Shown: positions 1 to 64,000 of the stretch, one piece after another
Numbering within the stretch: the stretch's first letter is position 1
Layout of the letters: every line of letters begins with the position of its first letter
Source of the DNA: an uncultured Pseudomonadota bacterium
GTDB lineage: Bacteria; Pseudomonadota; Gammaproteobacteria; CAJXQU01
NCBI GenBank assembly: GCA_913058255.1
Contig: CAJXQU010000002.1
Location: 1-64,000, forward strand
Reading direction: 5' to 3'
DNA length: 64,000 nt
Translations under genes and position numbers: made by a program
Notes under the pieces: generated by a model
The model's database searches: none
What the model was told of the DNA's origin: nothing
Seen by the model: only the letters and a program-made list of their open reading frames with translations

Positions 1-9
1 TTTCTGCCT

Positions 10-43
10 GTCTCGTGGGCTCGGAGATGTGTATAAGAGACAG
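10..43 (+). other. Illumina Nextera transposase adapter (contamination)
   Basis: Bases 10-43 match the Nextera read-2 transposase adapter, including the 19-bp Tn5 mosaic end AGATGTGTATAAGAGACAG at 25-43. This is a library artefact and not genomic DNA. Bases 1-9 in front of it are also untrustworthy. It marks the left end of an assembled contig, so nothing should be inferred about what lies to the left of base 44. Confidence 0.97.
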
Positions 44-126
44 CTAAAAGAAAGTTATCGAAGAAAAGATAAACACACCCATTAATGCTCGAACAAAGAT
101 AGCGCAAAATGATAGGGGTTGAATAT
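44..126. other. Short left flank of the insertion sequence
   Basis: These 83 bases lie between the adapter and the left inverted repeat of the IS3-family element. On the plus strand all three frames contain stops, so this is not the missing 5' part of the RHS gene that resumes on the other side of the element. I recognise no gene here. Confidence 0.5.
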
Positions 127-134
127 TGTTCTGG

Positions 135-956
135 TCAACTAAAACAGGACACTTTCTTTAGAGAATTTTCGTAGTCAATCGGCGACATACTATCATTGGC
201 AGAATGTAGGCGATAAAAGTTGTAGTATTTCATATAACTAGCAACATCATCTTTCATCTGTGACCGGCTGGGTTGGTGTACTTTGAATACCCAGTCATGC
301 TTTAAACTCCCAAAGAACCGTTCAACAACAGCGTTATCCCAGCAAGCACCGACATCCCCCATGCTCGCTACCATTTTGTACTTTCTAAGCACATCTCTAA
401 AGCGCTTGCTCGTGTATTGCGACCCTCGATCACTGTGAAACACGAGTCCTTCTTTCGGTTGCCGAGCATTTTTTGCCTTTACTAACGCCTTAGTGATCAA
501 GTCTGTCGTCATACGTTTATCGATATGCCATCCAACGATTCGTCGGGAGTAAAGATCCATAACTATCGCAAGATACATCCAACCCTCACCGGTTTTCAAG
601 TAAGTCACGTCGCCGGCCCAGATGCTGTTGGCAGCCTTCGGGTTAAACGCCTGATTGACAATATTGGGTGCTACCGCGTCACTGTGTTTGCGTACAGTCG
701 TGACCTTGTAAGCAACTCTTTGAGTCGCTCTCAGGTTGAGCCTTTTCATGATCGCTCTAACTCGATATCGACCCACTTCAAAGCCTTCTTTGCGTAGGTT
801 TTTCATCATCTCCCGGTTGCCAAGGCTTCCTCTGCTTTGTTTAAAAAGCACCTTGGTACGTCGATACAATTTCAGTGTTTCCGCGGTGATCAGCTTCCTT
901 GGACGGTTTAACCAATCATAGTAAGCAGATCTGCTCACTTGCATAACACGACACAA
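135..956 (-). CDS. IS3-family transposase OrfB (DDE integrase part)
   Basis: This is the catalytic half of an IS3-family transposase. The rve-type DDE core is visible with D116 (in IWAGDVTY), D176 (in FHSDRGSQYTS) and E212 (in WDNAVVERFFGSLK), giving the usual 35-residue spacing between the last two acidic residues. The N-terminal part resembles the HTH_21 segment of OrfB. The TTG at 956 is probably not the real start: the frame continues upstream (residues reading ...ESSRYPITILCRVMQV) to the slippery site at 1037-1043, so the active product is expected as an OrfAB fusion starting at 1294. Both frames look intact, so the element may still be active. Confidence 0.93.
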   Translation of the reverse strand: MCRVMQVSRSAYYDWLNRPRKLITAETLKLYRRTKVLFKQSRGSLGNREMMKNLRKEGFEVGRYRVRAIMKRLNLRATQRVAYKVTTVRKHSDAVAPNIVNQAFNPKAANSIWAGDVTYLKTGEGWMYLAIVMDLYSRRIVGWHIDKRMTTDLITKALVKAKNARQPKEGLVFHSDRGSQYTSKRFRDVLRKYKMVASMGDVGACWDNAVVERFFGSLKHDWVFKVHQPSRSQMKDDVASYMKYYNFYRLHSANDSMSPIDYENSLKKVSCFS

Positions 957-1003
957 TATTGTGATGGGATAACGACTTGACTCTACTTTAATAAAAGCGG
1001 ATC

Positions 1004-1294
1004 TTATTTCATTTCTTTTGCAAAGAAGGCTGAAGCCTTTTTTAATATTTCTTTTTCCATACGCAGTTCTTTGTTTTCTTTACGCAGGCGTTTTAGTTCG
1101 TCTCGCTCATCAGGTTCAAGGGCTACACCGTTGCGCTCAGCTTCGACTTTGTCCTTCCACTTGTACAATAACGTAGTCGTTACACCCACGGATTTAGCCG
1201 CTTCTGATACGGTATAACCCTGTTCAAGAACAAGATTCACAGCTTCCTCTTTAAACTCTTTCGGGTAGTGCTTGTAGCTTCGTTTTTGAGTCAT
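1004..1294 (-). CDS. IS3-family transposase OrfA (helix-turn-helix)
   Basis: The 96-residue OrfA has an N-terminal HTH_Tnp_1 domain (residues about 5-45, with FKEEAVNLVLEQGYTVSEAA) followed by a leucine-rich coiled coil (about 55-90) for dimerisation. It recognises the element's ends. A -1 shift at the A_AAA_AAG heptamer near its 3' end fuses it to OrfB. The start ATG at 1294 lies about 65 bp inside the right inverted repeat, as usual for this family. Confidence 0.93.
   Translation of the reverse strand: MTQKRSYKHYPKEFKEEAVNLVLEQGYTVSEAAKSVGVTTTLLYKWKDKVEAERNGVALEPDERDELKRLRKENKELRMEKEILKKASAFFAKEMK
1037..1043 (-). promoter_or_regulatory. Programmed -1 frameshift site (A6G) of the IS
   Basis: On the minus strand OrfA reads TTA AAA AAG, that is A_AAA_AAG in the zero frame. 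Slipping back one base gives KKGFSLLCKRNEIRSAFI..., which runs without a stop into OrfB. This is the standard heptamer used by IS3-family elements. Confidence 0.88.
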
Positions 1295-1360
1295 TTTGAC
1301 ACCTCAATAGTTGATTAATATTCTCCCCTATTAAAGTGTCTGCTTCCATTAGACCAGAAC

Positions 1361-4300
1361 AGTAACTGTTACGATGGCTTAGTCCATACAGATTCTACTG
1401 GCTCTGTACGGCCATTTATTACACAAGGTTATCCTCGAGTTCCTCCGTACAATTCACATACTCTTGTTTCCACTGATAAATGGGTTGCTGACTGTAAATC
1501 AAATGGTACTGAGGTAAGTCTTATCGCTCCAACTGGAACTACTTATAACTTTAAGGATTCGCGTTTAACACAAATAACTGACAGTAACGGGAATTGGTTG
1601 AAATTCTCTTACCTGACAGGTGGTTCATATCAACATACTCTTCTTGATGAAATCCGCGCAAGTGATGGTAGGCGGGTCGATTTTAATTATGATAACTCTA
1701 CGAATTTTGAAGCAACATTAAAAAATATTAAAGCACACGGTTTAACGGTTTTATATGAATATGCTGCTGCTCCTACAGCAACGACCAGCAAATTCCTGAA
1801 ACAGGTGCGACTAGCTGACGGAACTAAGTGGAAGTATCAGTACCAGCCCGGTGGTGGTGCTGGTCTATATTCGATGTCGAAAATTGAAATGCCTGGTACA
1901 GGAATAATAAATTATAAGTACAAACAGGAATGTTTCTATGATTGCTCAGGTTACCCTGACAGGTATGTGTCATCTATTGCGGAACGAAAATTGTCTGGAA
2001 GGTCTATCCAAACAAGTACTTGGAGTTATACTTACGCTAAATCAAGGACGACAAATAAAACGACTGTTTCTTTTCCTTACGGTAGGAGTGAGTATTATCA
2101 TAATAGTCCTCATAGCGGAACCTCAGGAAATGTATGGAAGGTAGGTCTATTGGTTGAAAAAAGAACTTATGAAGGTTCTAGCCTGAAAAGAAGAGTCATT
2201 AACTCTTGGGCGAAGCATAAAATTTCTAACAATCCCCGTGAAAATAGAGGTGTAACTTTTCTTGGGTTTACGGCTATTGATAGCAATACTTCAATAGCTG
2301 TTTTGGATAAAGCCGAGATAATCGATGCGGTTAGTGGTACAGATAATCATTATATTAAGGATTATAGTAACTTCAATCAGTATGGACAGCCTGAGAAATT
2401 GAAAGAAAGTGGTTCAAATTCTAGAACCACTACTTTTTCATATCAAAACGATAGCTCATCATGGTTAGTTGGTTTATTGAAGAATGAGAGTGTTTCAGGT
2501 ATTGGTACTATTTCACGATCATATGACAGTGATGGAAACCTCAAGTCGTTATCAAAGTACGGTTTAACAACAACATATGATTACGATTCATCAGGAAATC
2601 TAAGTTATATTTCAGATGCAAATAGTAGAGTAACTACTTTGACTAATCATTATCGTGGTATCCCTAGGAATGAGACACGAGATAAGAATGGCAAGAACCT
2701 TATCATTTCAAGAGTGGTTGATAGTTTAGGGAGGATTACAAGCCAAACAACTGCTGGTAAGACTTATGGATATTCGTATGATGGTCGGAATAAACTAAGG
2801 TCAATAAGCTTTCCTAAGAGTGGGAGTCCAAGTACCTCTATATCTTGGAGCTACTCTTATGGAGGAACATCTATAGGATCTGCTTCTGCTGCTATCAGTA
2901 AAACAACAAGAAGAGGAGGAAAGGTAACTGTTGAGTCATTTGATGCATTAGGTTCAAATATATCAACAAGTACGAATGGTATTGTTCTCAATCGCTCTTT
3001 TGATGAGCTAGGTAGGCTCACTTTTGAATCTTACCCAAATAGCTCAAAAGGTGTGGTGTATGATCATGACATTCTTGGAAAAATAGAGTCAAGAAAAAAT
3101 ACGGCGGATAACTCTACGGTGATTTATTCTTATTATAGCAACGATGTTGTTAGCGAACGTAATGAACGAGGACAGATAACCAATGTAACATATAGCTCCT
3201 ATAGTCCTAACGAGAAGTATCCAGTAAAAATAGATCAACCTTCGAATATATCAACTGTTATTAATAGGGATGCAATCGGTAAAGTTAGAAGCGTTGTTCA
3301 AGGTGGTTTGACAAGAAGCTATGTCTATACGCCTCAGAAACAGCTTGACTACATCCTAGATCCTGAAACAGGGAAGACAGACTTTACCTACGACAATGTA
3401 GGGAACCTTCGTTTCCTAAAAGTAGGAACATCTGGTATAACAGAGTATAGGTATGATGGGTTAAATCAATTGACGAACGTACTCTACCCAGCAAGCACAA
3501 CAGACAATCCTACTTCTCCTAATATCGCGCATGATTACTATCCTGATGGACTACTTAAATCATCCTCAAAAGGAAACACGCGGTGGGATTATGTATACGA
3601 TGCAAATAACAACTTAACAGTAGAGCAGTTAACAAATGCCGCCAGTGTATATAGGCTTAGTTACACATATGATGCATTAGATAATTTATCTAGAACTACA
3701 TATCCGTCAGGTTTAGCGGTGGACTATGCCCCAGATGCTCTTGGACGTCCTACAAAAATAGCCGGTTATGTTAATAGCGTTGGGTATCATGCAAATAATG
3801 CTATTAGGCAGATTAACTTTGCTAATGGCACAACTACTAATATTTCGCAAAACTCAAGGTTACTTCCCAATTCATTTGTGACGACAAAAGATAGCGCTAC
3901 AATTGCATCTGTCGGATTAACCTACGACCCACGTGGAAATATCACAACAAAAAACCATATATACAGCACAAGCTATACTTATGACGGCCTTGATAGATTA
4001 TACAGTTTTGATGGCACCCCTATTAGATATGACACACGAAATAATATAACCGCCTATGGAGGAATCGGTTATACCTATAACACAACAAACAACCGGCTAA
4101 GCTCTATTACTTCTGGGGGAACAACATTTAACTATTCATATGACGTATACGGAAATATTAAAGACAACAACCGTGTCCGTTTCATCTATGACAATGCATC
4201 AAACCTCATTAAAAACTCAACGCTAACCCATCAGTTTGAGTACGATGCTAATAACCACAGAGCAACCGAAGTTGTGAACGGCCAAACCAAACACACCGTT

Positions 4301-4681
4301 TATTCAGCATCCGGAAAGCTCATGTTTGAACAGTCAAATGGTGAGAGTAAAGAGCATATCTACCTAAATAATACGCTCGTAGCAAAACATGTTAGCTGTA
4401 GTGACCTAGATACTGATCTCGATCAGCTTTCTGATTGCATTGAACGCCGTATCGGGACTGATATTCATATCCCAGATACAGATGGTGATGGAATGACTGA
4501 TGGTTTTGAATATCAGCATGGTTTTAACCCACTTGCTGATAATGGCGAAGCGCAACAAGATAGTGATAATGATGGATTTAGTAATTATCTAGAATCCCTC
4601 GAAGGGACAAACCCGCATGATCCTAACTCCAAACCCACGATGGCTTGGATGATTCCGATTCGCTCACTATTGTTGAATTAA
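1361..4681 (+). pseudogene. RHS/YD-repeat protein, 5' end missing at the IS
   Basis: The reading frame is open from the IS boundary at about 1361 (peptide SNCYDGLVHTDSTGSVRPF...) to a stop at 4681, so the TTG at 1598 is not a natural start; the N-terminus is lost. The roughly 1,100 remaining residues contain many YD repeats (for example SYTYDALDNLSRTTYPSG and YRYDGLNQLTNV), which in RHS proteins build a hollow shell around a toxin. The last 100 residues hold aspartate-rich thrombospondin-3-like calcium-binding repeats (PDTDGDGMTDGFE, QDSDNDGFSNYLE) instead of a toxin. At about 4638 another frame reads DGLDDSDSLTIVELR before a stop at about 4684, a better continuation of the repeats than the annotated MAWMIPIRSLLLN, so a small 3' frameshift is possible. 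It precedes a second RHS-core gene by 14 bp. Confidence 0.85.
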
Positions 4682-4695
4682 GGTAGGTATAAAAC

Positions 4696-5610
4696 ATGAT
4701 AAAACGAATTATTTCTATATTGACCTTACTCACCTTCTTATCAACCAGTGTTGCTTATGGGGCTGAGTATAAAACATTTATTCATACAGATAACTTAGGT
4801 TCTCCAATTGCCGCAACCGATGAAAACGGTAATAAGCTTTGGGAAGAAATCTATTATCCTTATGGAGGAAAACGTCTCAATCAAGCCGTATCAAAGGGTA
4901 ACAACGTCTACTTCACTGGTAAAGTTCATGATGAAGCATTAGGGCTTACCTACATGAATGCACGATACTATGATCCGGCTATTGGCCGGTTCATGAGTGT
5001 TGATCCGGTCAGGTTTACTCAGCAAAACATGATGAGTTTTAATCGTTATGCTTATGCTAATAATAATCCTACTAGATTTATAGACCCACACGGTACTGTT
5101 CCTGTTGATACGATATGGGATGCTGGAAATATTGTTTATGATCTAGGTAAAATTTCTGCAGGTTTTCTGTTAGATCGGCCTGATCTCGTAGCGAGTGGTT
5201 CTACGGATTTAGCTGCGGATGTTGGAGCTTTTTTTATTCCTTATGTGCCGGCTGGTGTAACTAAGTTGAGCGTGAAGGTTACAAAGGGAGCAGGGAAAGG
5301 GCTTGAAACACGAGGTGTTAGACCAGGCCCTGGAGAAAGAACAATTCAAGGGCAAGTTGATGCTGCTACTAAAGGGGGTAATCCCACCATACAGCGTGGT
5401 GGCCAAGATTTAGTTCGTTTGCGATCTAGTGGTCACGGTCAGGCCGGAGCTACAGCAACTCCTCAGAATGTTAGAAATGTTACACCTGATGGCCGAGTAT
5501 TCACTGGTAAAGGGGCTGATAGGGCTGTTACGCCAAGGGATATTCGAGAGTTACACAAAGCTCAAACCGGACAGGGAACAAGTACTATACGTACAAGGTC
5601 GGGTAGATAG
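4696..5610 (+). CDS. Secreted RHS-core protein with variable C-terminal toxin-like tail
   Basis: The protein has 304 residues. Residues 1-22 form a Sec signal peptide (hydrophobic ILTLLTFLSTSVAYGA). Residues about 25-133 are the conserved RHS core end, with HTDNLGSPIAATDENG, YYPYGG, LTYMNARYYDPAIGRFMSVDP and NRYAYANNNPTRFIDPHG. After the core boundary the sequence becomes unrelated and low-complexity-free: a short hydrophobic stretch, then a basic, Gly-rich tail (about 205-304, including SSGHGQAGATATPQNVRN and KGADRAVTPRDIRELHKAQ). Such tails in polymorphic toxin systems are usually nucleases or other effectors, but I do not recognise this one. The gene stands 14 bp after the large YD-repeat gene, and a probable immunity gene follows after 2 bp. 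A stand-alone RHS core with its own signal peptide is unusual; it may complement the large protein. Confidence 0.8.
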   Translation: MIKRIISILTLLTFLSTSVAYGAEYKTFIHTDNLGSPIAATDENGNKLWEEIYYPYGGKRLNQAVSKGNNVYFTGKVHDEALGLTYMNARYYDPAIGRFMSVDPVRFTQQNMMSFNRYAYANNNPTRFIDPHGTVPVDTIWDAGNIVYDLGKISAGFLLDRPDLVASGSTDLAADVGAFFIPYVPAGVTKLSVKVTKGAGKGLETRGVRPGPGERTIQGQVDAATKGGNPTIQRGGQDLVRLRSSGHGQAGATATPQNVRNVTPDGRVFTGKGADRAVTPRDIRELHKAQTGQGTSTIRTRSGR

Positions 5611-5612
5611 AT

Positions 5613-6125
5613 ATGAGTACTACTATTGGCCTTGGCTACTCTGTTCAGGATGATGACCTTTTTATTGAGCTTAAATCGGTAGCAGAAAAATTTGGTTATG
5701 GACTTTTAAAAGGGATTGAATGCTCTGAGTCAGATGTGAGGTCTGGTTTAGAAGTTGCCCAAAAAAATGAAGGTTGGGAGCAGCTAATTTTTTTACAGTC
5801 TCCTGCCGATGGTGAAGTTAGCTTGGCATTTGGGATAAATGAAGAACTTACCGAGTTTGAAACTACTGGAACTCAGCCAAAGTTTTTTGACTTCCTAAGT
5901 GAGTTAGCAAAAGTTGCTCCGAAAAAATGTAAGAAGCTCGGAATATTTTTTGCGAGTGAATGGTATGAAAGTGATCGAGTTAGGTTTAGCTATGGAACTG
6001 CTGAAAATTTAGTAGCGCTTTTATCTATGCCTGGTCATTGGGGGATTAGGTACATGATTCCAGATACGGGAAGGCTACAAGACTCTGACGAGATACCTTT
6101 TATATTTGACTTGAGTTTGAAATAA
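5613..6125 (+). CDS. Probable immunity protein of the RHS toxin
   Basis: This 170-residue acidic soluble protein starts 2 bp after the stop of the RHS toxin gene. It has no signal peptide or membrane segment. I recognise no named Imm family. The function is inferred only from position: small cytoplasmic genes placed immediately 3' of an RHS tail normally encode the cognate immunity protein. Alternative: an unrelated cargo gene. Confidence 0.55.
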   Translation: MSTTIGLGYSVQDDDLFIELKSVAEKFGYGLLKGIECSESDVRSGLEVAQKNEGWEQLIFLQSPADGEVSLAFGINEELTEFETTGTQPKFFDFLSELAKVAPKKCKKLGIFFASEWYESDRVRFSYGTAENLVALLSMPGHWGIRYMIPDTGRLQDSDEIPFIFDLSLK

Positions 6126-6339
6126 ACGAAGCCCCGCATCGCGGCAGCAAAAACTAAGACAGGCATAGTTTAAGAAATATTTTCGGAATTATGATTTTTC
6201 GGTTTCAGTTCAGGTTCTTTTGAGTGAAACTTCTTCGTTTCTCTGAAATTCAAGCTATTTCGCATAGACTTTCTAACTAGCAGCCATGCTAAACATCAAT
6301 GCTTGATTGACCGAGTGGTTATTTAACTTGGTTTTATTT

Positions 6340-7323
6340 CTAGCCTGTATCAGCTAGTTCTTTTTCTTTAGGCCTTCTTCTTCTGGCAAACTTTCTTTGA
6401 TAAAGTTTTTCAAACTGCGTGGTGTTTTCCAGCCATTGTTTAGGGCTAATATTTAACCGTTCTAGAATAGGCGGAAGAGTTTGAGTTATCGCGCCACGTT
6501 TATCCTCTCTAATAATTCTTCCTGTGGTGTCTACGAGCTGTAGGTACTCTTCAAAGCTGAATAGAATACCTGTTTGCTCTTGTTCTTTAAGGTTTCCTTC
6601 AAATAGTTTTAAAACCTTCAATGGCAGTTGAAAGTCTAATAAGGTGCCTTGAGTTAATTGCTGGCTAATGGCTTCTTGTAAGTTAAAAGTCGGCTTTATG
6701 CATTCTTTGATACTAGTGTAGTCTGATGCTTCAGGAGAATCGGCCATATTCGCTCGAATCGGATTTAAGTCGACGTACGCCATGCAAGAGAGCAGGGCTT
6801 GCTCGGTTAATAGTGGCTGAGATTTAAAGCGTGACTCCCAGAAGTGACCAGTGCAGTTTTCTTCTTTATTGGCTTGTCTTGCGATGGGTTCATTAAGGCT
6901 TCGCATAAACCAGCTAAGGTCGGTTAACCTTTTTTTGTAAGATTGAATCGTTTCTTTAACGGTAAGCAACTCAGCTTTAGAGAGAGTTTTATTATCACGC
7001 CACTTTTGAATGAGGTAGGTGCCTTGGTAGAGGCTAGTCCAACGATGAACAACTTCTTGTTCAGTCCAATCTTCACTTTCTTTTGGGCTGAGTTTTGTGA
7101 CCAGGTGGTAGTGATTAGACATGACGGCATACGAGCAGATATCGATAGTATAAATAGAAGAGAGCAGCCTTATTCTATTTTCTATCCATTGTCTTCGATG
7201 TTCGTAGTTTTGACCGGTTGTTCTATCTTCACCACAAAGGAAGGTTCTGCGGACGCAACGTGAGACGATATGATAGTAAGGTGTGTCTTCAATAGACACT
7301 TGAGCTTTCCTTGGCTGTGGCAT
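6340..7323 (-). CDS. REP-associated tyrosine transposase-like protein (RAYT, Y1 family)
   Basis: The 327-residue protein has a Y1_Tnp HUH domain: the metal-binding HUH motif is H71-Y-H73 in YAVMSNHYHLV and the likely nucleophile is Y183 in MAYVDLNPIRANM. The C-terminal part (about 230-327) ends in a basic patch (KFARRRRPKEKE). RAYTs are single-copy domesticated relatives of IS200/IS605 transposases that move or maintain REP palindromes. I did not see clear REP-like hairpins with a conserved tetranucleotide immediately beside the gene. Remnants of similar genes occur at 56189-56317 and 60078-60263. Confidence 0.85.
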   Translation of the reverse strand: MPQPRKAQVSIEDTPYYHIVSRCVRRTFLCGEDRTTGQNYEHRRQWIENRIRLLSSIYTIDICSYAVMSNHYHLVTKLSPKESEDWTEQEVVHRWTSLYQGTYLIQKWRDNKTLSKAELLTVKETIQSYKKRLTDLSWFMRSLNEPIARQANKEENCTGHFWESRFKSQPLLTEQALLSCMAYVDLNPIRANMADSPEASDYTSIKECIKPTFNLQEAISQQLTQGTLLDFQLPLKVLKLFEGNLKEQEQTGILFSFEEYLQLVDTTGRIIREDKRGAITQTLPPILERLNISPKQWLENTTQFEKLYQRKFARRRRPKEKELADTG

Positions 7324-7790
7324 GGTTTTATTCCCTTTAAAACCTTGATGATTTCTATCATCGTTTTATGATAATCACTCTAAATCAACCGCTTAGTTGG
7401 TTTGTTTTTAATTTGTTACGTTTTGATTTTAGAAACCCTTAAAAAACAAACATCGCATTGTTATTGGCTAGGAAGGCTATGTGGTTACTGCTAAGCGATC
7501 GGTTTAATTTCAGTATGGTCGGTAGCTAAGAGCTTCGCTGAGTAGTTTTTGGTGTGAGATGCGGTAAAAAATATATAGGTTATAGCTACAGCCTAACGCC
7601 GTTTTGATATCTAGGTTTCAGTCTTGAGGTGGTGGTTTGAACAAGAGCTAGTCGTAGTTCAGCATGTTGCGGAATATACCCGCAAATATTGCGTTAAAAA
7701 TGGTTGAATTAGCAATATTAACTCTGAGCCTGATCGTATATGATCTGGCTATTTTTAACATTGCTTTAGGAAATTTAGTCATTGAATAAT
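7324..7790. other. Intergenic region before rapA
   Basis: This region separates the divergently transcribed RAYT and rapA genes. It presumably holds both promoters. I see no RNA gene, convincing hairpin terminator or further coding sequence. Confidence 0.4.
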
Positions 7791-10625
7791 ATGGAATACA
7801 TCGTCGGTCAACGATGGGTGAGTAATACGGAGTCCGAACTTGGGTTAGGAATTGTAGTAGAAAATAGTGGTCGAATGATTTCGCTTAGCTTTCCAGCGGC
7901 TGGTGAGCGTCGAACGTATGCGATTGATAATGCGCCGATCAGCCGGGTTGAATATTCAGTAGGTGATGAAATTAGTAGTGATGAAGGTGAAAAAATCATT
8001 ATTACTGAACGCCATGAACAAGATGGCGTATTTATTTATGTCGGTACAGACGAAGCAGGGAACATCAAGCAATTGGATGAGTTGGATCTCGATAGCTTTG
8101 TCCAATTCAGTAAACCGCAAGATCGAATGTTTGCTGGTCAAATTGATAAAAATAGCAGTTTTCAGCTACGTGTTGAAACCTTAAGCTTGTTACGCAAACA
8201 TCAGCAGTCATCCGCTTATGGCTTGCTCGGTCCGCGTGTGCAGTTGTTACCGCATCAGTTTTATATTGCGAATCAAGTTTCTCAGCGTCACTCACCACGT
8301 GTTTTATTAGCCGATGAAGTTGGTTTGGGAAAAACCATTGAAGCAGGTTTGATCTTGCATCATCAGATTATCACCGGAGCAGCTAATCGAGTATTGATCG
8401 TAGTACCTGATTCGTTAGTTCACCAATGGCTAGTAGAAATGCTACGGCGTTTTAATCTTTATTTTACGATTTTGGATGATGAGCGTTGTTTCGCGATTGA
8501 AGAATCAGAAGATGACAATCCATTTGAAACGTCACAGTTAGTATTGTGCAGCCTTTCATTTCTGATCAACAACCCTGAGCGTCAGGCACAAGCCTTAGAA
8601 GCTGGTTGGGATTTAATGATCGTTGATGAAGCACATCACCTCAGTTGGAGTGAGCATGAGGTCAGTCCAGCCTACCAATGTGTAGAGTTATTAGCGCGAC
8701 AAATCCCTGGTTTATTATTATTGACGGCAACCCCTGAACAGCTCGGCATTGAAAGTCATTTTGCTCGTTTGCGCCTACTTGATCCTGATCGATATTATGA
8801 TCTTGAAGCGTTCCGTAATGAAGATGCTGGTTATCAACAGATTAGTGAGTTGATTGATCACTTGCAACATGAAGAATCTGTACAACGTCTACGAGATCTG
8901 CCAGAGCTCGCAATCCAAATGCATGAATATTTGGGAAGTGATTCAGTACTGAAGATTCTTGAAAGTGAGAATGTTGAACAAGCGATAGAGTCTGCAATAG
9001 ACAGTCTAATGGATCGACACGGTACAGGACGCGTCTTGTTTCGTAACACACGTGATGCCGTTAAAGGCTTTCCTGAAAGAAAGCTTAATAGCTATGCATT
9101 AGAGAATCCCAACTTAGCCGATCCAGATACTTCGGTAGAAGATAGGCTGCACCCCGAGGTTTTGCTCGGCGATCAATGGTTGTTTGACGATACACGAGTT
9201 GAGTGGTTAGCAGCTTGGTTAAGTGAGCATCGCGATCAAAAGGTATTAGTGATTTGTGCACTAGCGAATACAGCCCTAGAACTTGAGGAGCATTTACGTA
9301 CACGTTCAGGTATTCGATCAGCTGTTTTTCACGAAGGCTTATCACTGGTGGCACGTGATCGTGCGGCGGCTTATTTTGCTGATGAAGAAGAAGGGGCACA
9401 GATCCTTATCTGTTCTGAAATAGGCAGTGAGGGACGTAACTTCCAGTTTGCACATCACTTGATATTATTTGATCTTCCCTTCAATCCGGATCTTCTCGAG
9501 CAACGGATCGGTCGCTTAGATCGGATCGGCCAAACTGAAACGGTAGAGCTGCATGTGCCTTATCATGTCAATACAGCACAAGAGAGCCTACTGCGTTGGT
9601 ATCATGAGGGTTTGAATGCATTTGAGCGTGTTTGTCCTGTCAGTAGCAAAGTGTTTGAAACACATGAAGATTTGCTACGAGTTTGTCTTCTGAATCAAGA
9701 AGATCAGGAATTAACACAACTGATCACGACGTCTCGTGCATTAACCGAAAGCTTATTAGAGCAGCTTCAGCTGGGTCGAGATCGATTATTAGAGCTCAGC
9801 TCCTGTCATCCACAAAAAGCGGCTGATGTTTTAGACAATGTAACTGGCTCAACGAGTAGTCTCGAGTTGCAAACGTATATGGAGAAAATCTTCGATCACT
9901 TTGGTGTTGATCATCAGGTTCATAGTCAAAATGCGATTATTCTTCACCCAGGCGATCATATGCGTTGTCATTCGTTTCCTGGTCTTACTGAGGATGGTAT
10001 TACAGCAACTTATCTTCGTTCACAAGCGATGAGCAGAGAAGATATGCATTACCTCACTTTGGAACATCCAATGGTGACGGGTGCAACTGATATGATCCTT
10101 AGTGGTGATTTTGGTAATACTGCTTTTTGTACGCTAAAAACGCCATCGTTAAAGCCGGGAACCTTATTGCTTGAAGCGATTTTTATTGTGCATTGTCCCG
10201 CACCTAAATACTTACAGCTACATAGATACCTACCACTGACAACGATTCGAGTCGTTGTTGATAGCGTCAACCGAGACCTGAGCGATATATTAGTGGCGAG
10301 CAAGCTTAATCAAATGGCTCAACGCGTAGAACTTCGATCAGTACAAGAACTCGTCAAGCATGCCAGACCACAGATTAACCAGTTGATTACTGCTGCGGAA
10401 AATAGTGCCACAAAACGACGCGGAGCAATCATCGATGTAGCTCTACAGCAGATGACAGATTCGCAAAATGTTGAGATTGAAAGGTTAAAAGCCCTTGCTG
10501 AAGTCAACCCAAATATTCGACAAGATGAAATTGAATATTTAGCATCTAGCAGCTCTCAACTACAACAGTTTCTGAATGGTTCAACTTTAAAGCTCGATGC
10601 GATCAGGGTGGCGATGGCAACATAG
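7791..10625 (+). CDS. rapA: RNA polymerase-associated ATPase RapA (HepA)
   Basis: RapA is a Swi2/Snf2-type ATPase that binds RNA polymerase and recycles stalled enzyme after transcription. The N-terminal Tudor-like region begins GQRWVSNTESELGLG. Walker A is LLADEVGLGKTIEAG, motif II DEAH in MIVDEAHHLSW, motif III LLLTATPEQLG, and motifs V/VI are CSEIGSEGRNFQFAHH and LLEQRIGRLDRIGQ. The length of about 944 residues is close to the E. coli protein (968). I prefer the ATG at 7791 over the TTG at 7782 because it places GQRW at the same distance from the N-terminus as in E. coli. The C-terminal domain is also conserved (NPNIRQDEIEYL). Confidence 0.96.
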   Translation: MEYIVGQRWVSNTESELGLGIVVENSGRMISLSFPAAGERRTYAIDNAPISRVEYSVGDEISSDEGEKIIITERHEQDGVFIYVGTDEAGNIKQLDELDLDSFVQFSKPQDRMFAGQIDKNSSFQLRVETLSLLRKHQQSSAYGLLGPRVQLLPHQFYIANQVSQRHSPRVLLADEVGLGKTIEAGLILHHQIITGAANRVLIVVPDSLVHQWLVEMLRRFNLYFTILDDERCFAIEESEDDNPFETSQLVLCSLSFLINNPERQAQALEAGWDLMIVDEAHHLSWSEHEVSPAYQCVELLARQIPGLLLLTATPEQLGIESHFARLRLLDPDRYYDLEAFRNEDAGYQQISELIDHLQHEESVQRLRDLPELAIQMHEYLGSDSVLKILESENVEQAIESAIDSLMDRHGTGRVLFRNTRDAVKGFPERKLNSYALENPNLADPDTSVEDRLHPEVLLGDQWLFDDTRVEWLAAWLSEHRDQKVLVICALANTALELEEHLRTRSGIRSAVFHEGLSLVARDRAAAYFADEEEGAQILICSEIGSEGRNFQFAHHLILFDLPFNPDLLEQRIGRLDRIGQTETVELHVPYHVNTAQESLLRWYHEGLNAFERVCPVSSKVFETHEDLLRVCLLNQEDQELTQLITTSRALTESLLEQLQLGRDRLLELSSCHPQKAADVLDNVTGSTSSLELQTYMEKIFDHFGVDHQVHSQNAIILHPGDHMRCHSFPGLTEDGITATYLRSQAMSREDMHYLTLEHPMVTGATDMILSGDFGNTAFCTLKTPSLKPGTLLLEAIFIVHCPAPKYLQLHRYLPLTTIRVVVDSVNRDLSDILVASKLNQMAQRVELRSVQELVKHARPQINQLITAAENSATKRRGAIIDVALQQMTDSQNVEIERLKALAEVNPNIRQDEIEYLASSSSQLQQFLNGSTLKLDAIRVAMAT

Positions 10626-10673
10626 AACATGAGCAACAGATTTTTTTAAGGTTGTCGATAACTTAATTAGCTT

Positions 10674-11654
10674 ATGAATACCTATAAACGTTTAACTACG
10701 CAACTATTTATCCTAACCTTAGGACTGATCCTGCTCGGTTGTGATACGGGTTCGAAACCAGAACAGATATGGGTACCTGAAACAGAAGGCATTTTATCCG
10801 CAGCGGTGTCTAATACAGGCAAGTATGTTTTATTAGGAATCGACTCTGGTAAAGCTAACGTGTGGGATATCTCCAAGAAGAAGCAATCACTGCTACATTC
10901 ATGGCAACACCAAGAAGGTGAAGCAGGCGGAATCAAGCTTGTCGATCTTTCCTACAATGATAATTTTGCGCTTACTGCAGAAGAAAATTCATTAGCATGG
11001 TGGGATGTAAAAGCGGGCAAGATATTAGGGTTCTGGCGTCTGGAGGGGATCAAATCCATTGCTATTTCTAAAGATGGTCAGTCAGCGGTTGTTGGTTTGC
11101 GAAATCAAGCTCAATATTTTTCACTAAAATCTTCTCAGCCGGTCTTTCAATTAAAACATCCTGACTTTATCAAGACTGTAGCATTATCTGATGATGGTCG
11201 TTATGCCATTACGGGTTCAGATAATGCCGAGGCAAAGTTATGGTCATTAAAAAATGGAAAGTTACTGCATACATGGAAATATAGAAATAAACTTTTCTCT
11301 GTCGCACTGTCAGCAGATGGAGAATATGCTATGGCGAATGCCGTGTATGGTGAGACCAACGTTTGGAATACAAAGAGTGGAAAATTGATTAAAAAAATCC
11401 CACCTAATCGAGTTACTATTTCTGCGGCTGAGTTTAATTCGAGTGGAAAAAAATTAGTAACCGCTCGCGTAACTCAGCGTATTGATCTTTGGATCCCTCA
11501 AACGGGAAAGCTTCTTAACTCGTGGCGGCCTAAAAAAAATAATAATTGGCGTCCGAGTTCAGCGAATATCTTAGAAATAAAATTTACTAATAAAGATAAA
11601 AGTATTATTAGTGTTACCTCAAATGGTATTGTTCAACGTTGGAATTCTAAGTAA
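10674..11654 (+). CDS. WD40-repeat lipoprotein
   Basis: The 326-residue protein has a lipoprotein signal peptide with lipobox LILLGC (Cys23). The rest consists of WD40-like blades (ending in VWDISK, WWDVKAG, LWSLKNGK, VWNTKSGK, LWIPQTGK, RWNSK), enough for a single propeller of about six or seven blades. The protein is therefore expected to be membrane-anchored in the periplasm or outer membrane as a protein-binding scaffold. It lies 48 bp downstream of rapA and convergent to the next gene; no specific role can be assigned. Confidence 0.8.
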   Translation: MNTYKRLTTQLFILTLGLILLGCDTGSKPEQIWVPETEGILSAAVSNTGKYVLLGIDSGKANVWDISKKKQSLLHSWQHQEGEAGGIKLVDLSYNDNFALTAEENSLAWWDVKAGKILGFWRLEGIKSIAISKDGQSAVVGLRNQAQYFSLKSSQPVFQLKHPDFIKTVALSDDGRYAITGSDNAEAKLWSLKNGKLLHTWKYRNKLFSVALSADGEYAMANAVYGETNVWNTKSGKLIKKIPPNRVTISAAEFNSSGKKLVTARVTQRIDLWIPQTGKLLNSWRPKKNNNWRPSSANILEIKFTNKDKSIISVTSNGIVQRWNSK

Positions 11655-11699
11655 AGTCGAAACCTCAGTATTATTATCTTTAACGGTAGTTCAACTATA

Positions 11700-14600
11700 T
11701 TAAATAGTCGATACTGTTAGATAACCATCTTTATCAAGGAAGCCAAAATCATTCGTTTTAAACCAGACTATAGAGTTATCCTCAGTTAATACTTCCGATG
11801 TTTTTACAGGGTCTTTTTCATATCCTAGCATCACTTGAGGACCACCGATCAAAATTTGACCGACTTTACCGATCGCTAACTCCTCTTGTGTCTCGGGTTT
11901 AACGATACGGAAACTAGTGCCTGGAACCGGCATTCCGACTGTTCCTTGTTTGTTACCTACTTGAACTTTCCAGTCGTTTGAATCTAGTTTATCAGGAACA
12001 TTGACACTCGCGACAGGAGACGTTTCAGTGACTCCATAACCTTCGAAAATATCTTTGTTAAACTTCAATTTAAAATTATTTCTTGTTATATCGTTTAATT
12101 TTTCTGTACCAGAAACGATCATACGTAATGAATCTAACATCAATGAGTGAATTGAATCATTGTTATTAAACAATTCTAAAATACTTGGGGTATTGATTAG
12201 AATGGTTACATTGTATTTAGTAATAGCCTTACTTATCTTTAATACGTTACTAGCAGATGGAGCACATATAACAGGGATCCCTTCAATCAATGGTAATAGT
12301 GTCGTCACGGTTAAGCCGAAGGCATTAGATAAGGGTAGGGATGCCATCATTACATCACTTTCTTCGGTATTTAAAACATGTGCTACTTGCTTTAAATTCG
12401 TCATTAAATTTCGATGACTTAGAACAACACCTTTTGAGTTGTTTTGATGATCAGGAAATATGATCGCAGCTTGGCTCTCGATATCTTTCGTTTTACAATA
12501 AATAAGTTGAATTAATTTTACTGGAAATATTTTCAGAGTTAACTGTGTTGATAATTTAGAAAATAAGCTCGCTTTTTCATAGTGATCTTCCATATAAAAA
12601 ATATTGATCTTGTTAAGTTGGCTGACAATCTCATTGTCGAGCATTTCGATTATTTTACGAGTGGTGAAAATGGTTTTTATTTCGGATTTTTCAATCGCGA
12701 TAAGTAAGTTCTTTGAGTTAAGATTGACAACGGTTTTCCCACTCATTAGACAGCCTAGGTTTGCAATAACAGCATCGACAGATGTTGGAAACAATAGTCC
12801 TATATTTTGATTGGCGATATTGGTGCTTTTATTGAGCTGTTGCGAAAAGATAAGTGTTTGACACATTAACTGATTATTACTGAGTGCCTTTTGGTCAACA
12901 TCAGTGATCGCCATATCATTACTTAATTGTTTTGCTGTTTCTAACCAAGCCGCTGGCAGTGTTTGTAGCGTATGAGAATAACTTTCCCATGATTTTATCG
13001 ACAACGCACAAATGTGTTGTTTGAGTTCGTCAGCCAATGTAGTCATGGGTAAAGGCTTACCAAAAGCCACGATTAAATCTCTACGACTTGCTGACCTTGA
13101 GTCCTGTTTTAATTTTTCACTTGATCGTGAAAATCGACTGCCCCAGAGTCCACGTAAGTGAAAAGGTAAGATCACACCTTGGGCGTTGGCCGCAGCCTTT
13201 TCATAGCCATGCTTAAACTCTGAGAGTTGACCATTTCTGCTGATCATTCCTTCAGGAAATAATACGACGACTTCACCTTGATTAAGCAGTTCTGTGATCG
13301 ATTCTAGTGCTTGTTTACTTTTTCTGGGGCCAATAGGAATGACACCAAATAGATCAAGAAACCATTTAAGATACCAACGCTCATAATAGTGCCTTGCCAT
13401 GACAAATCTTAGCTGTCTAGGAATGGCCATTTGTAAAATCGCCCAATCGATATAACTGATGTGATTACCTAACATCAAAACGCCGCCATTTTCAGGAATA
13501 TTCTCAAATCCTTGAACCTGTAATCGATATTTGCTCGCAATCAATTGTCCCGTTAAAAGGCGTGTAAGGGATTGTGGCAAATGATAAAGCGTATAGGCAG
13601 CGCCAAGGACGGCGACAATCATTAGTAGAACTATCAAGCCAACCGTACTAATACCAAGCCAAGCAAAGATCACCGTCAATACTAAGAAACTTAACATGAC
13701 AGACGTTTGTATGAGATTGTTTGCGGCGAGTACGATGCCTAACTCATGCTCCTTTGCATGAAATTGAATCAGTGCGTTTAATGGGACGACGAATAGCCCA
13801 CCCATAATGCCTAACATTAGAAAATTTAGTCCATGTGAGATGGGGCTATTTAAGCTAGGCATTAACATCAAACAAAGTGCTATACCAACGGCGCCTATCG
13901 GTAGCAAGCCGGTTTCTATATGATTTTTTGAGAACCGACCTGAAATGATCGAACCGATCATAATACCAATCCCAGCACAGGCCATCATGCCTTGAATGAC
14001 CACAGTGTCGAGCGTGTTCATCGTTTCTTTTGCAAACGCAGGAAAAGACGCGAGCAGAACCTGTGAGATAGCCCAGAAGACGGAAAGACCAATAATCGAT
14101 AACCAGATAACAGGGTGTCGATAGACTATGGTTAGATTTTCTTTTAAATAGGCACCACGTTTATAACGATCAAAATCAAAATGCTTAGTCTCATCGAGAT
14201 CTTGTTTTTGAGGCAGTTGGAAAGCAAGTACGAGCTCGATCAATGAGCCGAGGATTAGACACCAACCGACCGGAGCTATCGTACGGATTAATGCGGACTT
14301 ATTCGAGTAGGTCACACCATCGAGTAGATTTTCGAACATAATCGAAAAAGCAAAAGTGCCCGCTAAAATTGCAACCATAGTAAAAGCTTGGACCATGCCA
14401 TTCGCAGCAGACAAATACCGGTTACCGACTAGCTCACGGATGAAACCGAATTTTGAAGGTGAGTAAATAGCACTTTGCACAGCCAGTAAAAAGGTCATTG
14501 CAAAGGCAGCCCAAAACATACCGAGGTAATAAAAAAGAGTGATCAAACAGGTCAATATAACCGCAAGTCCTGCACTTAGTTTGATCACCTTGTTTTTGGG

Positions 14601-14819
14601 ATATTTATCAGCTAAAAAACCAGCCGGTGTAAACAAAAGAATAAAAGGCAATAAGATAAGTGCGTTGACGATTGCAGTAAGAATGATCTGATCTTGGCCA
14701 TCGTAGGTTTTAAATACAGCGTTTTGGATGATGATTTTATGGCCAAGATCGACGAAGGCATTTAGAAAAATCACTAGAATATAAGTAAGGAATCCGCTGA
14801 TCTTGAAAAGTTTAGCCAT
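11700..14819 (-). CDS. Fused LplT transporter - PlsC acyltransferase - AMP-binding protein, synthetase part degenerate
   Basis: This 1,039-residue protein matches the trifunctional Aas-type lysophospholipid recycling enzymes. Residues about 1-410 are an MFS/LplT lysophospholipid flippase with about 12 membrane segments. Residues about 430-620 are a PlsC/LPLAT acyltransferase with H-x4-D in NHISYIDW and VVLFPEGMISRNG. Residues about 640-1039 are an AMP-binding acyl-ACP/CoA synthetase domain. That third domain looks damaged: the P-loop reads IIFPDHQNNSKGVVLSH without the usual TSGSxGxPKG glycines, A8 reads TNDFG instead of TGDxG, and the protein stops at DKDGYLTVSTI, about 100 residues short of the normal C-terminal lid that carries the catalytic lysine. 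Flippase and acyltransferase parts look intact. The start at 14819 has a GGAAA ribosome site. Confidence 0.85.
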   Translation of the reverse strand: MAKLFKISGFLTYILVIFLNAFVDLGHKIIIQNAVFKTYDGQDQIILTAIVNALILLPFILLFTPAGFLADKYPKNKVIKLSAGLAVILTCLITLFYYLGMFWAAFAMTFLLAVQSAIYSPSKFGFIRELVGNRYLSAANGMVQAFTMVAILAGTFAFSIMFENLLDGVTYSNKSALIRTIAPVGWCLILGSLIELVLAFQLPQKQDLDETKHFDFDRYKRGAYLKENLTIVYRHPVIWLSIIGLSVFWAISQVLLASFPAFAKETMNTLDTVVIQGMMACAGIGIMIGSIISGRFSKNHIETGLLPIGAVGIALCLMLMPSLNSPISHGLNFLMLGIMGGLFVVPLNALIQFHAKEHELGIVLAANNLIQTSVMLSFLVLTVIFAWLGISTVGLIVLLMIVAVLGAAYTLYHLPQSLTRLLTGQLIASKYRLQVQGFENIPENGGVLMLGNHISYIDWAILQMAIPRQLRFVMARHYYERWYLKWFLDLFGVIPIGPRKSKQALESITELLNQGEVVVLFPEGMISRNGQLSEFKHGYEKAAANAQGVILPFHLRGLWGSRFSRSSEKLKQDSRSASRRDLIVAFGKPLPMTTLADELKQHICALSIKSWESYSHTLQTLPAAWLETAKQLSNDMAITDVDQKALSNNQLMCQTLIFSQQLNKSTNIANQNIGLLFPTSVDAVIANLGCLMSGKTVVNLNSKNLLIAIEKSEIKTIFTTRKIIEMLDNEIVSQLNKINIFYMEDHYEKASLFSKLSTQLTLKIFPVKLIQLIYCKTKDIESQAAIIFPDHQNNSKGVVLSHRNLMTNLKQVAHVLNTEESDVMMASLPLSNAFGLTVTTLLPLIEGIPVICAPSASNVLKISKAITKYNVTILINTPSILELFNNNDSIHSLMLDSLRMIVSGTEKLNDITRNNFKLKFNKDIFEGYGVTETSPVASVNVPDKLDSNDWKVQVGNKQGTVGMPVPGTSFRIVKPETQEELAIGKVGQILIGGPQVMLGYEKDPVKTSEVLTEDNSIVWFKTNDFGFLDKDGYLTVSTI

Positions 14820-14980
14820 ACAAAAATTTCCTTAAGCTCTTTTGTAATTTACAGAATTTGTTTAGATTGACGATAAGGTGCTACTAATGCAACTTTTATT
14901 TAAAATGTTGCCGAGAAAATAACATTAAGCATCATATTTCAATACTTTAAAATAAAACGAATATCACTCTAAGGGCAATC

Positions 14981-15715
14981 ATGGCACAAACAACGGCTTT
15001 AATCGAAACTTTGAAAAAGATGCTGAAGGCCGATGGCAAGACCTACACGGATGTTGCAGATGCTCTGCAATTATCAGAAGCTAGTGTCAAACGATTGTTT
15101 TCAGAAAAGAGCTTTTCTTTGAAGCGTTTAGATCAGGTTTGTCAGTTGTTAAAAATCGAGATCACCGATGTAGTTCAGGCGATGAACCAGTCAAAAATCC
15201 AGATTGAAGAGTTAACAGAAGAACAAGAAAAAGAAATAGCCAGTGATCGATTATTTTTATTTGTGACCTTGTGCGTATTGAATCGTTGGAAGCTTGAAGA
15301 GATTCTTCAACATTATAATATTACCGAGTTGCAGTGTATTAAGGTTTTGACTCGTTTAGATAAACTACACATTATCGAGCTACTTCCTGACAACCGTGTA
15401 AAACTATTGGTCGCTCCTAACTTTAAATGGCGTGCACGCGGCCCCATTTTTAAATTCTTCCAAAGCAATGTCGAATCGAAATTTTTCAACTCACAATTTG
15501 ATGCCGAAGATGAACGCCTAATCTGTATCAATGGCATGTTATCGCATAGCTCCAATACTATTTTTCAACGTAAGCTGGAAAGGCTTGTTCAGGAATTTAA
15601 CGAGCTTAGTCATGATGATGTAAACCTTGATTTTGATCAACGGCACGGCAACACTGTCGTATTAGCGATTCGGCGCTGGGAATATGGTCTGTTTTCATCG
15701 CTGCGAAAAAAATAA
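14981..15715 (+). CDS. XRE-family transcriptional regulator
   Basis: The 244-residue protein begins with a Cro/C1-type HTH (about 5-62: KTYTDVADALQLSEASVKRLFSEKSFSLKRLDQVCQLL). The rest contains a possible second wHTH (about 80-140) and an uncharacterised C-terminal region without metal motifs or membrane segments. It is divergent from the LplT-PlsC-Aas gene, with 161 bp between them, so it may control that gene, but this is inference from position. Confidence 0.8.
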   Translation: MAQTTALIETLKKMLKADGKTYTDVADALQLSEASVKRLFSEKSFSLKRLDQVCQLLKIEITDVVQAMNQSKIQIEELTEEQEKEIASDRLFLFVTLCVLNRWKLEEILQHYNITELQCIKVLTRLDKLHIIELLPDNRVKLLVAPNFKWRARGPIFKFFQSNVESKFFNSQFDAEDERLICINGMLSHSSNTIFQRKLERLVQEFNELSHDDVNLDFDQRHGNTVVLAIRRWEYGLFSSLRKK

Positions 15716-15766
15716 GTTTCTGTACAATAGCTTATTAGATAAACGGGGAAACTTAGGAAATACACT

Positions 15767-16057
15767 TTGACATTAAAATCTGAAAATAATGATGCCGTCA
15801 TTAATTGCTGGATCTATAAAAGCATCCGCAAAGATGAGATGTATTTGTATCTCGCAGAAGAAGATGCATTTGATTCTGTTCCAGAAATTCTTCTAACATC
15901 ATTTGGAGAGCCCGTTTTTGTAATGGAGCTGGAATTATCTCTGCAACGTAAACTGGCACGTGCTGATGTTGAAGCGGTGATCAAATCATTAAAAGAAGAC
16001 AAGTTTTATTTGCAAATACCACCCAAATTAAATCCCGACCTACATTTTGGTGACTGA
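15767..16057 (+). CDS. ycgL: YcgL-domain protein
   Basis: The 96-residue protein matches the YcgL family found across gammaproteobacteria (CWIYKSIRKDEMYLYLAEEDAFDSVPE, FGEPVFVMELELS, KLARADVEAVIKSLKEDKFYLQIPP). Its molecular function is unknown. The start is a TTG at 15767 preceded by TTAGGAAA; the next in-frame ATG would delete the conserved N-terminus. Its 3' end overlaps the start of xerD, so the two are probably translationally coupled. Confidence 0.88.
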   Translation: MTLKSENNDAVINCWIYKSIRKDEMYLYLAEEDAFDSVPEILLTSFGEPVFVMELELSLQRKLARADVEAVIKSLKEDKFYLQIPPKLNPDLHFGD

Positions 16058-16934
16058 TAACGCGCTAGTTGAACAGTTCTTGGACACCGCTTGGACGGAG
16101 CAGGGGCTAAGTGATAATACGTTGTCATCGTATCGATCTGATCTAAACGCCTTTATAAAATGGCTTCATTCTAATGATAAGCAAATAATTGAATCTGACT
16201 GGCAAGATCTTCTCAAGTTTCTCGACAGTTTTGAGCGTGCTTCTCCTAGAAGTCGATCGCGCCGTTTATCCAGCCTACGACGTTTATATCACTACTTAAT
16301 GAGAGAAGAACTCGTAACGGAAGACCCAACAAAACGTCTCAAGTCGCCGAGAGTAGGGCGTAGCTTACCTAAAACACTTTCTGAAGATGAAGTTGAAGCC
16401 TTACTTAATGCTTCAGATATAGAAACTGATCTAGGGCTACGTGATAAAGCGATGATCGAGTTGATCTACGCCACTGGCTTGCGTGTGTCAGAACTGGTTA
16501 ATATGACCATGCAAGAAATAGATCTTCAGCATGGTGTTGTTCGAGTGACCGGAAAAGGTGGAAAAGAACGGATCGTGCCCGTCGGCGAAGAAGCGGTTTA
16601 TTGGCTGGATAAATATTTTACTGAAGCGAGAAAATCATTACTCAAAGGCGTTATCTCAGATGCATTATTTCCCGCAAGACAAGGTAAAGCGATGGGACGA
16701 CATGCTTTCTGGCATCGGATCAAACAACTCACAATCAAGGCTGGAGTTGACAAGTCAATTTCACCACATACTCTTCGGCATGCTTTCGCGACACATCTGC
16801 TCAATCATGGCGCTGATCTACGTGTGGTACAAATGCTTTTAGGCCATCAAGATATCTCAACTACACAGATCTATACTCATGTCGCTCAAGCAAGATTGCA
16901 AAGTCTACATGCCGAACATCATCCACGCGGATGA
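16050..16934 (+). CDS. xerD: Tyrosine recombinase XerD
   Basis: XerD works with XerC and FtsK at dif to resolve chromosome dimers. The N-terminal SAM-like core-binding domain is residues about 5-85 and the catalytic domain about 105-290. The catalytic set is visible: Arg in YATGLRVSELV, HxxR in HTLRHAFATHLLNHGADLRVVQ, His in LLGHQDISTTQIYTHV and the Tyr nucleophile in QIYTHV. The ending LHAEHHPRG is characteristic of XerD rather than XerC. Length 294 against 298 in E. coli. The start is GTG 16050 or the adjoining TTG 16047, inside the end of ycgL. Confidence 0.95.
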   Translation: MTDNALVEQFLDTAWTEQGLSDNTLSSYRSDLNAFIKWLHSNDKQIIESDWQDLLKFLDSFERASPRSRSRRLSSLRRLYHYLMREELVTEDPTKRLKSPRVGRSLPKTLSEDEVEALLNASDIETDLGLRDKAMIELIYATGLRVSELVNMTMQEIDLQHGVVRVTGKGGKERIVPVGEEAVYWLDKYFTEARKSLLKGVISDALFPARQGKAMGRHAFWHRIKQLTIKAGVDKSISPHTLRHAFATHLLNHGADLRVVQMLLGHQDISTTQIYTHVAQARLQSLHAEHHPRG

Positions 16935-17031
16935 GGCCTAAAATTAAAGAGCGTCAGTACCTGTTGCATCCTGCCTTCCGCTAACATAGAATACGCCGTT
17001 TTTAACCCTTGCCTCATCATAAAATAAATAT

Positions 17032-17056
17032 GGGAGGCTACAAGCCGAGAGGGAAT
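17032..17056 (+). promoter_or_regulatory. Candidate S6:S18 autoregulatory leader hairpin
   Basis: Just upstream of rpsF the mRNA can form GGCT-ACA-AGCC (17036-17046) followed by CGAGAGGG, which also contains the ribosome binding site. A CCG trinucleotide next to a short stem is the hallmark of the known bS6:bS18 mRNA-binding motif in bacterial rpsF leaders. The resemblance is by eye and only partial. Confidence 0.35.
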
Positions 17057-17059
17057 ATA

Positions 17060-17767
17060 GTGAGACACTACGAAATTGTCTTTCTGGTTCATCCTGACCA
17101 GAGTGAGCAGGTTCCAGCCATGCTCGAACGTTACCGAACAATTATTGAAACTGATGGTGGACAAGTTCATCGTCAAGAAGATTGGGGCCGCCGTCTATTA
17201 GCTTATCCAATCAATAAAGTTCATAAAGCCCATTATGTGATGATCAATGCTGAATGTGATCAGAAAGCACTTGATGAGTTGAACAGCGCTTTCCGTTTTA
17301 ATGATGCGGTTATTCGTAACCTAATTATCAAACGTGCTGCTGCCGTCACTGAACCTTCTTTCTTAGCGAAAAGCAAAGAAGAAGAGGAAGAGCGTTCTGC
17401 TAAAGAGTCGGCTGCAAAAGAAGCTGCCATTGCGCGTGCTAAAGCTGCCGAAGCGGCAAGCGCTGCAGCAGCAGCTGTTGCTGCAGAGCCAACTGAAGCA
17501 ACTGAAGCGCCAGCTGTCGAAGCACCAGCGGATGTAGCGCCTGCAAAAGAACCAACAGATGCAGAAGTTATCTCTACAGAAGATCACGAATTGAATTATG
17601 TACTTAAAAAGTACAACAAACGTCAAACAGCTGCAAACCGTAAAGCGTTTGTTGCATTGTTAGATGAATTCAAAGCAGATGCAGGTTATGAACCGCATCT
17701 TCGTGAACAATTTTATCGCTACATCGAAGAGAAGAAAGCTTTCGATGTTATGGAAGAACTGGGCTAA
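17060..17767 (+). CDS. rpsF: Ribosomal protein bS6 with long C-terminal extension
   Basis: The start is GTG 17060 (RBS GAGAGGGA), giving [13 protein letters not shown], which aligns with the usual N-terminus; an upstream in-frame ATG at 17009 would add an unrelated leader. Residues 1 to about 100 are a normal S6 fold ([39 protein letters not shown]). The protein then continues to 235 residues, whereas E. coli S6 has about 131. The extension is a charged then Ala/Glu-rich linker (about 105-170) and a terminal block of about 65 residues ([22 protein letters not shown], then [20 protein letters not shown]) that looks folded and helical. The gene heads the rpsF-rpsR-DUF2232-rplI cluster. Confidence 0.93.
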
Positions 17768-17785
17768 TTCAGAGGAGAATTTATT

Positions 17786-18013
17786 ATGGCACGTTATTTT
17801 CGACGCAAACGTTTTTGCAAATTCACCGCTGAAGGCTATACAGAGATCGACTATAAAGATCTAGTGACACTAAAAGCATATGTTTCTGAATCAGGAAAAA
17901 TTATGCCAAGTCGTGTTTCAGGTACGAAAGCCGGTTACCAGCGACAACTAAAAACAGCGATTAAGCGAGCACGTTTTCTCGCTTTGCTCCCGTACTGCGA
18001 CTCTCACGAGTAA
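17786..18013 (+). CDS. rpsR: Ribosomal protein bS18
   Basis: This 75-residue protein is complete ([13 protein letters not shown], then [33 protein letters not shown]). It pairs with S6 on the platform of the 30S subunit. It follows rpsF by 18 bp with an AGAGGAG ribosome site, as in most bacteria. Confidence 0.97.
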
Positions 18014-18038
18014 GCTAAGTACACAAGGAAAAGTAAGT

Positions 18039-18944
18039 ATGCAAGCATTGGCCACGTATATTCTACGTGGCCCACTTCAAGCAGCCGGAATCATTGGATT
18101 GTTTGGAGCATTAGCCTGGGTATTTCCACCTTTTTTTCTGATCAGTTGTGCAGCTTTAGGATTAGTCAATCTTAAGCATAACAATCGAATAGGAATTCAG
18201 GTGATGGCAGGGGCCACAGCCCTCTGTGCAATGGTTTCGTATATAAAGTTTGGAACACCTTCATTAGCATTTTTTACGCTGCTAGTGATTTGGCTCCCAA
18301 CATGGTCGGCAGCGTCAAGTTTAAAAAAGACGAACTCACAAGCGGTTTTGTTGATGGTTGTGATGCTGATGGCGATTCTATTTACTGCTGGAACACGGTT
18401 TTTAATTGGTGATATTGAAGCCTTCTGGGAAGGAGTCTTGAATAAATATCCCTTGAATGTCGAGATGTTTACAAGCGCGGCCCATAAAGCTGAGGTGATA
18501 AAATCACTGTCAATGATTATGAATGGGTTTGTAGCAGCTTCATTCGGATTAATGATAACGTTCAGTACATTATTAGCTAGGTGGTGGCAATCAATACTCT
18601 TTAATCCGAAAGGATTTGGAGAAGAGTTTCGTAACATACAGTTACCGAGCTTTGTAACAATCTCAGTATTAATAAGCGTTATCTTGGTCGTTGTTATAAA
18701 ACTACCAATACCGCCTTATGGATTGATACTAGATTTTATGATGGCTGGCATAGCATTGTTAATGATTCATGGCTTGTCCGTGGTTCATTTCTTCGTGAAA
18801 GAACGACAACTAAGCAAGAACTGGCTAGTTGGCTTGTATTTTTTTCTTGTCATTGCAGCAGTATACGTTTTTAGCCTACTGGCAATGTTGGCGGTAGTCG
18901 ACAGTTTTTCGGATTATAGAAAGTTACGCAGCAAGTCTGCATAA
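18039..18944 (+). CDS. DUF2232/YybS-like membrane protein
   Basis: The 301-residue protein has about eight hydrophobic segments and no obvious catalytic motif. A DUF2232-type membrane protein between rpsR and rplI is a recurrent arrangement in gammaproteobacteria. The function is unknown. It sits 25 bp from rpsR and 26 bp from rplI, so it is probably cotranscribed with the ribosomal genes. Confidence 0.8.
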   Translation: MQALATYILRGPLQAAGIIGLFGALAWVFPPFFLISCAALGLVNLKHNNRIGIQVMAGATALCAMVSYIKFGTPSLAFFTLLVIWLPTWSAASSLKKTNSQAVLLMVVMLMAILFTAGTRFLIGDIEAFWEGVLNKYPLNVEMFTSAAHKAEVIKSLSMIMNGFVAASFGLMITFSTLLARWWQSILFNPKGFGEEFRNIQLPSFVTISVLISVILVVVIKLPIPPYGLILDFMMAGIALLMIHGLSVVHFFVKERQLSKNWLVGLYFFLVIAAVYVFSLLAMLAVVDSFSDYRKLRSKSA

Positions 18945-18970
18945 ATATAGAGATTTAGTGAGGAGTTACG

Positions 18971-19423
18971 ATGGAAGTTATATTACTTGAAAAGGTTAAC
19001 AAGCTTGGTGATTTAGGTGACAAGGTCAACGTGAAGTCAGGTTATGGCCGAAATTTCCTGATCCCGCAAAATAAAGCTGTTCCAGCAACGGAAAAGCATT
19101 TAGCGGATTTTGAAGCTCGACGTACAGAACTTGAAAAAGCTGAGAAAGAATCATTTACAGCAGCAGAAGCTAGAGCTAAGAATGTTTCTGAATTGAACGT
19201 TATTATTACTCGTAAAGCGGGTTCTGAAGGCAAACTTTTCGGCTCAGTAACAAATGCTGATATCGCTACAGCCGTATCAGAAGCGGGTGTTGAGTTGGAA
19301 AAACGAGAAGTGCGTTTACCAGAAGGTCCCATTCATGATGTTGGTCAATTTGAAATTGCTTTGCATCTTCATGCCGATGTGAACTCAGCTGTTTCAGTAA
19401 CGATTGTTGCTGAAGAAGAGTAA
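18971..19423 (+). CDS. rplI: Ribosomal protein bL9
   Basis: The 150-residue protein has the L9 N-terminal RNA-binding domain (MEVILLEKVNKLGDLGDKVNVKSGYGRNFLIPQNKAV), the long central helix and the C-terminal domain (GSVTNADIATAV, DVGQFEIALHLHADV). The length is standard. RBS GTGAGGAG precedes the ATG. It is the last ribosomal gene of the cluster, followed after 60 bp by dnaB. Confidence 0.97.
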   Translation: MEVILLEKVNKLGDLGDKVNVKSGYGRNFLIPQNKAVPATEKHLADFEARRTELEKAEKESFTAAEARAKNVSELNVIITRKAGSEGKLFGSVTNADIATAVSEAGVELEKREVRLPEGPIHDVGQFEIALHLHADVNSAVSVTIVAEEE

Positions 19424-19483
19424 GCTCAAAAAAAACATAGTTTGTCCCCTCATCTAGCTTGCTATTGAGGGTATAATCTCCGG

Positions 19484-20881
19484 ATGAATGAACAACCTTA
19501 TCCAATGGAGATAGGTGGCGAGCCTACTCAAGCGCTCAAAGTCCCACCACACTCAATCGACGCCGAGCAATCATTGCTCGGCGGTTTGATGCTCGATTCA
19601 GAAATCTGGACAGACGTTGCAGAACGCGTCTTAGAAGATGACTTCTATCGCAAAGAGCATCGACTTCTTTACAAAGCAATGACTGATTTAGCAGCCCATG
19701 ATACACCCTCAGACGTGGTCACTGTTGCAGAATGGCTTGATAATAATAATGAGCTTAATAACGCTGGCGGTCTTGCTTACGTTGCTTCTTTAGCCGAAAA
19801 CACACCAACTGCCGCTAACGCTATTGCTTATGCTGAAATTGTACGTGAGCGATCTGTCTTGCGACAAATGATCAAAATCGGAACATCAATTGCGGGCAAT
19901 GGCTACAACACTGAAGGTCGTTCTACAAAAGAACTTTTAGACGAAGCTGAGAAAAATGTTTTCGCAATAGCTGAACAACAATCACGTGGTCGTGGTTTTC
20001 GATCGATGAAAGAGTTGTTAACTGCAGCGCTCGAAAAGATAGATGATTTATACCGTTCAGATAACCCGATCACTGGGATCCCAACCGGCTTTCGTGATTT
20101 TGATGAGCAGACATCAGGCCTGCAAAAGTCTGATCTGATTATTGTTGCTGGACGTCCGGCGATGGGTAAAACAACGTTTGCAATGAACATTGCTGAGTCC
20201 GCTGCTATTCGAGCGGGTAAAGGCGTTGCGGTGTTTAGTATGGAGATGCCGGGTGAACAACTGGCTATGCGTTTGCTATCTTCACTAGGGCGCATAGACG
20301 CACATCGTATGCGTACAGGTAAACTCACTGATGAAGATTGGCCACGTCTAACGTCTGCTGTGCAGATCATGCAGGATGTCAATTTCTATATTGACGATAC
20401 CCCAGCATTATCACCTAATGAAATACGTGCGCGCTGCCGTCGAATAGCCAAGCAGAGTGAACTGGGCTTGATTATCATCGATTACCTTCAACTGATGCAG
20501 GTGCCAGGTACAAATGAAAATCGCACTAACGAAATCTCTGAAATATCGCGATCGTTAAAAGCACTCGCCAAAGAATTAAATGTCCCTGTTATCGCGCTCT
20601 CTCAGCTGAATCGTAGTTTGGAACAACGTCCTAACAAACGCCCCGTTATGTCAGATCTTCGTGAATCGGGTGCGATTGAGCAGGATGCCGATATCATTGT
20701 ATTTATTTATCGCGATGAGGTTTATAACGAAGATAGTCCAGATAAAGGTACCGCTGAGATTATTATCGGTAAGCAAAGGAATGGTCCAATCGGAACCAGT
20801 CGGTTAGCTTTTCTGGGTGAATACACGCGCTTTGAAGATTTCACGCCTGAGCATTATGGTGGTGGGAGTGATTTTGGATGA
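19484..20881 (+). CDS. dnaB: Replicative DNA helicase DnaB
   Basis: DnaB is the hexameric 5'-3' fork helicase. The N-terminal primase-interacting domain (PPHSIDAEQSLLGGLMLD) is residues about 18-120. The RecA-like C-terminal domain has Walker A GRPAMGKTTFAMN, Walker B LIIIDYLQLM, and SQLNRSLEQR and DLRESGAIEQDADII. Length 465, close to E. coli (471). Its stop overlaps the alr start as ATGA. Confidence 0.96.
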   Translation: MNEQPYPMEIGGEPTQALKVPPHSIDAEQSLLGGLMLDSEIWTDVAERVLEDDFYRKEHRLLYKAMTDLAAHDTPSDVVTVAEWLDNNNELNNAGGLAYVASLAENTPTAANAIAYAEIVRERSVLRQMIKIGTSIAGNGYNTEGRSTKELLDEAEKNVFAIAEQQSRGRGFRSMKELLTAALEKIDDLYRSDNPITGIPTGFRDFDEQTSGLQKSDLIIVAGRPAMGKTTFAMNIAESAAIRAGKGVAVFSMEMPGEQLAMRLLSSLGRIDAHRMRTGKLTDEDWPRLTSAVQIMQDVNFYIDDTPALSPNEIRARCRRIAKQSELGLIIIDYLQLMQVPGTNENRTNEISEISRSLKALAKELNVPVIALSQLNRSLEQRPNKRPVMSDLRESGAIEQDADIIVFIYRDEVYNEDSPDKGTAEIIIGKQRNGPIGTSRLAFLGEYTRFEDFTPEHYGGGSDFG

Positions 20882-21951
20882 CGCGTCCGGCACGTGTTGT
20901 TATTGATCTGGCTGCAGGTCGAGCAAATTTACAAAGAGTTAAAGAGTACGCCCCGAACCAAAAAATCATGGCGATTATCAAGGCTGATGCCTATGGACAT
21001 GGTCTTGAGCGCGTAGCCAAGGTTTTTGATCAAGCCGATGCCTTTGGTGTGGCTTGTTTTGAAGAAGCCTTGCGACTTCGTGAAGCAGGTGTAACAAAAA
21101 CAATTGTTCTTCTTGAAGGTTTTTTTTCCGAGCAAGAGCTCAATCAACTAGCCGCTCTCAATATTCAAACGGTTATTCACCAGTTAAAACAACTTGAGTG
21201 GTTAGAACAGTTGTCAGCTGCAAAAGCGATCAATGCTTGGCTAAAAATAGACACAGGTATGCATCGGCTTGGTTTCGATCCGGAGCAGGTCGAATCTGTT
21301 TACTCGCGCTTAAAGTCTGCCAGCGGAGTAAACGATCATATCCATCTAATGACACATTTCGCATCAGCAGAAGAACCTTCTATTTTACAACAGCTTACAT
21401 TGTTTACTTCAACAACATCTAAACTTGAAGGAACACATTGTCTGGCGAATTCTGGAGCAATTATTGATCGCCCAGATGCTCATGGTGACTGGGTTCGTCC
21501 TGGTTTGATGCTCTATGGTATTTCACCATTTGCGGATAGAACGGCGAGTGAACTCGGATTGACACCGATCATGTCATTGAAATCTGAACTGATCTCCGTA
21601 AAACATGCACAAAAAGGTGAAAGAGTCGGTTACGGTGGTACTTGGGAGTGTCCAGAAGATATGCAGATTGGTGTCGTCGCAATGGGCTATGGTGATGGCT
21701 ATCCACGTCACGCGATGTCAGGAACTCCGATGTTAATCAATGGCAACACCGCAAAACTGATTGGGCGACCCTCAATGGATATGTTGACCGTTGATCTACG
21801 TGAATGTCCTGATGCCAAAATAGGGGACGATGTTCTGTTATGGGGACAAGAACTTCCCGTCGAAGAAATTGCTCGTTGTGCAGACACGATTCCTTATGAA
21901 TTACTTTGTGGCATGCGTATGCGTGCAAGGTTTGTTGAGATTAATGGCTAA
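20878..21951 (+). CDS. alr: Alanine racemase
   Basis: This PLP enzyme makes D-alanine for peptidoglycan. The PLP lysine is in IKADAYGHGLERVA, the substrate-side motif is LKIDTGMHRLGFDPEQ, and the catalytic tyrosine segment is ERVGYGGTWE. The sequence ends with IPYELLCGMRMRARF. The 357-residue length is typical. It overlaps dnaB by 4 bp and radA by 8 bp, forming a tight dnaB-alr-radA operon. Confidence 0.95.
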   Translation: MTRPARVVIDLAAGRANLQRVKEYAPNQKIMAIIKADAYGHGLERVAKVFDQADAFGVACFEEALRLREAGVTKTIVLLEGFFSEQELNQLAALNIQTVIHQLKQLEWLEQLSAAKAINAWLKIDTGMHRLGFDPEQVESVYSRLKSASGVNDHIHLMTHFASAEEPSILQQLTLFTSTTSKLEGTHCLANSGAIIDRPDAHGDWVRPGLMLYGISPFADRTASELGLTPIMSLKSELISVKHAQKGERVGYGGTWECPEDMQIGVVAMGYGDGYPRHAMSGTPMLINGNTAKLIGRPSMDMLTVDLRECPDAKIGDDVLLWGQELPVEEIARCADTIPYELLCGMRMRARFVEING

Positions 21952-23305
21952 ACAGAAAAAACAATATCAATGTCAATCTTGTGGAGCTATTAGTCCCAAG
22001 TGGGCAGGGCAATGTGGTGATTGCGGTGAGTGGAATACGCTGACGGAGTCTGTGATCACGCCTGTTGCTGCGACAAATGATCGGATCGGTAATTACAGTG
22101 GTAGTGCACCGACTATTTGTAACCTTGATCAAGCCGATCTGACAGAAGAAGTTCGTTATACAACCCATATTGACGAGCTTGACCGTGCTATGGGGGGTGG
22201 GCTTGTAACGGGATCCGTTATTTTAATTGGTGGTGATCCAGGGATCGGAAAATCGACTCTACTTTTACAACTACTTGCCTCCTTGACGAAAGACTCAATG
22301 AAAACGTTGTATGTCAGTGGTGAGGAATCTCCACGGCAAGTTGCACTACGTGGCAAAAGACTAGGATTAGATCTGACGGATTTGCGTTTATTGACGGAGA
22401 CTAATGTTGAGCGAATTTTAAAAACGGCTCAAAAAGAATCACCCAAAGTTATGGTTGTGGACTCCATACAAACGATCCATACCGATCAGCTCACTTCAGC
22501 ACCGGGTAATGTGGCTCAAGTCAGAGAAAGCGCTGCAAAAATCGTACGTTTCGCTAAACAAACGGGCATAACAATCTTATTAGTTGGCCACGTTACCAAA
22601 GATGGTGCTCTCGCAGGGCCACGTGTCTTAGAGCATATGGTCGATACGGTTCTGTATTTTGAAGGTGATAGCGGCAGTCGCTTCCGTTTGATTCGTGCTA
22701 TTAAAAATCGTTTTGGTGCTGTCAATGAAATTGGTGTTTTCGCGATGACAGATACCGGACTAAAAGGTGTAAACAACCCTTCGGCGATCTTTCTTTCGCG
22801 AAGTGAGGAAGATGCGTCTGGATCCGTGGTGATGGTCACTCGTGAAGGCACTCGACCTCTTATGATCGAAGTCCAAGCGTTAGTTGACGAATCTAAGTTT
22901 CCAAATCCTAAACGAGTTGCCGTCGGGATGGATCAAAATCGTCTCGGTATGCTACTGGCTATTTTGCATCGACACGCTGGTATAGCCACATTCGATCAAG
23001 ATGTATTTATTAATATTGTTGGTGGTGTTCGCATTACGGAAACCGGTGGTGATCTTGCTGTGATTATGGCGATCCTTTCTAGCCTTAGAAGTCGGCCACT
23101 ACCGACAGATCTTATCGTCTTCGGAGAAGTCGGGCTAACGGGAGAACTTAGACCTGTTCAAAATGGACAGGAGCGTCTTAAAGAAGCGAAAAAGCATGGT
23201 TTTAAACGAGCGATTGTCCCTCAAGCTAATCTACCTAAACAAACGATCAAGGGTATTAGTATCGAAGGTGCTACAACACTGGAAGCAGCGCTGCAGTTAT
23301 TGTAA
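21944..23305 (+). CDS. radA: DNA repair protein RadA
   Basis: RadA processes recombination intermediates by branch migration. The preferred start is ATG 21944 (MAKQKKQYQCQSCGA); an earlier in-frame start at 21830 would only add residues coded inside alr. The C4 zinc finger is CQSCG...CGDCGEW. Walker A is GGDPGIGKSTLLLQ, the RadA signature KNRFG occurs in AIKNRFGAVNEIG, and the C-terminal Lon-like domain is residues about 340-453. Length 453 against 460 in E. coli. Confidence 0.95.
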   Translation: MAKQKKQYQCQSCGAISPKWAGQCGDCGEWNTLTESVITPVAATNDRIGNYSGSAPTICNLDQADLTEEVRYTTHIDELDRAMGGGLVTGSVILIGGDPGIGKSTLLLQLLASLTKDSMKTLYVSGEESPRQVALRGKRLGLDLTDLRLLTETNVERILKTAQKESPKVMVVDSIQTIHTDQLTSAPGNVAQVRESAAKIVRFAKQTGITILLVGHVTKDGALAGPRVLEHMVDTVLYFEGDSGSRFRLIRAIKNRFGAVNEIGVFAMTDTGLKGVNNPSAIFLSRSEEDASGSVVMVTREGTRPLMIEVQALVDESKFPNPKRVAVGMDQNRLGMLLAILHRHAGIATFDQDVFINIVGGVRITETGGDLAVIMAILSSLRSRPLPTDLIVFGEVGLTGELRPVQNGQERLKEAKKHGFKRAIVPQANLPKQTIKGISIEGATTLEAALQLL

Positions 23306-23475
23306 CCCCATGTTATTTTCCTCTAACTGACCGAATATCTATTGATAAAGAGATCGCACCTTTGACGTTTCTAGCCTGCTTTCATTTGATTATTGAATGA
23401 AAGATCATGTCAATATTATTATATCCAACACAGGCTCAAGTAAAGTCTGTAGTCTGCCGACACATAGCTATTGAT

Positions 23476-23491
23476 CCTAAGCGTGCTTAGG
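23476..23491. repeat. Inverted repeat upstream of ppsR
   Basis: CCTAAGC and GCTTAGG are separated by GT. The element is 22 bp before the GntR-type palindrome. There is no T-run, so it is more likely a protein-binding site than a terminator. Confidence 0.35.
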
Positions 23492-23512
23492 CTTTAATAT
23501 GCTCCTGATTTG

Positions 23513-23526
23513 TATTGTCGACAATA
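23513..23526. promoter_or_regulatory. Palindromic operator upstream of ppsR, GntR type
   Basis: TATTGTCGACAATA is a perfect 14-bp palindrome 38 bp before the ppsR start. The identical sequence is found immediately upstream of the GntR gene at 26987-27000, with a near copy at 26925-26938. The TTGT-N2-ACAA layout fits FadR/FCD-type GntR operators. This suggests that the prp GntR regulator also controls ppsR-ppsA. Confidence 0.72.
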
Positions 23527-23564
23527 GTGAGTTGGCAACAACCTAACTTAAAATTTTTTTACAT

Positions 23565-24398
23565 ATGGCACATAAACCAAATAAAAGAACGATCTTCTTT
23601 GTTTCTGATAGAACGGGTAAGACGGCTGAAGCTTTAGCGCAAAGTTTACTATCACAGTTTGAAGGTTTCGAATACGAACATAAATTTTTTTCTTTCGTTA
23701 ATACCCTGTCGAAAGCTCAGTTTGTTGCAGATAGCATCAAACTCAATAAAGAGATTCATGGTGACGAACCACTCGTTTTCAGTACATTAGTCGATGATGG
23801 TTTTCAAGAAGTTATTGGCGCTACAGATGCTTGTGTTATAAGCCTATTTGATACATTTATCAAACCTTTAGAGAAATCTTTAAAAGTAAATTCTTCACAC
23901 AGTATGGGCAAACCTCATGAAGAATATGACAACAGATATTACAAAGACCATATCGATGCTATCGAATTCACAGTAAAAAATGATGATGGTATTAAAACCA
24001 ATCAGTTTGATAAGGCTGATGTGATCTTGGTAGGTGTTTCTCGTTGTGCTAAGACACCTACATGTCTTTACCTTGCAATGAACTTTTCCATCAAAGCTGC
24101 AAATTATCCTCTCACGGAAGAAGATCTCGACTCAGAACAACTACCTCCGAGCCTGAGGCCTTTTGTGGACAAAATTGTGGGGCTTACAATTAAGCCAGAT
24201 CAATTAAGCGCCATTCGTGAACAAAGAAGACCTAAAAGTGAATATGCTTCATTAGCGACTTGCAAACGTGAAGTAAAACAGGCTGAAGCTATTATGAATG
24301 ACGCTGGAGTGTCCATGCTAAATTCAACGGCAATGTCGATCGAGGAAATTGCAGTCAATATAGTTAAGGATAGAAACTTACTAAAAAACAACGACTAA
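23565..24398 (+). CDS. ppsR: PEP synthase regulatory protein (bifunctional kinase/pyrophosphorylase)
   Basis: This DUF299 protein inactivates PpsA by ADP-dependent phosphorylation and reactivates it by Pi-dependent dephosphorylation. Conserved segments are [19 protein letters not shown] at the N-terminus and the P-loop-like [17 protein letters not shown] (usually SRSGKTPT, here with Cys-Ala). Length 277, standard. The gene lies directly upstream of ppsA in the same direction, while in E. coli the pair is divergent. An operator-like palindrome precedes it. Confidence 0.94.
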
Positions 24399-24442
24399 AG
24401 TTATATGTTAATCAAGCTTGTGAAAATATAAGGAAACAACCC

Positions 24443-26839
24443 ATGAAGAACTTACTATCAAACAGTGACATCAAACCATTCCGAGAACTGGGCATGGACG
24501 ATGTCGGTACCGTTGGCGGCAAGAATGCCTCACTAGGTGAAATGATCAGCAACCTAGCGAACGCTGGTGTTAATGTCCCTGATGGCTACGCTACCACTGC
24601 GGATGCCTTCTGGAAGTTTCTCGACCATAATCAACTTCGCGAACGCATACAAACTCGTCTCGAAGATTTGGACATTGACGATGTCGCAGCCCTTAAAAAA
24701 GCGGGCTCCGAAATCCGTGGCTGGATAATCGATGCACCATTCCAAAGTGAGTTTGAGGACTCGATCAAACAAGCTTATGCATCACTCTCAGAAGGTAAAG
24801 AAAATGGTGTTCCTGTCGCGGTTCGTTCTTCTGCAACAGCGGAAGATCTACCTGATGCCTCGTTTGCTGGTCAACAAGAAACTTTTCTGAATGTCCGAGG
24901 GATTGATGCCGTTCTTTTCAAGGTCAAAGAAGTGTTTGCATCCTTGTACAACGACCGAGCGATAGCTTACCGTGTACACAAAAACTTTGCTCACGAAGAA
25001 GTAGCGTTATCAGCCGGCCTACAACGTATGGTACGTAGTGACATTGGTCTCAGTGGTGTTATGTTCTCAATTGATACAGAGTCAGGTTTTGAAGACGCCG
25101 TCTTTATTACCGGCAATTATGGCCTCGGCGAAACAGTTGTTCAAGGCTCGGTCAACCCTGATGAATACTACGTTTACAAACCATCGCTCGCCGCTGGCAA
25201 ACCGGCTGTCATCAGCCGTAGTGTTGGTAGTAAGCTCATCAAAATGGTTTACAACGACGAAGAGACTCGTCAACAGGATGGAGAACTGGTCAAGATTATC
25301 GACGTCCCGAAAGATGAAGCCGCTGTTTTCTGTCTGAACGACGAGCAACTAGAATCTCTGGCCAAGCAAGCGGTTATTATAGAACAACATTATGGTCGTC
25401 CGATGGATATCGAATGGGCGGTTGATGGTGAAGACCAAGGTATATACATTGTTCAGGCAAGACCTGAAACCGTTCAAAGCCGCACTAGCTCCAATGTTAT
25501 CGAACGTTACCAACTCAATGAACAAAGTGACATCGTCACTACCGGTGCCGCCATCGGTCAAAAGATAGGGGCCGGGAAAGCCAAAGTCATTCACAGCTTA
25601 GATGACATGGACGACTTAAAAGAAGGTGATGTTCTCGTCACCGAAATGACAGATCCTGATTGGGAGCCTGTTATGAAGCGTGCTTCAGCGATTGTAACTA
25701 ACCGAGGTGGTCGTACCTGCCATGCTGCGATTATCGCACGTGAACTGGGTGTGCCTGCTGTTGTCGGTTGTGGTGATGCGACAACGAAAATCAAATATGA
25801 TCAAGCCGTTACCGTTGCTTGCTCAGAAGGTGAGAATGGCCATATCTACGAAGGCATACTCAACTTCCAGATTAATCGGGCCGAGCTCGATAACATGCCA
25901 CCGCCGCCTCTTAAAATCATGATGAATGTTGGTAATCCAGGCAAAGCGATGTCATTTGCCAGTATTCCCAATGCTGGTGTAGGTCTTGCGCGCTTAGAAT
26001 TTATTATTAACAACAAGATTGGTATCCATCCAAAAGCACTATTGGAATACGACCAACAGAGTGACGAGCTCAAAGCCACTATCGATAAGCGTATTAAGCC
26101 TTATGGTGACCCAGTTGATTTTTACGTTAAGAAGATTGCTGAAGGCGTGTCGACGCTTGGAGCAGCTTTTGCACCGAATCCCGTTATTGTCCGCATGTCG
26201 GATTTTAAATCCAATGAATATGCCAATCTGATCGGTGGTGATATTTATGAGCCGGAAGAAGAAAACCCAATGATTGGGTATCGTGGAACCGCTCGTTACC
26301 TATCAGAAGACTTTGAACCTTGCTTTGAATTGGAATGTCGCGCGTTACGTTATGTACGAGAAGAGATGGGTATTGATAATGTCTGGGTAATGATTCCGTT
26401 CGTACGCACCATCAGTGAAGCGGAAGCAGTGGTAGCCTTACTTGAAAAGTACGGTCTGAAACGCGGCGAACATGGCTTGAAATTGATTATGATGTGTGAA
26501 GTTCCGAGTAATGCAATATTAGCAGATCAGTTCTTGGAATACTTTGATGGTTTCTCAATTGGCTCGAACGACATGACACAATTAACCTTGGCTTTGGATA
26601 GAGACTCGGCACTTGTGTCTGATCTATTTGATGAGCGTAATGAAGCGGTGAAGTTTATGTTAAGTCGTGCGATTAAGGCGTGTAAGGCCGCGGGTAAGTA
26701 TGTGGGCATATGTGGCCAAGGACCATCGGATCATCCTGACTTAGCTAAGTGGTTACTGGAAGAGGGCATTGAGAGTATGTCGTTGAATCCTGATACCGTT
26801 ATTGATACCTGGTTGTTTTTGGCTGAGAGCGACTCTTAA
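24443..26839 (+). CDS. ppsA: Phosphoenolpyruvate synthase
   Basis: PpsA converts pyruvate and ATP to PEP, AMP and phosphate for gluconeogenesis. The N-terminal ATP-grasp/PPDK domain starts [12 protein letters not shown] and includes [21 protein letters not shown]. The phosphohistidine domain carries [21 protein letters not shown]. The C-terminal TIM barrel contains [32 protein letters not shown] and the catalytic-cysteine segment [12 protein letters not shown]. Length 798 against 792 in E. coli. It follows ppsR by 44 bp. Confidence 0.96.
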
Positions 26840-26867
26840 CGGTCTAAATAAGAAGTCACGTTTAAAG

Positions 26868-26903
26868 AATCATCAGCGCCTTAAATATAAAGGCGTTGAT
26901 GAT
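26868..26903 (+). terminator. Strong hairpin after ppsA
   Basis: A 15-bp stem (AATCATCAGCGCCTT with AAGGCGTTGATGATT, one G-U pair) with a 6-base loop follows the ppsA stop by 29 bp. There is no long T-run (AGTCAATTT follows), so it is either a weak intrinsic terminator or a 3'-end stabiliser. Confidence 0.65.
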
Positions 26904-26924
26904 TAGTCAATTTAGAACAAGCTA

Positions 26925-26938
26925 TATTGTCAACAATA
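26925..26938. promoter_or_regulatory. Near-palindromic GntR-type operator
   Basis: TATTGTCAACAATA differs from the perfect palindrome at 26987 in one central base. The spacing between the two sites is 62 bp, about six helical turns, which would suit cooperative or looped binding by the regulator encoded at 27012. Confidence 0.6.
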
Positions 26939-26986
26939 TTTATACATGCGGATTGATTATTTCATATTAAACAAGTAGCGTGTTGT

Positions 26987-27000
26987 TATTGTCGACAATA
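26987..27000. promoter_or_regulatory. Palindromic operator at the GntR gene
   Basis: TATTGTCGACAATA is a perfect palindrome ending 11 bp before the ATG at 27012. It overlaps the translation-initiation region, so binding would repress the regulator's own gene and the prp genes. It is identical to the site upstream of ppsR. Confidence 0.72.
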
Positions 27001-27011
27001 AAAGGTTGCTT

Positions 27012-27704
27012 ATGACATCTAATTCATCCAAGAATGAGCATGAAATCGTTTTAACGATTGCAGATGAAATTTTCAAAAAGATTCAAACAGCAATTGTTGA
27101 AGGTGCTATACCTACGGGCTTTAAAATTAGCGAACCTAATCTTGCCAAAGAGTATGGGATCAGCAGAGGACCTTTGCGGGAAGCCTTAAGCCGCCTAGAA
27201 GCTTGCAACTTAATTGAACGAAAACTAAATGTTGGTGCACGAGTCGTCACTCTATCGCATGAAAAACTCTTAGAGATTTATCATATTCGTGAATCATTAG
27301 AAGGTTTGGCTGCCCGACAAGCCGCTGAAAATATGACCAGTGATGAGATATCTGACCTTGACACATTATTAGAAAATCACCGGATCCAAGCTAAAACCAA
27401 TCAGAACTATTATCAGAAAGAAGGGGATATGGATTTCCATTTCAGAATTGTTCAAGGCAGTAAGAACACACACTTGATCAATATGATTTGTAATGATCTC
27501 TATTACCTAGTCCGTTTATACCGTTGCCAGTTCGGAATGGTGGGCAAACGAGTGTCTCGAGCATTCGATGAACATGTACAAATTGTTGATGCAATTCGCC
27601 ATAAAGATGGAGAGCTAGCCGAATTTTTAATGACTAGGCATATTAAAAATTCACGTTTAAACGTTGATCAGTACCTCAAAGACAACCTCGTTAAATTAAC
27701 TTAA
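27012..27704 (+). CDS. GntR-family regulator of the propionate (prp) genes
   Basis: The 230-residue protein has an N-terminal winged HTH (KISEPNLAKEYGISRGPLREALSRLEACNLIERK, residues about 15-75) and an FCD ligand-binding domain (about 85-220, with IRESLEGLAARQAAENM, DFHFRIVQGS and DEHVQIVDAIRHKD). The start is ATG 27012; the listed upstream TTG adds two residues. It precedes prpB by 26 bp, the common position of GntR-type prp regulators that sense propionate catabolites. Two operator-like palindromes lie upstream. Confidence 0.9.
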   Translation: MTSNSSKNEHEIVLTIADEIFKKIQTAIVEGAIPTGFKISEPNLAKEYGISRGPLREALSRLEACNLIERKLNVGARVVTLSHEKLLEIYHIRESLEGLAARQAAENMTSDEISDLDTLLENHRIQAKTNQNYYQKEGDMDFHFRIVQGSKNTHLINMICNDLYYLVRLYRCQFGMVGKRVSRAFDEHVQIVDAIRHKDGELAEFLMTRHIKNSRLNVDQYLKDNLVKLT

Positions 27705-27730
27705 TTAACTTAGACAACAGAAATATTTGA

Positions 27731-28621
27731 ATGGAAAATATACCAATATCTGCAGGAGCTAGATTTCGTCTTGCGGTAAAAGAAGAAGAGCCGCTACAAA
27801 TAGTTGGCGCTATTAACGCTTATCATGCTCGACTTGCCGAAGCGACAGGGTTTCGCGCTCTGTATATCTCTGGAGGTGGTGTTGCCGCAGGTTCATGTGG
27901 GATCCCTGATCTTGGTATCACCACGATGGAAGATGTGTTGATTGATCTTCGGCGTATTACTGAAATTACAGAGTTACCTGTGCTTGTCGACATAGATACG
28001 GGTTGGGGTGGAGCATTCAATATTGCGCGTACAGTGAAGTCAATGATCAAAGCGGGTGCCGCCGCTGTACACATTGAAGATCAGGTTTCACAAAAACGCT
28101 GTGGTCATCGACCGAATAAAGCGATCGTCTCACAAGATGAAATGGTTGATCGTGTTAAGGCAGCTGTTGATGCAAAGACAGATCCTGAGTTTGTCATTAT
28201 GGCGAGAACCGATGCGCTAGCCATTGAGGGCATTAATGCCGCAATTGATCGAGCCTGTGCATGTGTCGAAGCAGGTGCCGATATGATCTTTCCTGAAGCG
28301 ATGACGGATCTTTCCATGTATAAAAAATTTGTGGATGCGGTAAAAGTGCCTGTTTTAGCCAATATCACAGAGTTTGGCTCAACGCCATTATTTACTACTG
28401 AAGAGCTCGCTTCTGTTGATGTCAGCATGGCTTTATACCCATTATCTGCTTTCCGCGCAATGAATGCTGCGGCACTAAAAACCTACTCGACACTGCGTAA
28501 AGAAGGTTCACAAAAAAAGGTTGTAGATGATATGCAAACACGTGCTGATTTGTATGAGTATCTTGGTTATCACGAATATGAAAAATCGTTGGATAAACTA
28601 TTTTCATCGGAAATGAAATAA
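27731..28621 (+). CDS. prpB: 2-methylisocitrate lyase
   Basis: PrpB cleaves 2-methylisocitrate to pyruvate and succinate, the last step of the methylcitrate cycle. It belongs to the ICL/PEP-mutase superfamily: [15 protein letters not shown] holds metal-binding residues and the lyase signature KRCGH is present in [13 protein letters not shown]. Length 296, matching E. coli PrpB. It is 12 bp ahead of prpC. Confidence 0.95.
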
Positions 28622-28633
28622 GAGAGGCGTTCT

Positions 28634-29770
28634 ATGACGACTAAACCAAAGAAATCGGTGGCTTTAAGTGGAACGGTAGCCGGAAATACAGCTCTTTGTA
28701 CGGTTGGCTTAACAGGTAATGATCTACATTATCGAGGTTACAATATTCTTGATATTGCTGAAACATGTGAGTTTGAAGAAATTGCTTATTTACTGGTGCA
28801 CGGCAAACTTCCAACAACAGTAGAATTAGTTAGTTATAAGAAAAAACTACGTTTATTACGTGGCTTACCAACAGCCTTAAAATTAGCTTTAGAGCAACTT
28901 CCTGCTTCATCTCATCCAATGGATGTTCTACGCACAGCATGTTCTGTACTCGGTGCAATCATGCCTGAAAAAGAAGATCATAATTCTGCTGGAGCAAGAG
29001 ATATTGCTGACCGCCTAATGGCAAGTTTTGGTTCAATGCTATTGTATTGGTATCATTTTTCCATCAATGGGAAACGTATTGAGGTCGAGACTGATGATGA
29101 TTCGATCGGAGGACATTTTCTACATTTATTACATGGAGAGAAGCCTTCTGATGAGTGGGTTAGAGCGATGCACACATCATTGATTCTTTACGCAGAACAT
29201 GAATATAACGCCTCAACCTTTACCGGACGAGTCATCGCTGGAACAGGTTCTGATATGTTTTCGAGTATTACGGGCGCCATTGGTGCGCTTCGTGGCCCTA
29301 AACATGGTGGTGCTAACGAAGTGGCTTTTGACATCCAGTCACGTTATGAAAATCCTGATGAAGCAGAAGCAGATATTCGTGCACGAATGGCACGCAAAGA
29401 AATCGTTATTGGTTTTGGACACCCCGTTTATACAACAGGAGACCCACGTAATGAAGTCATTAAGTCTGTCGCGAATAACCTGGGTAAAAAAGCAAAAAAT
29501 ATGAAGCTGTTTGATATAGCTGAACGCCTAGAAAAAGTTATGTGGGATGAGAAAAAAATGTTCCCTAACCTTGATTGGTTCTCAGCAGTTTCATATTCAT
29601 TGATGGAGGTGCCGACATCTATGTTCACCCCATTATTTGTTATTTCACGGACATCTGGATGGGCCGCTCATGTCATCGAACAACGAGAAGAGGGTAAAAT
29701 TATTCGCCCAAGTGCAAATTATGTAGGCCCTGAAAATTTAAAATTTGTACCCATTAGCAAACGTAAATAA
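28634..29770 (+). CDS. prpC: 2-methylcitrate synthase
   Basis: PrpC condenses propionyl-CoA with oxaloacetate. The citrate synthase fold shows the catalytic histidine region [30 protein letters not shown], and the C-terminal [23 protein letters not shown] split as usual. The 378-residue length and the prpB neighbour favour methylcitrate rather than citrate synthase. No prpD, acnD or prpF follows; the next gene is divergent carbonic anhydrase, so the dehydratase steps are encoded elsewhere. Confidence 0.94.
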
Positions 29771-29890
29771 GGACTGTTTAACCTTTAATAAAGCCTGATA
29801 AATACCGAGTTAATATTTGAAGTTACTTACCGGACTGTGCTTTTTCGAGACTATGTTGTGCTTAGCACTTATATAGTACTCTCAGCCGAC

Positions 29891-30520
29891 TTACTGAGAT
29901 TCAAGTTTCTTTTCATCAAGTTGTTGTTTCGAGCTAATACAAATATCTAGATCTTTAAGAATCCCATCTTCTATGCTGTAAACCCAACCATGTACAGTAA
30001 GATCCACGCTATTTTTCCATGCATTTTGTACGATGGTTGTATTGCAGACATTCATTACTTGTTCCATAGCATTTAGCTCACAGAGTAAGTTCAACTTTTC
30101 ATCACCCTCCAGATTATGCAACTTATCAGCGTTAAACCTGATCACATCTTTGATGTGTCGCAACCAATTATCAATGAGGCCATGTTCTGTGTCCTCCATT
30201 GATGCTCTTATGCCTCCGCAACCATAATGGCCACAGACGACGATATGCTTAACCTTAAGTATTTCAACGGCATACTGGATAACAGAAAGACAATTAAGAT
30301 CAGTATGTACAACAACATTGGCAATATTTCGGTGTACAAAAACCTCACCTGGAGGCAGGTTTACAATTTGGTTCGCAGGTACTCTACTGTCTGAGCAGCC
30401 TATCCAAAGATATTCTGGTGCTTGTTGTTCAGATAATTGAGAAAAAAATTCTGGATTTTTTTCTTTAATATTACTCGCCCATGATAAGTTTCTATCAAAT
30501 AAATGCTTTAATTTTTTCAA
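29891..30520 (-). CDS. can: Beta-class carbonic anhydrase
   Basis: The enzyme interconverts CO2 and bicarbonate. Zinc ligands are in WIGCSDSRVPANQI (Cys, Asp-Arg dyad) and VVCGHYGCGGIRA (His, Cys). Length 209, close to E. coli Can (220). The cytosolic enzyme would supply bicarbonate to biotin-dependent carboxylases. It is transcribed convergently to prpC. Confidence 0.94.
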   Translation of the reverse strand: MKKLKHLFDRNLSWASNIKEKNPEFFSQLSEQQAPEYLWIGCSDSRVPANQIVNLPPGEVFVHRNIANVVVHTDLNCLSVIQYAVEILKVKHIVVCGHYGCGGIRASMEDTEHGLIDNWLRHIKDVIRFNADKLHNLEGDEKLNLLCELNAMEQVMNVCNTTIVQNAWKNSVDLTVHGWVYSIEDGILKDLDICISSKQQLDEKKLESQ

Positions 30521-31069
30521 TTTTTTATAAATCCTCGAAAGCTAACAAAACTAGATAAAGGTTAAGATATTAATACTCAGTGGAGAGAATGATAGTGATT
30601 AAATCAACTTTTTCTGAATAGTACCTTTGCAGCGTATTTTTTCCAATAGTGTTATTTGTTATGCCACTTTTATTATGACCTGATCAAAGATGACTAATGT
30701 GCGAGGTTTTATCTGAAAAAGCTCTAGCAATATAATATATTCCGTCAGGATCATGTTGAAATATAATTACTTGTTTAAAATGGCTTTTTAATGTTGGAGC
30801 ATTACCTATCATTCAGCCAAGCACTTTTAATCTTGGGGGCAGGGAACTGAAAATTTGCCGAACTGTCTTTATCGTTTTTGAAGCAATCTATCTATAAGAA
30901 CTCTAGAGACACTTTCATTACGAGGTATCTTCATCAGGAAAAGCATCCATCAGAGTTCGTCTGTCTTTGTTACGTAGGCATCCTTGCGGAGTCCCCCCGT
31001 AAACCTTTGTCTACATGCGATAGCGAGGGAGGTTTCATCAGAAGAAACTTGATGAGCAGACAAGGAAAG
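30521..31069. other. Intergenic region between can and tRNA-Leu
   Basis: I see no convincing gene in these 549 bases. A short ORF at 30878-31123 overlaps the tRNA on the opposite strand and has no coding character. A small inverted repeat GTTTC/GAAAC lies at about 31032-31048, downstream of the tRNA in its direction of transcription. Confidence 0.4.
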
Positions 31070-31156
31070 TGGTGCCCAGAAGAGGACTTGAACCTCCACG
31101 ACCATAAGGTCACTAGCACCTGAAGCTAGCGCGTCTACCAATTCCGCCACCTGGGC
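31070..31156 (-). tRNA. tRNA-Leu (anticodon CAG)
   Basis: On the minus strand the sequence runs from GCCCAGGTGGCGGAATTGG to CCTCTTCTGGGCACCA, with an encoded 3' CCA. The acceptor stem GCCCAG pairs with CTGGGC. The anticodon stem CTAGC/GCTAG encloses TTCAGGT, so the anticodon is CAG. The long variable arm and GGTTCAAGTCC T-arm are those of a class II leucine tRNA. Length 87 nt including CCA. Confidence 0.96.
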
Positions 31157-31286
31157 TTGATTTGCCTTATCTTTTCTCATCTAGATATGAGAACATGACG
31201 CCCAATATACCTATATAAACAGGTCGTAACGTAAGGCTAGTGCTATATCAAGGCGCGCAATCTACCCGACCACATAAAGAGTGTCA

Positions 31287-33473
31287 ATGAGCAAAAATAA
31301 AAAATTCGATAAAAAAACAGACCCACACTATAAACGTGAGGTCGAAAAATATGAAAACCCTATACCAAGCCGCGAAATGATCTTGGAATACCTAACGGAT
31401 TGTGGTGGGCCACGTAAGTTTGAGCATATCGCACATGACTTAGCCCTCGATGAAGAGCAGTTGGTTGCGCTGAAACGGCGTTTGCGGGCAATGGAACGCG
31501 ATGCACAGTTGTTATACAACCGACGGGGAGGCTATGTGCCCTTGGATGAGGTCGATTTGATTCCAGGTCGAGTCATTGGCCACCCTGATGGTTTTGGTTT
31601 TTTTGTGCCAGATAAGGGCGGTGATGATGTCTTTTTATCTGGTCGTCAGATGCGTACTTTGTTGCACGGTGATCGTGCGGTTGTCAGCATTACGGGTATT
31701 GATCGACGTGGTCGTTCTGAAGGAACCGTTGTTGAGGTTTTAGAGCGCGCAAATCAGCAAATCGTTGGACGTTATTTCGAGGAAGGCGGGATTGGTTCTG
31801 TCGCACCAGATAATAAGCGTATTCATTTGGATATTATGATTCCTCATGATGAGTCTGGGGGTGCGAAAAATGGTGATATTGTTGTAGCAGCATTGGTTAA
31901 GCAACCGAACAAACGCAGCCAGCCGATTGGTAAGATTATTGAGGTCATGGGCCAGCATATGGCGCCTGGTATGGAAATTGAGGTTTCTATTCGAGCACAT
32001 GAGCTGCCGACTATTTGGCCAGATGAAGTCGAAGCCTATGTCGCCGGCCTTTCGGGCGAAGTAAAAGAAGAAGACAAACAACCTAAACAATATCCACGAG
32101 AAGATTTGCGCAATACACCACTGGTGACTATCGATGGTGAAGATGCGCGCGATTTTGATGATGCTGTTTATTGTGAACGACAAGGGAAGGGCTGGCGGTT
32201 ACTCGTAGCGATTGCCGATGTATCACATTATGTAGAAGTCGGATCGGCGCTTGATCAAGAAGCCCATAATCGTGGCACCTCAGTTTATTTTCCTGATCGT
32301 GTGATTCCTATGTTGCCGGAGATTTTGTCTAACGGTTTGTGTTCGTTGAATCCTGATGTTGATCGACTTTGTATGGTTTGTGAATTACACGTCAGCGCAC
32401 AGGGCGAAGTTCAACGTCATCGTTTTTTTGAAGGCATTATGCGATCTGCGGCACGGTTGACCTATACAAAAATGGCCGCGATTGTTATTGATCAGGATAA
32501 AGGTTTACGCGCGGAGTTCGCATCAGTAGTTCCACATTTAGATGACCTTTACTCTTTGTATGAACTGTTTCGTAAAAACCGTGAAAAACGTGGTGCAATT
32601 GATTTTGATACGACAGAAACTCGGATCGTCTTCGGTGAAGATCGCAAGATTGATCGCATTGAACCGTTAGTCCGAAATGATGCCCATAAATTGATTGAAG
32701 AATTTATGGTTGCTGCCAATGTAGCCGCAGCTAACTTTATGCTCGAAAACGAAATTCCCGGCTTGTATAGAATTCACGAAACACCTGATCCTGAGAAACT
32801 AAACGATAGACGTACATTTCTTAATGAACTCGGCGTCAGCTTAGGGGCCGGTGATAAACCAACGGCTAAAGATTTTGCCAAATTATTGAAGAGTGTTGCT
32901 GGTCGAGAAGATGCCCATTTGATCCAAACAGTTTTACTTCGATGTATGCGGCTGGCCGTTTACAACCCAGATAATGTGGGGCATTTTGGTTTGGCTTTTG
33001 ATGCTTACGCACATTTCACATCGCCGATTAGGCGCTACCCTGATCTTCTCGTGCACCGTGCGATTCGTCACTTGATCCGTCATGGCAATGCTACGACTTT
33101 TAACTATAGTCATGGTGACATGCAGTCGCTAGGTGAACATTGTTCCATGACGGAACGCCGTGCAGATGAAGCCACCCGAGATGCGGTTAGTTGGCTCAAA
33201 TGTGAATTTATGCTGGATAAGGTTGGTGAAGAATTTGATGGTGTTATTTCATCCGTTACGTCATTTGGTTTATTTGTTGAGCTGGATGATATTCACGTTG
33301 AAGGCTTAGTCCACGTTACTGCCCTTAAACACGATTACTATCAGTTTGATCCCGTTGGGCATTGCTTGAAAGGCGAAAAAAGTGGTAAGAGCTATCGATT
33401 AGCGAATAAGATTCGTGTGCAGGTTGCGCGGGTTGATCTCGATGAGAAGAAAATCGATTTTGAACTGGTATAG
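31287..33473 (+). CDS. rnr: Ribonuclease R
   Basis: RNase R is a processive 3'-5' exoribonuclease that degrades structured RNA. After an N-terminal HTH-like domain (SREMILEYLTDCGGPRKFEHIAHDL) come cold-shock domains (PGRVIGHPDGFGFFVPDKGGDD), the RNB catalytic domain with IDGEDARDFDDAVYCE (metal-binding aspartates) and YAHFTSPIRRYPDLLVHRAI, and a C-terminal S1 domain (FDGVISSVTSFGLFVELDDIHVEGLVHV). It lacks the lysine-rich tail of E. coli RNase R, giving about 728 residues against 813. ATG 31287 is preceded by AAAGAG; GTG 31281 is possible. Confidence 0.95.
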   Translation: MSKNKKFDKKTDPHYKREVEKYENPIPSREMILEYLTDCGGPRKFEHIAHDLALDEEQLVALKRRLRAMERDAQLLYNRRGGYVPLDEVDLIPGRVIGHPDGFGFFVPDKGGDDVFLSGRQMRTLLHGDRAVVSITGIDRRGRSEGTVVEVLERANQQIVGRYFEEGGIGSVAPDNKRIHLDIMIPHDESGGAKNGDIVVAALVKQPNKRSQPIGKIIEVMGQHMAPGMEIEVSIRAHELPTIWPDEVEAYVAGLSGEVKEEDKQPKQYPREDLRNTPLVTIDGEDARDFDDAVYCERQGKGWRLLVAIADVSHYVEVGSALDQEAHNRGTSVYFPDRVIPMLPEILSNGLCSLNPDVDRLCMVCELHVSAQGEVQRHRFFEGIMRSAARLTYTKMAAIVIDQDKGLRAEFASVVPHLDDLYSLYELFRKNREKRGAIDFDTTETRIVFGEDRKIDRIEPLVRNDAHKLIEEFMVAANVAAANFMLENEIPGLYRIHETPDPEKLNDRRTFLNELGVSLGAGDKPTAKDFAKLLKSVAGREDAHLIQTVLLRCMRLAVYNPDNVGHFGLAFDAYAHFTSPIRRYPDLLVHRAIRHLIRHGNATTFNYSHGDMQSLGEHCSMTERRADEATRDAVSWLKCEFMLDKVGEEFDGVISSVTSFGLFVELDDIHVEGLVHVTALKHDYYQFDPVGHCLKGEKSGKSYRLANKIRVQVARVDLDEKKIDFELV

Positions 33474-33493
33474 TTAAGAAGATCGAGGGATAC

Positions 33494-33522
33494 AAAAACA
33501 GCCTGCAATGAGGCTGTTTTTG
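33494..33522 (+). terminator. Rho-independent terminator of rnr
   Basis: AAAAACAGCCT and AGGCTGTTTTT form an 11-bp stem around a 6-base loop, ending in a T-run, 21 bp after the rnr stop. Confidence 0.88.
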
Positions 33523-33574
33523 TAGATTTGCTCCCAGCCTTCACAATACTTTCAGTGAAGGTGGTCAGTAAGCA

Positions 33575-36355
33575 TTATTTCTTTGTTGCAATAACTTCCA
33601 TTCCTGTTCTATATCGTGAAGAAATACCATATTTTTTCACCTCAAAGCCATGCTCCTCAAGTAGTGCATACAAACGTTCTCGGCTGAAGTTATGAAAGTG
33701 TTCCAACTCTCCCCAATAGGGATTTCGGTTCTCAGCATTCAGTGCATGCCAAAGTGGGCTGCTCGTATTCGGCATGCTTAAGTAAAGAACACCATTCTCA
33801 TTTAATATGCGGTGGGCAGCTTTTAAGCCTTCTTTTGGGTAAGGCATATGTTCCAAAAGGTTCATCATGCTGACAATGTCTGCGTTGCCTTGATAGTCTT
33901 CCATTTTGCCATGAAAAGCTTCAGCTCCGAAGGCTTGTAAGCCCGTGACATTGTCCAGACGCATTTCGATTCCGGCTGGTTCATAACCATATTCGTAGGC
34001 TGTTAGAAGTAGTGCAGCATTTCCAAAGCCAACATCAAGCCATTTACCTTCACTGCAATAAGGCATTACTTTTTCGATCATAACAGCACTGACTTTTCGA
34101 GCTTCTTCTATATTATGCCCCACCATTTGATGGACATTGGTATCACTAAAAACAAGGTCGAAGGCATCATCTGTAAAATAACCATTGGTAAAATTATGAT
34201 CACAGTCACTACAGATCATCCAGATCATTTTGGCCGGTAAAGGTGTTTTATAAAGTGGATGATGACTGCAATCAGCTATGATGCTGGCTTCAAAATTTTG
34301 GCTATCACATAGAGGGCAAGCTTGATATGGTATACGCATCTGTTTTTCAGTTCGTATTGTTGTAGCCTTCTGATTGTCCTTCACATCAGAGATATGAAAA
34401 GATGTTGCTTTTGTTCCTTCGTCGTGTAAATCCAACATATGTATCAACCCTTTTTGTAGATCATGAGTATATTTTTCTGTGTCGAACAAAGAGCATGTGT
34501 CTCTATTAGCTCTTAGTTTTGATTTGATTTGGTTAAGCTTTTTGGGGTTATGTGCTAGCTCGAGAGCCAATGCCTTATATGAGATAAAGTCGGTGGTGAT
34601 TAACTCATCAAGATCAATAGCTTTTAGAATACTTGCGGCCACTCTAGCGGCAAAACTACGGCCCATACAGGTCATAACAGGAAGTCCAACCCATAGCGCA
34701 TCACTTGCTGTCGTGTGTGCATTACATGGAAAAGTATCGAGGAATAAATCTGCATTTTGAATTCTAGCAAGGTGTTCAGCAGAAGGTAGCTGTTCTGCAA
34801 AGATGATCCTAGCAGGATCGGCGCCTCGTGCTTTTGCTTCACTGAGCAGGTTCTTACCCGCCCACTCATTACTTTCAAGCAGCCAGAGCACACTGCCTGG
34901 TGTTTCTTCAAGCAATTCAATCCAAATATCGAACATTTCAGGCATGATTTTGAAGTTATGATTAAAAGTACAAAAAACAAATGCATCCTCAGGCAGACCA
35001 CATTCTTGTCGTGATGGTACTTTAGGGTTCACTTTTCTTTTTCTATCATTGATCTGATAACTCTCAGGCATATACATGATTTTTTCTGAGTAGTTAGCTT
35101 GTTCCTCTTCAGGAATAATTACCTTATCAGCGATAAAATAGTCAATAGAACTTGTCCCTGTGCTACCGGGGAAGCCTAATAATCTGACTTGGACTGGAGC
35201 TGGTCTGTGAGATAAGATCCCAGGTCGGCAGCCTTCTGTAAGACCTTTCAGATCAACAGCAATATCAATATTCAAATCGGCAATAAAGTGTGCAATTTCT
35301 TCATCAGAATGATCGGTTAGATCATAAAAGTTATTACATACGGACTTAATTCGCTCTCTAATTTCTGAGTGCTCATTCACTCTATTATGAGTTATGGCAT
35401 GAATTTCGAATTGTTGAGGATCTAATAGTTCAAACAATTCTGCGACAAGGAAAGTGGTTGGGTGGTTGTGATAGTCTGTTGCTAAAAATGCAATTTTAAT
35501 TATATCTTCAGGGTTTCTATTACGACGGTTATATAAAGGCTCAGTTAGCTTAACTTCTGTCGTTATCGCACGCACATACTGCTGTGCTGTCGCATGAAGT
35601 ATTTCAGGATCATCAAAAACGCCTAGTAGTGGAAAAGGAGTGACTGTATTCATTACATCAGGTGATTCTGTATGTTCGAGTATATTGTAGATGGATGATT
35701 TTAGGTCTGGGAGTTGAGCTGAATAATCAGACCAATCAGACATTCTCATTCGTAGATACCATAATTTACTGAGAGCGCCACCCAAGGATCCATTAATATC
35801 GAGAGCATTTTGAAATGAAACACTGGCTTCCTTTAACCTGTCTTCAAGAATTAAAAGGGTTCCTAAATTGAAATGAGCAATATAATTGTCAGGCTGAGCC
35901 ACAGTCGCTCTTTGAAAATAATTAATTGCCTCGACAGTCGCGCCTTTTTTATGCAGTGAGTTTCCAAGAATATTTAAAATTTTTGGATGTTCAGGACTCA
36001 TTTCTAAAGCTTGGAGGTAGTAATTGATCGCATCATCTATACGATCTTCTTCGTGAAGCTCTATTGTACACCCAAGGATAAGGTGAGCATCAGCATACTG
36101 AGGGTCTATCTGAATGGCCTGCTCTAATAAGCGAATGGCTTTAGTATGTTCTTTTTTAAGGTTGTGGATTGTTGCAAGGTTCGAATAAATAAGAGCACTA
36201 GCTTGGTTTGCATCGATTAATGATTGATAGCCCTTTTGAGCATATTCTAAATCACCATCTTTGTGTCTACTGATCACCTGATTTAAATCAGGTAACTCCA
36301 CACATGCTCCTATATTAGAATGTGTTGCTATCTGCTTCTCGACGACGTTGTTCAT
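33575..36355 (-). CDS. TPR - O-GlcNAc-transferase-like (SPINDLY, GT41) - methyltransferase fusion, probable flagellin modification
   Basis: This 926-residue protein has three parts. Residues about 20-200 hold TPR repeats (YSNLATIHNLKKEHTKAIRL, LNILGNSLHKKGATVEAIN). Residues about 265-645 are a GT41/OGT catalytic region (IAFLATDYHNHPTTFLVAE, VDLKGLTEGCRPGILSHRPA, VRLLGFPGSTGTSSIDYFIAD split over the block, FCTFNHNFKIMPEMFDIW, DLFLDTFPCNAHTTASDALW, LPVMTCMGRSFAARVAASIL). Residues about 670-926 hold a CxxC...CxxC zinc ribbon (CPLCDSQNF, CSDCDHNF) and a class I SAM methyltransferase (WLDVGFGNAALLLTAYE, NLLEHMPYPKEGL). It is divergent from the flagellin genes, separated by about 200 bp. Inference: it O-glycosylates flagellin and methylates the sugar or a neighbouring group. 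The glycan donor cannot be read from sequence. Confidence 0.87.
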   Translation of the reverse strand: MNNVVEKQIATHSNIGACVELPDLNQVISRHKDGDLEYAQKGYQSLIDANQASALIYSNLATIHNLKKEHTKAIRLLEQAIQIDPQYADAHLILGCTIELHEEDRIDDAINYYLQALEMSPEHPKILNILGNSLHKKGATVEAINYFQRATVAQPDNYIAHFNLGTLLILEDRLKEASVSFQNALDINGSLGGALSKLWYLRMRMSDWSDYSAQLPDLKSSIYNILEHTESPDVMNTVTPFPLLGVFDDPEILHATAQQYVRAITTEVKLTEPLYNRRNRNPEDIIKIAFLATDYHNHPTTFLVAELFELLDPQQFEIHAITHNRVNEHSEIRERIKSVCNNFYDLTDHSDEEIAHFIADLNIDIAVDLKGLTEGCRPGILSHRPAPVQVRLLGFPGSTGTSSIDYFIADKVIIPEEEQANYSEKIMYMPESYQINDRKRKVNPKVPSRQECGLPEDAFVFCTFNHNFKIMPEMFDIWIELLEETPGSVLWLLESNEWAGKNLLSEAKARGADPARIIFAEQLPSAEHLARIQNADLFLDTFPCNAHTTASDALWVGLPVMTCMGRSFAARVAASILKAIDLDELITTDFISYKALALELAHNPKKLNQIKSKLRANRDTCSLFDTEKYTHDLQKGLIHMLDLHDEGTKATSFHISDVKDNQKATTIRTEKQMRIPYQACPLCDSQNFEASIIADCSHHPLYKTPLPAKMIWMICSDCDHNFTNGYFTDDAFDLVFSDTNVHQMVGHNIEEARKVSAVMIEKVMPYCSEGKWLDVGFGNAALLLTAYEYGYEPAGIEMRLDNVTGLQAFGAEAFHGKMEDYQGNADIVSMMNLLEHMPYPKEGLKAAHRILNENGVLYLSMPNTSSPLWHALNAENRNPYWGELEHFHNFSRERLYALLEEHGFEVKKYGISSRYRTGMEVIATKK

Positions 36356-36436
36356 TCGACCCTACCTTTATATAGTCTTAAGATTAAGGGTAAAAAGCAT
36401 TATTTATGCCATTTAAAAAATAGTTTAAATTTAGAT

Positions 36437-36463
36437 TAAAGTAACGGTTGGTTAGGTCGATAA
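36437..36463 (+). promoter_or_regulatory. Sigma-28 (FliA) promoter of flagellin gene 1
   Basis: TAAAGTAA, an 11-bp spacer, and GTCGATAA match the flagellar sigma-28 consensus TAAAGTTT-N11-GCCGATAA closely. It lies about 100 bp before the flagellin ATG. Confidence 0.8.
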
Positions 36464-36563
36464 AGTTGTCAACGCGATTCAAGAATGAATGCGGGTTTTT
36501 ATTTTTTATTTTTACCAAGCAAGAATTGTTTGGTATGTCCAACCTAGAAAAGGAGAAAGGACT

Positions 36564-37397
36564 ATGGCTATTTCTAATATTTCATTAACAGCAGGGATGC
36601 GTTCAAACCTGTTAACACTACAACAAACAGATAATCTATTAACACGTACTCAAGAACGTCTTTCAACCGGTAAAAAAGTAAACAGTGCATTAGATAATGC
36701 ACAGTCTTTCTTTGCTGCCAAAGGTAATACAAATCGTGCAAGTGCTTTAGATTCTCGAAAAGATGGAATGGGACAAGCGATCCAAGTTGTTAAGTCTGCA
36801 GATGCAGGTATTTCAGCAATCAATTCATTGCTTGACCAAGCAGCTGGTATCGTAGCCACGGCAAAAGGAAGTCAATCTAAAACAGGAGATGATGTTGCGC
36901 TAAAGGCACAGTATGACGAAATTATCTTGCAAATAGATGATATCGTTAGTGATTCTGGCTATCAAGGTACAAACCTTTTAAAAGGTGGTGCTACAGATAT
37001 TTTGGATGTTATTTTTAATGCATCCGGTGATAATAAGCTGACTCTAACGGGTGTTTCTTCAGATACTGTAGAGTTAGGTATTGATGCTGCAACGCTTGCA
37101 TTTAATGGCGCGACTGGCGCAAGTTTAGATGCTATCTCTGCGGGGATAACCGCTGCAAAAGCAACGCTAGAAGCAACATCAACGTCTTTATCTGGTAGCT
37201 TGGGTGTTATCAATGCACGTCAGGAATTTACTAATGCGATGATTAATACGTTGCAAGTAGGTGCTGATAAATTGACATTGGCTGATACGAACGAAGAAGG
37301 TGCAAACATGTTGTCTCTGCAAACAAGACAACAATTGGGCACAATCTCTTTAAGCTTAGCTAACCAGTCTGCTCAAGCTGTATTAAGCTTGTTCTAA
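36564..37397 (+). CDS. Flagellin 1 (short type)
   Basis: This 277-residue flagellin has the conserved D0/D1 ends (ISLTAGMRSNLLTLQQTDNLL...RLSTGKKVNSALDNA and NTLQVGADKLTLADTNEEGANML...LSLANQSAQAVLSLF) and a very short central part, so no D2/D3 surface domains. This length and the ending resemble alphaproteobacterial flagellins. The start is ATG 36564 with AAAGGAG; an upstream in-frame codon at 36489 adds an unrelated leader. It is 72-90 percent alike with its tandem partner by eye, with a central block that is identical in DNA. Ser/Thr residues in the centre are possible glycosylation sites. Confidence 0.94.
   Translation: MAISNISLTAGMRSNLLTLQQTDNLLTRTQERLSTGKKVNSALDNAQSFFAAKGNTNRASALDSRKDGMGQAIQVVKSADAGISAINSLLDQAAGIVATAKGSQSKTGDDVALKAQYDEIILQIDDIVSDSGYQGTNLLKGGATDILDVIFNASGDNKLTLTGVSSDTVELGIDAATLAFNGATGASLDAISAGITAAKATLEATSTSLSGSLGVINARQEFTNAMINTLQVGADKLTLADTNEEGANMLSLQTRQQLGTISLSLANQSAQAVLSLF
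36941..37236 (+). repeat. Identical block shared by the two flagellin genes (copy 1)
   Basis: By direct reading, these 296 bases are identical to 38090-38385, at a constant offset of 1,149 bp. Flanking parts of the two genes carry scattered substitutions. This is the pattern of recent gene conversion. Confidence 0.9.
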
Positions 37398-37452
37398 AGT
37401 TAATAAGTTTAGTTTCACAGTGGGCTAAAGCTTTACTGTTAAGCGACATAGG

Positions 37453-37485
37453 AAAGGTGGGATAGGTAACTATTCCACCTTTTTT
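37453..37485 (+). terminator. Rho-independent terminator of flagellin 1
   Basis: A 13-bp stem (AAAGGTGGGATAG with CTATTCCACCTTT) with loop GTAA is followed by a T-run. It separates the two flagellin transcripts. Confidence 0.88.
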
Positions 37486-37564
37486 GTTATTGCTCGTATT
37501 TTTTAGTATATATTCAAAATCTTGACACTTTTAAGTAAGTTTTCTGGCAGGTGTCAAAAAAAAC

Positions 37565-37591
37565 TAAAGTTTTTTCTCTAGCTGTCGTTAC
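37565..37591 (+). promoter_or_regulatory. Sigma-28-like promoter of flagellin gene 2
   Basis: TAAAGTTT, an 11-bp spacer, and GTCGTTAC: perfect -35 and a -10 with three mismatches to GCCGATAA. It lies 122 bp before the second flagellin ATG. Confidence 0.65.
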
Positions 37592-37712
37592 ACTTTATGA
37601 CATATTCTATTTTGGAATATGGGGCACTTCAGGACGGAGTGCGTTAAAGGAGTAACAACTCATCAGACAAGAATCGTCTGATGTTTGCCAACCTAGAAAA
37701 GGAGAAAGGACT

Positions 37713-38546
37713 ATGGCTATTTCTAATATTTCCCTAAGCGCGGGTATGCGTTCTAACCTTCTAACTTTGCAAAATACAGATTCACTGTTGACGCAAACGC
37801 AGAATCGTTTATCTACCGGTAAAAAAGTAAACAGTGCATTAGATAATGCACAGTCTTTCTTTTCTGCCAAAGCTAACACAAGTCGTGCGAGCGCTTTAGA
37901 TTCTCGAAAAGATGGTATGGGACAAGCGATCCAAGTTGTTAAGTCTGCAGATGCTGGTATTTCAGCAATCAATTCACTGCTTGACCAAGCTGCTGGTATC
38001 GTCGCCACTGCAAAAGGAACTCAATCTAATACATCAGATGATGTTGCACTAAAGGCGCAGTTTGACGAAATTATCTCGCAAATAGATACTATCGTTAGTG
38101 ATTCTGGCTATCAAGGTACAAACCTTTTAAAAGGTGGTGCTACAGATATTTTGGATGTTATTTTTAATGCATCCGGTGATAATAAGCTGACTCTAACGGG
38201 TGTTTCTTCAGATACTGTAGAGTTAGGTATTGATGCTGCAACGCTTGCATTTAATGGCGCGACTGGCGCAAGTTTAGATGCTATCTCTGCGGGGATAACC
38301 GCTGCAAAAGCAACGCTAGAAGCAACATCAACGTCTTTATCTGGTAGCTTGGGTGTTATCAATGCACGTCAGGAATTTACTAATGAGATGATCAATACGT
38401 TGCAAGTAGGTGCTGATAAGTTGACATTGGCTGATACGAACGAAGAAGGTGCAAATATGCTGGCTCTGCAAACGAGACAACAATTAGGCACAATCTCTCT
38501 AAGTTTAGCTAATCAGTCATCACAAGCAGTATTAAGATTGTTCTAA
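37713..38546 (+). CDS. Flagellin 2 (short type)
   Basis: This 277-residue flagellin is a tandem paralogue of the gene at 36564, with the same ribosome-site leader (CCTAGAAAAGGAGAAAGGACT) trimmed to the last 20 bases in both. N-terminal ISLSAGMRSNLLTLQNTDSLL and C-terminal LSLANQSSQAVLRLF keep the filament-core contacts. Differences from copy 1 are conservative and concentrated in the first 125 residues. It has its own promoter and terminator, so the two copies can be expressed independently. Confidence 0.94.
   Translation: MAISNISLSAGMRSNLLTLQNTDSLLTQTQNRLSTGKKVNSALDNAQSFFSAKANTSRASALDSRKDGMGQAIQVVKSADAGISAINSLLDQAAGIVATAKGTQSNTSDDVALKAQFDEIISQIDTIVSDSGYQGTNLLKGGATDILDVIFNASGDNKLTLTGVSSDTVELGIDAATLAFNGATGASLDAISAGITAAKATLEATSTSLSGSLGVINARQEFTNEMINTLQVGADKLTLADTNEEGANMLALQTRQQLGTISLSLANQSSQAVLRLF
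38090..38385 (+). repeat. Identical block shared by the two flagellin genes (copy 2)
   Basis: Partner of 36941-37236, with no difference seen in 296 bases. The block covers the gene centre and the beginning of the C-terminal D1 region. Confidence 0.9.
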
Positions 38547-38615
38547 GGGATCAAGAAGGTCCTGATTAAAGGGAATGATCGTGAGGTTTATCCTTTTAAT
38601 TATATGGTAATAAGG

Positions 38616-38645
38616 GATGGGGCAGGTGACTGCTCCATCTTCTTT
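38616..38645 (+). terminator. Rho-independent terminator of flagellin 2
   Basis: GATGGGGCAG and CTGCTCCATC form a 10-bp stem with loop GTGA, followed by TTCTTT. The layout parallels the flagellin 1 terminator. Confidence 0.78.
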
Positions 38646-38754
38646 AAATGAGAGTTTTTAAATGAGTTAATTGAGATCTCTCCGAAGATTAAATTTTAGA
38701 AGTGATTAAAATTTAGTTGGAAAAGTTTAGCTTATCTCAAGGAGGAGAGACGCT

Positions 38755-39564
38755 ATGATAAAACTTAACGAAGGGATCTCGCTGGTTTCTTCTGTTGTAC
38801 AAAAGCCTGAGCAAATAAGGCCCAATGGCAGCAGTTTGCCTGACACGAGCTCCTCAAAAAATAAAACCTACTCTGATAATATATCCTTATCATCTAGTGA
38901 TGCTGCTTTCGCTGCGTCACAATCTCAGAAAGATTCTTTAAATAATGCAGCAACAACTATCCGTGCTGCGAATAAAATCATGGATGATGTTGTTAAAGTT
39001 GTCGGACAGAAGCAAGATGAAATTTCTCAATACGAAAAAATATATCCTCCGTTTCAAAATGAGAACTCCGATAAAGTCGAGCGTTTAAAATCGATCCCAG
39101 GTTTTAAAAAACAATTAGATGCACTGACTTTAGTTCCAGACAATAAAGAGCTAGCGACAGGGATCACCAAAAACTTATCTGACTCAGAAATTAAAAATGA
39201 GTTTTTTTCAGACTTAGAAAACCTGAAAGTACCGCAACATGAAAATGTTTTAAATAGAGATGAAAATGGCCTAAACATTGCATCTGACGATATAAAAGCA
39301 ATTGATCTAGAGGTACGACAACTAGGTCGTGACCTGTTAACAATTGGTCATGAGTTTGGAAACATTAGAGCTGGTGTAACACAAAGTTCTGATTCAATTG
39401 CTACCAGTATTTCGACAACAGCTGAAGGTATGGGGATAGAGATGCTTAATAGCGAACAAGAAGCAAAACGGAAGAGTGAAGAAGTGAGACAAGAACTTTC
39501 TACCTATAAAGATGAAAGCATCGGAACAGAGCAAAACCGAATGTTTTTGGAGAGCTTAAGATAA
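38755..39564 (+). CDS. Unknown protein between flagellin and flbT
   Basis: The 269-residue protein is hydrophilic and helical, with no signal peptide or membrane segment. I do not recognise it. The N-terminal 40 residues are Ser-rich and look disordered; residues about 50-85 (AATTIRAANKIMDDVVKVVGQKQDEI) and 180-235 (heptad-rich, IRAGVTQSSDSIATSISTTAE) could form coiled coils of the kind seen in flagellin D0/D1 and axial proteins. RBS AAGGAGGAG precedes the ATG, and flbT starts directly at its stop codon, so it is translated with flbT-flaF. Position suggests a flagellar role such as a FlaG-like or export-linked factor. Confidence 0.6.
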   Translation: MIKLNEGISLVSSVVQKPEQIRPNGSSLPDTSSSKNKTYSDNISLSSSDAAFAASQSQKDSLNNAATTIRAANKIMDDVVKVVGQKQDEISQYEKIYPPFQNENSDKVERLKSIPGFKKQLDALTLVPDNKELATGITKNLSDSEIKNEFFSDLENLKVPQHENVLNRDENGLNIASDDIKAIDLEVRQLGRDLLTIGHEFGNIRAGVTQSSDSIATSISTTAEGMGIEMLNSEQEAKRKSEEVRQELSTYKDESIGTEQNRMFLESLR

Positions 39565-39975
39565 ATGCCATTAAAGATAGCGTTAAAGCCTAAAGAAAAG
39601 TTATATATCGGGGGGGCTGTGATCATGAATGGCGGCACCCATGGAGAATTCACGGTATTGAACTCAACTACGATATTACGCGAGAAAGACATCTTAACAG
39701 AGGAGACTGCTACGTCTCCTTGTCGTCGAATTTATTTGACTGTCCAACTGATGTATATGGATGGAAATGAAAGCTTGGCTCAGCACCACAAAAATTATTG
39801 GTCTTTAGTAGAAGACGTAATGAAAGCAGCTCCAAGCTTTGAGAAATTACTGATAGAAATGAGTGAGTTAATACTCGCTGAAAATTATTATAAGGCTTTA
39901 AAGCTGGCCAAAAAATCAATTGAAAAGGAAACCGAGGTTCTTAAACATGCAGAATTCAGCAGCGAATGCGTATAA
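39565..39975 (+). CDS. flbT: Flagellin post-transcriptional regulator FlbT
   Basis: In alphaproteobacteria FlbT binds flagellin mRNA 5' regions and controls their stability. The 136-residue protein matches the family at LKPKEKLYIGGAVIMNGG, ATSPCRRIYLTVQLMYMD and the helical C-terminus (FEKLLIEMSELILAENYYKAL). The ATG directly follows the preceding stop codon. Its end overlaps flaF by 29 bp. The family is characteristic of alphaproteobacteria, so its presence beside FleQ/FleS/FleR is unexpected. Confidence 0.87.
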   Translation: MPLKIALKPKEKLYIGGAVIMNGGTHGEFTVLNSTTILREKDILTEETATSPCRRIYLTVQLMYMDGNESLAQHHKNYWSLVEDVMKAAPSFEKLLIEMSELILAENYYKALKLAKKSIEKETEVLKHAEFSSECV

Positions 39976-40342
39976 CACAATAAGTAAGGCTTCAATGTCG
40001 CCAAGGCAACTCGAGGCAGCCATTCTGAATAGATCCGCTTCTATGTTAAAGGCTGTGCATGATAATTGGGATGCACCGGGCTCTGAAGAAAAACTTGACG
40101 AAGCGTTAAAATACAATCAAAAGTTGTGGAGTCTGTTTCAAGCTGATCTAACTGATGACGAAAGCCCGTTACCTAAAAAATTGAGAGAAGATATTCTTTC
40201 TTTAAGCATCTTTGTTGATCGACGAACGTTTGAACTGATGTCATCACCAGTACGTGAGAAAATAACAGTATTGATCAATATTAACCAAAATATTGCTGCA
40301 GGACTTAATACTGTTGTTGAAAATGAGGCTGTTCCTGCTTAA
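39947..40342 (+). CDS. flaF: Flagellin secretion/assembly factor FlaF
   Basis: FlaF is an alphaproteobacterial flagellin chaperone that acts together with FlbT. The 131-residue protein shows the family pattern: AYNTISKASMSPRQLEAAIL, LKYNQKLWSLFQADL, LREDILSLSIFVDRRTFELM and LININQNIAAGL. I chose ATG 39947 (MQNSAANAYN) because the family starts shortly before AY; the frame also has an ATG at 39920. It overlaps flbT and ends the flagellin operon. Confidence 0.85.
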   Translation: MQNSAANAYNTISKASMSPRQLEAAILNRSASMLKAVHDNWDAPGSEEKLDEALKYNQKLWSLFQADLTDDESPLPKKLREDILSLSIFVDRRTFELMSSPVREKITVLININQNIAAGLNTVVENEAVPA

Positions 40343-40612
40343 TCTTAAAAACTTTGCAGATTTATCACTTTTTAACAATTTAAAATAATAAAAACGTAAA
40401 CCATTACCGCTAACTCATAATCTCATGCATCTAACTGATAGTTAAAGAGTAAACTATAAGCTAAGGAATAGGTGGCATGTAATAAAGAAAGTTAAATGAG
40501 ATCTGTTATCAATATAGGTAGTACGTGAAATGTGTATATTTATCTTGAAATATCATCATGTAACGAAGACTTTTTAAAGTTTATAATAAAGAATATAAAA
40601 TGAGATTGTCTG

Positions 40613-41170
40613 ATGATGTCTAATTCTAATCAACCCACTCTTCTCGCATTTGAAGAACGCTTTTCAGTAACTGAACAGAGTTATGAATCAGGATTCTCAG
40701 TTGAGAATATTATTGATTTTGAACAAGCAGCTGCTGATGTTCTAACGGCGATTATTGCATTGGAACAAATGAGTTATGAGCATGTTGATCCTGACTCAAA
40801 AGGTATCACTTCAGATATTCTTAGATTAGAACAAAAGCTTGATTTCATTACTGAATTATTAGCAAAATCTTTACAGTCACAACAAGAAAAGTTAGAAAAA
40901 AATAATATAAAAATGAGTGCTGAAAATGTTTTTTGGAACTCAAGTATTTCAATCAATAAAGGCGGTTTCTGTCTTCTTTCTATTTACCTTAGTGATAAAT
41001 ATCCAACACCGTTACAACTACCTGTCGAAGTAATTTCATCTGAAGTAAATAAGCTTGGCTTAACTGAGCATTGTGGTCGAATATTATTATCTGATGAGAA
41101 GGTTATTGATGATCTAACCCGTATGGTTTTTCTTTACCACCGACGGCAAATTGCCCGAAATAGAACATAA
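40613..41170 (+). CDS. Possible atypical PilZ-domain protein
   Basis: The 185-residue protein has an N-terminal helical region (about 25-100) and a C-terminal beta-rich segment (about 100-185: SAENVFWNSSISINKGGFCLLSIYL, LPVEVISSE, RMVFLYHRRQIARNR split) whose layout and ending resemble atypical PilZ proteins of gammaproteobacteria. The canonical c-di-GMP motifs RxxxR and D/NxSxxG are not intact, so ligand binding is uncertain. Position just before fleQ fits a flagellar role. Start is ATG 40613 or 40616. It is separated by 270 bp from flaF and 204 bp from fleQ. Confidence 0.45.
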   Translation: MMSNSNQPTLLAFEERFSVTEQSYESGFSVENIIDFEQAAADVLTAIIALEQMSYEHVDPDSKGITSDILRLEQKLDFITELLAKSLQSQQEKLEKNNIKMSAENVFWNSSISINKGGFCLLSIYLSDKYPTPLQLPVEVISSEVNKLGLTEHCGRILLSDEKVIDDLTRMVFLYHRRQIARNRT

Positions 41171-41374
41171 AGTAAACAATCATCAACTCTACGACAGAAT
41201 TTTGACCGCTACAGAATAAAGTGCTTTACTTATAGTCGATTAAAGGAGGGTTTTAATTTGTTATGGAGGATTTTACAGGTGCCAATACTTGTGAACTATC
41301 GACTATTTATTTAGTCATTCCTAACAAACTCCTGCTTAACTTATATAAACCTTAAGAAATAAGGATTAATTAAA

Positions 41375-42799
41375 ATGGCTAATGGCAGCGTACTAATCGT
41401 AGAAGACGATAAAGAGCAACGAGCACACATAAAATCAGTTTTGGAATTTCTCGAATATTCTCCAGTTAACGCTGTGGATCATGAGAGTTGGGAGCAACAT
41501 CTTGGTGGTAAGGATGGCGCACAAATTTTACTGCTAGGTAGTTGTAGTGAAACAAAAATCCTGATGGATGTTTTCCGTAAAATTAAAAAAGAAGATCCTT
41601 ATTTACCCGTCGTTTTGTTAACAGCGGCTGATAAAAATAAAGCAAATTTTGAGCTTGAAACTGGAATCATAGCCAAAGCACAATTGCCGCTTAAGCAAAA
41701 ACAACTTGCTGTGGTTCTTGAAAAGGTTAATACCTATCGAGAGAATCGCCATGAAGATGGCGCACCACGTTCTCTAGAGCTGTTTCGTTCATTAGTCGGC
41801 AGCAGTAAAGGCATACAGCGCGTTCGTCGTATGATTGAGATGGTTGCCTCATCTGATGCTAATGTCTTGATTACAGGTGAATCAGGCTCGGGTAAAGAGG
41901 TTATTGCTCGCCATGTTCATTATCATTCACCACGTAAAAACAAACCATTTGTCCCGATCAACTGTGGTGCTATTCCTCCGGACTTACTAGAAAGTGAGTT
42001 GTTTGGTCATGAGAAGGGTGCATTTACGGGTGCAATTACTACACGTCAAGGGCGTTTTGAAATTGCTGAAGGCGGGACATTATTTCTTGACGAAATAGGT
42101 GATATGAGTCAATCAATGCAGGTAAAACTACTGCGTGTTTTGCAAGAACGAATTTTTGAAAGAGTCGGAAGTAATAAGTCAATAAAATCAGATGTTCGTA
42201 TTATTGCTGCGACGCATGTCAATCTTGAAGATGCGATTGAAGAAGGCAATTTCCGTGAAGATCTGTTTTATCGTCTCAATGTTTTCCCAATTGAAACGCC
42301 ACCATTGCGTGATAGAATCGAAGATTTACCATTGTTAATCAATGATTTAACGGAACGTCTTGAACATGAAGGTAATGGTAGTATCAATATACCACCGTTG
42401 ACCATTCAGTCTCTGAGCAAATATGCTTGGCCGGGTAATGTACGTGAATTGGCTAATCTTATAGAAAGACTTTCTATCTTGTATCCTAATGGTACAGTTA
42501 AAGTCGCAGACCTTCCTGAAAAGTATCAATCTGCTGAAATTTTAGAAGAAAGTAATCTGACCGAATCTAATGATGAGCAGCTCGAAGATAATGGTGTTAT
42601 GCCACGACTACCTCAAGGTGGGATTGATCTAAAAGAGCATCTTACTAATTTAGAGTACAGCATGATCAAACAAGCCTTGGATGAATCTAACTGGGTTGTT
42701 GCACACGCTGCAAAACGTCTACAACTAGGTCGAACTACGCTGGTTGAAAAAATGCGTAAATACAATATGCAGCGCCGTGATGAAGTGTCATCAGCTTGA
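41375..42799 (+). CDS. fleQ: Flagellar master regulator FleQ/FlrA-like (sigma-54 activator)
   Basis: The 474-residue enhancer-binding protein has a FleQ-type N-terminal receiver-like domain (1-120) that lacks the phosphorylatable aspartate (AQILLLGSCSETK at that position). The AAA+ domain (about 138-375) has Walker A GESGSGKEVIARH, the sigma-54 loop GAFTGA in GHEKGAFTGAIT, Walker B GGTLFLDEIGDM and the R-finger region. The Fis-type HTH is at the end (WVVAHAAKRLQLGRTTLVEKM). It is expected to start class II flagellar transcription. It heads the fleQ-fleS-fleR series. Confidence 0.92.
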   Translation: MANGSVLIVEDDKEQRAHIKSVLEFLEYSPVNAVDHESWEQHLGGKDGAQILLLGSCSETKILMDVFRKIKKEDPYLPVVLLTAADKNKANFELETGIIAKAQLPLKQKQLAVVLEKVNTYRENRHEDGAPRSLELFRSLVGSSKGIQRVRRMIEMVASSDANVLITGESGSGKEVIARHVHYHSPRKNKPFVPINCGAIPPDLLESELFGHEKGAFTGAITTRQGRFEIAEGGTLFLDEIGDMSQSMQVKLLRVLQERIFERVGSNKSIKSDVRIIAATHVNLEDAIEEGNFREDLFYRLNVFPIETPPLRDRIEDLPLLINDLTERLEHEGNGSINIPPLTIQSLSKYAWPGNVRELANLIERLSILYPNGTVKVADLPEKYQSAEILEESNLTESNDEQLEDNGVMPRLPQGGIDLKEHLTNLEYSMIKQALDESNWVVAHAAKRLQLGRTTLVEKMRKYNMQRRDEVSSA

Positions 42800-42890
42800 C
42801 ATGAAACGCGCAGAAATTAACACTTCAACAACTAAGTTCTTGTAAGCTATGCATTAAAATTTCTGGCACACTACTTGCTCATTCTGATCT

Positions 42891-44051
42891 ATGTATCAGA
42901 GTGAGCAAAACCTAGTGATCGAGCCAGAGAATTTTCTAGATTCAGATCAAAATAAAAAACGAGCAGAGGCTAATCTGAATGTTGTTTCACACAATCTTCA
43001 AATCAAAACAGGTCTGTCTCACTCTCCAGTCGCAAGTTCAGATAATTATTCTCTACAAACTCGTCGTTTAAATAACCTTTTCCAGGCTTTACCAGGAGCT
43101 GTCGTTATGCTCGATGGTGAAGGTCGTGTTGTGCAATGTAATCCTGCGGCTAATGAGTTATTTGGTGAGCCGTTAGAAAATGAACTTTGGCGTGATGTTG
43201 TCAGTCGAGCATTTTCTCCAAAGTGGGATGATGGCCATGATATTTCGTTGGTAAACGGCCGTGTTGTGAATATTTCTACACAGCCAATGATTGATGAACC
43301 AGGCCAGATATTGTTAATTAAAGATGTTTCAGAAACACGACAGCTTCAAGATCAGTTGAATATAGCAAAACGCCTTTCTGCAAAAGGTGAAATGGCTGCA
43401 GCACTTGCTCACCAAATTCGTACGCCATTAGCATCAGCTATTCTGTATGTTTCTAACTTAACGAGTAAAAACCTTGATCAAGCTGCAAGAAAAAAATTCA
43501 CGGATAAATCACTAGCTCGACTGAATTATCTAGAAAGGTTGATCGAAGACATGCTTATTTTTGCGCGGGGTGAAAACTTTGAGCTGCAAGATTTTTCATT
43601 ATTAGCACTGTTGAAAATACTAGAACAGCAAATCGAGCCGACTATTAATGCCAGTAATGTAAATTTTCTGATCGATCCTAGTATTGAAGATTGTCAAATA
43701 AAATTAAATACAGATGCGATGGTTAGTGTTTTGAGCAATTTAATTGAGAATGCTATCCAAGCTTCTGATGAAGTTAACGGCAACATCTATTTAACAGCAA
43801 AATCACTAAAATTGAACAACGAAAATGTGGTACGTATTTCGCTTGCTGATAATGGCAAAGGCATTCCAGAAGGAATTCGTTCGACTATATTTGAGCCTTT
43901 TGTCACGGCACGAGCGAATGGGACAGGATTAGGTCTTTCAGTCGCGCAAGCGGTTATTCGCTCACATGGAGGAAGTATCTCTGTCAGGGATGCTGATCCA
44001 AAAGGAACAATTTTTGATATTACATTACCCATGATTAGGTATACGAAATGA
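42891..44051 (+). CDS. fleS: Flagellar sensor kinase FleS/FlrB-like
   Basis: The 386-residue cytoplasmic histidine kinase has no membrane segments. It has a PAS domain (about 60-150: LPGAVVMLDGEGRVVQCNPAAN), HisKA with the phospho-acceptor in ALAHQIRTPLASAIL, and HATPase_c with NLIENAIQAS, DNGKGIP and GTGLGLSVAQAVIRSHGG. It overlaps fleR by 4 bp (ATGA), so FleS and FleR are a cognate pair controlling class III flagellar genes. Confidence 0.93.
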   Translation: MYQSEQNLVIEPENFLDSDQNKKRAEANLNVVSHNLQIKTGLSHSPVASSDNYSLQTRRLNNLFQALPGAVVMLDGEGRVVQCNPAANELFGEPLENELWRDVVSRAFSPKWDDGHDISLVNGRVVNISTQPMIDEPGQILLIKDVSETRQLQDQLNIAKRLSAKGEMAAALAHQIRTPLASAILYVSNLTSKNLDQAARKKFTDKSLARLNYLERLIEDMLIFARGENFELQDFSLLALLKILEQQIEPTINASNVNFLIDPSIEDCQIKLNTDAMVSVLSNLIENAIQASDEVNGNIYLTAKSLKLNNENVVRISLADNGKGIPEGIRSTIFEPFVTARANGTGLGLSVAQAVIRSHGGSISVRDADPKGTIFDITLPMIRYTK

Positions 44052-45421
44052 AACCGGTAGTACTTGTAGTCGAAGACGATATGGATCTCAGGGAGGCTAT
44101 TTGTGACACTTTGGAACTAGGTGGTTACGAAGTGTTATCTGCTGAAAATGGTCAAAAAGCTTTAGTGATGATTGATAATGAGCAGGTTGATTTAGTCGTA
44201 AGTGATGTGCAAATGGATCAAATGGATGGTCATACTTTACTAAAAAATATTAAATCAAGACGAACAGATCTACCGGTATTACTGATGACAGCCTACGGCA
44301 CGATTCAGAATGCTATTAAGGCTATGCAAGATGGTGCAGTTGATTATCTCGTTAAGCCATTTGAGTCTACTGTTTTAGTTAGCAAAGTTGCACAAATAAT
44401 GCCTCTTATTTTAGCCATGGAAGATGGCGTGATCGCAGAAGATGCACGAATGAAGGAAGTGCTAGGTATAGCCAGACGTGTTGCTAAGAGTGATGCAACC
44501 GTTATGGTCACTGGTGAAAGTGGTACTGGTAAAGAAGTTCTATTTAGATACCTTCACAACCATTCTGAACGATCTACAAAAGATGCGGTTGCGATTAACT
44601 GTGCGGCAATTCCTGACAATATGCTTGAAGCTGTTTTATTTGGTTATGAAAAAGGTGCATTTACTGGGGCATATAAAGCCAGTCCGGGAAAATTTGAACA
44701 AGCTCAAGGCAGTACCTTATTACTTGATGAAGTCTCTGAAATGGACTTGGGTTTACAAGCGAAAATTTTACGTGTATTACAAGAAAAGCAAGTCGAACGG
44801 CTAGGTGGTAATAAAGTTATTGAGTTGGATGTTCGTGTTGTCGCAACATCAAATCGTGATTTGAAAACTGAAGTTAGTGAAGGTCGTTTTCGTGAAGATC
44901 TTTTTTATCGCTTGAATGTTTTCCCGATAAAAATGCCTTCGTTAAGACAACGCCCTGATGATGTGATTCCATTGGCGGAGTTTCTATTATCTCGATCAGC
45001 TAAGTCTAGTAGTGCTTATATTCCGTTACTTAATGAGTCTGCGGTTGCAAAACTAGCGTCTCATTCATGGCCTGGTAATGTTCGTGAGTTGGATAATGTA
45101 ATGCAACGTGCGTTGATTATGCAAAATGGTGACGAGATTACAGCAGAAGACTTAATGTTTGAAGAGTTAGATGCTGTTCACCGACTTGAAGAATCACAAG
45201 CACGACCAACGAATTTTTCAGATGTGTCAGAATCACAAAATACTTCAGAACAGAATTTAGGTAATAACCTAAAAGATCAAGAGCAACAATTAATCGTTGA
45301 AGCACTGGAAGAATGTAATGGTAGTCGTAAAGATGCGGCTATCAAGTTGGGAATAAGCCCACGTACTTTGCGTTATAAATTAGCAAAAATGCGTGATCAA
45401 GGAATAGCCATTCCGGCTTAA
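44048..45421 (+). CDS. fleR: Flagellar response regulator FleR/FlrC-like (sigma-54 activator)
   Basis: The 457-residue NtrC-type regulator has a receiver domain (1-120) with the phospho-Asp in LVVSDVQMDQMDG. The AAA+ domain has TGESGTGKEVLFRYLH, GAFTGA in GYEKGAFTGAYK and STLLLDEVSEMD. The C-terminal Fis HTH is RKDAAIKLGISPRTLRYKLAK. It follows fleS with a 4-bp overlap and leads into fliE after 13 bp, so the regulators and basal-body genes may form one operon. Confidence 0.93.
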   Translation: MKPVVLVVEDDMDLREAICDTLELGGYEVLSAENGQKALVMIDNEQVDLVVSDVQMDQMDGHTLLKNIKSRRTDLPVLLMTAYGTIQNAIKAMQDGAVDYLVKPFESTVLVSKVAQIMPLILAMEDGVIAEDARMKEVLGIARRVAKSDATVMVTGESGTGKEVLFRYLHNHSERSTKDAVAINCAAIPDNMLEAVLFGYEKGAFTGAYKASPGKFEQAQGSTLLLDEVSEMDLGLQAKILRVLQEKQVERLGGNKVIELDVRVVATSNRDLKTEVSEGRFREDLFYRLNVFPIKMPSLRQRPDDVIPLAEFLLSRSAKSSSAYIPLLNESAVAKLASHSWPGNVRELDNVMQRALIMQNGDEITAEDLMFEELDAVHRLEESQARPTNFSDVSESQNTSEQNLGNNLKDQEQQLIVEALEECNGSRKDAAIKLGISPRTLRYKLAKMRDQGIAIPA

Positions 45422-45434
45422 CTAGAGACGAGAC

Positions 45435-45749
45435 ATGTCAGATATAGCAATGCAATCAGTTCTTGCTCAAATGCGAGCGATGCAATCCAGGGCGGAAGGT
45501 TTTCAAGCGAATCCGGTTCAGCAGCCATCAGGTAATTTTACTACTGTGATGACGTCTGCGATTAACCATGTCAACGAAACACAAAAGACCGCAGGTGAAA
45601 TGACCAAGGCTTATGAAACAGGGCAAGATGTGGAAATCGCTGATGTCATGGTGTCATTACAAAAGTCAAATGTAGCGTTTCAAGCAACTGTTCAAGTAAG
45701 AAACAAAATGGTTGAAGCTTATCAACAAATTATGAATATGCCGATCTAA
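45435..45749 (+). CDS. fliE: Flagellar hook-basal body protein FliE
   Basis: FliE joins the MS ring to the rod. The 104-residue length and the conserved C-terminus (DVEIADVMVSLQKSNVAFQA, VRNKMVEAYQQIMNMPI) are standard. It starts 13 bp after fleR and precedes fliF by 26 bp. Confidence 0.95.
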   Translation: MSDIAMQSVLAQMRAMQSRAEGFQANPVQQPSGNFTTVMTSAINHVNETQKTAGEMTKAYETGQDVEIADVMVSLQKSNVAFQATVQVRNKMVEAYQQIMNMPI

Positions 45750-45775
45750 TACGATCATGGAAATAAAGGAATAAC

Positions 45776-47440
45776 ATGGCAGAGAATCAAGTCGCAGCAC
45801 AGAGCAATCCAGTTCCCGCAAACCTGGTGCTTCCACCGCCTAGTCAGACCGGACACGTCTTAAGACAAGCGGGCTTACTCGTCGGAATCGCCGCTAGCGT
45901 AGCGTTAGGTGTTGCCGTCGTAATGTGGTCACAGACGCCAAACTATAGTTTACTTTTCGGGAATTTATCTGATCGTGATGCGAGTGCAGTGATAGACTCA
46001 TTACAAGGTTCAGGTATTGCTTATAAGGTAGATGAAGCTTCTGGCGGTATCATGATCCCAACCGCTAAGTTGCATGAAGCCCGTATGAAGTTGGCTGCAG
46101 CAGGCTTACCTAAAAGTAATAGTATGGGGTTTGAAATGCTGCAAGAAGAGCAGGGTTTCGGAACCAGCCAATTTATTGAGAAAGCGCGATATCAACGTGC
46201 GCTAGAAGCTGAGCTATCACGTTCTATTGCTAAGGTTGCGAATGTTAAAAGCGCTCGTGTTCATTTAGCTTTACCGAAGGAATCTGTTTTTGCTAGAGAC
46301 AAAAAAGATCCTAGTGCATCTGTCTTACTCGATCTTTATCCCGGTCGTCGTTTGGAAGACGGACAAGTAGCGGCAATTGCACACATGGTTGCAGCTAGTG
46401 TCCCTAACCTATTAATTTCTGGCGTCACAGTGGTTGATCAAACGGGGCGCTTATTAACACGAGCAGGAGCGAGTCAACTTGCAATAAGTTCCGAACGCTT
46501 CGACTATACAAAACGTGTTGAAAAATCATACGTGAAAAGAATAGAGAGTATCTTGCAACCGATTGTTGGTTTTAATGACGTACGTGCAGAAGTCACGGCT
46601 GATTTAGACTTTACATCAACAGAACAAACCAGCGAAACATTTAATCCGGATCTTCCTGCGGTAAGAAGTGAGCAATTGAGTGAAGAAAGTCGTTCTGGTG
46701 GTGCAGCAGCTGCTGGAGTTCCCGGAGCATTAACCAATCAACCACCGGGAAATGCTGCGGTGCCTGAAGAGGCCAATGGTGAAGCTGGAGAAAAGAGTTC
46801 TGCTGAAAAACAAAACCAATCGCGTAAAAAAGAGACGCGTAATTATGAGCTAGATAAAACCATTAGCCATACACAAAAAGCGATAGGTTCATTAGAAAAA
46901 ATATCAATTGCTGTGGTGTTAAACAACCCATCGACAACAGATGAGAAAGGTGTCATTTCTCAAATACAATACACGCCAACTGAAATAGAACGTTTTACCC
47001 AGTTAATCAAAAATTCTGTTGGATTCAATATTGCCCGTGGCGATACCGTTAGTGTCATTGCGACCAACTTTTTTGTCGCAGCTGCTGCTGAACCGTTACC
47101 TGAACTTGCCATTTGGGAACAACCTTGGGTGATGGATGTTGCCAAGCAGGCTTTAGGAGCAATTTTTGTACTGTACTTATTGTTCGGAGTATTACGCCCA
47201 ACAATGAAAAATATGATGAAAAAACCTGAACCTGTTACACAGAATGTAGTCATGATAGGTCCTGATGGTCAACCTGTACCTCCTGGTGGTCAGCAAGCAG
47301 TTACTGAGGATACTATTCCTCTTTTAGAGTTAGGCGCAACGGCTAGTTATGATACTAGTCTAAATTCAGTTAGAGATTTTGTGAAAGAAGAACCAAAACT
47401 AGCGGCGCAAGTTGCTAAAAATTGGGTAGGGGCTGAATAA
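45776..47440 (+). CDS. fliF: Flagellar MS-ring protein FliF
   Basis: FliF forms the membrane ring that anchors the rotor. An N-terminal membrane helix (GLLVGIAASVALGVAVVMW) is followed by the YscJ-type domain (YSLLFGNLSDRDASAVIDSL), the periplasmic RBM repeats with a Gly/Pro-rich region (about 300-350), a second membrane helix (LGAIFVLYLLFGVLRP) and a cytoplasmic tail ending in the FliG-binding segment (VRDFVKEEPKLAAQVAKNW). Length 554, normal. fliG starts directly after its stop. Confidence 0.96.
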   Translation: MAENQVAAQSNPVPANLVLPPPSQTGHVLRQAGLLVGIAASVALGVAVVMWSQTPNYSLLFGNLSDRDASAVIDSLQGSGIAYKVDEASGGIMIPTAKLHEARMKLAAAGLPKSNSMGFEMLQEEQGFGTSQFIEKARYQRALEAELSRSIAKVANVKSARVHLALPKESVFARDKKDPSASVLLDLYPGRRLEDGQVAAIAHMVAASVPNLLISGVTVVDQTGRLLTRAGASQLAISSERFDYTKRVEKSYVKRIESILQPIVGFNDVRAEVTADLDFTSTEQTSETFNPDLPAVRSEQLSEESRSGGAAAAGVPGALTNQPPGNAAVPEEANGEAGEKSSAEKQNQSRKKETRNYELDKTISHTQKAIGSLEKISIAVVLNNPSTTDEKGVISQIQYTPTEIERFTQLIKNSVGFNIARGDTVSVIATNFFVAAAAEPLPELAIWEQPWVMDVAKQALGAIFVLYLLFGVLRPTMKNMMKKPEPVTQNVVMIGPDGQPVPPGGQQAVTEDTIPLLELGATASYDTSLNSVRDFVKEEPKLAAQVAKNWVGAE

Positions 47441-48454
47441 ATGCCAGATACAAATGCACATACTGGTGCTGAAAAAGTAGCCGTTTTGATGATGGCACTC
47501 GGCGAAGATGTTGCTGCTGAGATCCTCAAACTTATGGGGCCGAAGGAAGTTCAACAAGTTGGTGTAGCGATGGCGGCAATGGATAATGTGCCCAAAGAAA
47601 TGGTGGAGTCTACATTAACTGAGTTTATTGGTGAGCTGCAAAAAGAAACCGGTTTAGGTGTTGGTTCAGATGACTACGTAAGAAATGTTCTCATTAGTGC
47701 CTTAGGTGAAGATAAAGCCGGCGGTATGATTGATCGAATCTTATTGGGTGGGAACACAAAAGGTTTAGAATCTCTTAAGTGGATGGAAGCTAAGGCGGTT
47801 GCTGAGCTTATTCGATTAGAACATCCTCAAATCATGGCCGTTGTTTTGTCCTATTTAGATAGTGATCAAGCTGCGAGTGTTTTAGCTGAATTTCCAGATA
47901 AGGTTCGTTCTGATGTGTTGATGCGAATCGCTAGCGTTGAAGGTGTTTTACCCATCGCAATGAATGAGCTTAATGAGATTTTAGAATCGCAATTAAAAGG
48001 TGGTTCTAGCATGAAGTCTTCAGGACTTGGTGGCATTAAAACAGCGGCGAATATTCTTAACTTTGTAGAAGGATCAAGTAGTGCTGCAATTATGGAGTTA
48101 GTAAAAGAGGCTGACGAAGATTTAGGGGCTGAGATTGAAGAATTAATGTTTGTCTTCGCTGATCTGATCGAAGTAGATGACCGTGGTATTCAAACGATCT
48201 TACGTGAAGTCCAAACCGATCAACTCGTTCTAGCACTTAAAGGTGCTGATAATGACCTGCAAGAAAAAGTCTTCAACAATATGTCCTCCCGTGCAGCCGA
48301 TATGCTGAAAGATGATTTAGAAACGTCAGGGCCTGTGAAACTCAGTGAAGTTGAAGAGGCTCAAAAAGAATTACTCGTTGTCGCAAGACGTCTTGCTGAT
48401 GAAGGGCAGATTTCACTTGGTGCTTCCGCTGGCGGCGAAGAGATGGTTGGCTAA
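47441..48454 (+). CDS. fliG: Flagellar motor switch protein FliG
   Basis: FliG couples stator torque to the rotor. All three domains are present: N-terminal FliF-binding (GAEKVAVLMMALGEDVAAEIL), middle (LIRLEHPQIMAVVLSYLD) and C-terminal torque domain (EEIEELMFVFADLIEVDDRGIQTIL, with charged residues, and NMSSRAADMLKDDLE). The 337-residue length is standard. TAATG junction with fliH. Confidence 0.97.
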   Translation: MPDTNAHTGAEKVAVLMMALGEDVAAEILKLMGPKEVQQVGVAMAAMDNVPKEMVESTLTEFIGELQKETGLGVGSDDYVRNVLISALGEDKAGGMIDRILLGGNTKGLESLKWMEAKAVAELIRLEHPQIMAVVLSYLDSDQAASVLAEFPDKVRSDVLMRIASVEGVLPIAMNELNEILESQLKGGSSMKSSGLGGIKTAANILNFVEGSSSAAIMELVKEADEDLGAEIEELMFVFADLIEVDDRGIQTILREVQTDQLVLALKGADNDLQEKVFNNMSSRAADMLKDDLETSGPVKLSEVEEAQKELLVVARRLADEGQISLGASAGGEEMVG

Positions 48455-49131
48455 TGTCTGACATAATTAAAAATTCAGATGAAGAAGGGTTAGAAAAGTG
48501 GAGTTTGCCATCCGTTCATGGTGATATTTTACCTTCTATTGATACGCTAAATACGACACGTCCCCCGACTGCAGATGAAATAGAAAGTCTTCATAAACAA
48601 GCTTATGAAGAAGGTTTTAATCTTGGGCGAAAAGAAGGACGCGCACTAGGATACAAAGAAAGTAATGATCGTGTCGAGCAAGAGCATCAAGAACGCACAG
48701 AAACGTTAAAAAATATTCTTAACTTATTAGCTGATCCATTGAGTAAATTGGACGATGAAGTAGAGCAAACTATTGCTGATATGGTTGCCTTGTTAGCCAA
48801 ACATTTAGTGCGTAGAGAATTAAAAAATAACGAAGGTGAAATTATTGGTGTCGTCCGACATGTCATGGGACATTTACCCATCTCTGCTCGTCACCCCCGC
48901 GTTCATTTACATCCAGAAGATCTAGAATTAGTAAAAAATGCTTTAGCCATTGGTGATGAAGAAGAATCATGGCGCTTAGAAGCCGATCCACTGATCAGTC
49001 GTGGCGGTTGTTTGGTAGAATCACAATCATCTTTCATAGATGCGACAGTTGAGGCAAGGTTAGCAGCACAAGTATCACAAATGTTTGGTGGCGAACGCCA
49101 CAACGATCAGGATGATGAGCGTGCAGACTAA
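48454..49131 (+). CDS. fliH: Flagellar export regulator FliH
   Basis: FliH is the stator-like partner of the export ATPase FliI. The 225-residue protein has the variable N-terminus, the glycine-spaced helix ([21 protein letters not shown] with GxxxG-like spacing) and the conserved C-terminal domain ([27 protein letters not shown]). It overlaps fliG by one base and fliI by about 20 bases. Confidence 0.93.
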
Positions 49132-50494
49132 TCGTAATCCCATTTGGAAAGAACGTTTAGCAAGTTACGAAGAACGTCTTCAAACAGCTGTTCCAGTCGT
49201 CGTTGAAGGCAAGCTCACGCGTATGGCAGGTCTTACTCTTGAAGCTGAGGGCTGCGAAGCTGCGGTGGGTGATCGCTGTCTGATCAAGGCTCAAAATGGC
49301 AGTTCAATTGAAGCCGAAGTTGTTGGTTTTGAAGGAGAGAAACTTTTCCTTATGCCCATTGGATCGATCAATGGTTTATCGCCGGGTTCAAGAGTTATTC
49401 CTATAGGCAGAGCAGGGGATGTTCCCGTTGGCTACGGACTACTTGGTCGTGTGCTTGATGGCACTGGTCGCCCTCTTGATGGTCGTGGACCACTAAAGGT
49501 CGATGAGAGTTTTCCTCTTCAAGGCCGCACAATTAACCCATTAAAACGTCACCCAATTCACGAACCACTCGATGTCGGCGTTCGGGCGATAAACACATTA
49601 CTGTCGGTCGGTGGCGGACAACGGTTAGGTCTCTTTGCACCCAGTGGCGTCGGTAAAAGTGTCTTGTTAGGCATGATGACACGCTTTACAAATGCAGACG
49701 TTATTGTAGTCGGCTTAATCGGAGAACGTGGTCGTGAAGTAAAAGAATTTATTGATCATATTCTTGATGATGATGCTCGTTCACGATCAGTCGTGGTTGC
49801 AACACCCGCAGATATGCCGCCATTAATGCGAATGCATGGAGCTGCTACGGCAACAAGTATTGCAGAGTATTTTCGAGATCAGGGTAAGCATGTCTTGCTA
49901 TTAATGGATTCATTAACACGCTACGCACAAGCACATCGTGAAATCGCATTAGCTATTGGCGAACCGCCAGCGACACGTGGTTTTCCGCCATCTGTATTTG
50001 CACAGTTACCTCATCTCGTTGAGCGCGCTGGAAATGGAGATCAAGGAGGTGGATCTATCACAGCCTTTTATACTGTATTAATGGAAGGTGATGGCAATAG
50101 TGATCCTGTTGCAGAATCTGCACGTGCGATACTTGACGGACACATCGTTTTATCACGAAGCCTAGCGGAATCAGGGCACTTTCCTGCGATAGATATTGAA
50201 GCTTCGATCAGCCGAGCGATGAACCAAGTTACGACACCTGAGCATCAAAAAACAGCACGGGACTTTCGTCATTATTTTTCTTTATATGAAAAGAATAAAG
50301 ACTTACTCAATGTTGGTGCCTATAAAGCGGGAAGCAATCCAGATCTTGATCGAGCTATCGAATTACAACCGTATTTACAAGGGTTTTTGCGCCAAGGAAT
50401 AGATGAAAAAGTAACACTGCAAGAAAGTTTAAATCAGTTGACTACAATCATCGAAGCAAACCTAGTTCAAACACGACAGGAGGTTGCTAAATGA
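49112..50494 (+). CDS. fliI: Flagellar export ATPase FliI
   Basis: FliI is the F1-beta-like ATPase of flagellar type III secretion. Walker A is [17 protein letters not shown] and Walker [19 protein letters not shown]; the family signatures [16 protein letters not shown] and [15 protein letters not shown] are intact. I take ATG 49112 (or 49115), inside the end of fliH and behind a CAGGA site. The ORF could be extended to 49085, but that part has no family similarity. Length about 460. Confidence 0.95.
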
Positions 50495-50925
50495 AACGCT
50501 CAAATCGAATGAATACTATTATCAGTTTAACAGCGAATCAAAAAGAGACAGCAGCGAAGCAACTTGCACATTCTCAAGAACTGTTAGAACAGAGTCAAAC
50601 TCAGTTAGCTGATATGAAGCGTGTTAGAGAAGGTTACTCAGTACAACTATATAGTAAGACTTCTGATCCGCGATCAGTATCTGAAATGCAAGGCATAAGA
50701 ATTTTCATACAACAGCTAGATGTAGCGATTCAACAATTAGAGCAACAGTTATTAGAACGAACAAATGCGAGTCAAATGCATCAAGATCAATGGATGAAAC
50801 TCCGCAATAAAACACAAGCGTTGAGTGATATAAAAGTCCGTTACAAAAAAGATGAACAAAAGACCGTCGATCAAAGAGAACAATTTGAATCTGATGAACT
50901 GTCACAGAGAAAAGGAAATAAATAA
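50491..50925 (+). CDS. fliJ: Flagellar export chaperone FliJ
   Basis: The 144-residue protein is almost entirely coiled coil and Gln/Glu/Lys-rich, typical of FliJ, the central-stalk protein of the export ATPase. It overlaps fliI by 4 bp. The identification depends mainly on position and coiled-coil character, since FliJ sequences diverge fast. Confidence 0.85.
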
Positions 50926-51674
50926 TGTCTCGTTGGAAAGCTTCTGGAATACATTTATTCATTAGTGGATTGATCGCATTAAGCGTAGCCGCAGTGATGT
51001 TTTTTATTTGGTATCCACAACCTTACTTTGAAGCACTTGGTGGCAAGCGTTTATTAATTATATTACTGAGTGTTGATTTGGTTTTAGGACCGATGATCAC
51101 ATTAATAATATACAATGAGAAAAAGAAAAGTCTCAAATATGACCTTGCAATCATAGGCTTTATTCAACTATCAGCACTTTTTTATGGAGCATCGGTTCTA
51201 TTCGAGGCTAGACCAGTTTTTTTAGTATTTACAGTCGATCAGTTTGAAGTTGTTTCTGCTAGAGACTTGCTACCTGAAGAATTAAATAAGGTGGAAAATG
51301 AACGCTATAAATCGTTATCAATTACGGGACCGGAGCTAGTCACAGCTATGATGCCTAAAGAAATTGAAGAAAGACAAAAAATTCTTTTTTCTGCTCTTGA
51401 TGGAGGGCCCGATCTACAAGGAATGCCGCAGTATTATGTTCCTTACATGGATACAAAAGATGAAGTTGTTAGTCGAATAAAGTCGTTAAATGATCTTTCT
51501 AAAGTTCGTTCTGATTTCAAAACAGAAATAATTATGCAGGCTAAGCAGGATGGTTATGAAAAATCTACGATTGGTTACCTTCCGGTACATGCTGGAAATG
51601 TTTTTATCACGGCGATTATGAATACTAAAACAGCTGAGATTATTAAGTTAGTTAATATTGATCCATGGGGATAG
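50925..51674 (+). CDS. TfpX/TfpZ-like type IV pilin accessory protein
   Basis: The 249-residue protein has an N-terminal membrane region with the family pattern SRWKASGIHLFISGLIALS, FIWYPQPYFEALGG and LSVDLVLGPMITLIIYNEKK, then further hydrophobic segments (about 68-95) and a soluble C-terminal domain. In Pseudomonas and related bacteria TfpX/TfpZ proteins sit next to pilA and affect pilin display. Here the gene shares a TAATG junction with fliJ, placing it in the flagellar operon. Its job there is unknown. Confidence 0.78.
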   Translation: MSRWKASGIHLFISGLIALSVAAVMFFIWYPQPYFEALGGKRLLIILLSVDLVLGPMITLIIYNEKKKSLKYDLAIIGFIQLSALFYGASVLFEARPVFLVFTVDQFEVVSARDLLPEELNKVENERYKSLSITGPELVTAMMPKEIEERQKILFSALDGGPDLQGMPQYYVPYMDTKDEVVSRIKSLNDLSKVRSDFKTEIIMQAKQDGYEKSTIGYLPVHAGNVFITAIMNTKTAEIIKLVNIDPWG

Positions 51675-51722
51675 TTATTTAGTTGACTTTTGAAGATCTT
51701 AATTAAGGTTTCATTGAGGCTT

Positions 51723-51751
51723 AATAGGGATTTATATAAACCCTATTTTTT
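51723..51751 (+). terminator. Rho-independent terminator of the fli operon
   Basis: AATAGGG and CCCTATT, extended by an internal TTTA/TAAA pairing, form a hairpin followed by six T residues, about 50 bp after the TfpX/Z-like gene. It marks the end of the flagellar transcript. Confidence 0.85.
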
Positions 51752-52421
51752 AACTCTTCGTCCGTAGAACTTAATTTCGAAGTAGAAAAAATCTATTGTA
51801 CCTTGCATTGCATTTTTGAGTAATGCACTTTCTTTATATTTACATCCTTTTAATTCCTGATGGTTTTAGCGGTTTAGGCCTAGAGGTTGCTTAAAATAAA
51901 ATTGCGCTTCAGCTTGATACTGTTGAAGTCATTTTTATAGTCCATAATCACTTCTATCATTCATAACATCACCTAATGAAAAGAGCTTGTTATTCGGGCC
52001 GTTCATCAAAAAAAATCTGAACATAAAACTCTATTCCCTAGTGACTTTTTTAGATGTAAACAGAGTCCCTTATTTATATGAACACTTACCGCCACTGACT
52101 AATTAATGCTTAGAACACTACAACAGGTTCTGGACATCACACAAATAAATCATCAGCTTCTCCACAATAGAACGGTTGTGCTCGGCCAACATGCCCTAGA
52201 TTAGATGTGAGAAAGTTATTCCAAAAAGACTTACAGCTAGAATAGTGTATTATTTTAAACACATAGTCGACGGCATAATGGTTGTTATGCACTAGATAGC
52301 TGGTCGTTAGTTTTATTGAAGAAAATACATCCGACTGATTCGAAGACTATAAAGCACGATAGTTATATAACTTTGAATACTAAATAATTTAATAATAAAG
52401 TACCCAGAGGAGTTGAAAGCT
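51752..52421. other. Long intergenic region between the flagellar operon and the antiporter gene
   Basis: I see no intact gene in these 670 bases. On the minus strand around 52125-52200 a short open stretch (MLAEHNRSIVEKLMIYLCDV) might be a gene remnant, but I cannot place it. The last 100 bp should hold the promoter of the antiporter gene. Confidence 0.35.
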
Positions 52422-54155
52422 ATGTCAAAAAGTTCCGGTTTTTTTAGTGTGTTTTTGAAAGATAAAATTGTAGCGAAGCCTGGTTTTAATCGATGGTGGT
52501 TACCACCAATATCGGTAGCAATACACATGTGTATTGGATCAGTGTACGCATGGAGTATCTTTAATCCTGCTTTAGTTAAACAATTGGGAGTCGTTACTAC
52601 TTCTGCAGACGACTGGAGTTTAAGTTCGGTCGTATACATTTTTTCCTGTGCAATTGTTTTTCTAGGCTTAGCAGCGGCTTTCGCGGGCAAATGGCTTGAA
52701 GAAGTGGGACCTAGAGCAACCGGTGTTTTATCCGCAATCTGTTGGGGAGGAGGGTTCCTAATCGGTAGTGTGGGCATTGTCTCGCACGAACTATGGTTAA
52801 TCTACCTAGGTTACGGCGTACTCGGAGGTTGTGGCCTTGGTCTTGGTTACATAACGCCCGTTAGTACCTTAATCAGATGGTTTCCTGATCGTCGTGGTAT
52901 GGCTACAGGTATGGCTATTATGGGATTTGGTGGTGGTGCTATGATCGGTGCACCTTTGATCTCATACTTACTAGGTCTATTTTATAAAGCTCCTCAATAT
53001 CTTGGTAAGGTCGCTGATGTTGAGTTAATTACGGATGCAGGACGTCGCTTTGCAGAAGTTGCCGGTAATAAAATTGAAGTTGTTGTAGCAACCGCAGCAG
53101 ATATGGCTAAAACACCGTTGTCTGGCCCTGAAGGTGTCTATGTCGTTGGTACTGGCGATACTGGTGCGGCAAGTGTTTTCATAACCTTGGGGTTGCTCTA
53201 TTTTGTTATCATGATCATAGCTTCATTTTCTTTCCGTGTTCCAGCAAAAAACTGGAGCCCAGAAGGTTGGGATGCACCAGAGCAAACGGAGAGTTCCAAA
53301 AAACTCATTACGAACGATCATGTTCATATTAATGAGTCCATTAAAACACCACAATTTTATCGCTTGTGGATAATGCTCTGTCTAAATGTAACGGCAGGTA
53401 TCGGCGTGATTGGCGTAGCAAAAACCATGATCACGGAAATATTCGGCTCAACTTTGCCGCATATAGTCGATGCAAAATTTGCGGCAACCTATGTGCTTAT
53501 GATCAGCTTGTTTAATATGTGCGGGCGTTTTATCTGGGCCTCACTTTCTGATGTGATTGGGCGTAAAAATACCTATCACTGCTTCTTTGTTCTGGGCCTA
53601 TTACTCTACGTGTCGATTCCTTATGCAGCTACAGCGGTCAGTGTCGATCCTGCGGTAATGTGGTTGGTAATGTTTTATGCTGCAACGATGATCATCTTCA
53701 GTATGTATGGTGGAGGCTTCGCTACCATACCAGCATATATAGCAGATGTATTCGGTACGCATCACGTCGGTGGTATTCATGGTCGTTTACTTACCGCTTG
53801 GAGTGCTGCCGGTATCTTAGGCCCTTTAGCGATAACCTATCTACGTCAAAGCTCATTAACGGATGCGTTAAATAATCTAGCATTAAAAGTTGAGCCAGCC
53901 GTTTTTAAGGAAAAATTTGGTGTCGGCATTGAGAATTTGCAAGAGCTTATACGGGCAAAAACAGTGACGATTAGTAATCTAATGGAAATCGTTCCAGAAG
54001 GAACTATTGATCCAACAGCAAGCCTCTATAACACAACTATGTACACCATGGCTGGATTGTTGGTAATAGCCTTCTTTGCAAATTTGTATATGAATAAGGT
54101 TGATGAAAAGCATCATATCCAAAATACTCACCCTGAGTCTGCACTCGAAAGCTAA
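52422..54155 (+). CDS. OFA-family MFS transporter (oxalate/formate antiporter type)
   Basis: The 577-residue MFS protein has 12 predicted membrane segments and the OFA-family start RWWLPPISVAIHMCIGSVYAWSIFNPALVK. The MFS signature appears in WFPDRRGMATGMAIMGFGGGA and RFIWASLSDVIGRKN. A hydrophilic insertion lies at about 195-250 in the first half and another between halves. The substrate is probably a small mono- or dicarboxylate; pyruvate or oxalate/formate cannot be told apart by sequence. Start ATG 52422 has an AGAGGAG site. Confidence 0.88.
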   Translation: MSKSSGFFSVFLKDKIVAKPGFNRWWLPPISVAIHMCIGSVYAWSIFNPALVKQLGVVTTSADDWSLSSVVYIFSCAIVFLGLAAAFAGKWLEEVGPRATGVLSAICWGGGFLIGSVGIVSHELWLIYLGYGVLGGCGLGLGYITPVSTLIRWFPDRRGMATGMAIMGFGGGAMIGAPLISYLLGLFYKAPQYLGKVADVELITDAGRRFAEVAGNKIEVVVATAADMAKTPLSGPEGVYVVGTGDTGAASVFITLGLLYFVIMIIASFSFRVPAKNWSPEGWDAPEQTESSKKLITNDHVHINESIKTPQFYRLWIMLCLNVTAGIGVIGVAKTMITEIFGSTLPHIVDAKFAATYVLMISLFNMCGRFIWASLSDVIGRKNTYHCFFVLGLLLYVSIPYAATAVSVDPAVMWLVMFYAATMIIFSMYGGGFATIPAYIADVFGTHHVGGIHGRLLTAWSAAGILGPLAITYLRQSSLTDALNNLALKVEPAVFKEKFGVGIENLQELIRAKTVTISNLMEIVPEGTIDPTASLYNTTMYTMAGLLVIAFFANLYMNKVDEKHHIQNTHPESALES

Positions 54156-54182
54156 GATAAGAATACCCCTCGTAATATCCTT

Positions 54183-54225
54183 AACCAACAAATACTTTAC
54201 AGAAAGTATTTGTTGGTTTTTTTCA
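54183..54225 (+). terminator. Rho-independent terminator after the OFA transporter
   Basis: AACCAACAAATACTTT and AAAGTATTTGTTGGTT form a perfect 16-bp stem with loop ACAG, followed by a long T-run. It is 28 bp after the stop codon. Confidence 0.93.
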
Positions 54226-54406
54226 ATCATTTATTTATTATAAATAAGATCGTGGTTTGTCTTGATTGATCTAAAGTTTTGAGAAGAGATGGAGCATCTA
54301 TTCAGTCTGTTGAACGGCTGCAGTCATGGCAAATTTGAATGTGTATTTGAACTTCCAGATGCATCATATTGTCCTAATAGGCATTGACTCTTTATAGGGA
54401 ACCCGC

Positions 54407-55225
54407 ATGAAAAAACTTAAACTAACAAACGCTGTTTGTACGCTTATCCTGTTACTCTCAACTAGTTCAATACTCGCAAATGAAAATACGGCGCTACAAA
54501 TCAGTATTAATGGTGCGCAACGAAGTGATCAAAATGTGATGCGCGATCAAGCACGACATCCGCAACAGACCCTAGCGTTTTTTGGGGTGAGAGCAAATTC
54601 AACTGTATTAGAAATATGGCCAGGTAAAGGTTGGTATACCGAGATATTGGCGCCTTATTTAAAGCAAGGTGGCGGCAAGTTTATTGCTGCGGGCTTTCCA
54701 CTACATGCTGGGCCGCAATGGCGTCAGAACATGCAACAGAAATTTCAAGATGATTTGGCTAGCAAACCATCTTATTATGATGCGGTCAGTTTTGTTGAAA
54801 TAGGCCCTCCTTCTTTTTGGACATTAGGAAAAGAGAATAGTGTCGATACCGTTTTAACTTTTCGAAATGTCCATAACTGGATCAAAGGCGGCTACGAAAA
54901 AGAAGTGTTCAATGCCATGTATAAAGTACTTAAATCAGGTGGGGTGCTGGGCATAACTGAACACAGAGCTAATCCAAACACCGATATTGAGACTATGAAA
55001 AAATCGGGTTATATAACAGAGCAACGGGTGATTCAACTAGCTGAGGAAGTTGGGTTTTTGTTGGAAAGCTCTACAGAAATCAATGCCAATCCAAACGATA
55101 CGAAAAACTATGCTGCAGGTGTTTGGACATTACCACCGACCTTGAGGTTGGGTGATGAAAATAGAGAGGAATATGTCGCCATTGGTGAAAGTGATCGGAT
55201 GACGCTTAAATTTAAAAAGCCATAA
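54407..55225 (+). CDS. Exported class I methyltransferase-like protein
   Basis: The 272-residue protein begins with a Sec signal peptide (LTNAVCTLILLLSTSSILA, cleavage near residue 25). The rest is a Rossmann methyltransferase fold: motif I is VLEIWPGKGWYTEILAPYL, and FRNVHNWI and LKSGGVLGITEHRA follow the family. This matches the 'predicted methyltransferase' group COG4798, which often carries a signal peptide. How it would obtain SAM in the periplasm is not clear, so it may not be an active methyltransferase. Confidence 0.8.
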   Translation: MKKLKLTNAVCTLILLLSTSSILANENTALQISINGAQRSDQNVMRDQARHPQQTLAFFGVRANSTVLEIWPGKGWYTEILAPYLKQGGGKFIAAGFPLHAGPQWRQNMQQKFQDDLASKPSYYDAVSFVEIGPPSFWTLGKENSVDTVLTFRNVHNWIKGGYEKEVFNAMYKVLKSGGVLGITEHRANPNTDIETMKKSGYITEQRVIQLAEEVGFLLESSTEINANPNDTKNYAAGVWTLPPTLRLGDENREEYVAIGESDRMTLKFKKP

Positions 55226-55252
55226 TTTTAAAAAAAATCAATATCTTAAGGC

Positions 55253-55320
55253 GGTTTCGAGTCATAAATGCAATAAAATAATGCAATAAAATAATGCAAT
55301 GAGTTAAGTAACTCGAAACC
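55253..55320. repeat. 13-bp tandem repeats enclosed in an inverted repeat
   Basis: AATGCAATAAAAT is repeated 2.6 times at 55267-55300. The array is enclosed by a perfect 10-bp inverted repeat GGTTTCGAGT (55253-55262) / ACTCGAAACC (55311-55320). It lies just downstream of the methyltransferase gene. Function unknown. Confidence 0.75.
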
Positions 55321-55365
55321 CTCTCAAAATTTCATGAGGAGAACGGCTGCCCAGACATTTTAGCG

Positions 55366-55437
55366 TGGTTAACTCAAACTAGAGATACGTAAGAGTTAAC
55401 CATGAGACTGAAATTCTCCCTGCTGAAGTCGTTCAGC
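55366..55437. repeat. Two further inverted repeats
   Basis: TGGTTAACTC (55366-55375) pairs with GAGTTAACCA (55393-55402). A second hairpin, GCTGAA-GTCG-TTCAGC, is at 55422-55437. Neither has a T-run. Together with the repeat at 55253 they make this 309-bp spacer unusually rich in hairpins. No gene is seen in it. Confidence 0.6.
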
Positions 55438-55534
55438 GTTCAGAATGACCTTTTTAAGAAGTCATCTTGGGCTTTTGGAAGGAGCTCATTATCGAACTCC
55501 CAATAATTATGGCACCTTGGATCAACTTATAAAC

Positions 55535-55774
55535 TTACCGAGCAGTTAACAATGCATATAATCGGTTCATTTCAACGTCCAATAAATTATCTGGCATTTC
55601 CTCACCCGCACGCTGATACCAATAATTGGCATTACTTAAATCACCCTCTATACGATGAAGGTAACCATGAATAAGGCAAGAATATTTGTCAGAATAAGCT
55701 TGAACTAATTGATGAGCTTCATCCCATTTGCCTTCTTTAGCGAGATTCAATACCTGAATATGATCGTAGCTCAT
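55535..55774 (-). CDS. Small TPR-like protein
   Basis: This 79-residue protein is predicted to be all-helical and cytoplasmic (HIQVLNLAKEGKWDEAHQLV, HGYLHRIEGDLSNANYWYQR), with about two TPR-like helix pairs. The family occurs widely in gammaproteobacteria as an uncharacterised short protein. It lies 13 bp downstream of the small lipoprotein gene in the same direction. Confidence 0.7.
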   Translation of the reverse strand: MSYDHIQVLNLAKEGKWDEAHQLVQAYSDKYSCLIHGYLHRIEGDLSNANYWYQRAGEEMPDNLLDVEMNRLYALLTAR

Positions 55775-55787
55775 GTTACCACCACCA

Positions 55788-56132
55788 TTATTTTAAGCGT
55801 TTGCAAGAGCTAAAAAGATTCGTTTCAGATATAAAGCCATCTTTGACTATCTGAAGAGTATGCTCTTGGGTACCATCAAAATACTTAATTACAACATGAT
55901 CCTCAATGAGCTCGTATGTTCCTGGTACATTTTGTTTATGAGCTAAATTCGGAATACGCGCCACTTGCTCATCTGTCGCAAAGCTTAAAAATAAACCACC
56001 ACTTTCTGTGAAGTTTAACATCGAGCCAAAATTGCCACTGGATAGATGACATTTATAGGTTCCTGCAAGCTCTTTAGATGCATTACATCCGGCAAATATC
56101 TGTACTAGACAGAGAATAATAATTAATTTCAT
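55788..56132 (-). CDS. Small lipoprotein, unknown
   Basis: The 114-residue protein has a lipobox IFAGC (Cys16) after a short hydrophobic signal. The mature part looks beta-rich (TYKCHLSSGNFGSMLNFTESGGLFLSF, then TYELIEDHVVIKYFDGTQEHTLQIV), like a small lipocalin-like or DUF domain that measures a simple sheet. I do not recognise the family. ATG 56132 has AGTAAAAA upstream and only a weak ribosome site. Confidence 0.65.
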   Translation of the reverse strand: MKLIIILCLVQIFAGCNASKELAGTYKCHLSSGNFGSMLNFTESGGLFLSFATDEQVARIPNLAHKQNVPGTYELIEDHVVIKYFDGTQEHTLQIVKDGFISETNLFSSCKRLK

Positions 56133-56188
56133 TTTTTACTCCGGTTAATTCACTTGGTGATCTATAAAGCTAGAATCAAGGGATTGGT

Positions 56189-56317
56189 TTAGCTACTAGT
56201 TTTCCGAACAGTTCTGATAATCCTACCTACCGTTGTGAAATGCAAATCAAAATAGGACTCTAACTCCTGAGCAGAATAACTATCACCGGCGTAGGTAGCA
56301 ACCACGACAGTATTCAT
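56189..56317 (-). pseudogene. Remnant of a RAYT/Y1 transposase C-terminus
   Basis: The minus-strand frame reads VVVATYAGDSYSAQELESYF and continues FDLHFTTVGRIIRTVRK before a stop. This resembles the C-terminal helix-turn-helix of REP-associated transposases (usual pattern: Y-S-x-K-E-I-G-x-Y-F-G-V-H-Y-x-T-V-S-R). No catalytic domain is joined to it. About 42 codons remain. Confidence 0.5.
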
Positions 56318-56333
56318 GTTTTCTGTGTGACGT

Positions 56334-56489
56334 TCATATTAGTCTTACAAGATTTGGCTCGTTTCTGTATTTTTCAATCAATTCGGCATCTCTCAGGCAT
56401 ATTGGATTCGCAGGGCCACACCAGCCCCCATGAACTTTGACAATTCCCTTAGGAGCAATACCTGTAAAAGAACTCCCTATAGCCCGGCA
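56334..56489 (-). pseudogene. Unidentified coding remnant
   Basis: An open minus-strand stretch without a start codon encodes RAIGSSFTGIAPKGIVKVHG, then GWCGPANPICLRDAELIEKY and ends LVRLI before a stop at 56334. The amino acid mix looks coding. I cannot assign a family. The rest of the spacer up to oadG (56490-56664) shows nothing except the oadG promoter region. Confidence 0.35.
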
Positions 56490-56664
56490 CTATTAAAATG
56501 AACTGTGAAAATAATAAAAGCAATTACAAAACACAGGCAAGATTTCGGATTTTTAAACACCATAATTCATGCCTTATTTACCATTAGTGATATAATGATG
56601 GATATTTAATACTAAGTTATTGAATTTATAACTTAACTCATTAATTGCTGTAAGAGGAAGATAG

Positions 56665-56934
56665 ATGGAAGCATCTAGTTTAATGGAAGAAGGTATTTCT
56701 TTAATGCTGTTTGGCATGGGGTTTGTGTTTGTATTTTTAACCTTATTGGTTATTGTTACTACGCTTATGTCATGGGTTGTAACCAAAATCGAGAAAAATA
56801 TTGGAGCCATACCTGAAGGAGGTATCTCATCTCCCACAACCTTTACTCCCAGACAGGGTCTGCTCAAAGACGATGATGAAAATATCATTACCGTGTTAAC
56901 AGCAGCAGTACACAAATATCGCTCACGTAAATAA
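56665..56934 (+). CDS. oadG: Oxaloacetate decarboxylase gamma subunit
   Basis: OadG is the small membrane anchor of the sodium-pumping oxaloacetate decarboxylase. The 89-residue protein has one N-terminal membrane helix (ISLMLFGMGFVFVFLTLLVIV) and a short hydrophilic tail. RBS AGAGGAAG precedes ATG 56665. It leads oadA by 40 bp in the standard G-A-B order. Confidence 0.93.
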   Translation: MEASSLMEEGISLMLFGMGFVFVFLTLLVIVTTLMSWVVTKIEKNIGAIPEGGISSPTTFTPRQGLLKDDDENIITVLTAAVHKYRSRK

Positions 56935-56974
56935 CGCGATAAAATTATTACTATTTAATAGTTAAAGGTGATTT

Positions 56975-58750
56975 ATGTCCGAACCTAAACAAGCCCTGGG
57001 TATCACTGACGTTGTATTACGTGATGCTCACCAGTCACTATTCGCAACTCGTCTACGCCTTGATGATATGTTGCCTATCGCAAGCAAGCTTGACCAAGTT
57101 GGTTATTGGTCTGTAGAAACATGGGGCGGTGCAACATTTGATTCGTGTATTCGTTATTTAGGCGAAGATCCTTGGCATCGTATTCGTAGTTTAAAAGCAG
57201 CGATGCCTAATACCCGTCAACAGATGTTACTACGAGGCCAAAATCTGCTCGGTTATCGTCATTATGCTGATGATGTTGTACGAAAATTTGTTGAACGTGC
57301 GGCAATTAATGGTGTTGATGTATTCCGTGTGTTTGATGCAATGAATGATCCTCGTAACCTTGAAACTGCCATCAAAGCAGTGCAAGAAAATGATCGACAT
57401 GCTCAAGGTACACTTTCATATACCTTAAGCCCAGTTCACAACCTTGATACATGGATTGATTTAGCCAAACGTATCGAAGATATGGGAGCGCATTCTTTAT
57501 GTATTAAAGATATGGCTGGCCTACTCAAACCTTACGTAGCTTACGATCTTGTTAAGAGTCTTAAGCAAGCTGTTGATATTCCTATACAATTGCATTCTCA
57601 TGCTACGACTGGGCTATCAACACCCACTATTCTAAAAGCAGTGGAAGCAGGTATTGATACTATAGATTCTGCTATTTCATCTATGTCGATGACTTATGGG
57701 CATTCACCGACTGAATCAATCGTATCGATCTTTGAAGATACGCCCCGTGACACGGGACTAAATATGGACTTGCTGGAAGAAATTGCTGATTACTTCCGTG
57801 AAGTTCGCAAAAAATATGCACCTTGGGAAGGCTCTTTGAAAGGTATCGATTCTCGAATTTTAACCGCACAGGTTCCTGGTGGCATGTTGACTAATATGGA
57901 AAGCCAACTGCGTGAGCAAGACGCTGAAGATCGTTTTGATGATGTCTTAGCTGAAATTCCTCGTGTACGTGAAGATTTAGGTTTTATCCCTTTAGTTACA
58001 CCTACATCGCAAATTGTTGGTACACAAGCAGTACTCAACGTATTAACGGGTGAGCGTTATAAAACCGTTACGACTGAAACTGCAGGTGTATTAAAAGGTG
58101 AATATGGTGCTGCACCTGCACCGTTTAATGATGAATTACAACAGCGAATATTAGAGGGTGCAGAAGCTATTAGCTGTCGTCCTGCCGATTTAATTGAAGC
58201 CGAAATGGATAAAATCACCACTGAATTACGTCAGCTTGCTGCAGAAGATAGTATTCAACTTGAAGAAGGTGAGCGCGAGGTTGATGATGTACTTACCTAT
58301 GCATTATTCACTCAAGTAGGTCTAAAGTTCTTAGCTAATCGTAATAATCCTGATGTCTTTGAACCAACTCCTACCTTAGAAGCCGCTGAAGCCGCAACGC
58401 GTGCTAAAACTGATGATGAGGTTTATACCATTGCTGTTAACGGCCAGAGTTATGTCGTTCAAGTTTCTGAAGGTGGTGATATTAGTAATATAGCAACGGT
58501 TGCCGCTCCACAAACTTCCGCAACTCCGACGACAAGTGTTGATTCTGTCACTGCACCACTAGCAGGTACAATTTGGAAAGTTGAAGTTAATGTAGGGCAA
58601 GCGGTACAAGAAGGCGATGTTTTAGTTATTCTTGAAGCAATGAAAATGGAAACACAGATCGTTGCTAACAAAGCAGGTTCAGTTTCGTCTATCTCGGTCC
58701 AACCCAATGATACTGTCAAAGTTGGTGACCCCCTCGTTTCAATCGCTTAA
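56975..58750 (+). CDS. oadA: Oxaloacetate decarboxylase alpha subunit (biotin protein)
   Basis: OadA carries the carboxyltransferase: residues about 10-290 form a TIM barrel with metal-binding [15 protein letters not shown] and [21 protein letters not shown] conserved carboxylase domain and a Pro/Ala/Thr-rich linker follow, and the biotinyl domain ends the protein with the biotin lysine in [14 protein letters not shown]. Length 591, typical. It transfers CO2 from oxaloacetate to biotin for decarboxylation by OadB. Confidence 0.96.
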
Positions 58751-58774
58751 GAAATATCTAAAAAGGCTTTACAT

Positions 58775-59908
58775 ATGGATCAACTATTACAGTTATGGCA
58801 TAACTCTGGTCTTTATCAAATGACACCAGGGCAAGGCATTATGATACTGATTGGCATGCTATTACTTTATCTTGCCATTAATAAAAACTTTGAGCCCTTA
58901 TTACTCGTACCTATCGGTTTTGGTGGTGTATTAGCGAATATTCCTGGAGCGGGCTTGGCGGAACATGGCGGTATTTTGCATTTATTCTATGCTGTCGGTA
59001 TTGAAAGTGGTGCATTTCCACTTATTATTTTTATGGGGGTCGGGGCAATGACGGATTTTGGTCCTCTACTGTCTAACCCACGTACATTATTCTTAGGTGC
59101 CGCAGCTCAATTTGGAATCTTTGTTACCTTAATGGGCGCTGTTACTTTATCAACGTTAGGTGTTTTTGATTTTAGTCTTGCTGATGCTGCTGCTATTGGT
59201 ATTATCGGTGGTGCAGACGGCCCTACATCTATTTATGTTGCCAGCAAACTTGCCCCTGATTTATTAGGTGCTATTGCGGTTGCCTCCTATTCTTATATGG
59301 CACTTGTACCACTAATTCAACCGCCTATTATGCGTGCATTAACCAACGATGCAGAACGTAAAATTAAGATGGTGCAACAACGTCATGTATCACACCGTGA
59401 GAAAATTATTTTCCCCCTTATTCTTCTCTTATTAGTCGCATTTTTATTACCTGATGCAGCACCATTACTAGGTATGTTCTGTTTTGGTAACTTAATGAAA
59501 GAATGTGCAGTTGTCGATCGTTTGAGTAACACAACACAAAACTCATTAATTAACACAGTAACTATCTTCTTGGGTTTAGCCGTTGGATCAAAACTCAGTG
59601 CTGATAAGTTCTTAGACCTAACAACACTCGGTATTCTCGTGCTTGGTATGGTTGCTTTTTCTATTGGTACGGCATCAGGTGTCATTATGGCTAAACTGAT
59701 GAATAAACTAGGTGGTAGTCAGATTAATCCCCTTATTGGTTCTGCAGGTGTTTCTGCAGTGCCAATGGCCGCTCGCGTATCAAATAAGTTAGGGTTAGAA
59801 GCTGACCCTCATAACTTCTTATTAATGCACGCGATGGGACCAAATGTAGCCGGAGTTATCGGTTCAGCAGTTGCTGCCGGTATTATGATTAACTATGTTG
59901 GTGGTTAA
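58775..59908 (+). CDS. oadB: Oxaloacetate decarboxylase beta subunit (Na+ pump)
   Basis: OadB decarboxylates carboxybiotin and exports Na+. The 377-residue membrane protein has about nine membrane segments with the conserved regions [17 protein letters not shown] (sodium-site Asp), [20 protein letters not shown] and [19 protein letters not shown], and [20 protein letters not shown]. It ends the oadGAB operon. Confidence 0.96.
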
Positions 59909-60077
59909 TCTAAACGATAATCTTAATAGTTCTGATAGTTGAAAATCAATCGAGGCTGAGCCGAGCCTGTTGATCCTTTTTTCTGTCGCCGAGTGAATGT
60001 CTTAGGTGAGGATTATGACTTGGTGGCGATGCATTATTTTTATCGTGGGTTAGAGGGCATGGTGCTACTCTCGGCAA

Positions 60078-60263
60078 AAGGCTTATCGCTGGCTGTTTAG
60101 GCAAGAGTTGCAAGAGTTGCAAGAGAGGGCCGTTATTATCTAGAATTCGTGAAGTGACGAATAAGGCTTGGGTATTAGGTTATTAGCTAGTGAACGTTTT
60201 AAGGATAAGATCGAGTCACAGTTAAGTCGTTCTGTTAGACCACCGGGTCAGTGGAGGAGATAG
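60078..60263 (+). pseudogene. Frameshifted RAYT (IS200-like) remnant
   Basis: The region encodes, over three frames, AYRWLFRQELQELQERAVII, then IREVTNKAWVLG from 60145, then SERFKDKIESQLSRSVRPPG from 60189. These are consecutive blocks of the C-terminus of REP-associated tyrosine transposases (usual order: YRxLF, IREATNxxxxLGSERFxxxIE, LGRRVxP). At least two frameshifts and several stops separate them, so it is a dead fragment. The rest of the 417-bp spacer after oadB (59909-60077) shows no gene. Confidence 0.75.
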
Positions 60264-60325
60264 TAAGTCTGAGGTTTTCCGTATGGCCAGACTTAAGTCT
60301 TAAACCTGATTTTTTGAACGAATAG

Positions 60326-60892
60326 CTATTCTCTCGACATAAACTTGCCCGTGCTGGTATTGATCTTGATGATCTCACCGGTCTCTAGATATTCAGGAAC
60401 TTGTATTTCAATACCCGTTGTTAATTGAGCTGTTTTTGTACGATTTGTAGCACTAGCACCTTTTATTTTTGGGGCTGTTTCAATGATCTCTAACGATACC
60501 GATGCAGGTAGTTCGATGCCTAAAATCACATCATCCATTAACATTGCTGTGATTTCTTCCATGCCGTCGGTGATGAAGCCTGCCTGATCGGCTATGTCTT
60601 CTTTACTAAGGATATGTTGACTGAAGTCTTCACTGTCCATAAACACGTAGCTGTCGCCATCAATGTAGGAAAACTGTACTTTGATACGCTGACAGTCGGC
60701 TTCTTTTAACATATCATCGGATTTATAGGATTCATCGCGTTTTTGACTAGTTTTTAGGTTGTTATAACGTATTTTATATAAGGTTGATGCACCACGTGAT
60801 GAAGGGCTTTTGCTTTCTATAGTTTTAACGACATGCGGAGTGCCATCAATATCTATAATCATTCCGCGTTTTAGATCACCAGCTTTAGGCAT
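60326..60892 (-). CDS. yeiP: Elongation factor P-like protein EfpL/YeiP
   Basis: The 188-residue EF-P paralogue helps ribosomes through difficult motifs such as polyproline. It keeps the YeiP pattern KAGDLKRGMIIDIDGTPHVV, SPSSRGASTLYKIRYNNLKT (loop region that replaces the modified lysine tip of EF-P), FSYIDGDSYVFMDSEDF, and the C-terminal QVPEYLETGEIIKINTSTGKF. E. coli YeiP has SPTARGAATLYK in the loop, so this is the YeiP/EfpL branch and not canonical EF-P. Confidence 0.93.
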   Translation of the reverse strand: MPKAGDLKRGMIIDIDGTPHVVKTIESKSPSSRGASTLYKIRYNNLKTSQKRDESYKSDDMLKEADCQRIKVQFSYIDGDSYVFMDSEDFSQHILSKEDIADQAGFITDGMEEITAMLMDDVILGIELPASVSLEIIETAPKIKGASATNRTKTAQLTTGIEIQVPEYLETGEIIKINTSTGKFMSRE

Positions 60893-61081
60893 AATAGTTC
60901 CGTAGTTATTTTGTAATTAAATAGGAGTCTAATGAGTCCTATCAAACTGCGCAAGTCACGATGTTCTGGGTTTAAAAACTCAAATAAGGCTACTCAGGTT
61001 GAGAGCATATATTTGAGCCTCCGATGAGAGAATCACATGGTTAAAATGAGGCTCTCTCGATATGGTTTGCTATATTCAATA

Positions 61082-62518
61082 TTATTTCTTACCCCAAATA
61101 TGTGTGTTGACCATGGGGGATTTTTCTACGACTGACTCTGCAGAAGAATCTTTAGTCATAGGTTTATTAACCGTTGGTTCACTAGGCGTCAGCTCAGCTT
61201 CATCATGAGTTACTGCTAGATCAGACACACCCTGTTTTTCTCTTAATCGTTTCTTTTTGTTTTTTGAGCGTGCTTTCTTTTTAGGTTTACTCCGCTCAGG
61301 TAAAGAAGGGGCCTCATCATCGGTTTCAAAGCCCGTAACTTGTTCAGGTTTTAGTTGCAGATCATTACGTTTGTCAATCACTTCAAAATGTTGATATTCA
61401 TGATGTGAGATTAATGATATAGCCGTTCCTGTTTCTCCTGCGCGGCCTGTGCGACCAATGCGGTGAGTGTAGTCATTAGGTGAGCGAGGTAGGTCATAGT
61501 TGATCACACAAGGTAGTTGTTCAATGTCGATGCCTCTTGCTGCTACATCTGTAGCGATCAATATGCGTATTTTGCCCGTTTTGAAGTCACGCAGTGCAGC
61601 CGCTCGTGCGGATTGTTCTTTATCACCATGCATGGCGGTTGCACTGATATCTCGTTTTTCTAATTTACCAACAACATTATTACAGGTGCGCTTGGCGCTA
61701 CAAAAAACCAATACTTGTTTCCAGTCATTCTCGTTTAATAGATGCGCTAATAAGTCGTTTTTCTTGTCATGGTTTACTGTGATCACGCGCTGGTTGATAA
61801 GAACGTCAGCTCCGCGTTCATCGACATTAATAATGGCTGGCTTATTCATCACTTCACGAACTAAACGTCTGATGCTGTCTGGGAAGGTTGCGGTGAACAT
61901 TAAGTTCTGGCGACGATTAGGTAGCAACTTCATGATCCGATCGATTTCTTCTTGGAAATCGCCTTTCATCAACCGATCGACTTCGTCGATAATTAAGGTT
62001 TTGGTTTGGTTGAACTTGATCGCATTTTGGTCGGATAGATCTAATAAGCGTCCTGGTGTGGAAACCAAAACATCGGCACCGCCGCGTAAGGCCTTCATCT
62101 GAGGGTTGATTTTGACCCCGCCATAGACACTTAGACAACGGAGGGGAGGGGTTACTTTTTCGGCTATTTGTTCAAAAACTTCCCTCACTTGGATAGCCAA
62201 CTCACGTGTCGGAACGAGAACTAAGACCTGTATACAGTTGCTACTGGCTCGAAGTGTCCCATCGTAGCGACTGTGAGTGTCTTTATTGCCATAGATGCTC
62301 AAGTTTGTCAGCTGAGATATTAGTGGTAAAACAAAGGCTGCCGTTTTACCTGAGCCTGTTTCTGCACGAGCTAAAACATCTCGACCCTCTAGGATGGCTG
62401 GAATTGCTTCGGATTGAATATCCGTTGGTGTAGTAAAGCCTGCCTTGTCGATAGCAGACAAAATAACTTGTGAAAATGAGAAGGATGAAAAGTTAGCTTT
62501 TGAATGGTCTGTTTTCAT
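61082..62518 (-). CDS. DEAD-box RNA helicase (DEVD variant)
   Basis: The 478-residue helicase has the full motif set: Q motif (GFTTPTDIQSEAIP), ARAETGSGKTAAFVLP, VPTRELAIQ, TPGRLLDL, motif II DEVD in LIIDEVDRLMKGDF (instead of DEAD), MFTATFPDSI, IATDVAARGIDIEQLP and HRIGRTGRAGETG. A basic tail (KPKKKARSKNKKKRLREK) and a disordered end follow, giving an RhlE/SrmB-like general layout. It probably acts in ribosome assembly or RNA decay. I cannot choose a specific E. coli orthologue. Confidence 0.9.
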   Translation of the reverse strand: MKTDHSKANFSSFSFSQVILSAIDKAGFTTPTDIQSEAIPAILEGRDVLARAETGSGKTAAFVLPLISQLTNLSIYGNKDTHSRYDGTLRASSNCIQVLVLVPTRELAIQVREVFEQIAEKVTPPLRCLSVYGGVKINPQMKALRGGADVLVSTPGRLLDLSDQNAIKFNQTKTLIIDEVDRLMKGDFQEEIDRIMKLLPNRRQNLMFTATFPDSIRRLVREVMNKPAIINVDERGADVLINQRVITVNHDKKNDLLAHLLNENDWKQVLVFCSAKRTCNNVVGKLEKRDISATAMHGDKEQSARAAALRDFKTGKIRILIATDVAARGIDIEQLPCVINYDLPRSPNDYTHRIGRTGRAGETGTAISLISHHEYQHFEVIDKRNDLQLKPEQVTGFETDDEAPSLPERSKPKKKARSKNKKKRLREKQGVSDLAVTHDEAELTPSEPTVNKPMTKDSSAESVVEKSPMVNTHIWGKK

Positions 62519-62663
62519 GGCGTCTCTTTGAAACTGTGATAATCGACCATTCTAACTGAAATCCTTGATTCTGGCTGAGTTATCTCGGGGTGATTTAATA
62601 AGTCTTTAATTATTAAAGAAACTAGCATATTGCGACGCTAACTAGATAATAGCTATAGAAACT

Positions 62664-63197
62664 GTGTTGGGAATTGTAAAGTTGACGAGTACTAAAGATA
62701 AATTTAAGCCTGTGAAACCAGACGATCTGCTCGTTTCAAAAACAGATCTGCAAGGAAATATCACCTATTGTAATTCCAATTTTTTGATTTATTCAGGCTA
62801 CTCCTCTGAAAAGCTGATTGGTAAAACGATATTTTCAATCGCGCATATTGATATGCCGCAATCAATTTTTAGGCATATTTGGTCAGAACTTAAAGGCTTT
62901 AACGAAGTGTGCAGCTTGGTTAAGACTCAAAGTAAAGGTGGAGAGTTTTATTGGACATTTATGAATGCAACACCTAGCTTTGATTCTGATAGCCAGCTGA
63001 TAGGCTACTTTTTTGTACAAAGAAGCGCTTCGGCAGAAGCCATAAGCTATTTTGAAGCCTTATATCGCGACATGCTGGCTGTGGAGTCAAAATCAGACCC
63101 AGACATTTCAGCAATGGATGCTTCTTTCCAAATTTTGGATGATATTGCAGCAACACAAGGAGGGCATAATGAATTTGTCTTTTCCTATTACGTTTAA
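62664..63197 (+). CDS. PAS-domain protein, Aer-like sensor (split receptor)
   Basis: The 177-residue soluble protein is a single Aer-type PAS domain (about 18-125: DLLVSKTDLQGNITYCNSNFL split, YSGYSSEKLIGK, GGEFYWTFMNATPSF), which in Aer binds FAD to sense redox state. There is no membrane segment or signalling domain. Its end overlaps the following chemoreceptor gene by 29 bp. GTG 62664 is the first start; ribosome-site evidence is weak, and a start some six codons later is possible. Confidence 0.78.
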   Translation: MLGIVKLTSTKDKFKPVKPDDLLVSKTDLQGNITYCNSNFLIYSGYSSEKLIGKTIFSIAHIDMPQSIFRHIWSELKGFNEVCSLVKTQSKGGEFYWTFMNATPSFDSDSQLIGYFFVQRSASAEAISYFEALYRDMLAVESKSDPDISAMDASFQILDDIAATQGGHNEFVFSYYV

Positions 63198-64000
63198 AAA
63201 TGTATTGCTGGTGAATTTCTTCCTGTTGTTGTTCGTTAGTATCTTTTGCATTGCACAATATGGTGCTAGCACATGGCTGCTCATCGCACCTTTAATCACC
63301 TGCGGTTTATATCTACTCGCAACGATGGGTTCTGAGCCGAAGCATGACGATGTGTTAGAGAAGATCCAGACCATGGTTGATGAAGTTAACAATGGTAATC
63401 TTGACCATCGAATAATGGGGGTTGCATGGGAGCATCCTTTAAATAGCTTAGTTACGGAGTTGAACGAAGTACTTGATCAGTTTGAAGCCTACGCAAGAGA
63501 AGTTGATAGTGTATTTCGCCTTGCACGCAAAGGTGAGTTTTATCGACGGACCTTGCATCGGGGTTTGCAAGGGCGGTTTAGATTAGGTCTGCAACGTATA
63601 GATGATTCACTTGAGCTCATGGAGCATGGTCACAGGCAACAACAGTTAGATACTACGTTTGCCAGCTTAGGCCAGTTAAAATCTAATAATCTGTTAGATA
63701 ATTTAGTTAATAGTCAAACTGATCTAAACTCTATTATGAGTGAGATGAATCACATTGAGTCTATTTCTAAATCATCTGCAGAAACTTCGATCAATAACCA
63801 AAGGTTAGTAGATTCTGTTGCAAGCCAATTAGCCACTGTTATCGATCAATCAACCGAAGTGTGTGCTGATACAGAAAAGCTCTCTAGAGAAAGTCATGAA
63901 ATTGCGGATATGGCCAGCATGATCACAGGCGTTGCAGAGCAGACTAACCTGTTGGCTTTAAACGCTGCGATAGAAGCAGCACGAGCAGGTGAACATGGAA
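63169..64000 (+). CDS. Methyl-accepting chemotaxis protein, 3' end outside the window
   Basis: The frame from ATG 63169 (RBS AAGGAGGG) stays open to the window end. It begins with two hydrophobic segments (residues about 12-30 and 36-52) separated by only a few residues, so there is practically no periplasmic sensor. After a HAMP-like segment (about 60-115) and a long helical region comes the chemoreceptor tip: ITGVAEQTNLLALNAAIEAA, followed by RAGEHG, where it is cut by the window. The gene overlaps the PAS gene by 29 bp; together they have the parts of one Aer receptor. Confidence 0.9.
   Translation, partial: MNLSFPITFKNVLLVNFFLLLFVSIFCIAQYGASTWLLIAPLITCGLYLLATMGSEPKHDDVLEKIQTMVDEVNNGNLDHRIMGVAWEHPLNSLVTELNEVLDQFEAYAREVDSVFRLARKGEFYRRTLHRGLQGRFRLGLQRIDDSLELMEHGHRQQQLDTTFASLGQLKSNNLLDNLVNSQTDLNSIMSEMNHIESISKSSAETSINNQRLVDSVASQLATVIDQSTEVCADTEKLSRESHEIADMASMITGVAEQTNLLALNAAIEAARAGEHG

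Follow-up and report, generated by a model that had tools for sequence, protein, structure and literature searches.

A predicted flagellin O-glycosyltransferase fused to a sugar-type methyltransferase in an uncultured gammaproteobacterium

Overview

A single gene facing two flagellin genes in an uncultured gammaproteobacterium seems, on sequence and structural modelling, rather more likely than not to encode a cytoplasmic enzyme that O-glycosylates flagellin and also contains a methyltransferase for tailoring the sugar. The gene occupies positions 33575–36355 on the minus strand of the window, the 64,000-nucleotide stretch of DNA that was analysed. Its open reading frame is intact, starts with ATG and encodes one chain of 926 aa, composed of a TPR array, a GT41 catalytic region, a zinc ribbon and a SAM methyltransferase. 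If this assignment is true, one gene together with the adjoining flagellin would make up a compact, soluble system able both to glycosylate a protein and to methylate the sugar.

Domain Architecture of the Fusion Protein

The TPR array (residues ~30–190, positions 35786–36268, minus strand) matches several Pfam TPR families and PDB entries. The GT41 catalytic region covers residues 206–633 (34457–35740, minus strand, the genome coordinates of PF13844), with Glyco_transf_41 scoring 278.3 bits against a Pfam cut-off of 25. The C-terminal module (residues 663–926, positions 33578–34369, minus strand) consists of the zinc ribbon and a class I SAM methyltransferase. In the latter, Methyltransf_23 reaches 68 bits over residues 768–906 (cut-off 27), and the SAM methyltransferase motif LDVGFGN is found at residue 773. 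The zinc ribbon lies between both catalytic regions and is formed by C680-x2-C683 and C715-x2-C718; all four cysteines are invariant in a seven-sequence alignment (A1) of relatives of the C-terminal module. Hence the union of the four parts in one chain, as proposed in the initial annotation, is confirmed by both Pfam and the invariant cysteines. A search of the genome_contigs collection with the whole 926-aa protein returned distant TPR proteins as the sole matches.

Flagellin Genes and the Flagellar Cluster

The two flagellin genes, whose products are the presumed substrates, are located at 36564–37397 and 37713–38546 on the plus strand, divergent from the fusion gene; each encodes 277 aa, and the two products are 94% identical. 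The true start of the first gene is 36564, as opposed to the ATG at 36489 of the mechanical open reading frame. A sigma-28-like promoter of the form TAAAGTAA-N11-GTCGATAA is present for flagellin gene 1 at 36437–36463 (plus strand), and a second one for flagellin gene 2 at 37565–37591, where shuffling predicts 0.6 equally good sites for the whole window. The promoter search of the window revealed no obvious sigma-28 site for the fusion gene, a point against the proposed role. The central 70 residues of the flagellin (141–210) contain 18 Ser/Thr and 2 Lys, a composition that fits sugar addition to Ser/Thr.

The fusion gene forms the edge of a flagellar cluster with flbT, flaF, a PilZ-type gene, three genes of the sigma-54-regulator type, fliE and fliF. 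In a congener (G002), the flagellin genes, flbT and flaF follow in the same order, again with a divergent TPR-GT41 gene, and weaker sigma-28-like promoters stand at matching positions before the flagellin genes. The divergent placement beside two flagellin genes claimed earlier is therefore real, and the arrangement is not a product of chance because it is conserved in the congener. A second congener, G001, lacks both flagellin and GT41 genes and was considered as phyletic evidence of linkage; this was dropped, since the contig carrying fliF ends after 5.2 kb and the absence reflects an assembly gap.

The filament module of the window at 36564–40342 looks hybrid. Flagellins, FlbT and FlaF, all three of the alphaproteobacterial kind, are followed by gammaproteobacteria-like genes of the sigma-54-regulator type and by fliE/fliF. 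Neither fliD nor fliS was seen in this interval, whereas both are present at the same place in three other gammaproteobacterial genomes (G057, G072, and G201). A 269-aa protein encoded between the flagellins and flbT (38755–39564) is kept in the congener (E 1e-45) and has no match in Pfam or NCBIfam.

TPR-GT41 Genes in Other Genomes

The adjacency to flagellin could be incidental, as it would be for many bacterial TPR-GT41 proteins, the 926-aa protein then modifying another target. Indeed, most TPR-GT41 genes in approximately 48 neighbourhoods do not lie beside flagellin, standalone copies on plasmids have other surroundings, in one case a YadA-like protein and in another a type I secretion cluster, and the second GT41 gene of the organism itself is away from flagellar genes. 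Nevertheless, TPR-GT41 genes also occur in the flagellin loci of five gammaproteobacterial genomes (G009, G057, G072, G201, and G730). In total, 7 of the ~48 neighbourhoods are linked to flagellin, while by a rough estimate well under one would be expected if the genes were unlinked. On the tree, the flagellin-linked label must change four times or more, which means that the link arose repeatedly. With the same location in the congener and this independent recurrence, an unrelated target appears improbable, and the proposed linkage to flagellin is upheld. We consider it likely that flagellin is the substrate, as inferred from this pattern.

The flagellin-linked genes vary in design. The gene facing flagellin in G072 and G201 carries a pair of TPR-GT41 units within a single chain; chains of ~1475 aa with two complete units are divergent from flagellin at L044 (5971–10413) and L048 (8770–13188). 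In G730, a separate gene for an FkbM-type methyltransferase adjoins the flagellar TPR-GT41 gene. Methyltransferase or methyltransferase-like tails on TPR-GT41 proteins were found in G002, G329 (two genes), G232, G462 (FkbM type), and G661, those of G232 and G661 being below the Pfam cut-offs.

Several further TPR-GT41 genes were observed. The second copy of the genome under study (G000:C20) is located at 8061–10220 of locus L041 and is also present in the congener (L042). The plasmid genes (L120/L121) come from Pseudomonas asturiensis, where a type I secretion cluster and a large protein annotated as heme utilisation are nearby, and from Collimonas arenae, where the neighbour is the YadA-like protein; these surroundings suggest glycosylation of surface proteins. 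In G117, a TPR-GT41 protein is fused to a GT8 glycosyltransferase domain (L052, 8647–11556).

The GT41 Half and Its Sugar Donor

The best solved relatives of the GT41 half are XcOGT and animal OGT, and SPINDLY scores far lower. Residues H298, K469, H547/T548/T549 (HTT), and D552 align with the residues that serve OGT in catalysis and donor binding. By these matches, the GT41 half is probably a protein O-glycosyltransferase.

Synthesis of pseudaminic or sialic acids requires NeuB. No match to NeuB (PF03102) was found in G000, G001, or G002, which are 96, 93, and 97% complete, respectively, while the control search detected PF03102 in Caulobacter vibrioides. This makes pseudaminic acid chemistry of the FlmG type unlikely for the fusion protein. 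The donor is probably a UDP-sugar rather than pseudaminic acid, judging from the sequence comparisons, and UDP-hexose or UDP-HexNAc would be the most likely candidates. A search for Maf (PF01973) also gave no match, in a test whose control matched only archaea.

The Methyltransferase Half and Its Likely Acceptor

The METHYLTRANSFERASE half of the protein is rare: among 369 genomes of the class, a close standalone copy occurs only in G303, with ~51–52% identity. Close standalone relatives in genus g375, which belongs to another class, are orphans without glycan or flagellar neighbours, which speaks against the favoured reading. Twelve IMG/VR viral contigs encode standalone relatives with 36–48% identity to the C-terminal module, and a search of INPHARED phages with the methyltransferase produced no matches. 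On these viral contigs (L087 to L098), several of the zinc-ribbon methyltransferases adjoin capsid- or terminase-like genes, and the adjacent gene in L087 and L090 encodes a phrog_1574 protein, which has a D-D-D stretch and looks similar to a GT-A glycosyltransferase. Glycan tailoring of virions is a possible role of the viral enzymes.

A model of the C-terminal module attained a mean pLDDT of 93.6 because the alignment included the viral-contig relatives; the single-sequence model of the methyltransferase had a pLDDT of 40. In a VIA comparison of the former with solved structures, the top thirteen rows were all sugar C-3-methyltransferases, with Z of 25.0 and rmsd of 2.4 over 241 residues for MtmC and Z of about 21 to 23 for KijD1 and TcaB9. 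The alignment to these three enzymes spans the zinc domain and the core (model residues 11–264). The next best structures were the sugar N-methyltransferases CalS10 and TylM1 (Z 19 to 20), and Foldseek ranked the same sugar methyltransferases first. In an HMM alignment, H181, E224, and H225 of TcaB9, each of which is mutated in deposited TcaB9 structures, fall on H836, E885, and H886, a two-residue tag offset in the numbering being allowed for. The coupling of methylation to the glycan, as originally suggested, thus gains a sugar-type methyltransferase from all three comparisons. How far the substrate can be deduced in this way is moderate, since class I methyltransferase folds are widely shared.

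Methylation of the flagellin polypeptide itself, on Lys or another side chain and independently of any sugar, would be FliB-like in effect. It has a precedent: lysine methylation of flagellins has been described, and in enterobacteria fliC has FliB genes as neighbours (PMC4875605). However, the central flagellin region contains few lysines, and the nearest folds are sugar methyltransferases, which favours sugar over lysine as the methyl acceptor. We accordingly see little prospect for a polypeptide acceptor and regard a sugar, provided that the module is active, as the fairly probable one on the basis of the model.

The 926-aa protein ends at the point where the third domain of the MtmC type starts. 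This domain of MtmC, TcaB9, and KijD1, which in MtmC lies beyond chain residue 266 of ~418, is missing from the fusion protein; whether the module would methylate a carbon of a 4-keto sugar is therefore uncertain.

Proposed Mechanism

The TPR array would bind newly made FlaA/FlaB, and the GT41 domain, using a nucleotide donor, would attach a sugar to Ser/Thr in the exposed part of flagellin. The same sugar would be methylated by the zinc-ribbon methyltransferase, whether still on the donor or already bound to the protein, and the modified flagellin would then be exported. We infer catalysis itself, as well as which sugar is used, which of its atoms receives the methyl group, and in what order the steps run. 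Both reactions could take place one after the other on a single TPR-bound substrate; methylation ahead of transfer is just as possible because the nearest structural relatives act on nucleotide sugars. In the latter order, the C-terminal module would methylate the nucleotide sugar and the GT41 domain would pass the methylated sugar to flagellin. The closest folds, those of the NDP-sugar methyltransferases MtmC, TcaB9, and KijD1, agree with it, as does the location of the G303 relative next to a gene for a nucleotide-sugar epimerase. At the same time, the third domain of those enzymes is absent, and fusion to a transferase would also suit action on the bound product, which leaves methylation ahead of transfer a serious contender at somewhat less than an even chance.

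Relation to Known Systems

De Maayer and Cowan (2016) distinguished eleven types of GT41 enzyme within the flagellin islands of enterobacteria and reported that all GT41 enzymes (194 strains), except eight of GT41-11, also have AdoMet methyltransferase domains (PMC4875605). As in the window, a GT41 enzyme of the SPINDLY/OGT type and an AdoMet methyltransferase are joined in one chain beside flagellin. The fusion studied here differs from those enzymes, with which it was compared by description only, in its lineage and in its zinc-ribbon module of the C-methyltransferase type. The earlier belief that this design had not been described does not hold: the GT41-methyltransferase architecture has been known since the 2016 report, at the level of annotation and without biochemistry. 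The literature search found no later paper joining flagellin, GT41, and methyltransferase. What is new is the module with the zinc ribbon and the sugar C-methyltransferase fold, its phage-contig relatives, the tail swap between congeners, and the repeated linkage to flagellin outside enterobacteria. The enterobacterial flagellin GT41s, mentioned once in 2016, thereby become part of a broader pattern in which several unrelated types of methyltransferase occur.

FlmG of Caulobacter crescentus, an enzyme that combines TPR and GT-B parts, adds sugar to every Caulobacter flagellin and binds flagellin through its TPR part (PMC7591256). It is soluble, as is predicted for the fusion protein; both have an N-terminal TPR region and a GT-B domain, and the genes of both are tied to flagellin. 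Unlike it, FlmG has 596 residues, carries no methyltransferase, and depends on pseudaminic acid (PMC7591256), whereas NeuB was not found in the genome of the window. XcOGT and animal OGT share the TPR and GT41 parts and the matching catalytic residues but lack a methyltransferase fusion, and the targets of animal OGT are numerous nucleocytoplasmic proteins. MtmC, TcaB9, and KijD1 likewise possess an N-terminal zinc domain and a methyltransferase core, with the three TcaB9 residues matched; however, they stand alone, belong to pathways for antibiotic sugars, are 12–17% identical to the window module, and carry the third domain.

Exchange of the C-Terminal Module Between Congeners

The TPR-GT41 parts of the window protein and its G002 counterpart are ~50% identical over residues 23–669 and are sisters in the tree with 100/100 support. 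Homology ends at residue 669 of the 926-aa protein. Beyond this point, the two C-terminal modules have no similarity above chance (local score of 37 vs. a shuffled maximum of 51), i.e., the tail has been swapped wholesale. The G002 tail comprises a 270-residue module and a different methyltransferase (Methyltransf_11). The middle module of the G002 protein (residues 690–960) has no Pfam or PDB match and appears GT-B-like by eye only.

We tentatively suggest that a conserved flagellin-binding TPR-GT41 front bears exchangeable sugar-tailoring tails, and that the tail in the window, of the C-methyltransferase type and with phage-contig relatives, modifies the sugar while the chain holds flagellin; this full reading is less probable than its opposite. 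If it is true, the exchange of a single domain would give closely related species different flagellin glycans. To judge from the two congeners, the diversity of flagellin glycans may arise through module exchange on a constant targeting front.

The G002-type tail also exists on its own, whole or in part. In G404 (L167), a separate gene in the vicinity of a TPR-GT41 gene encodes the tail as a free protein of 500 aa, and in G502 (L161) its first half occurs as a free protein.
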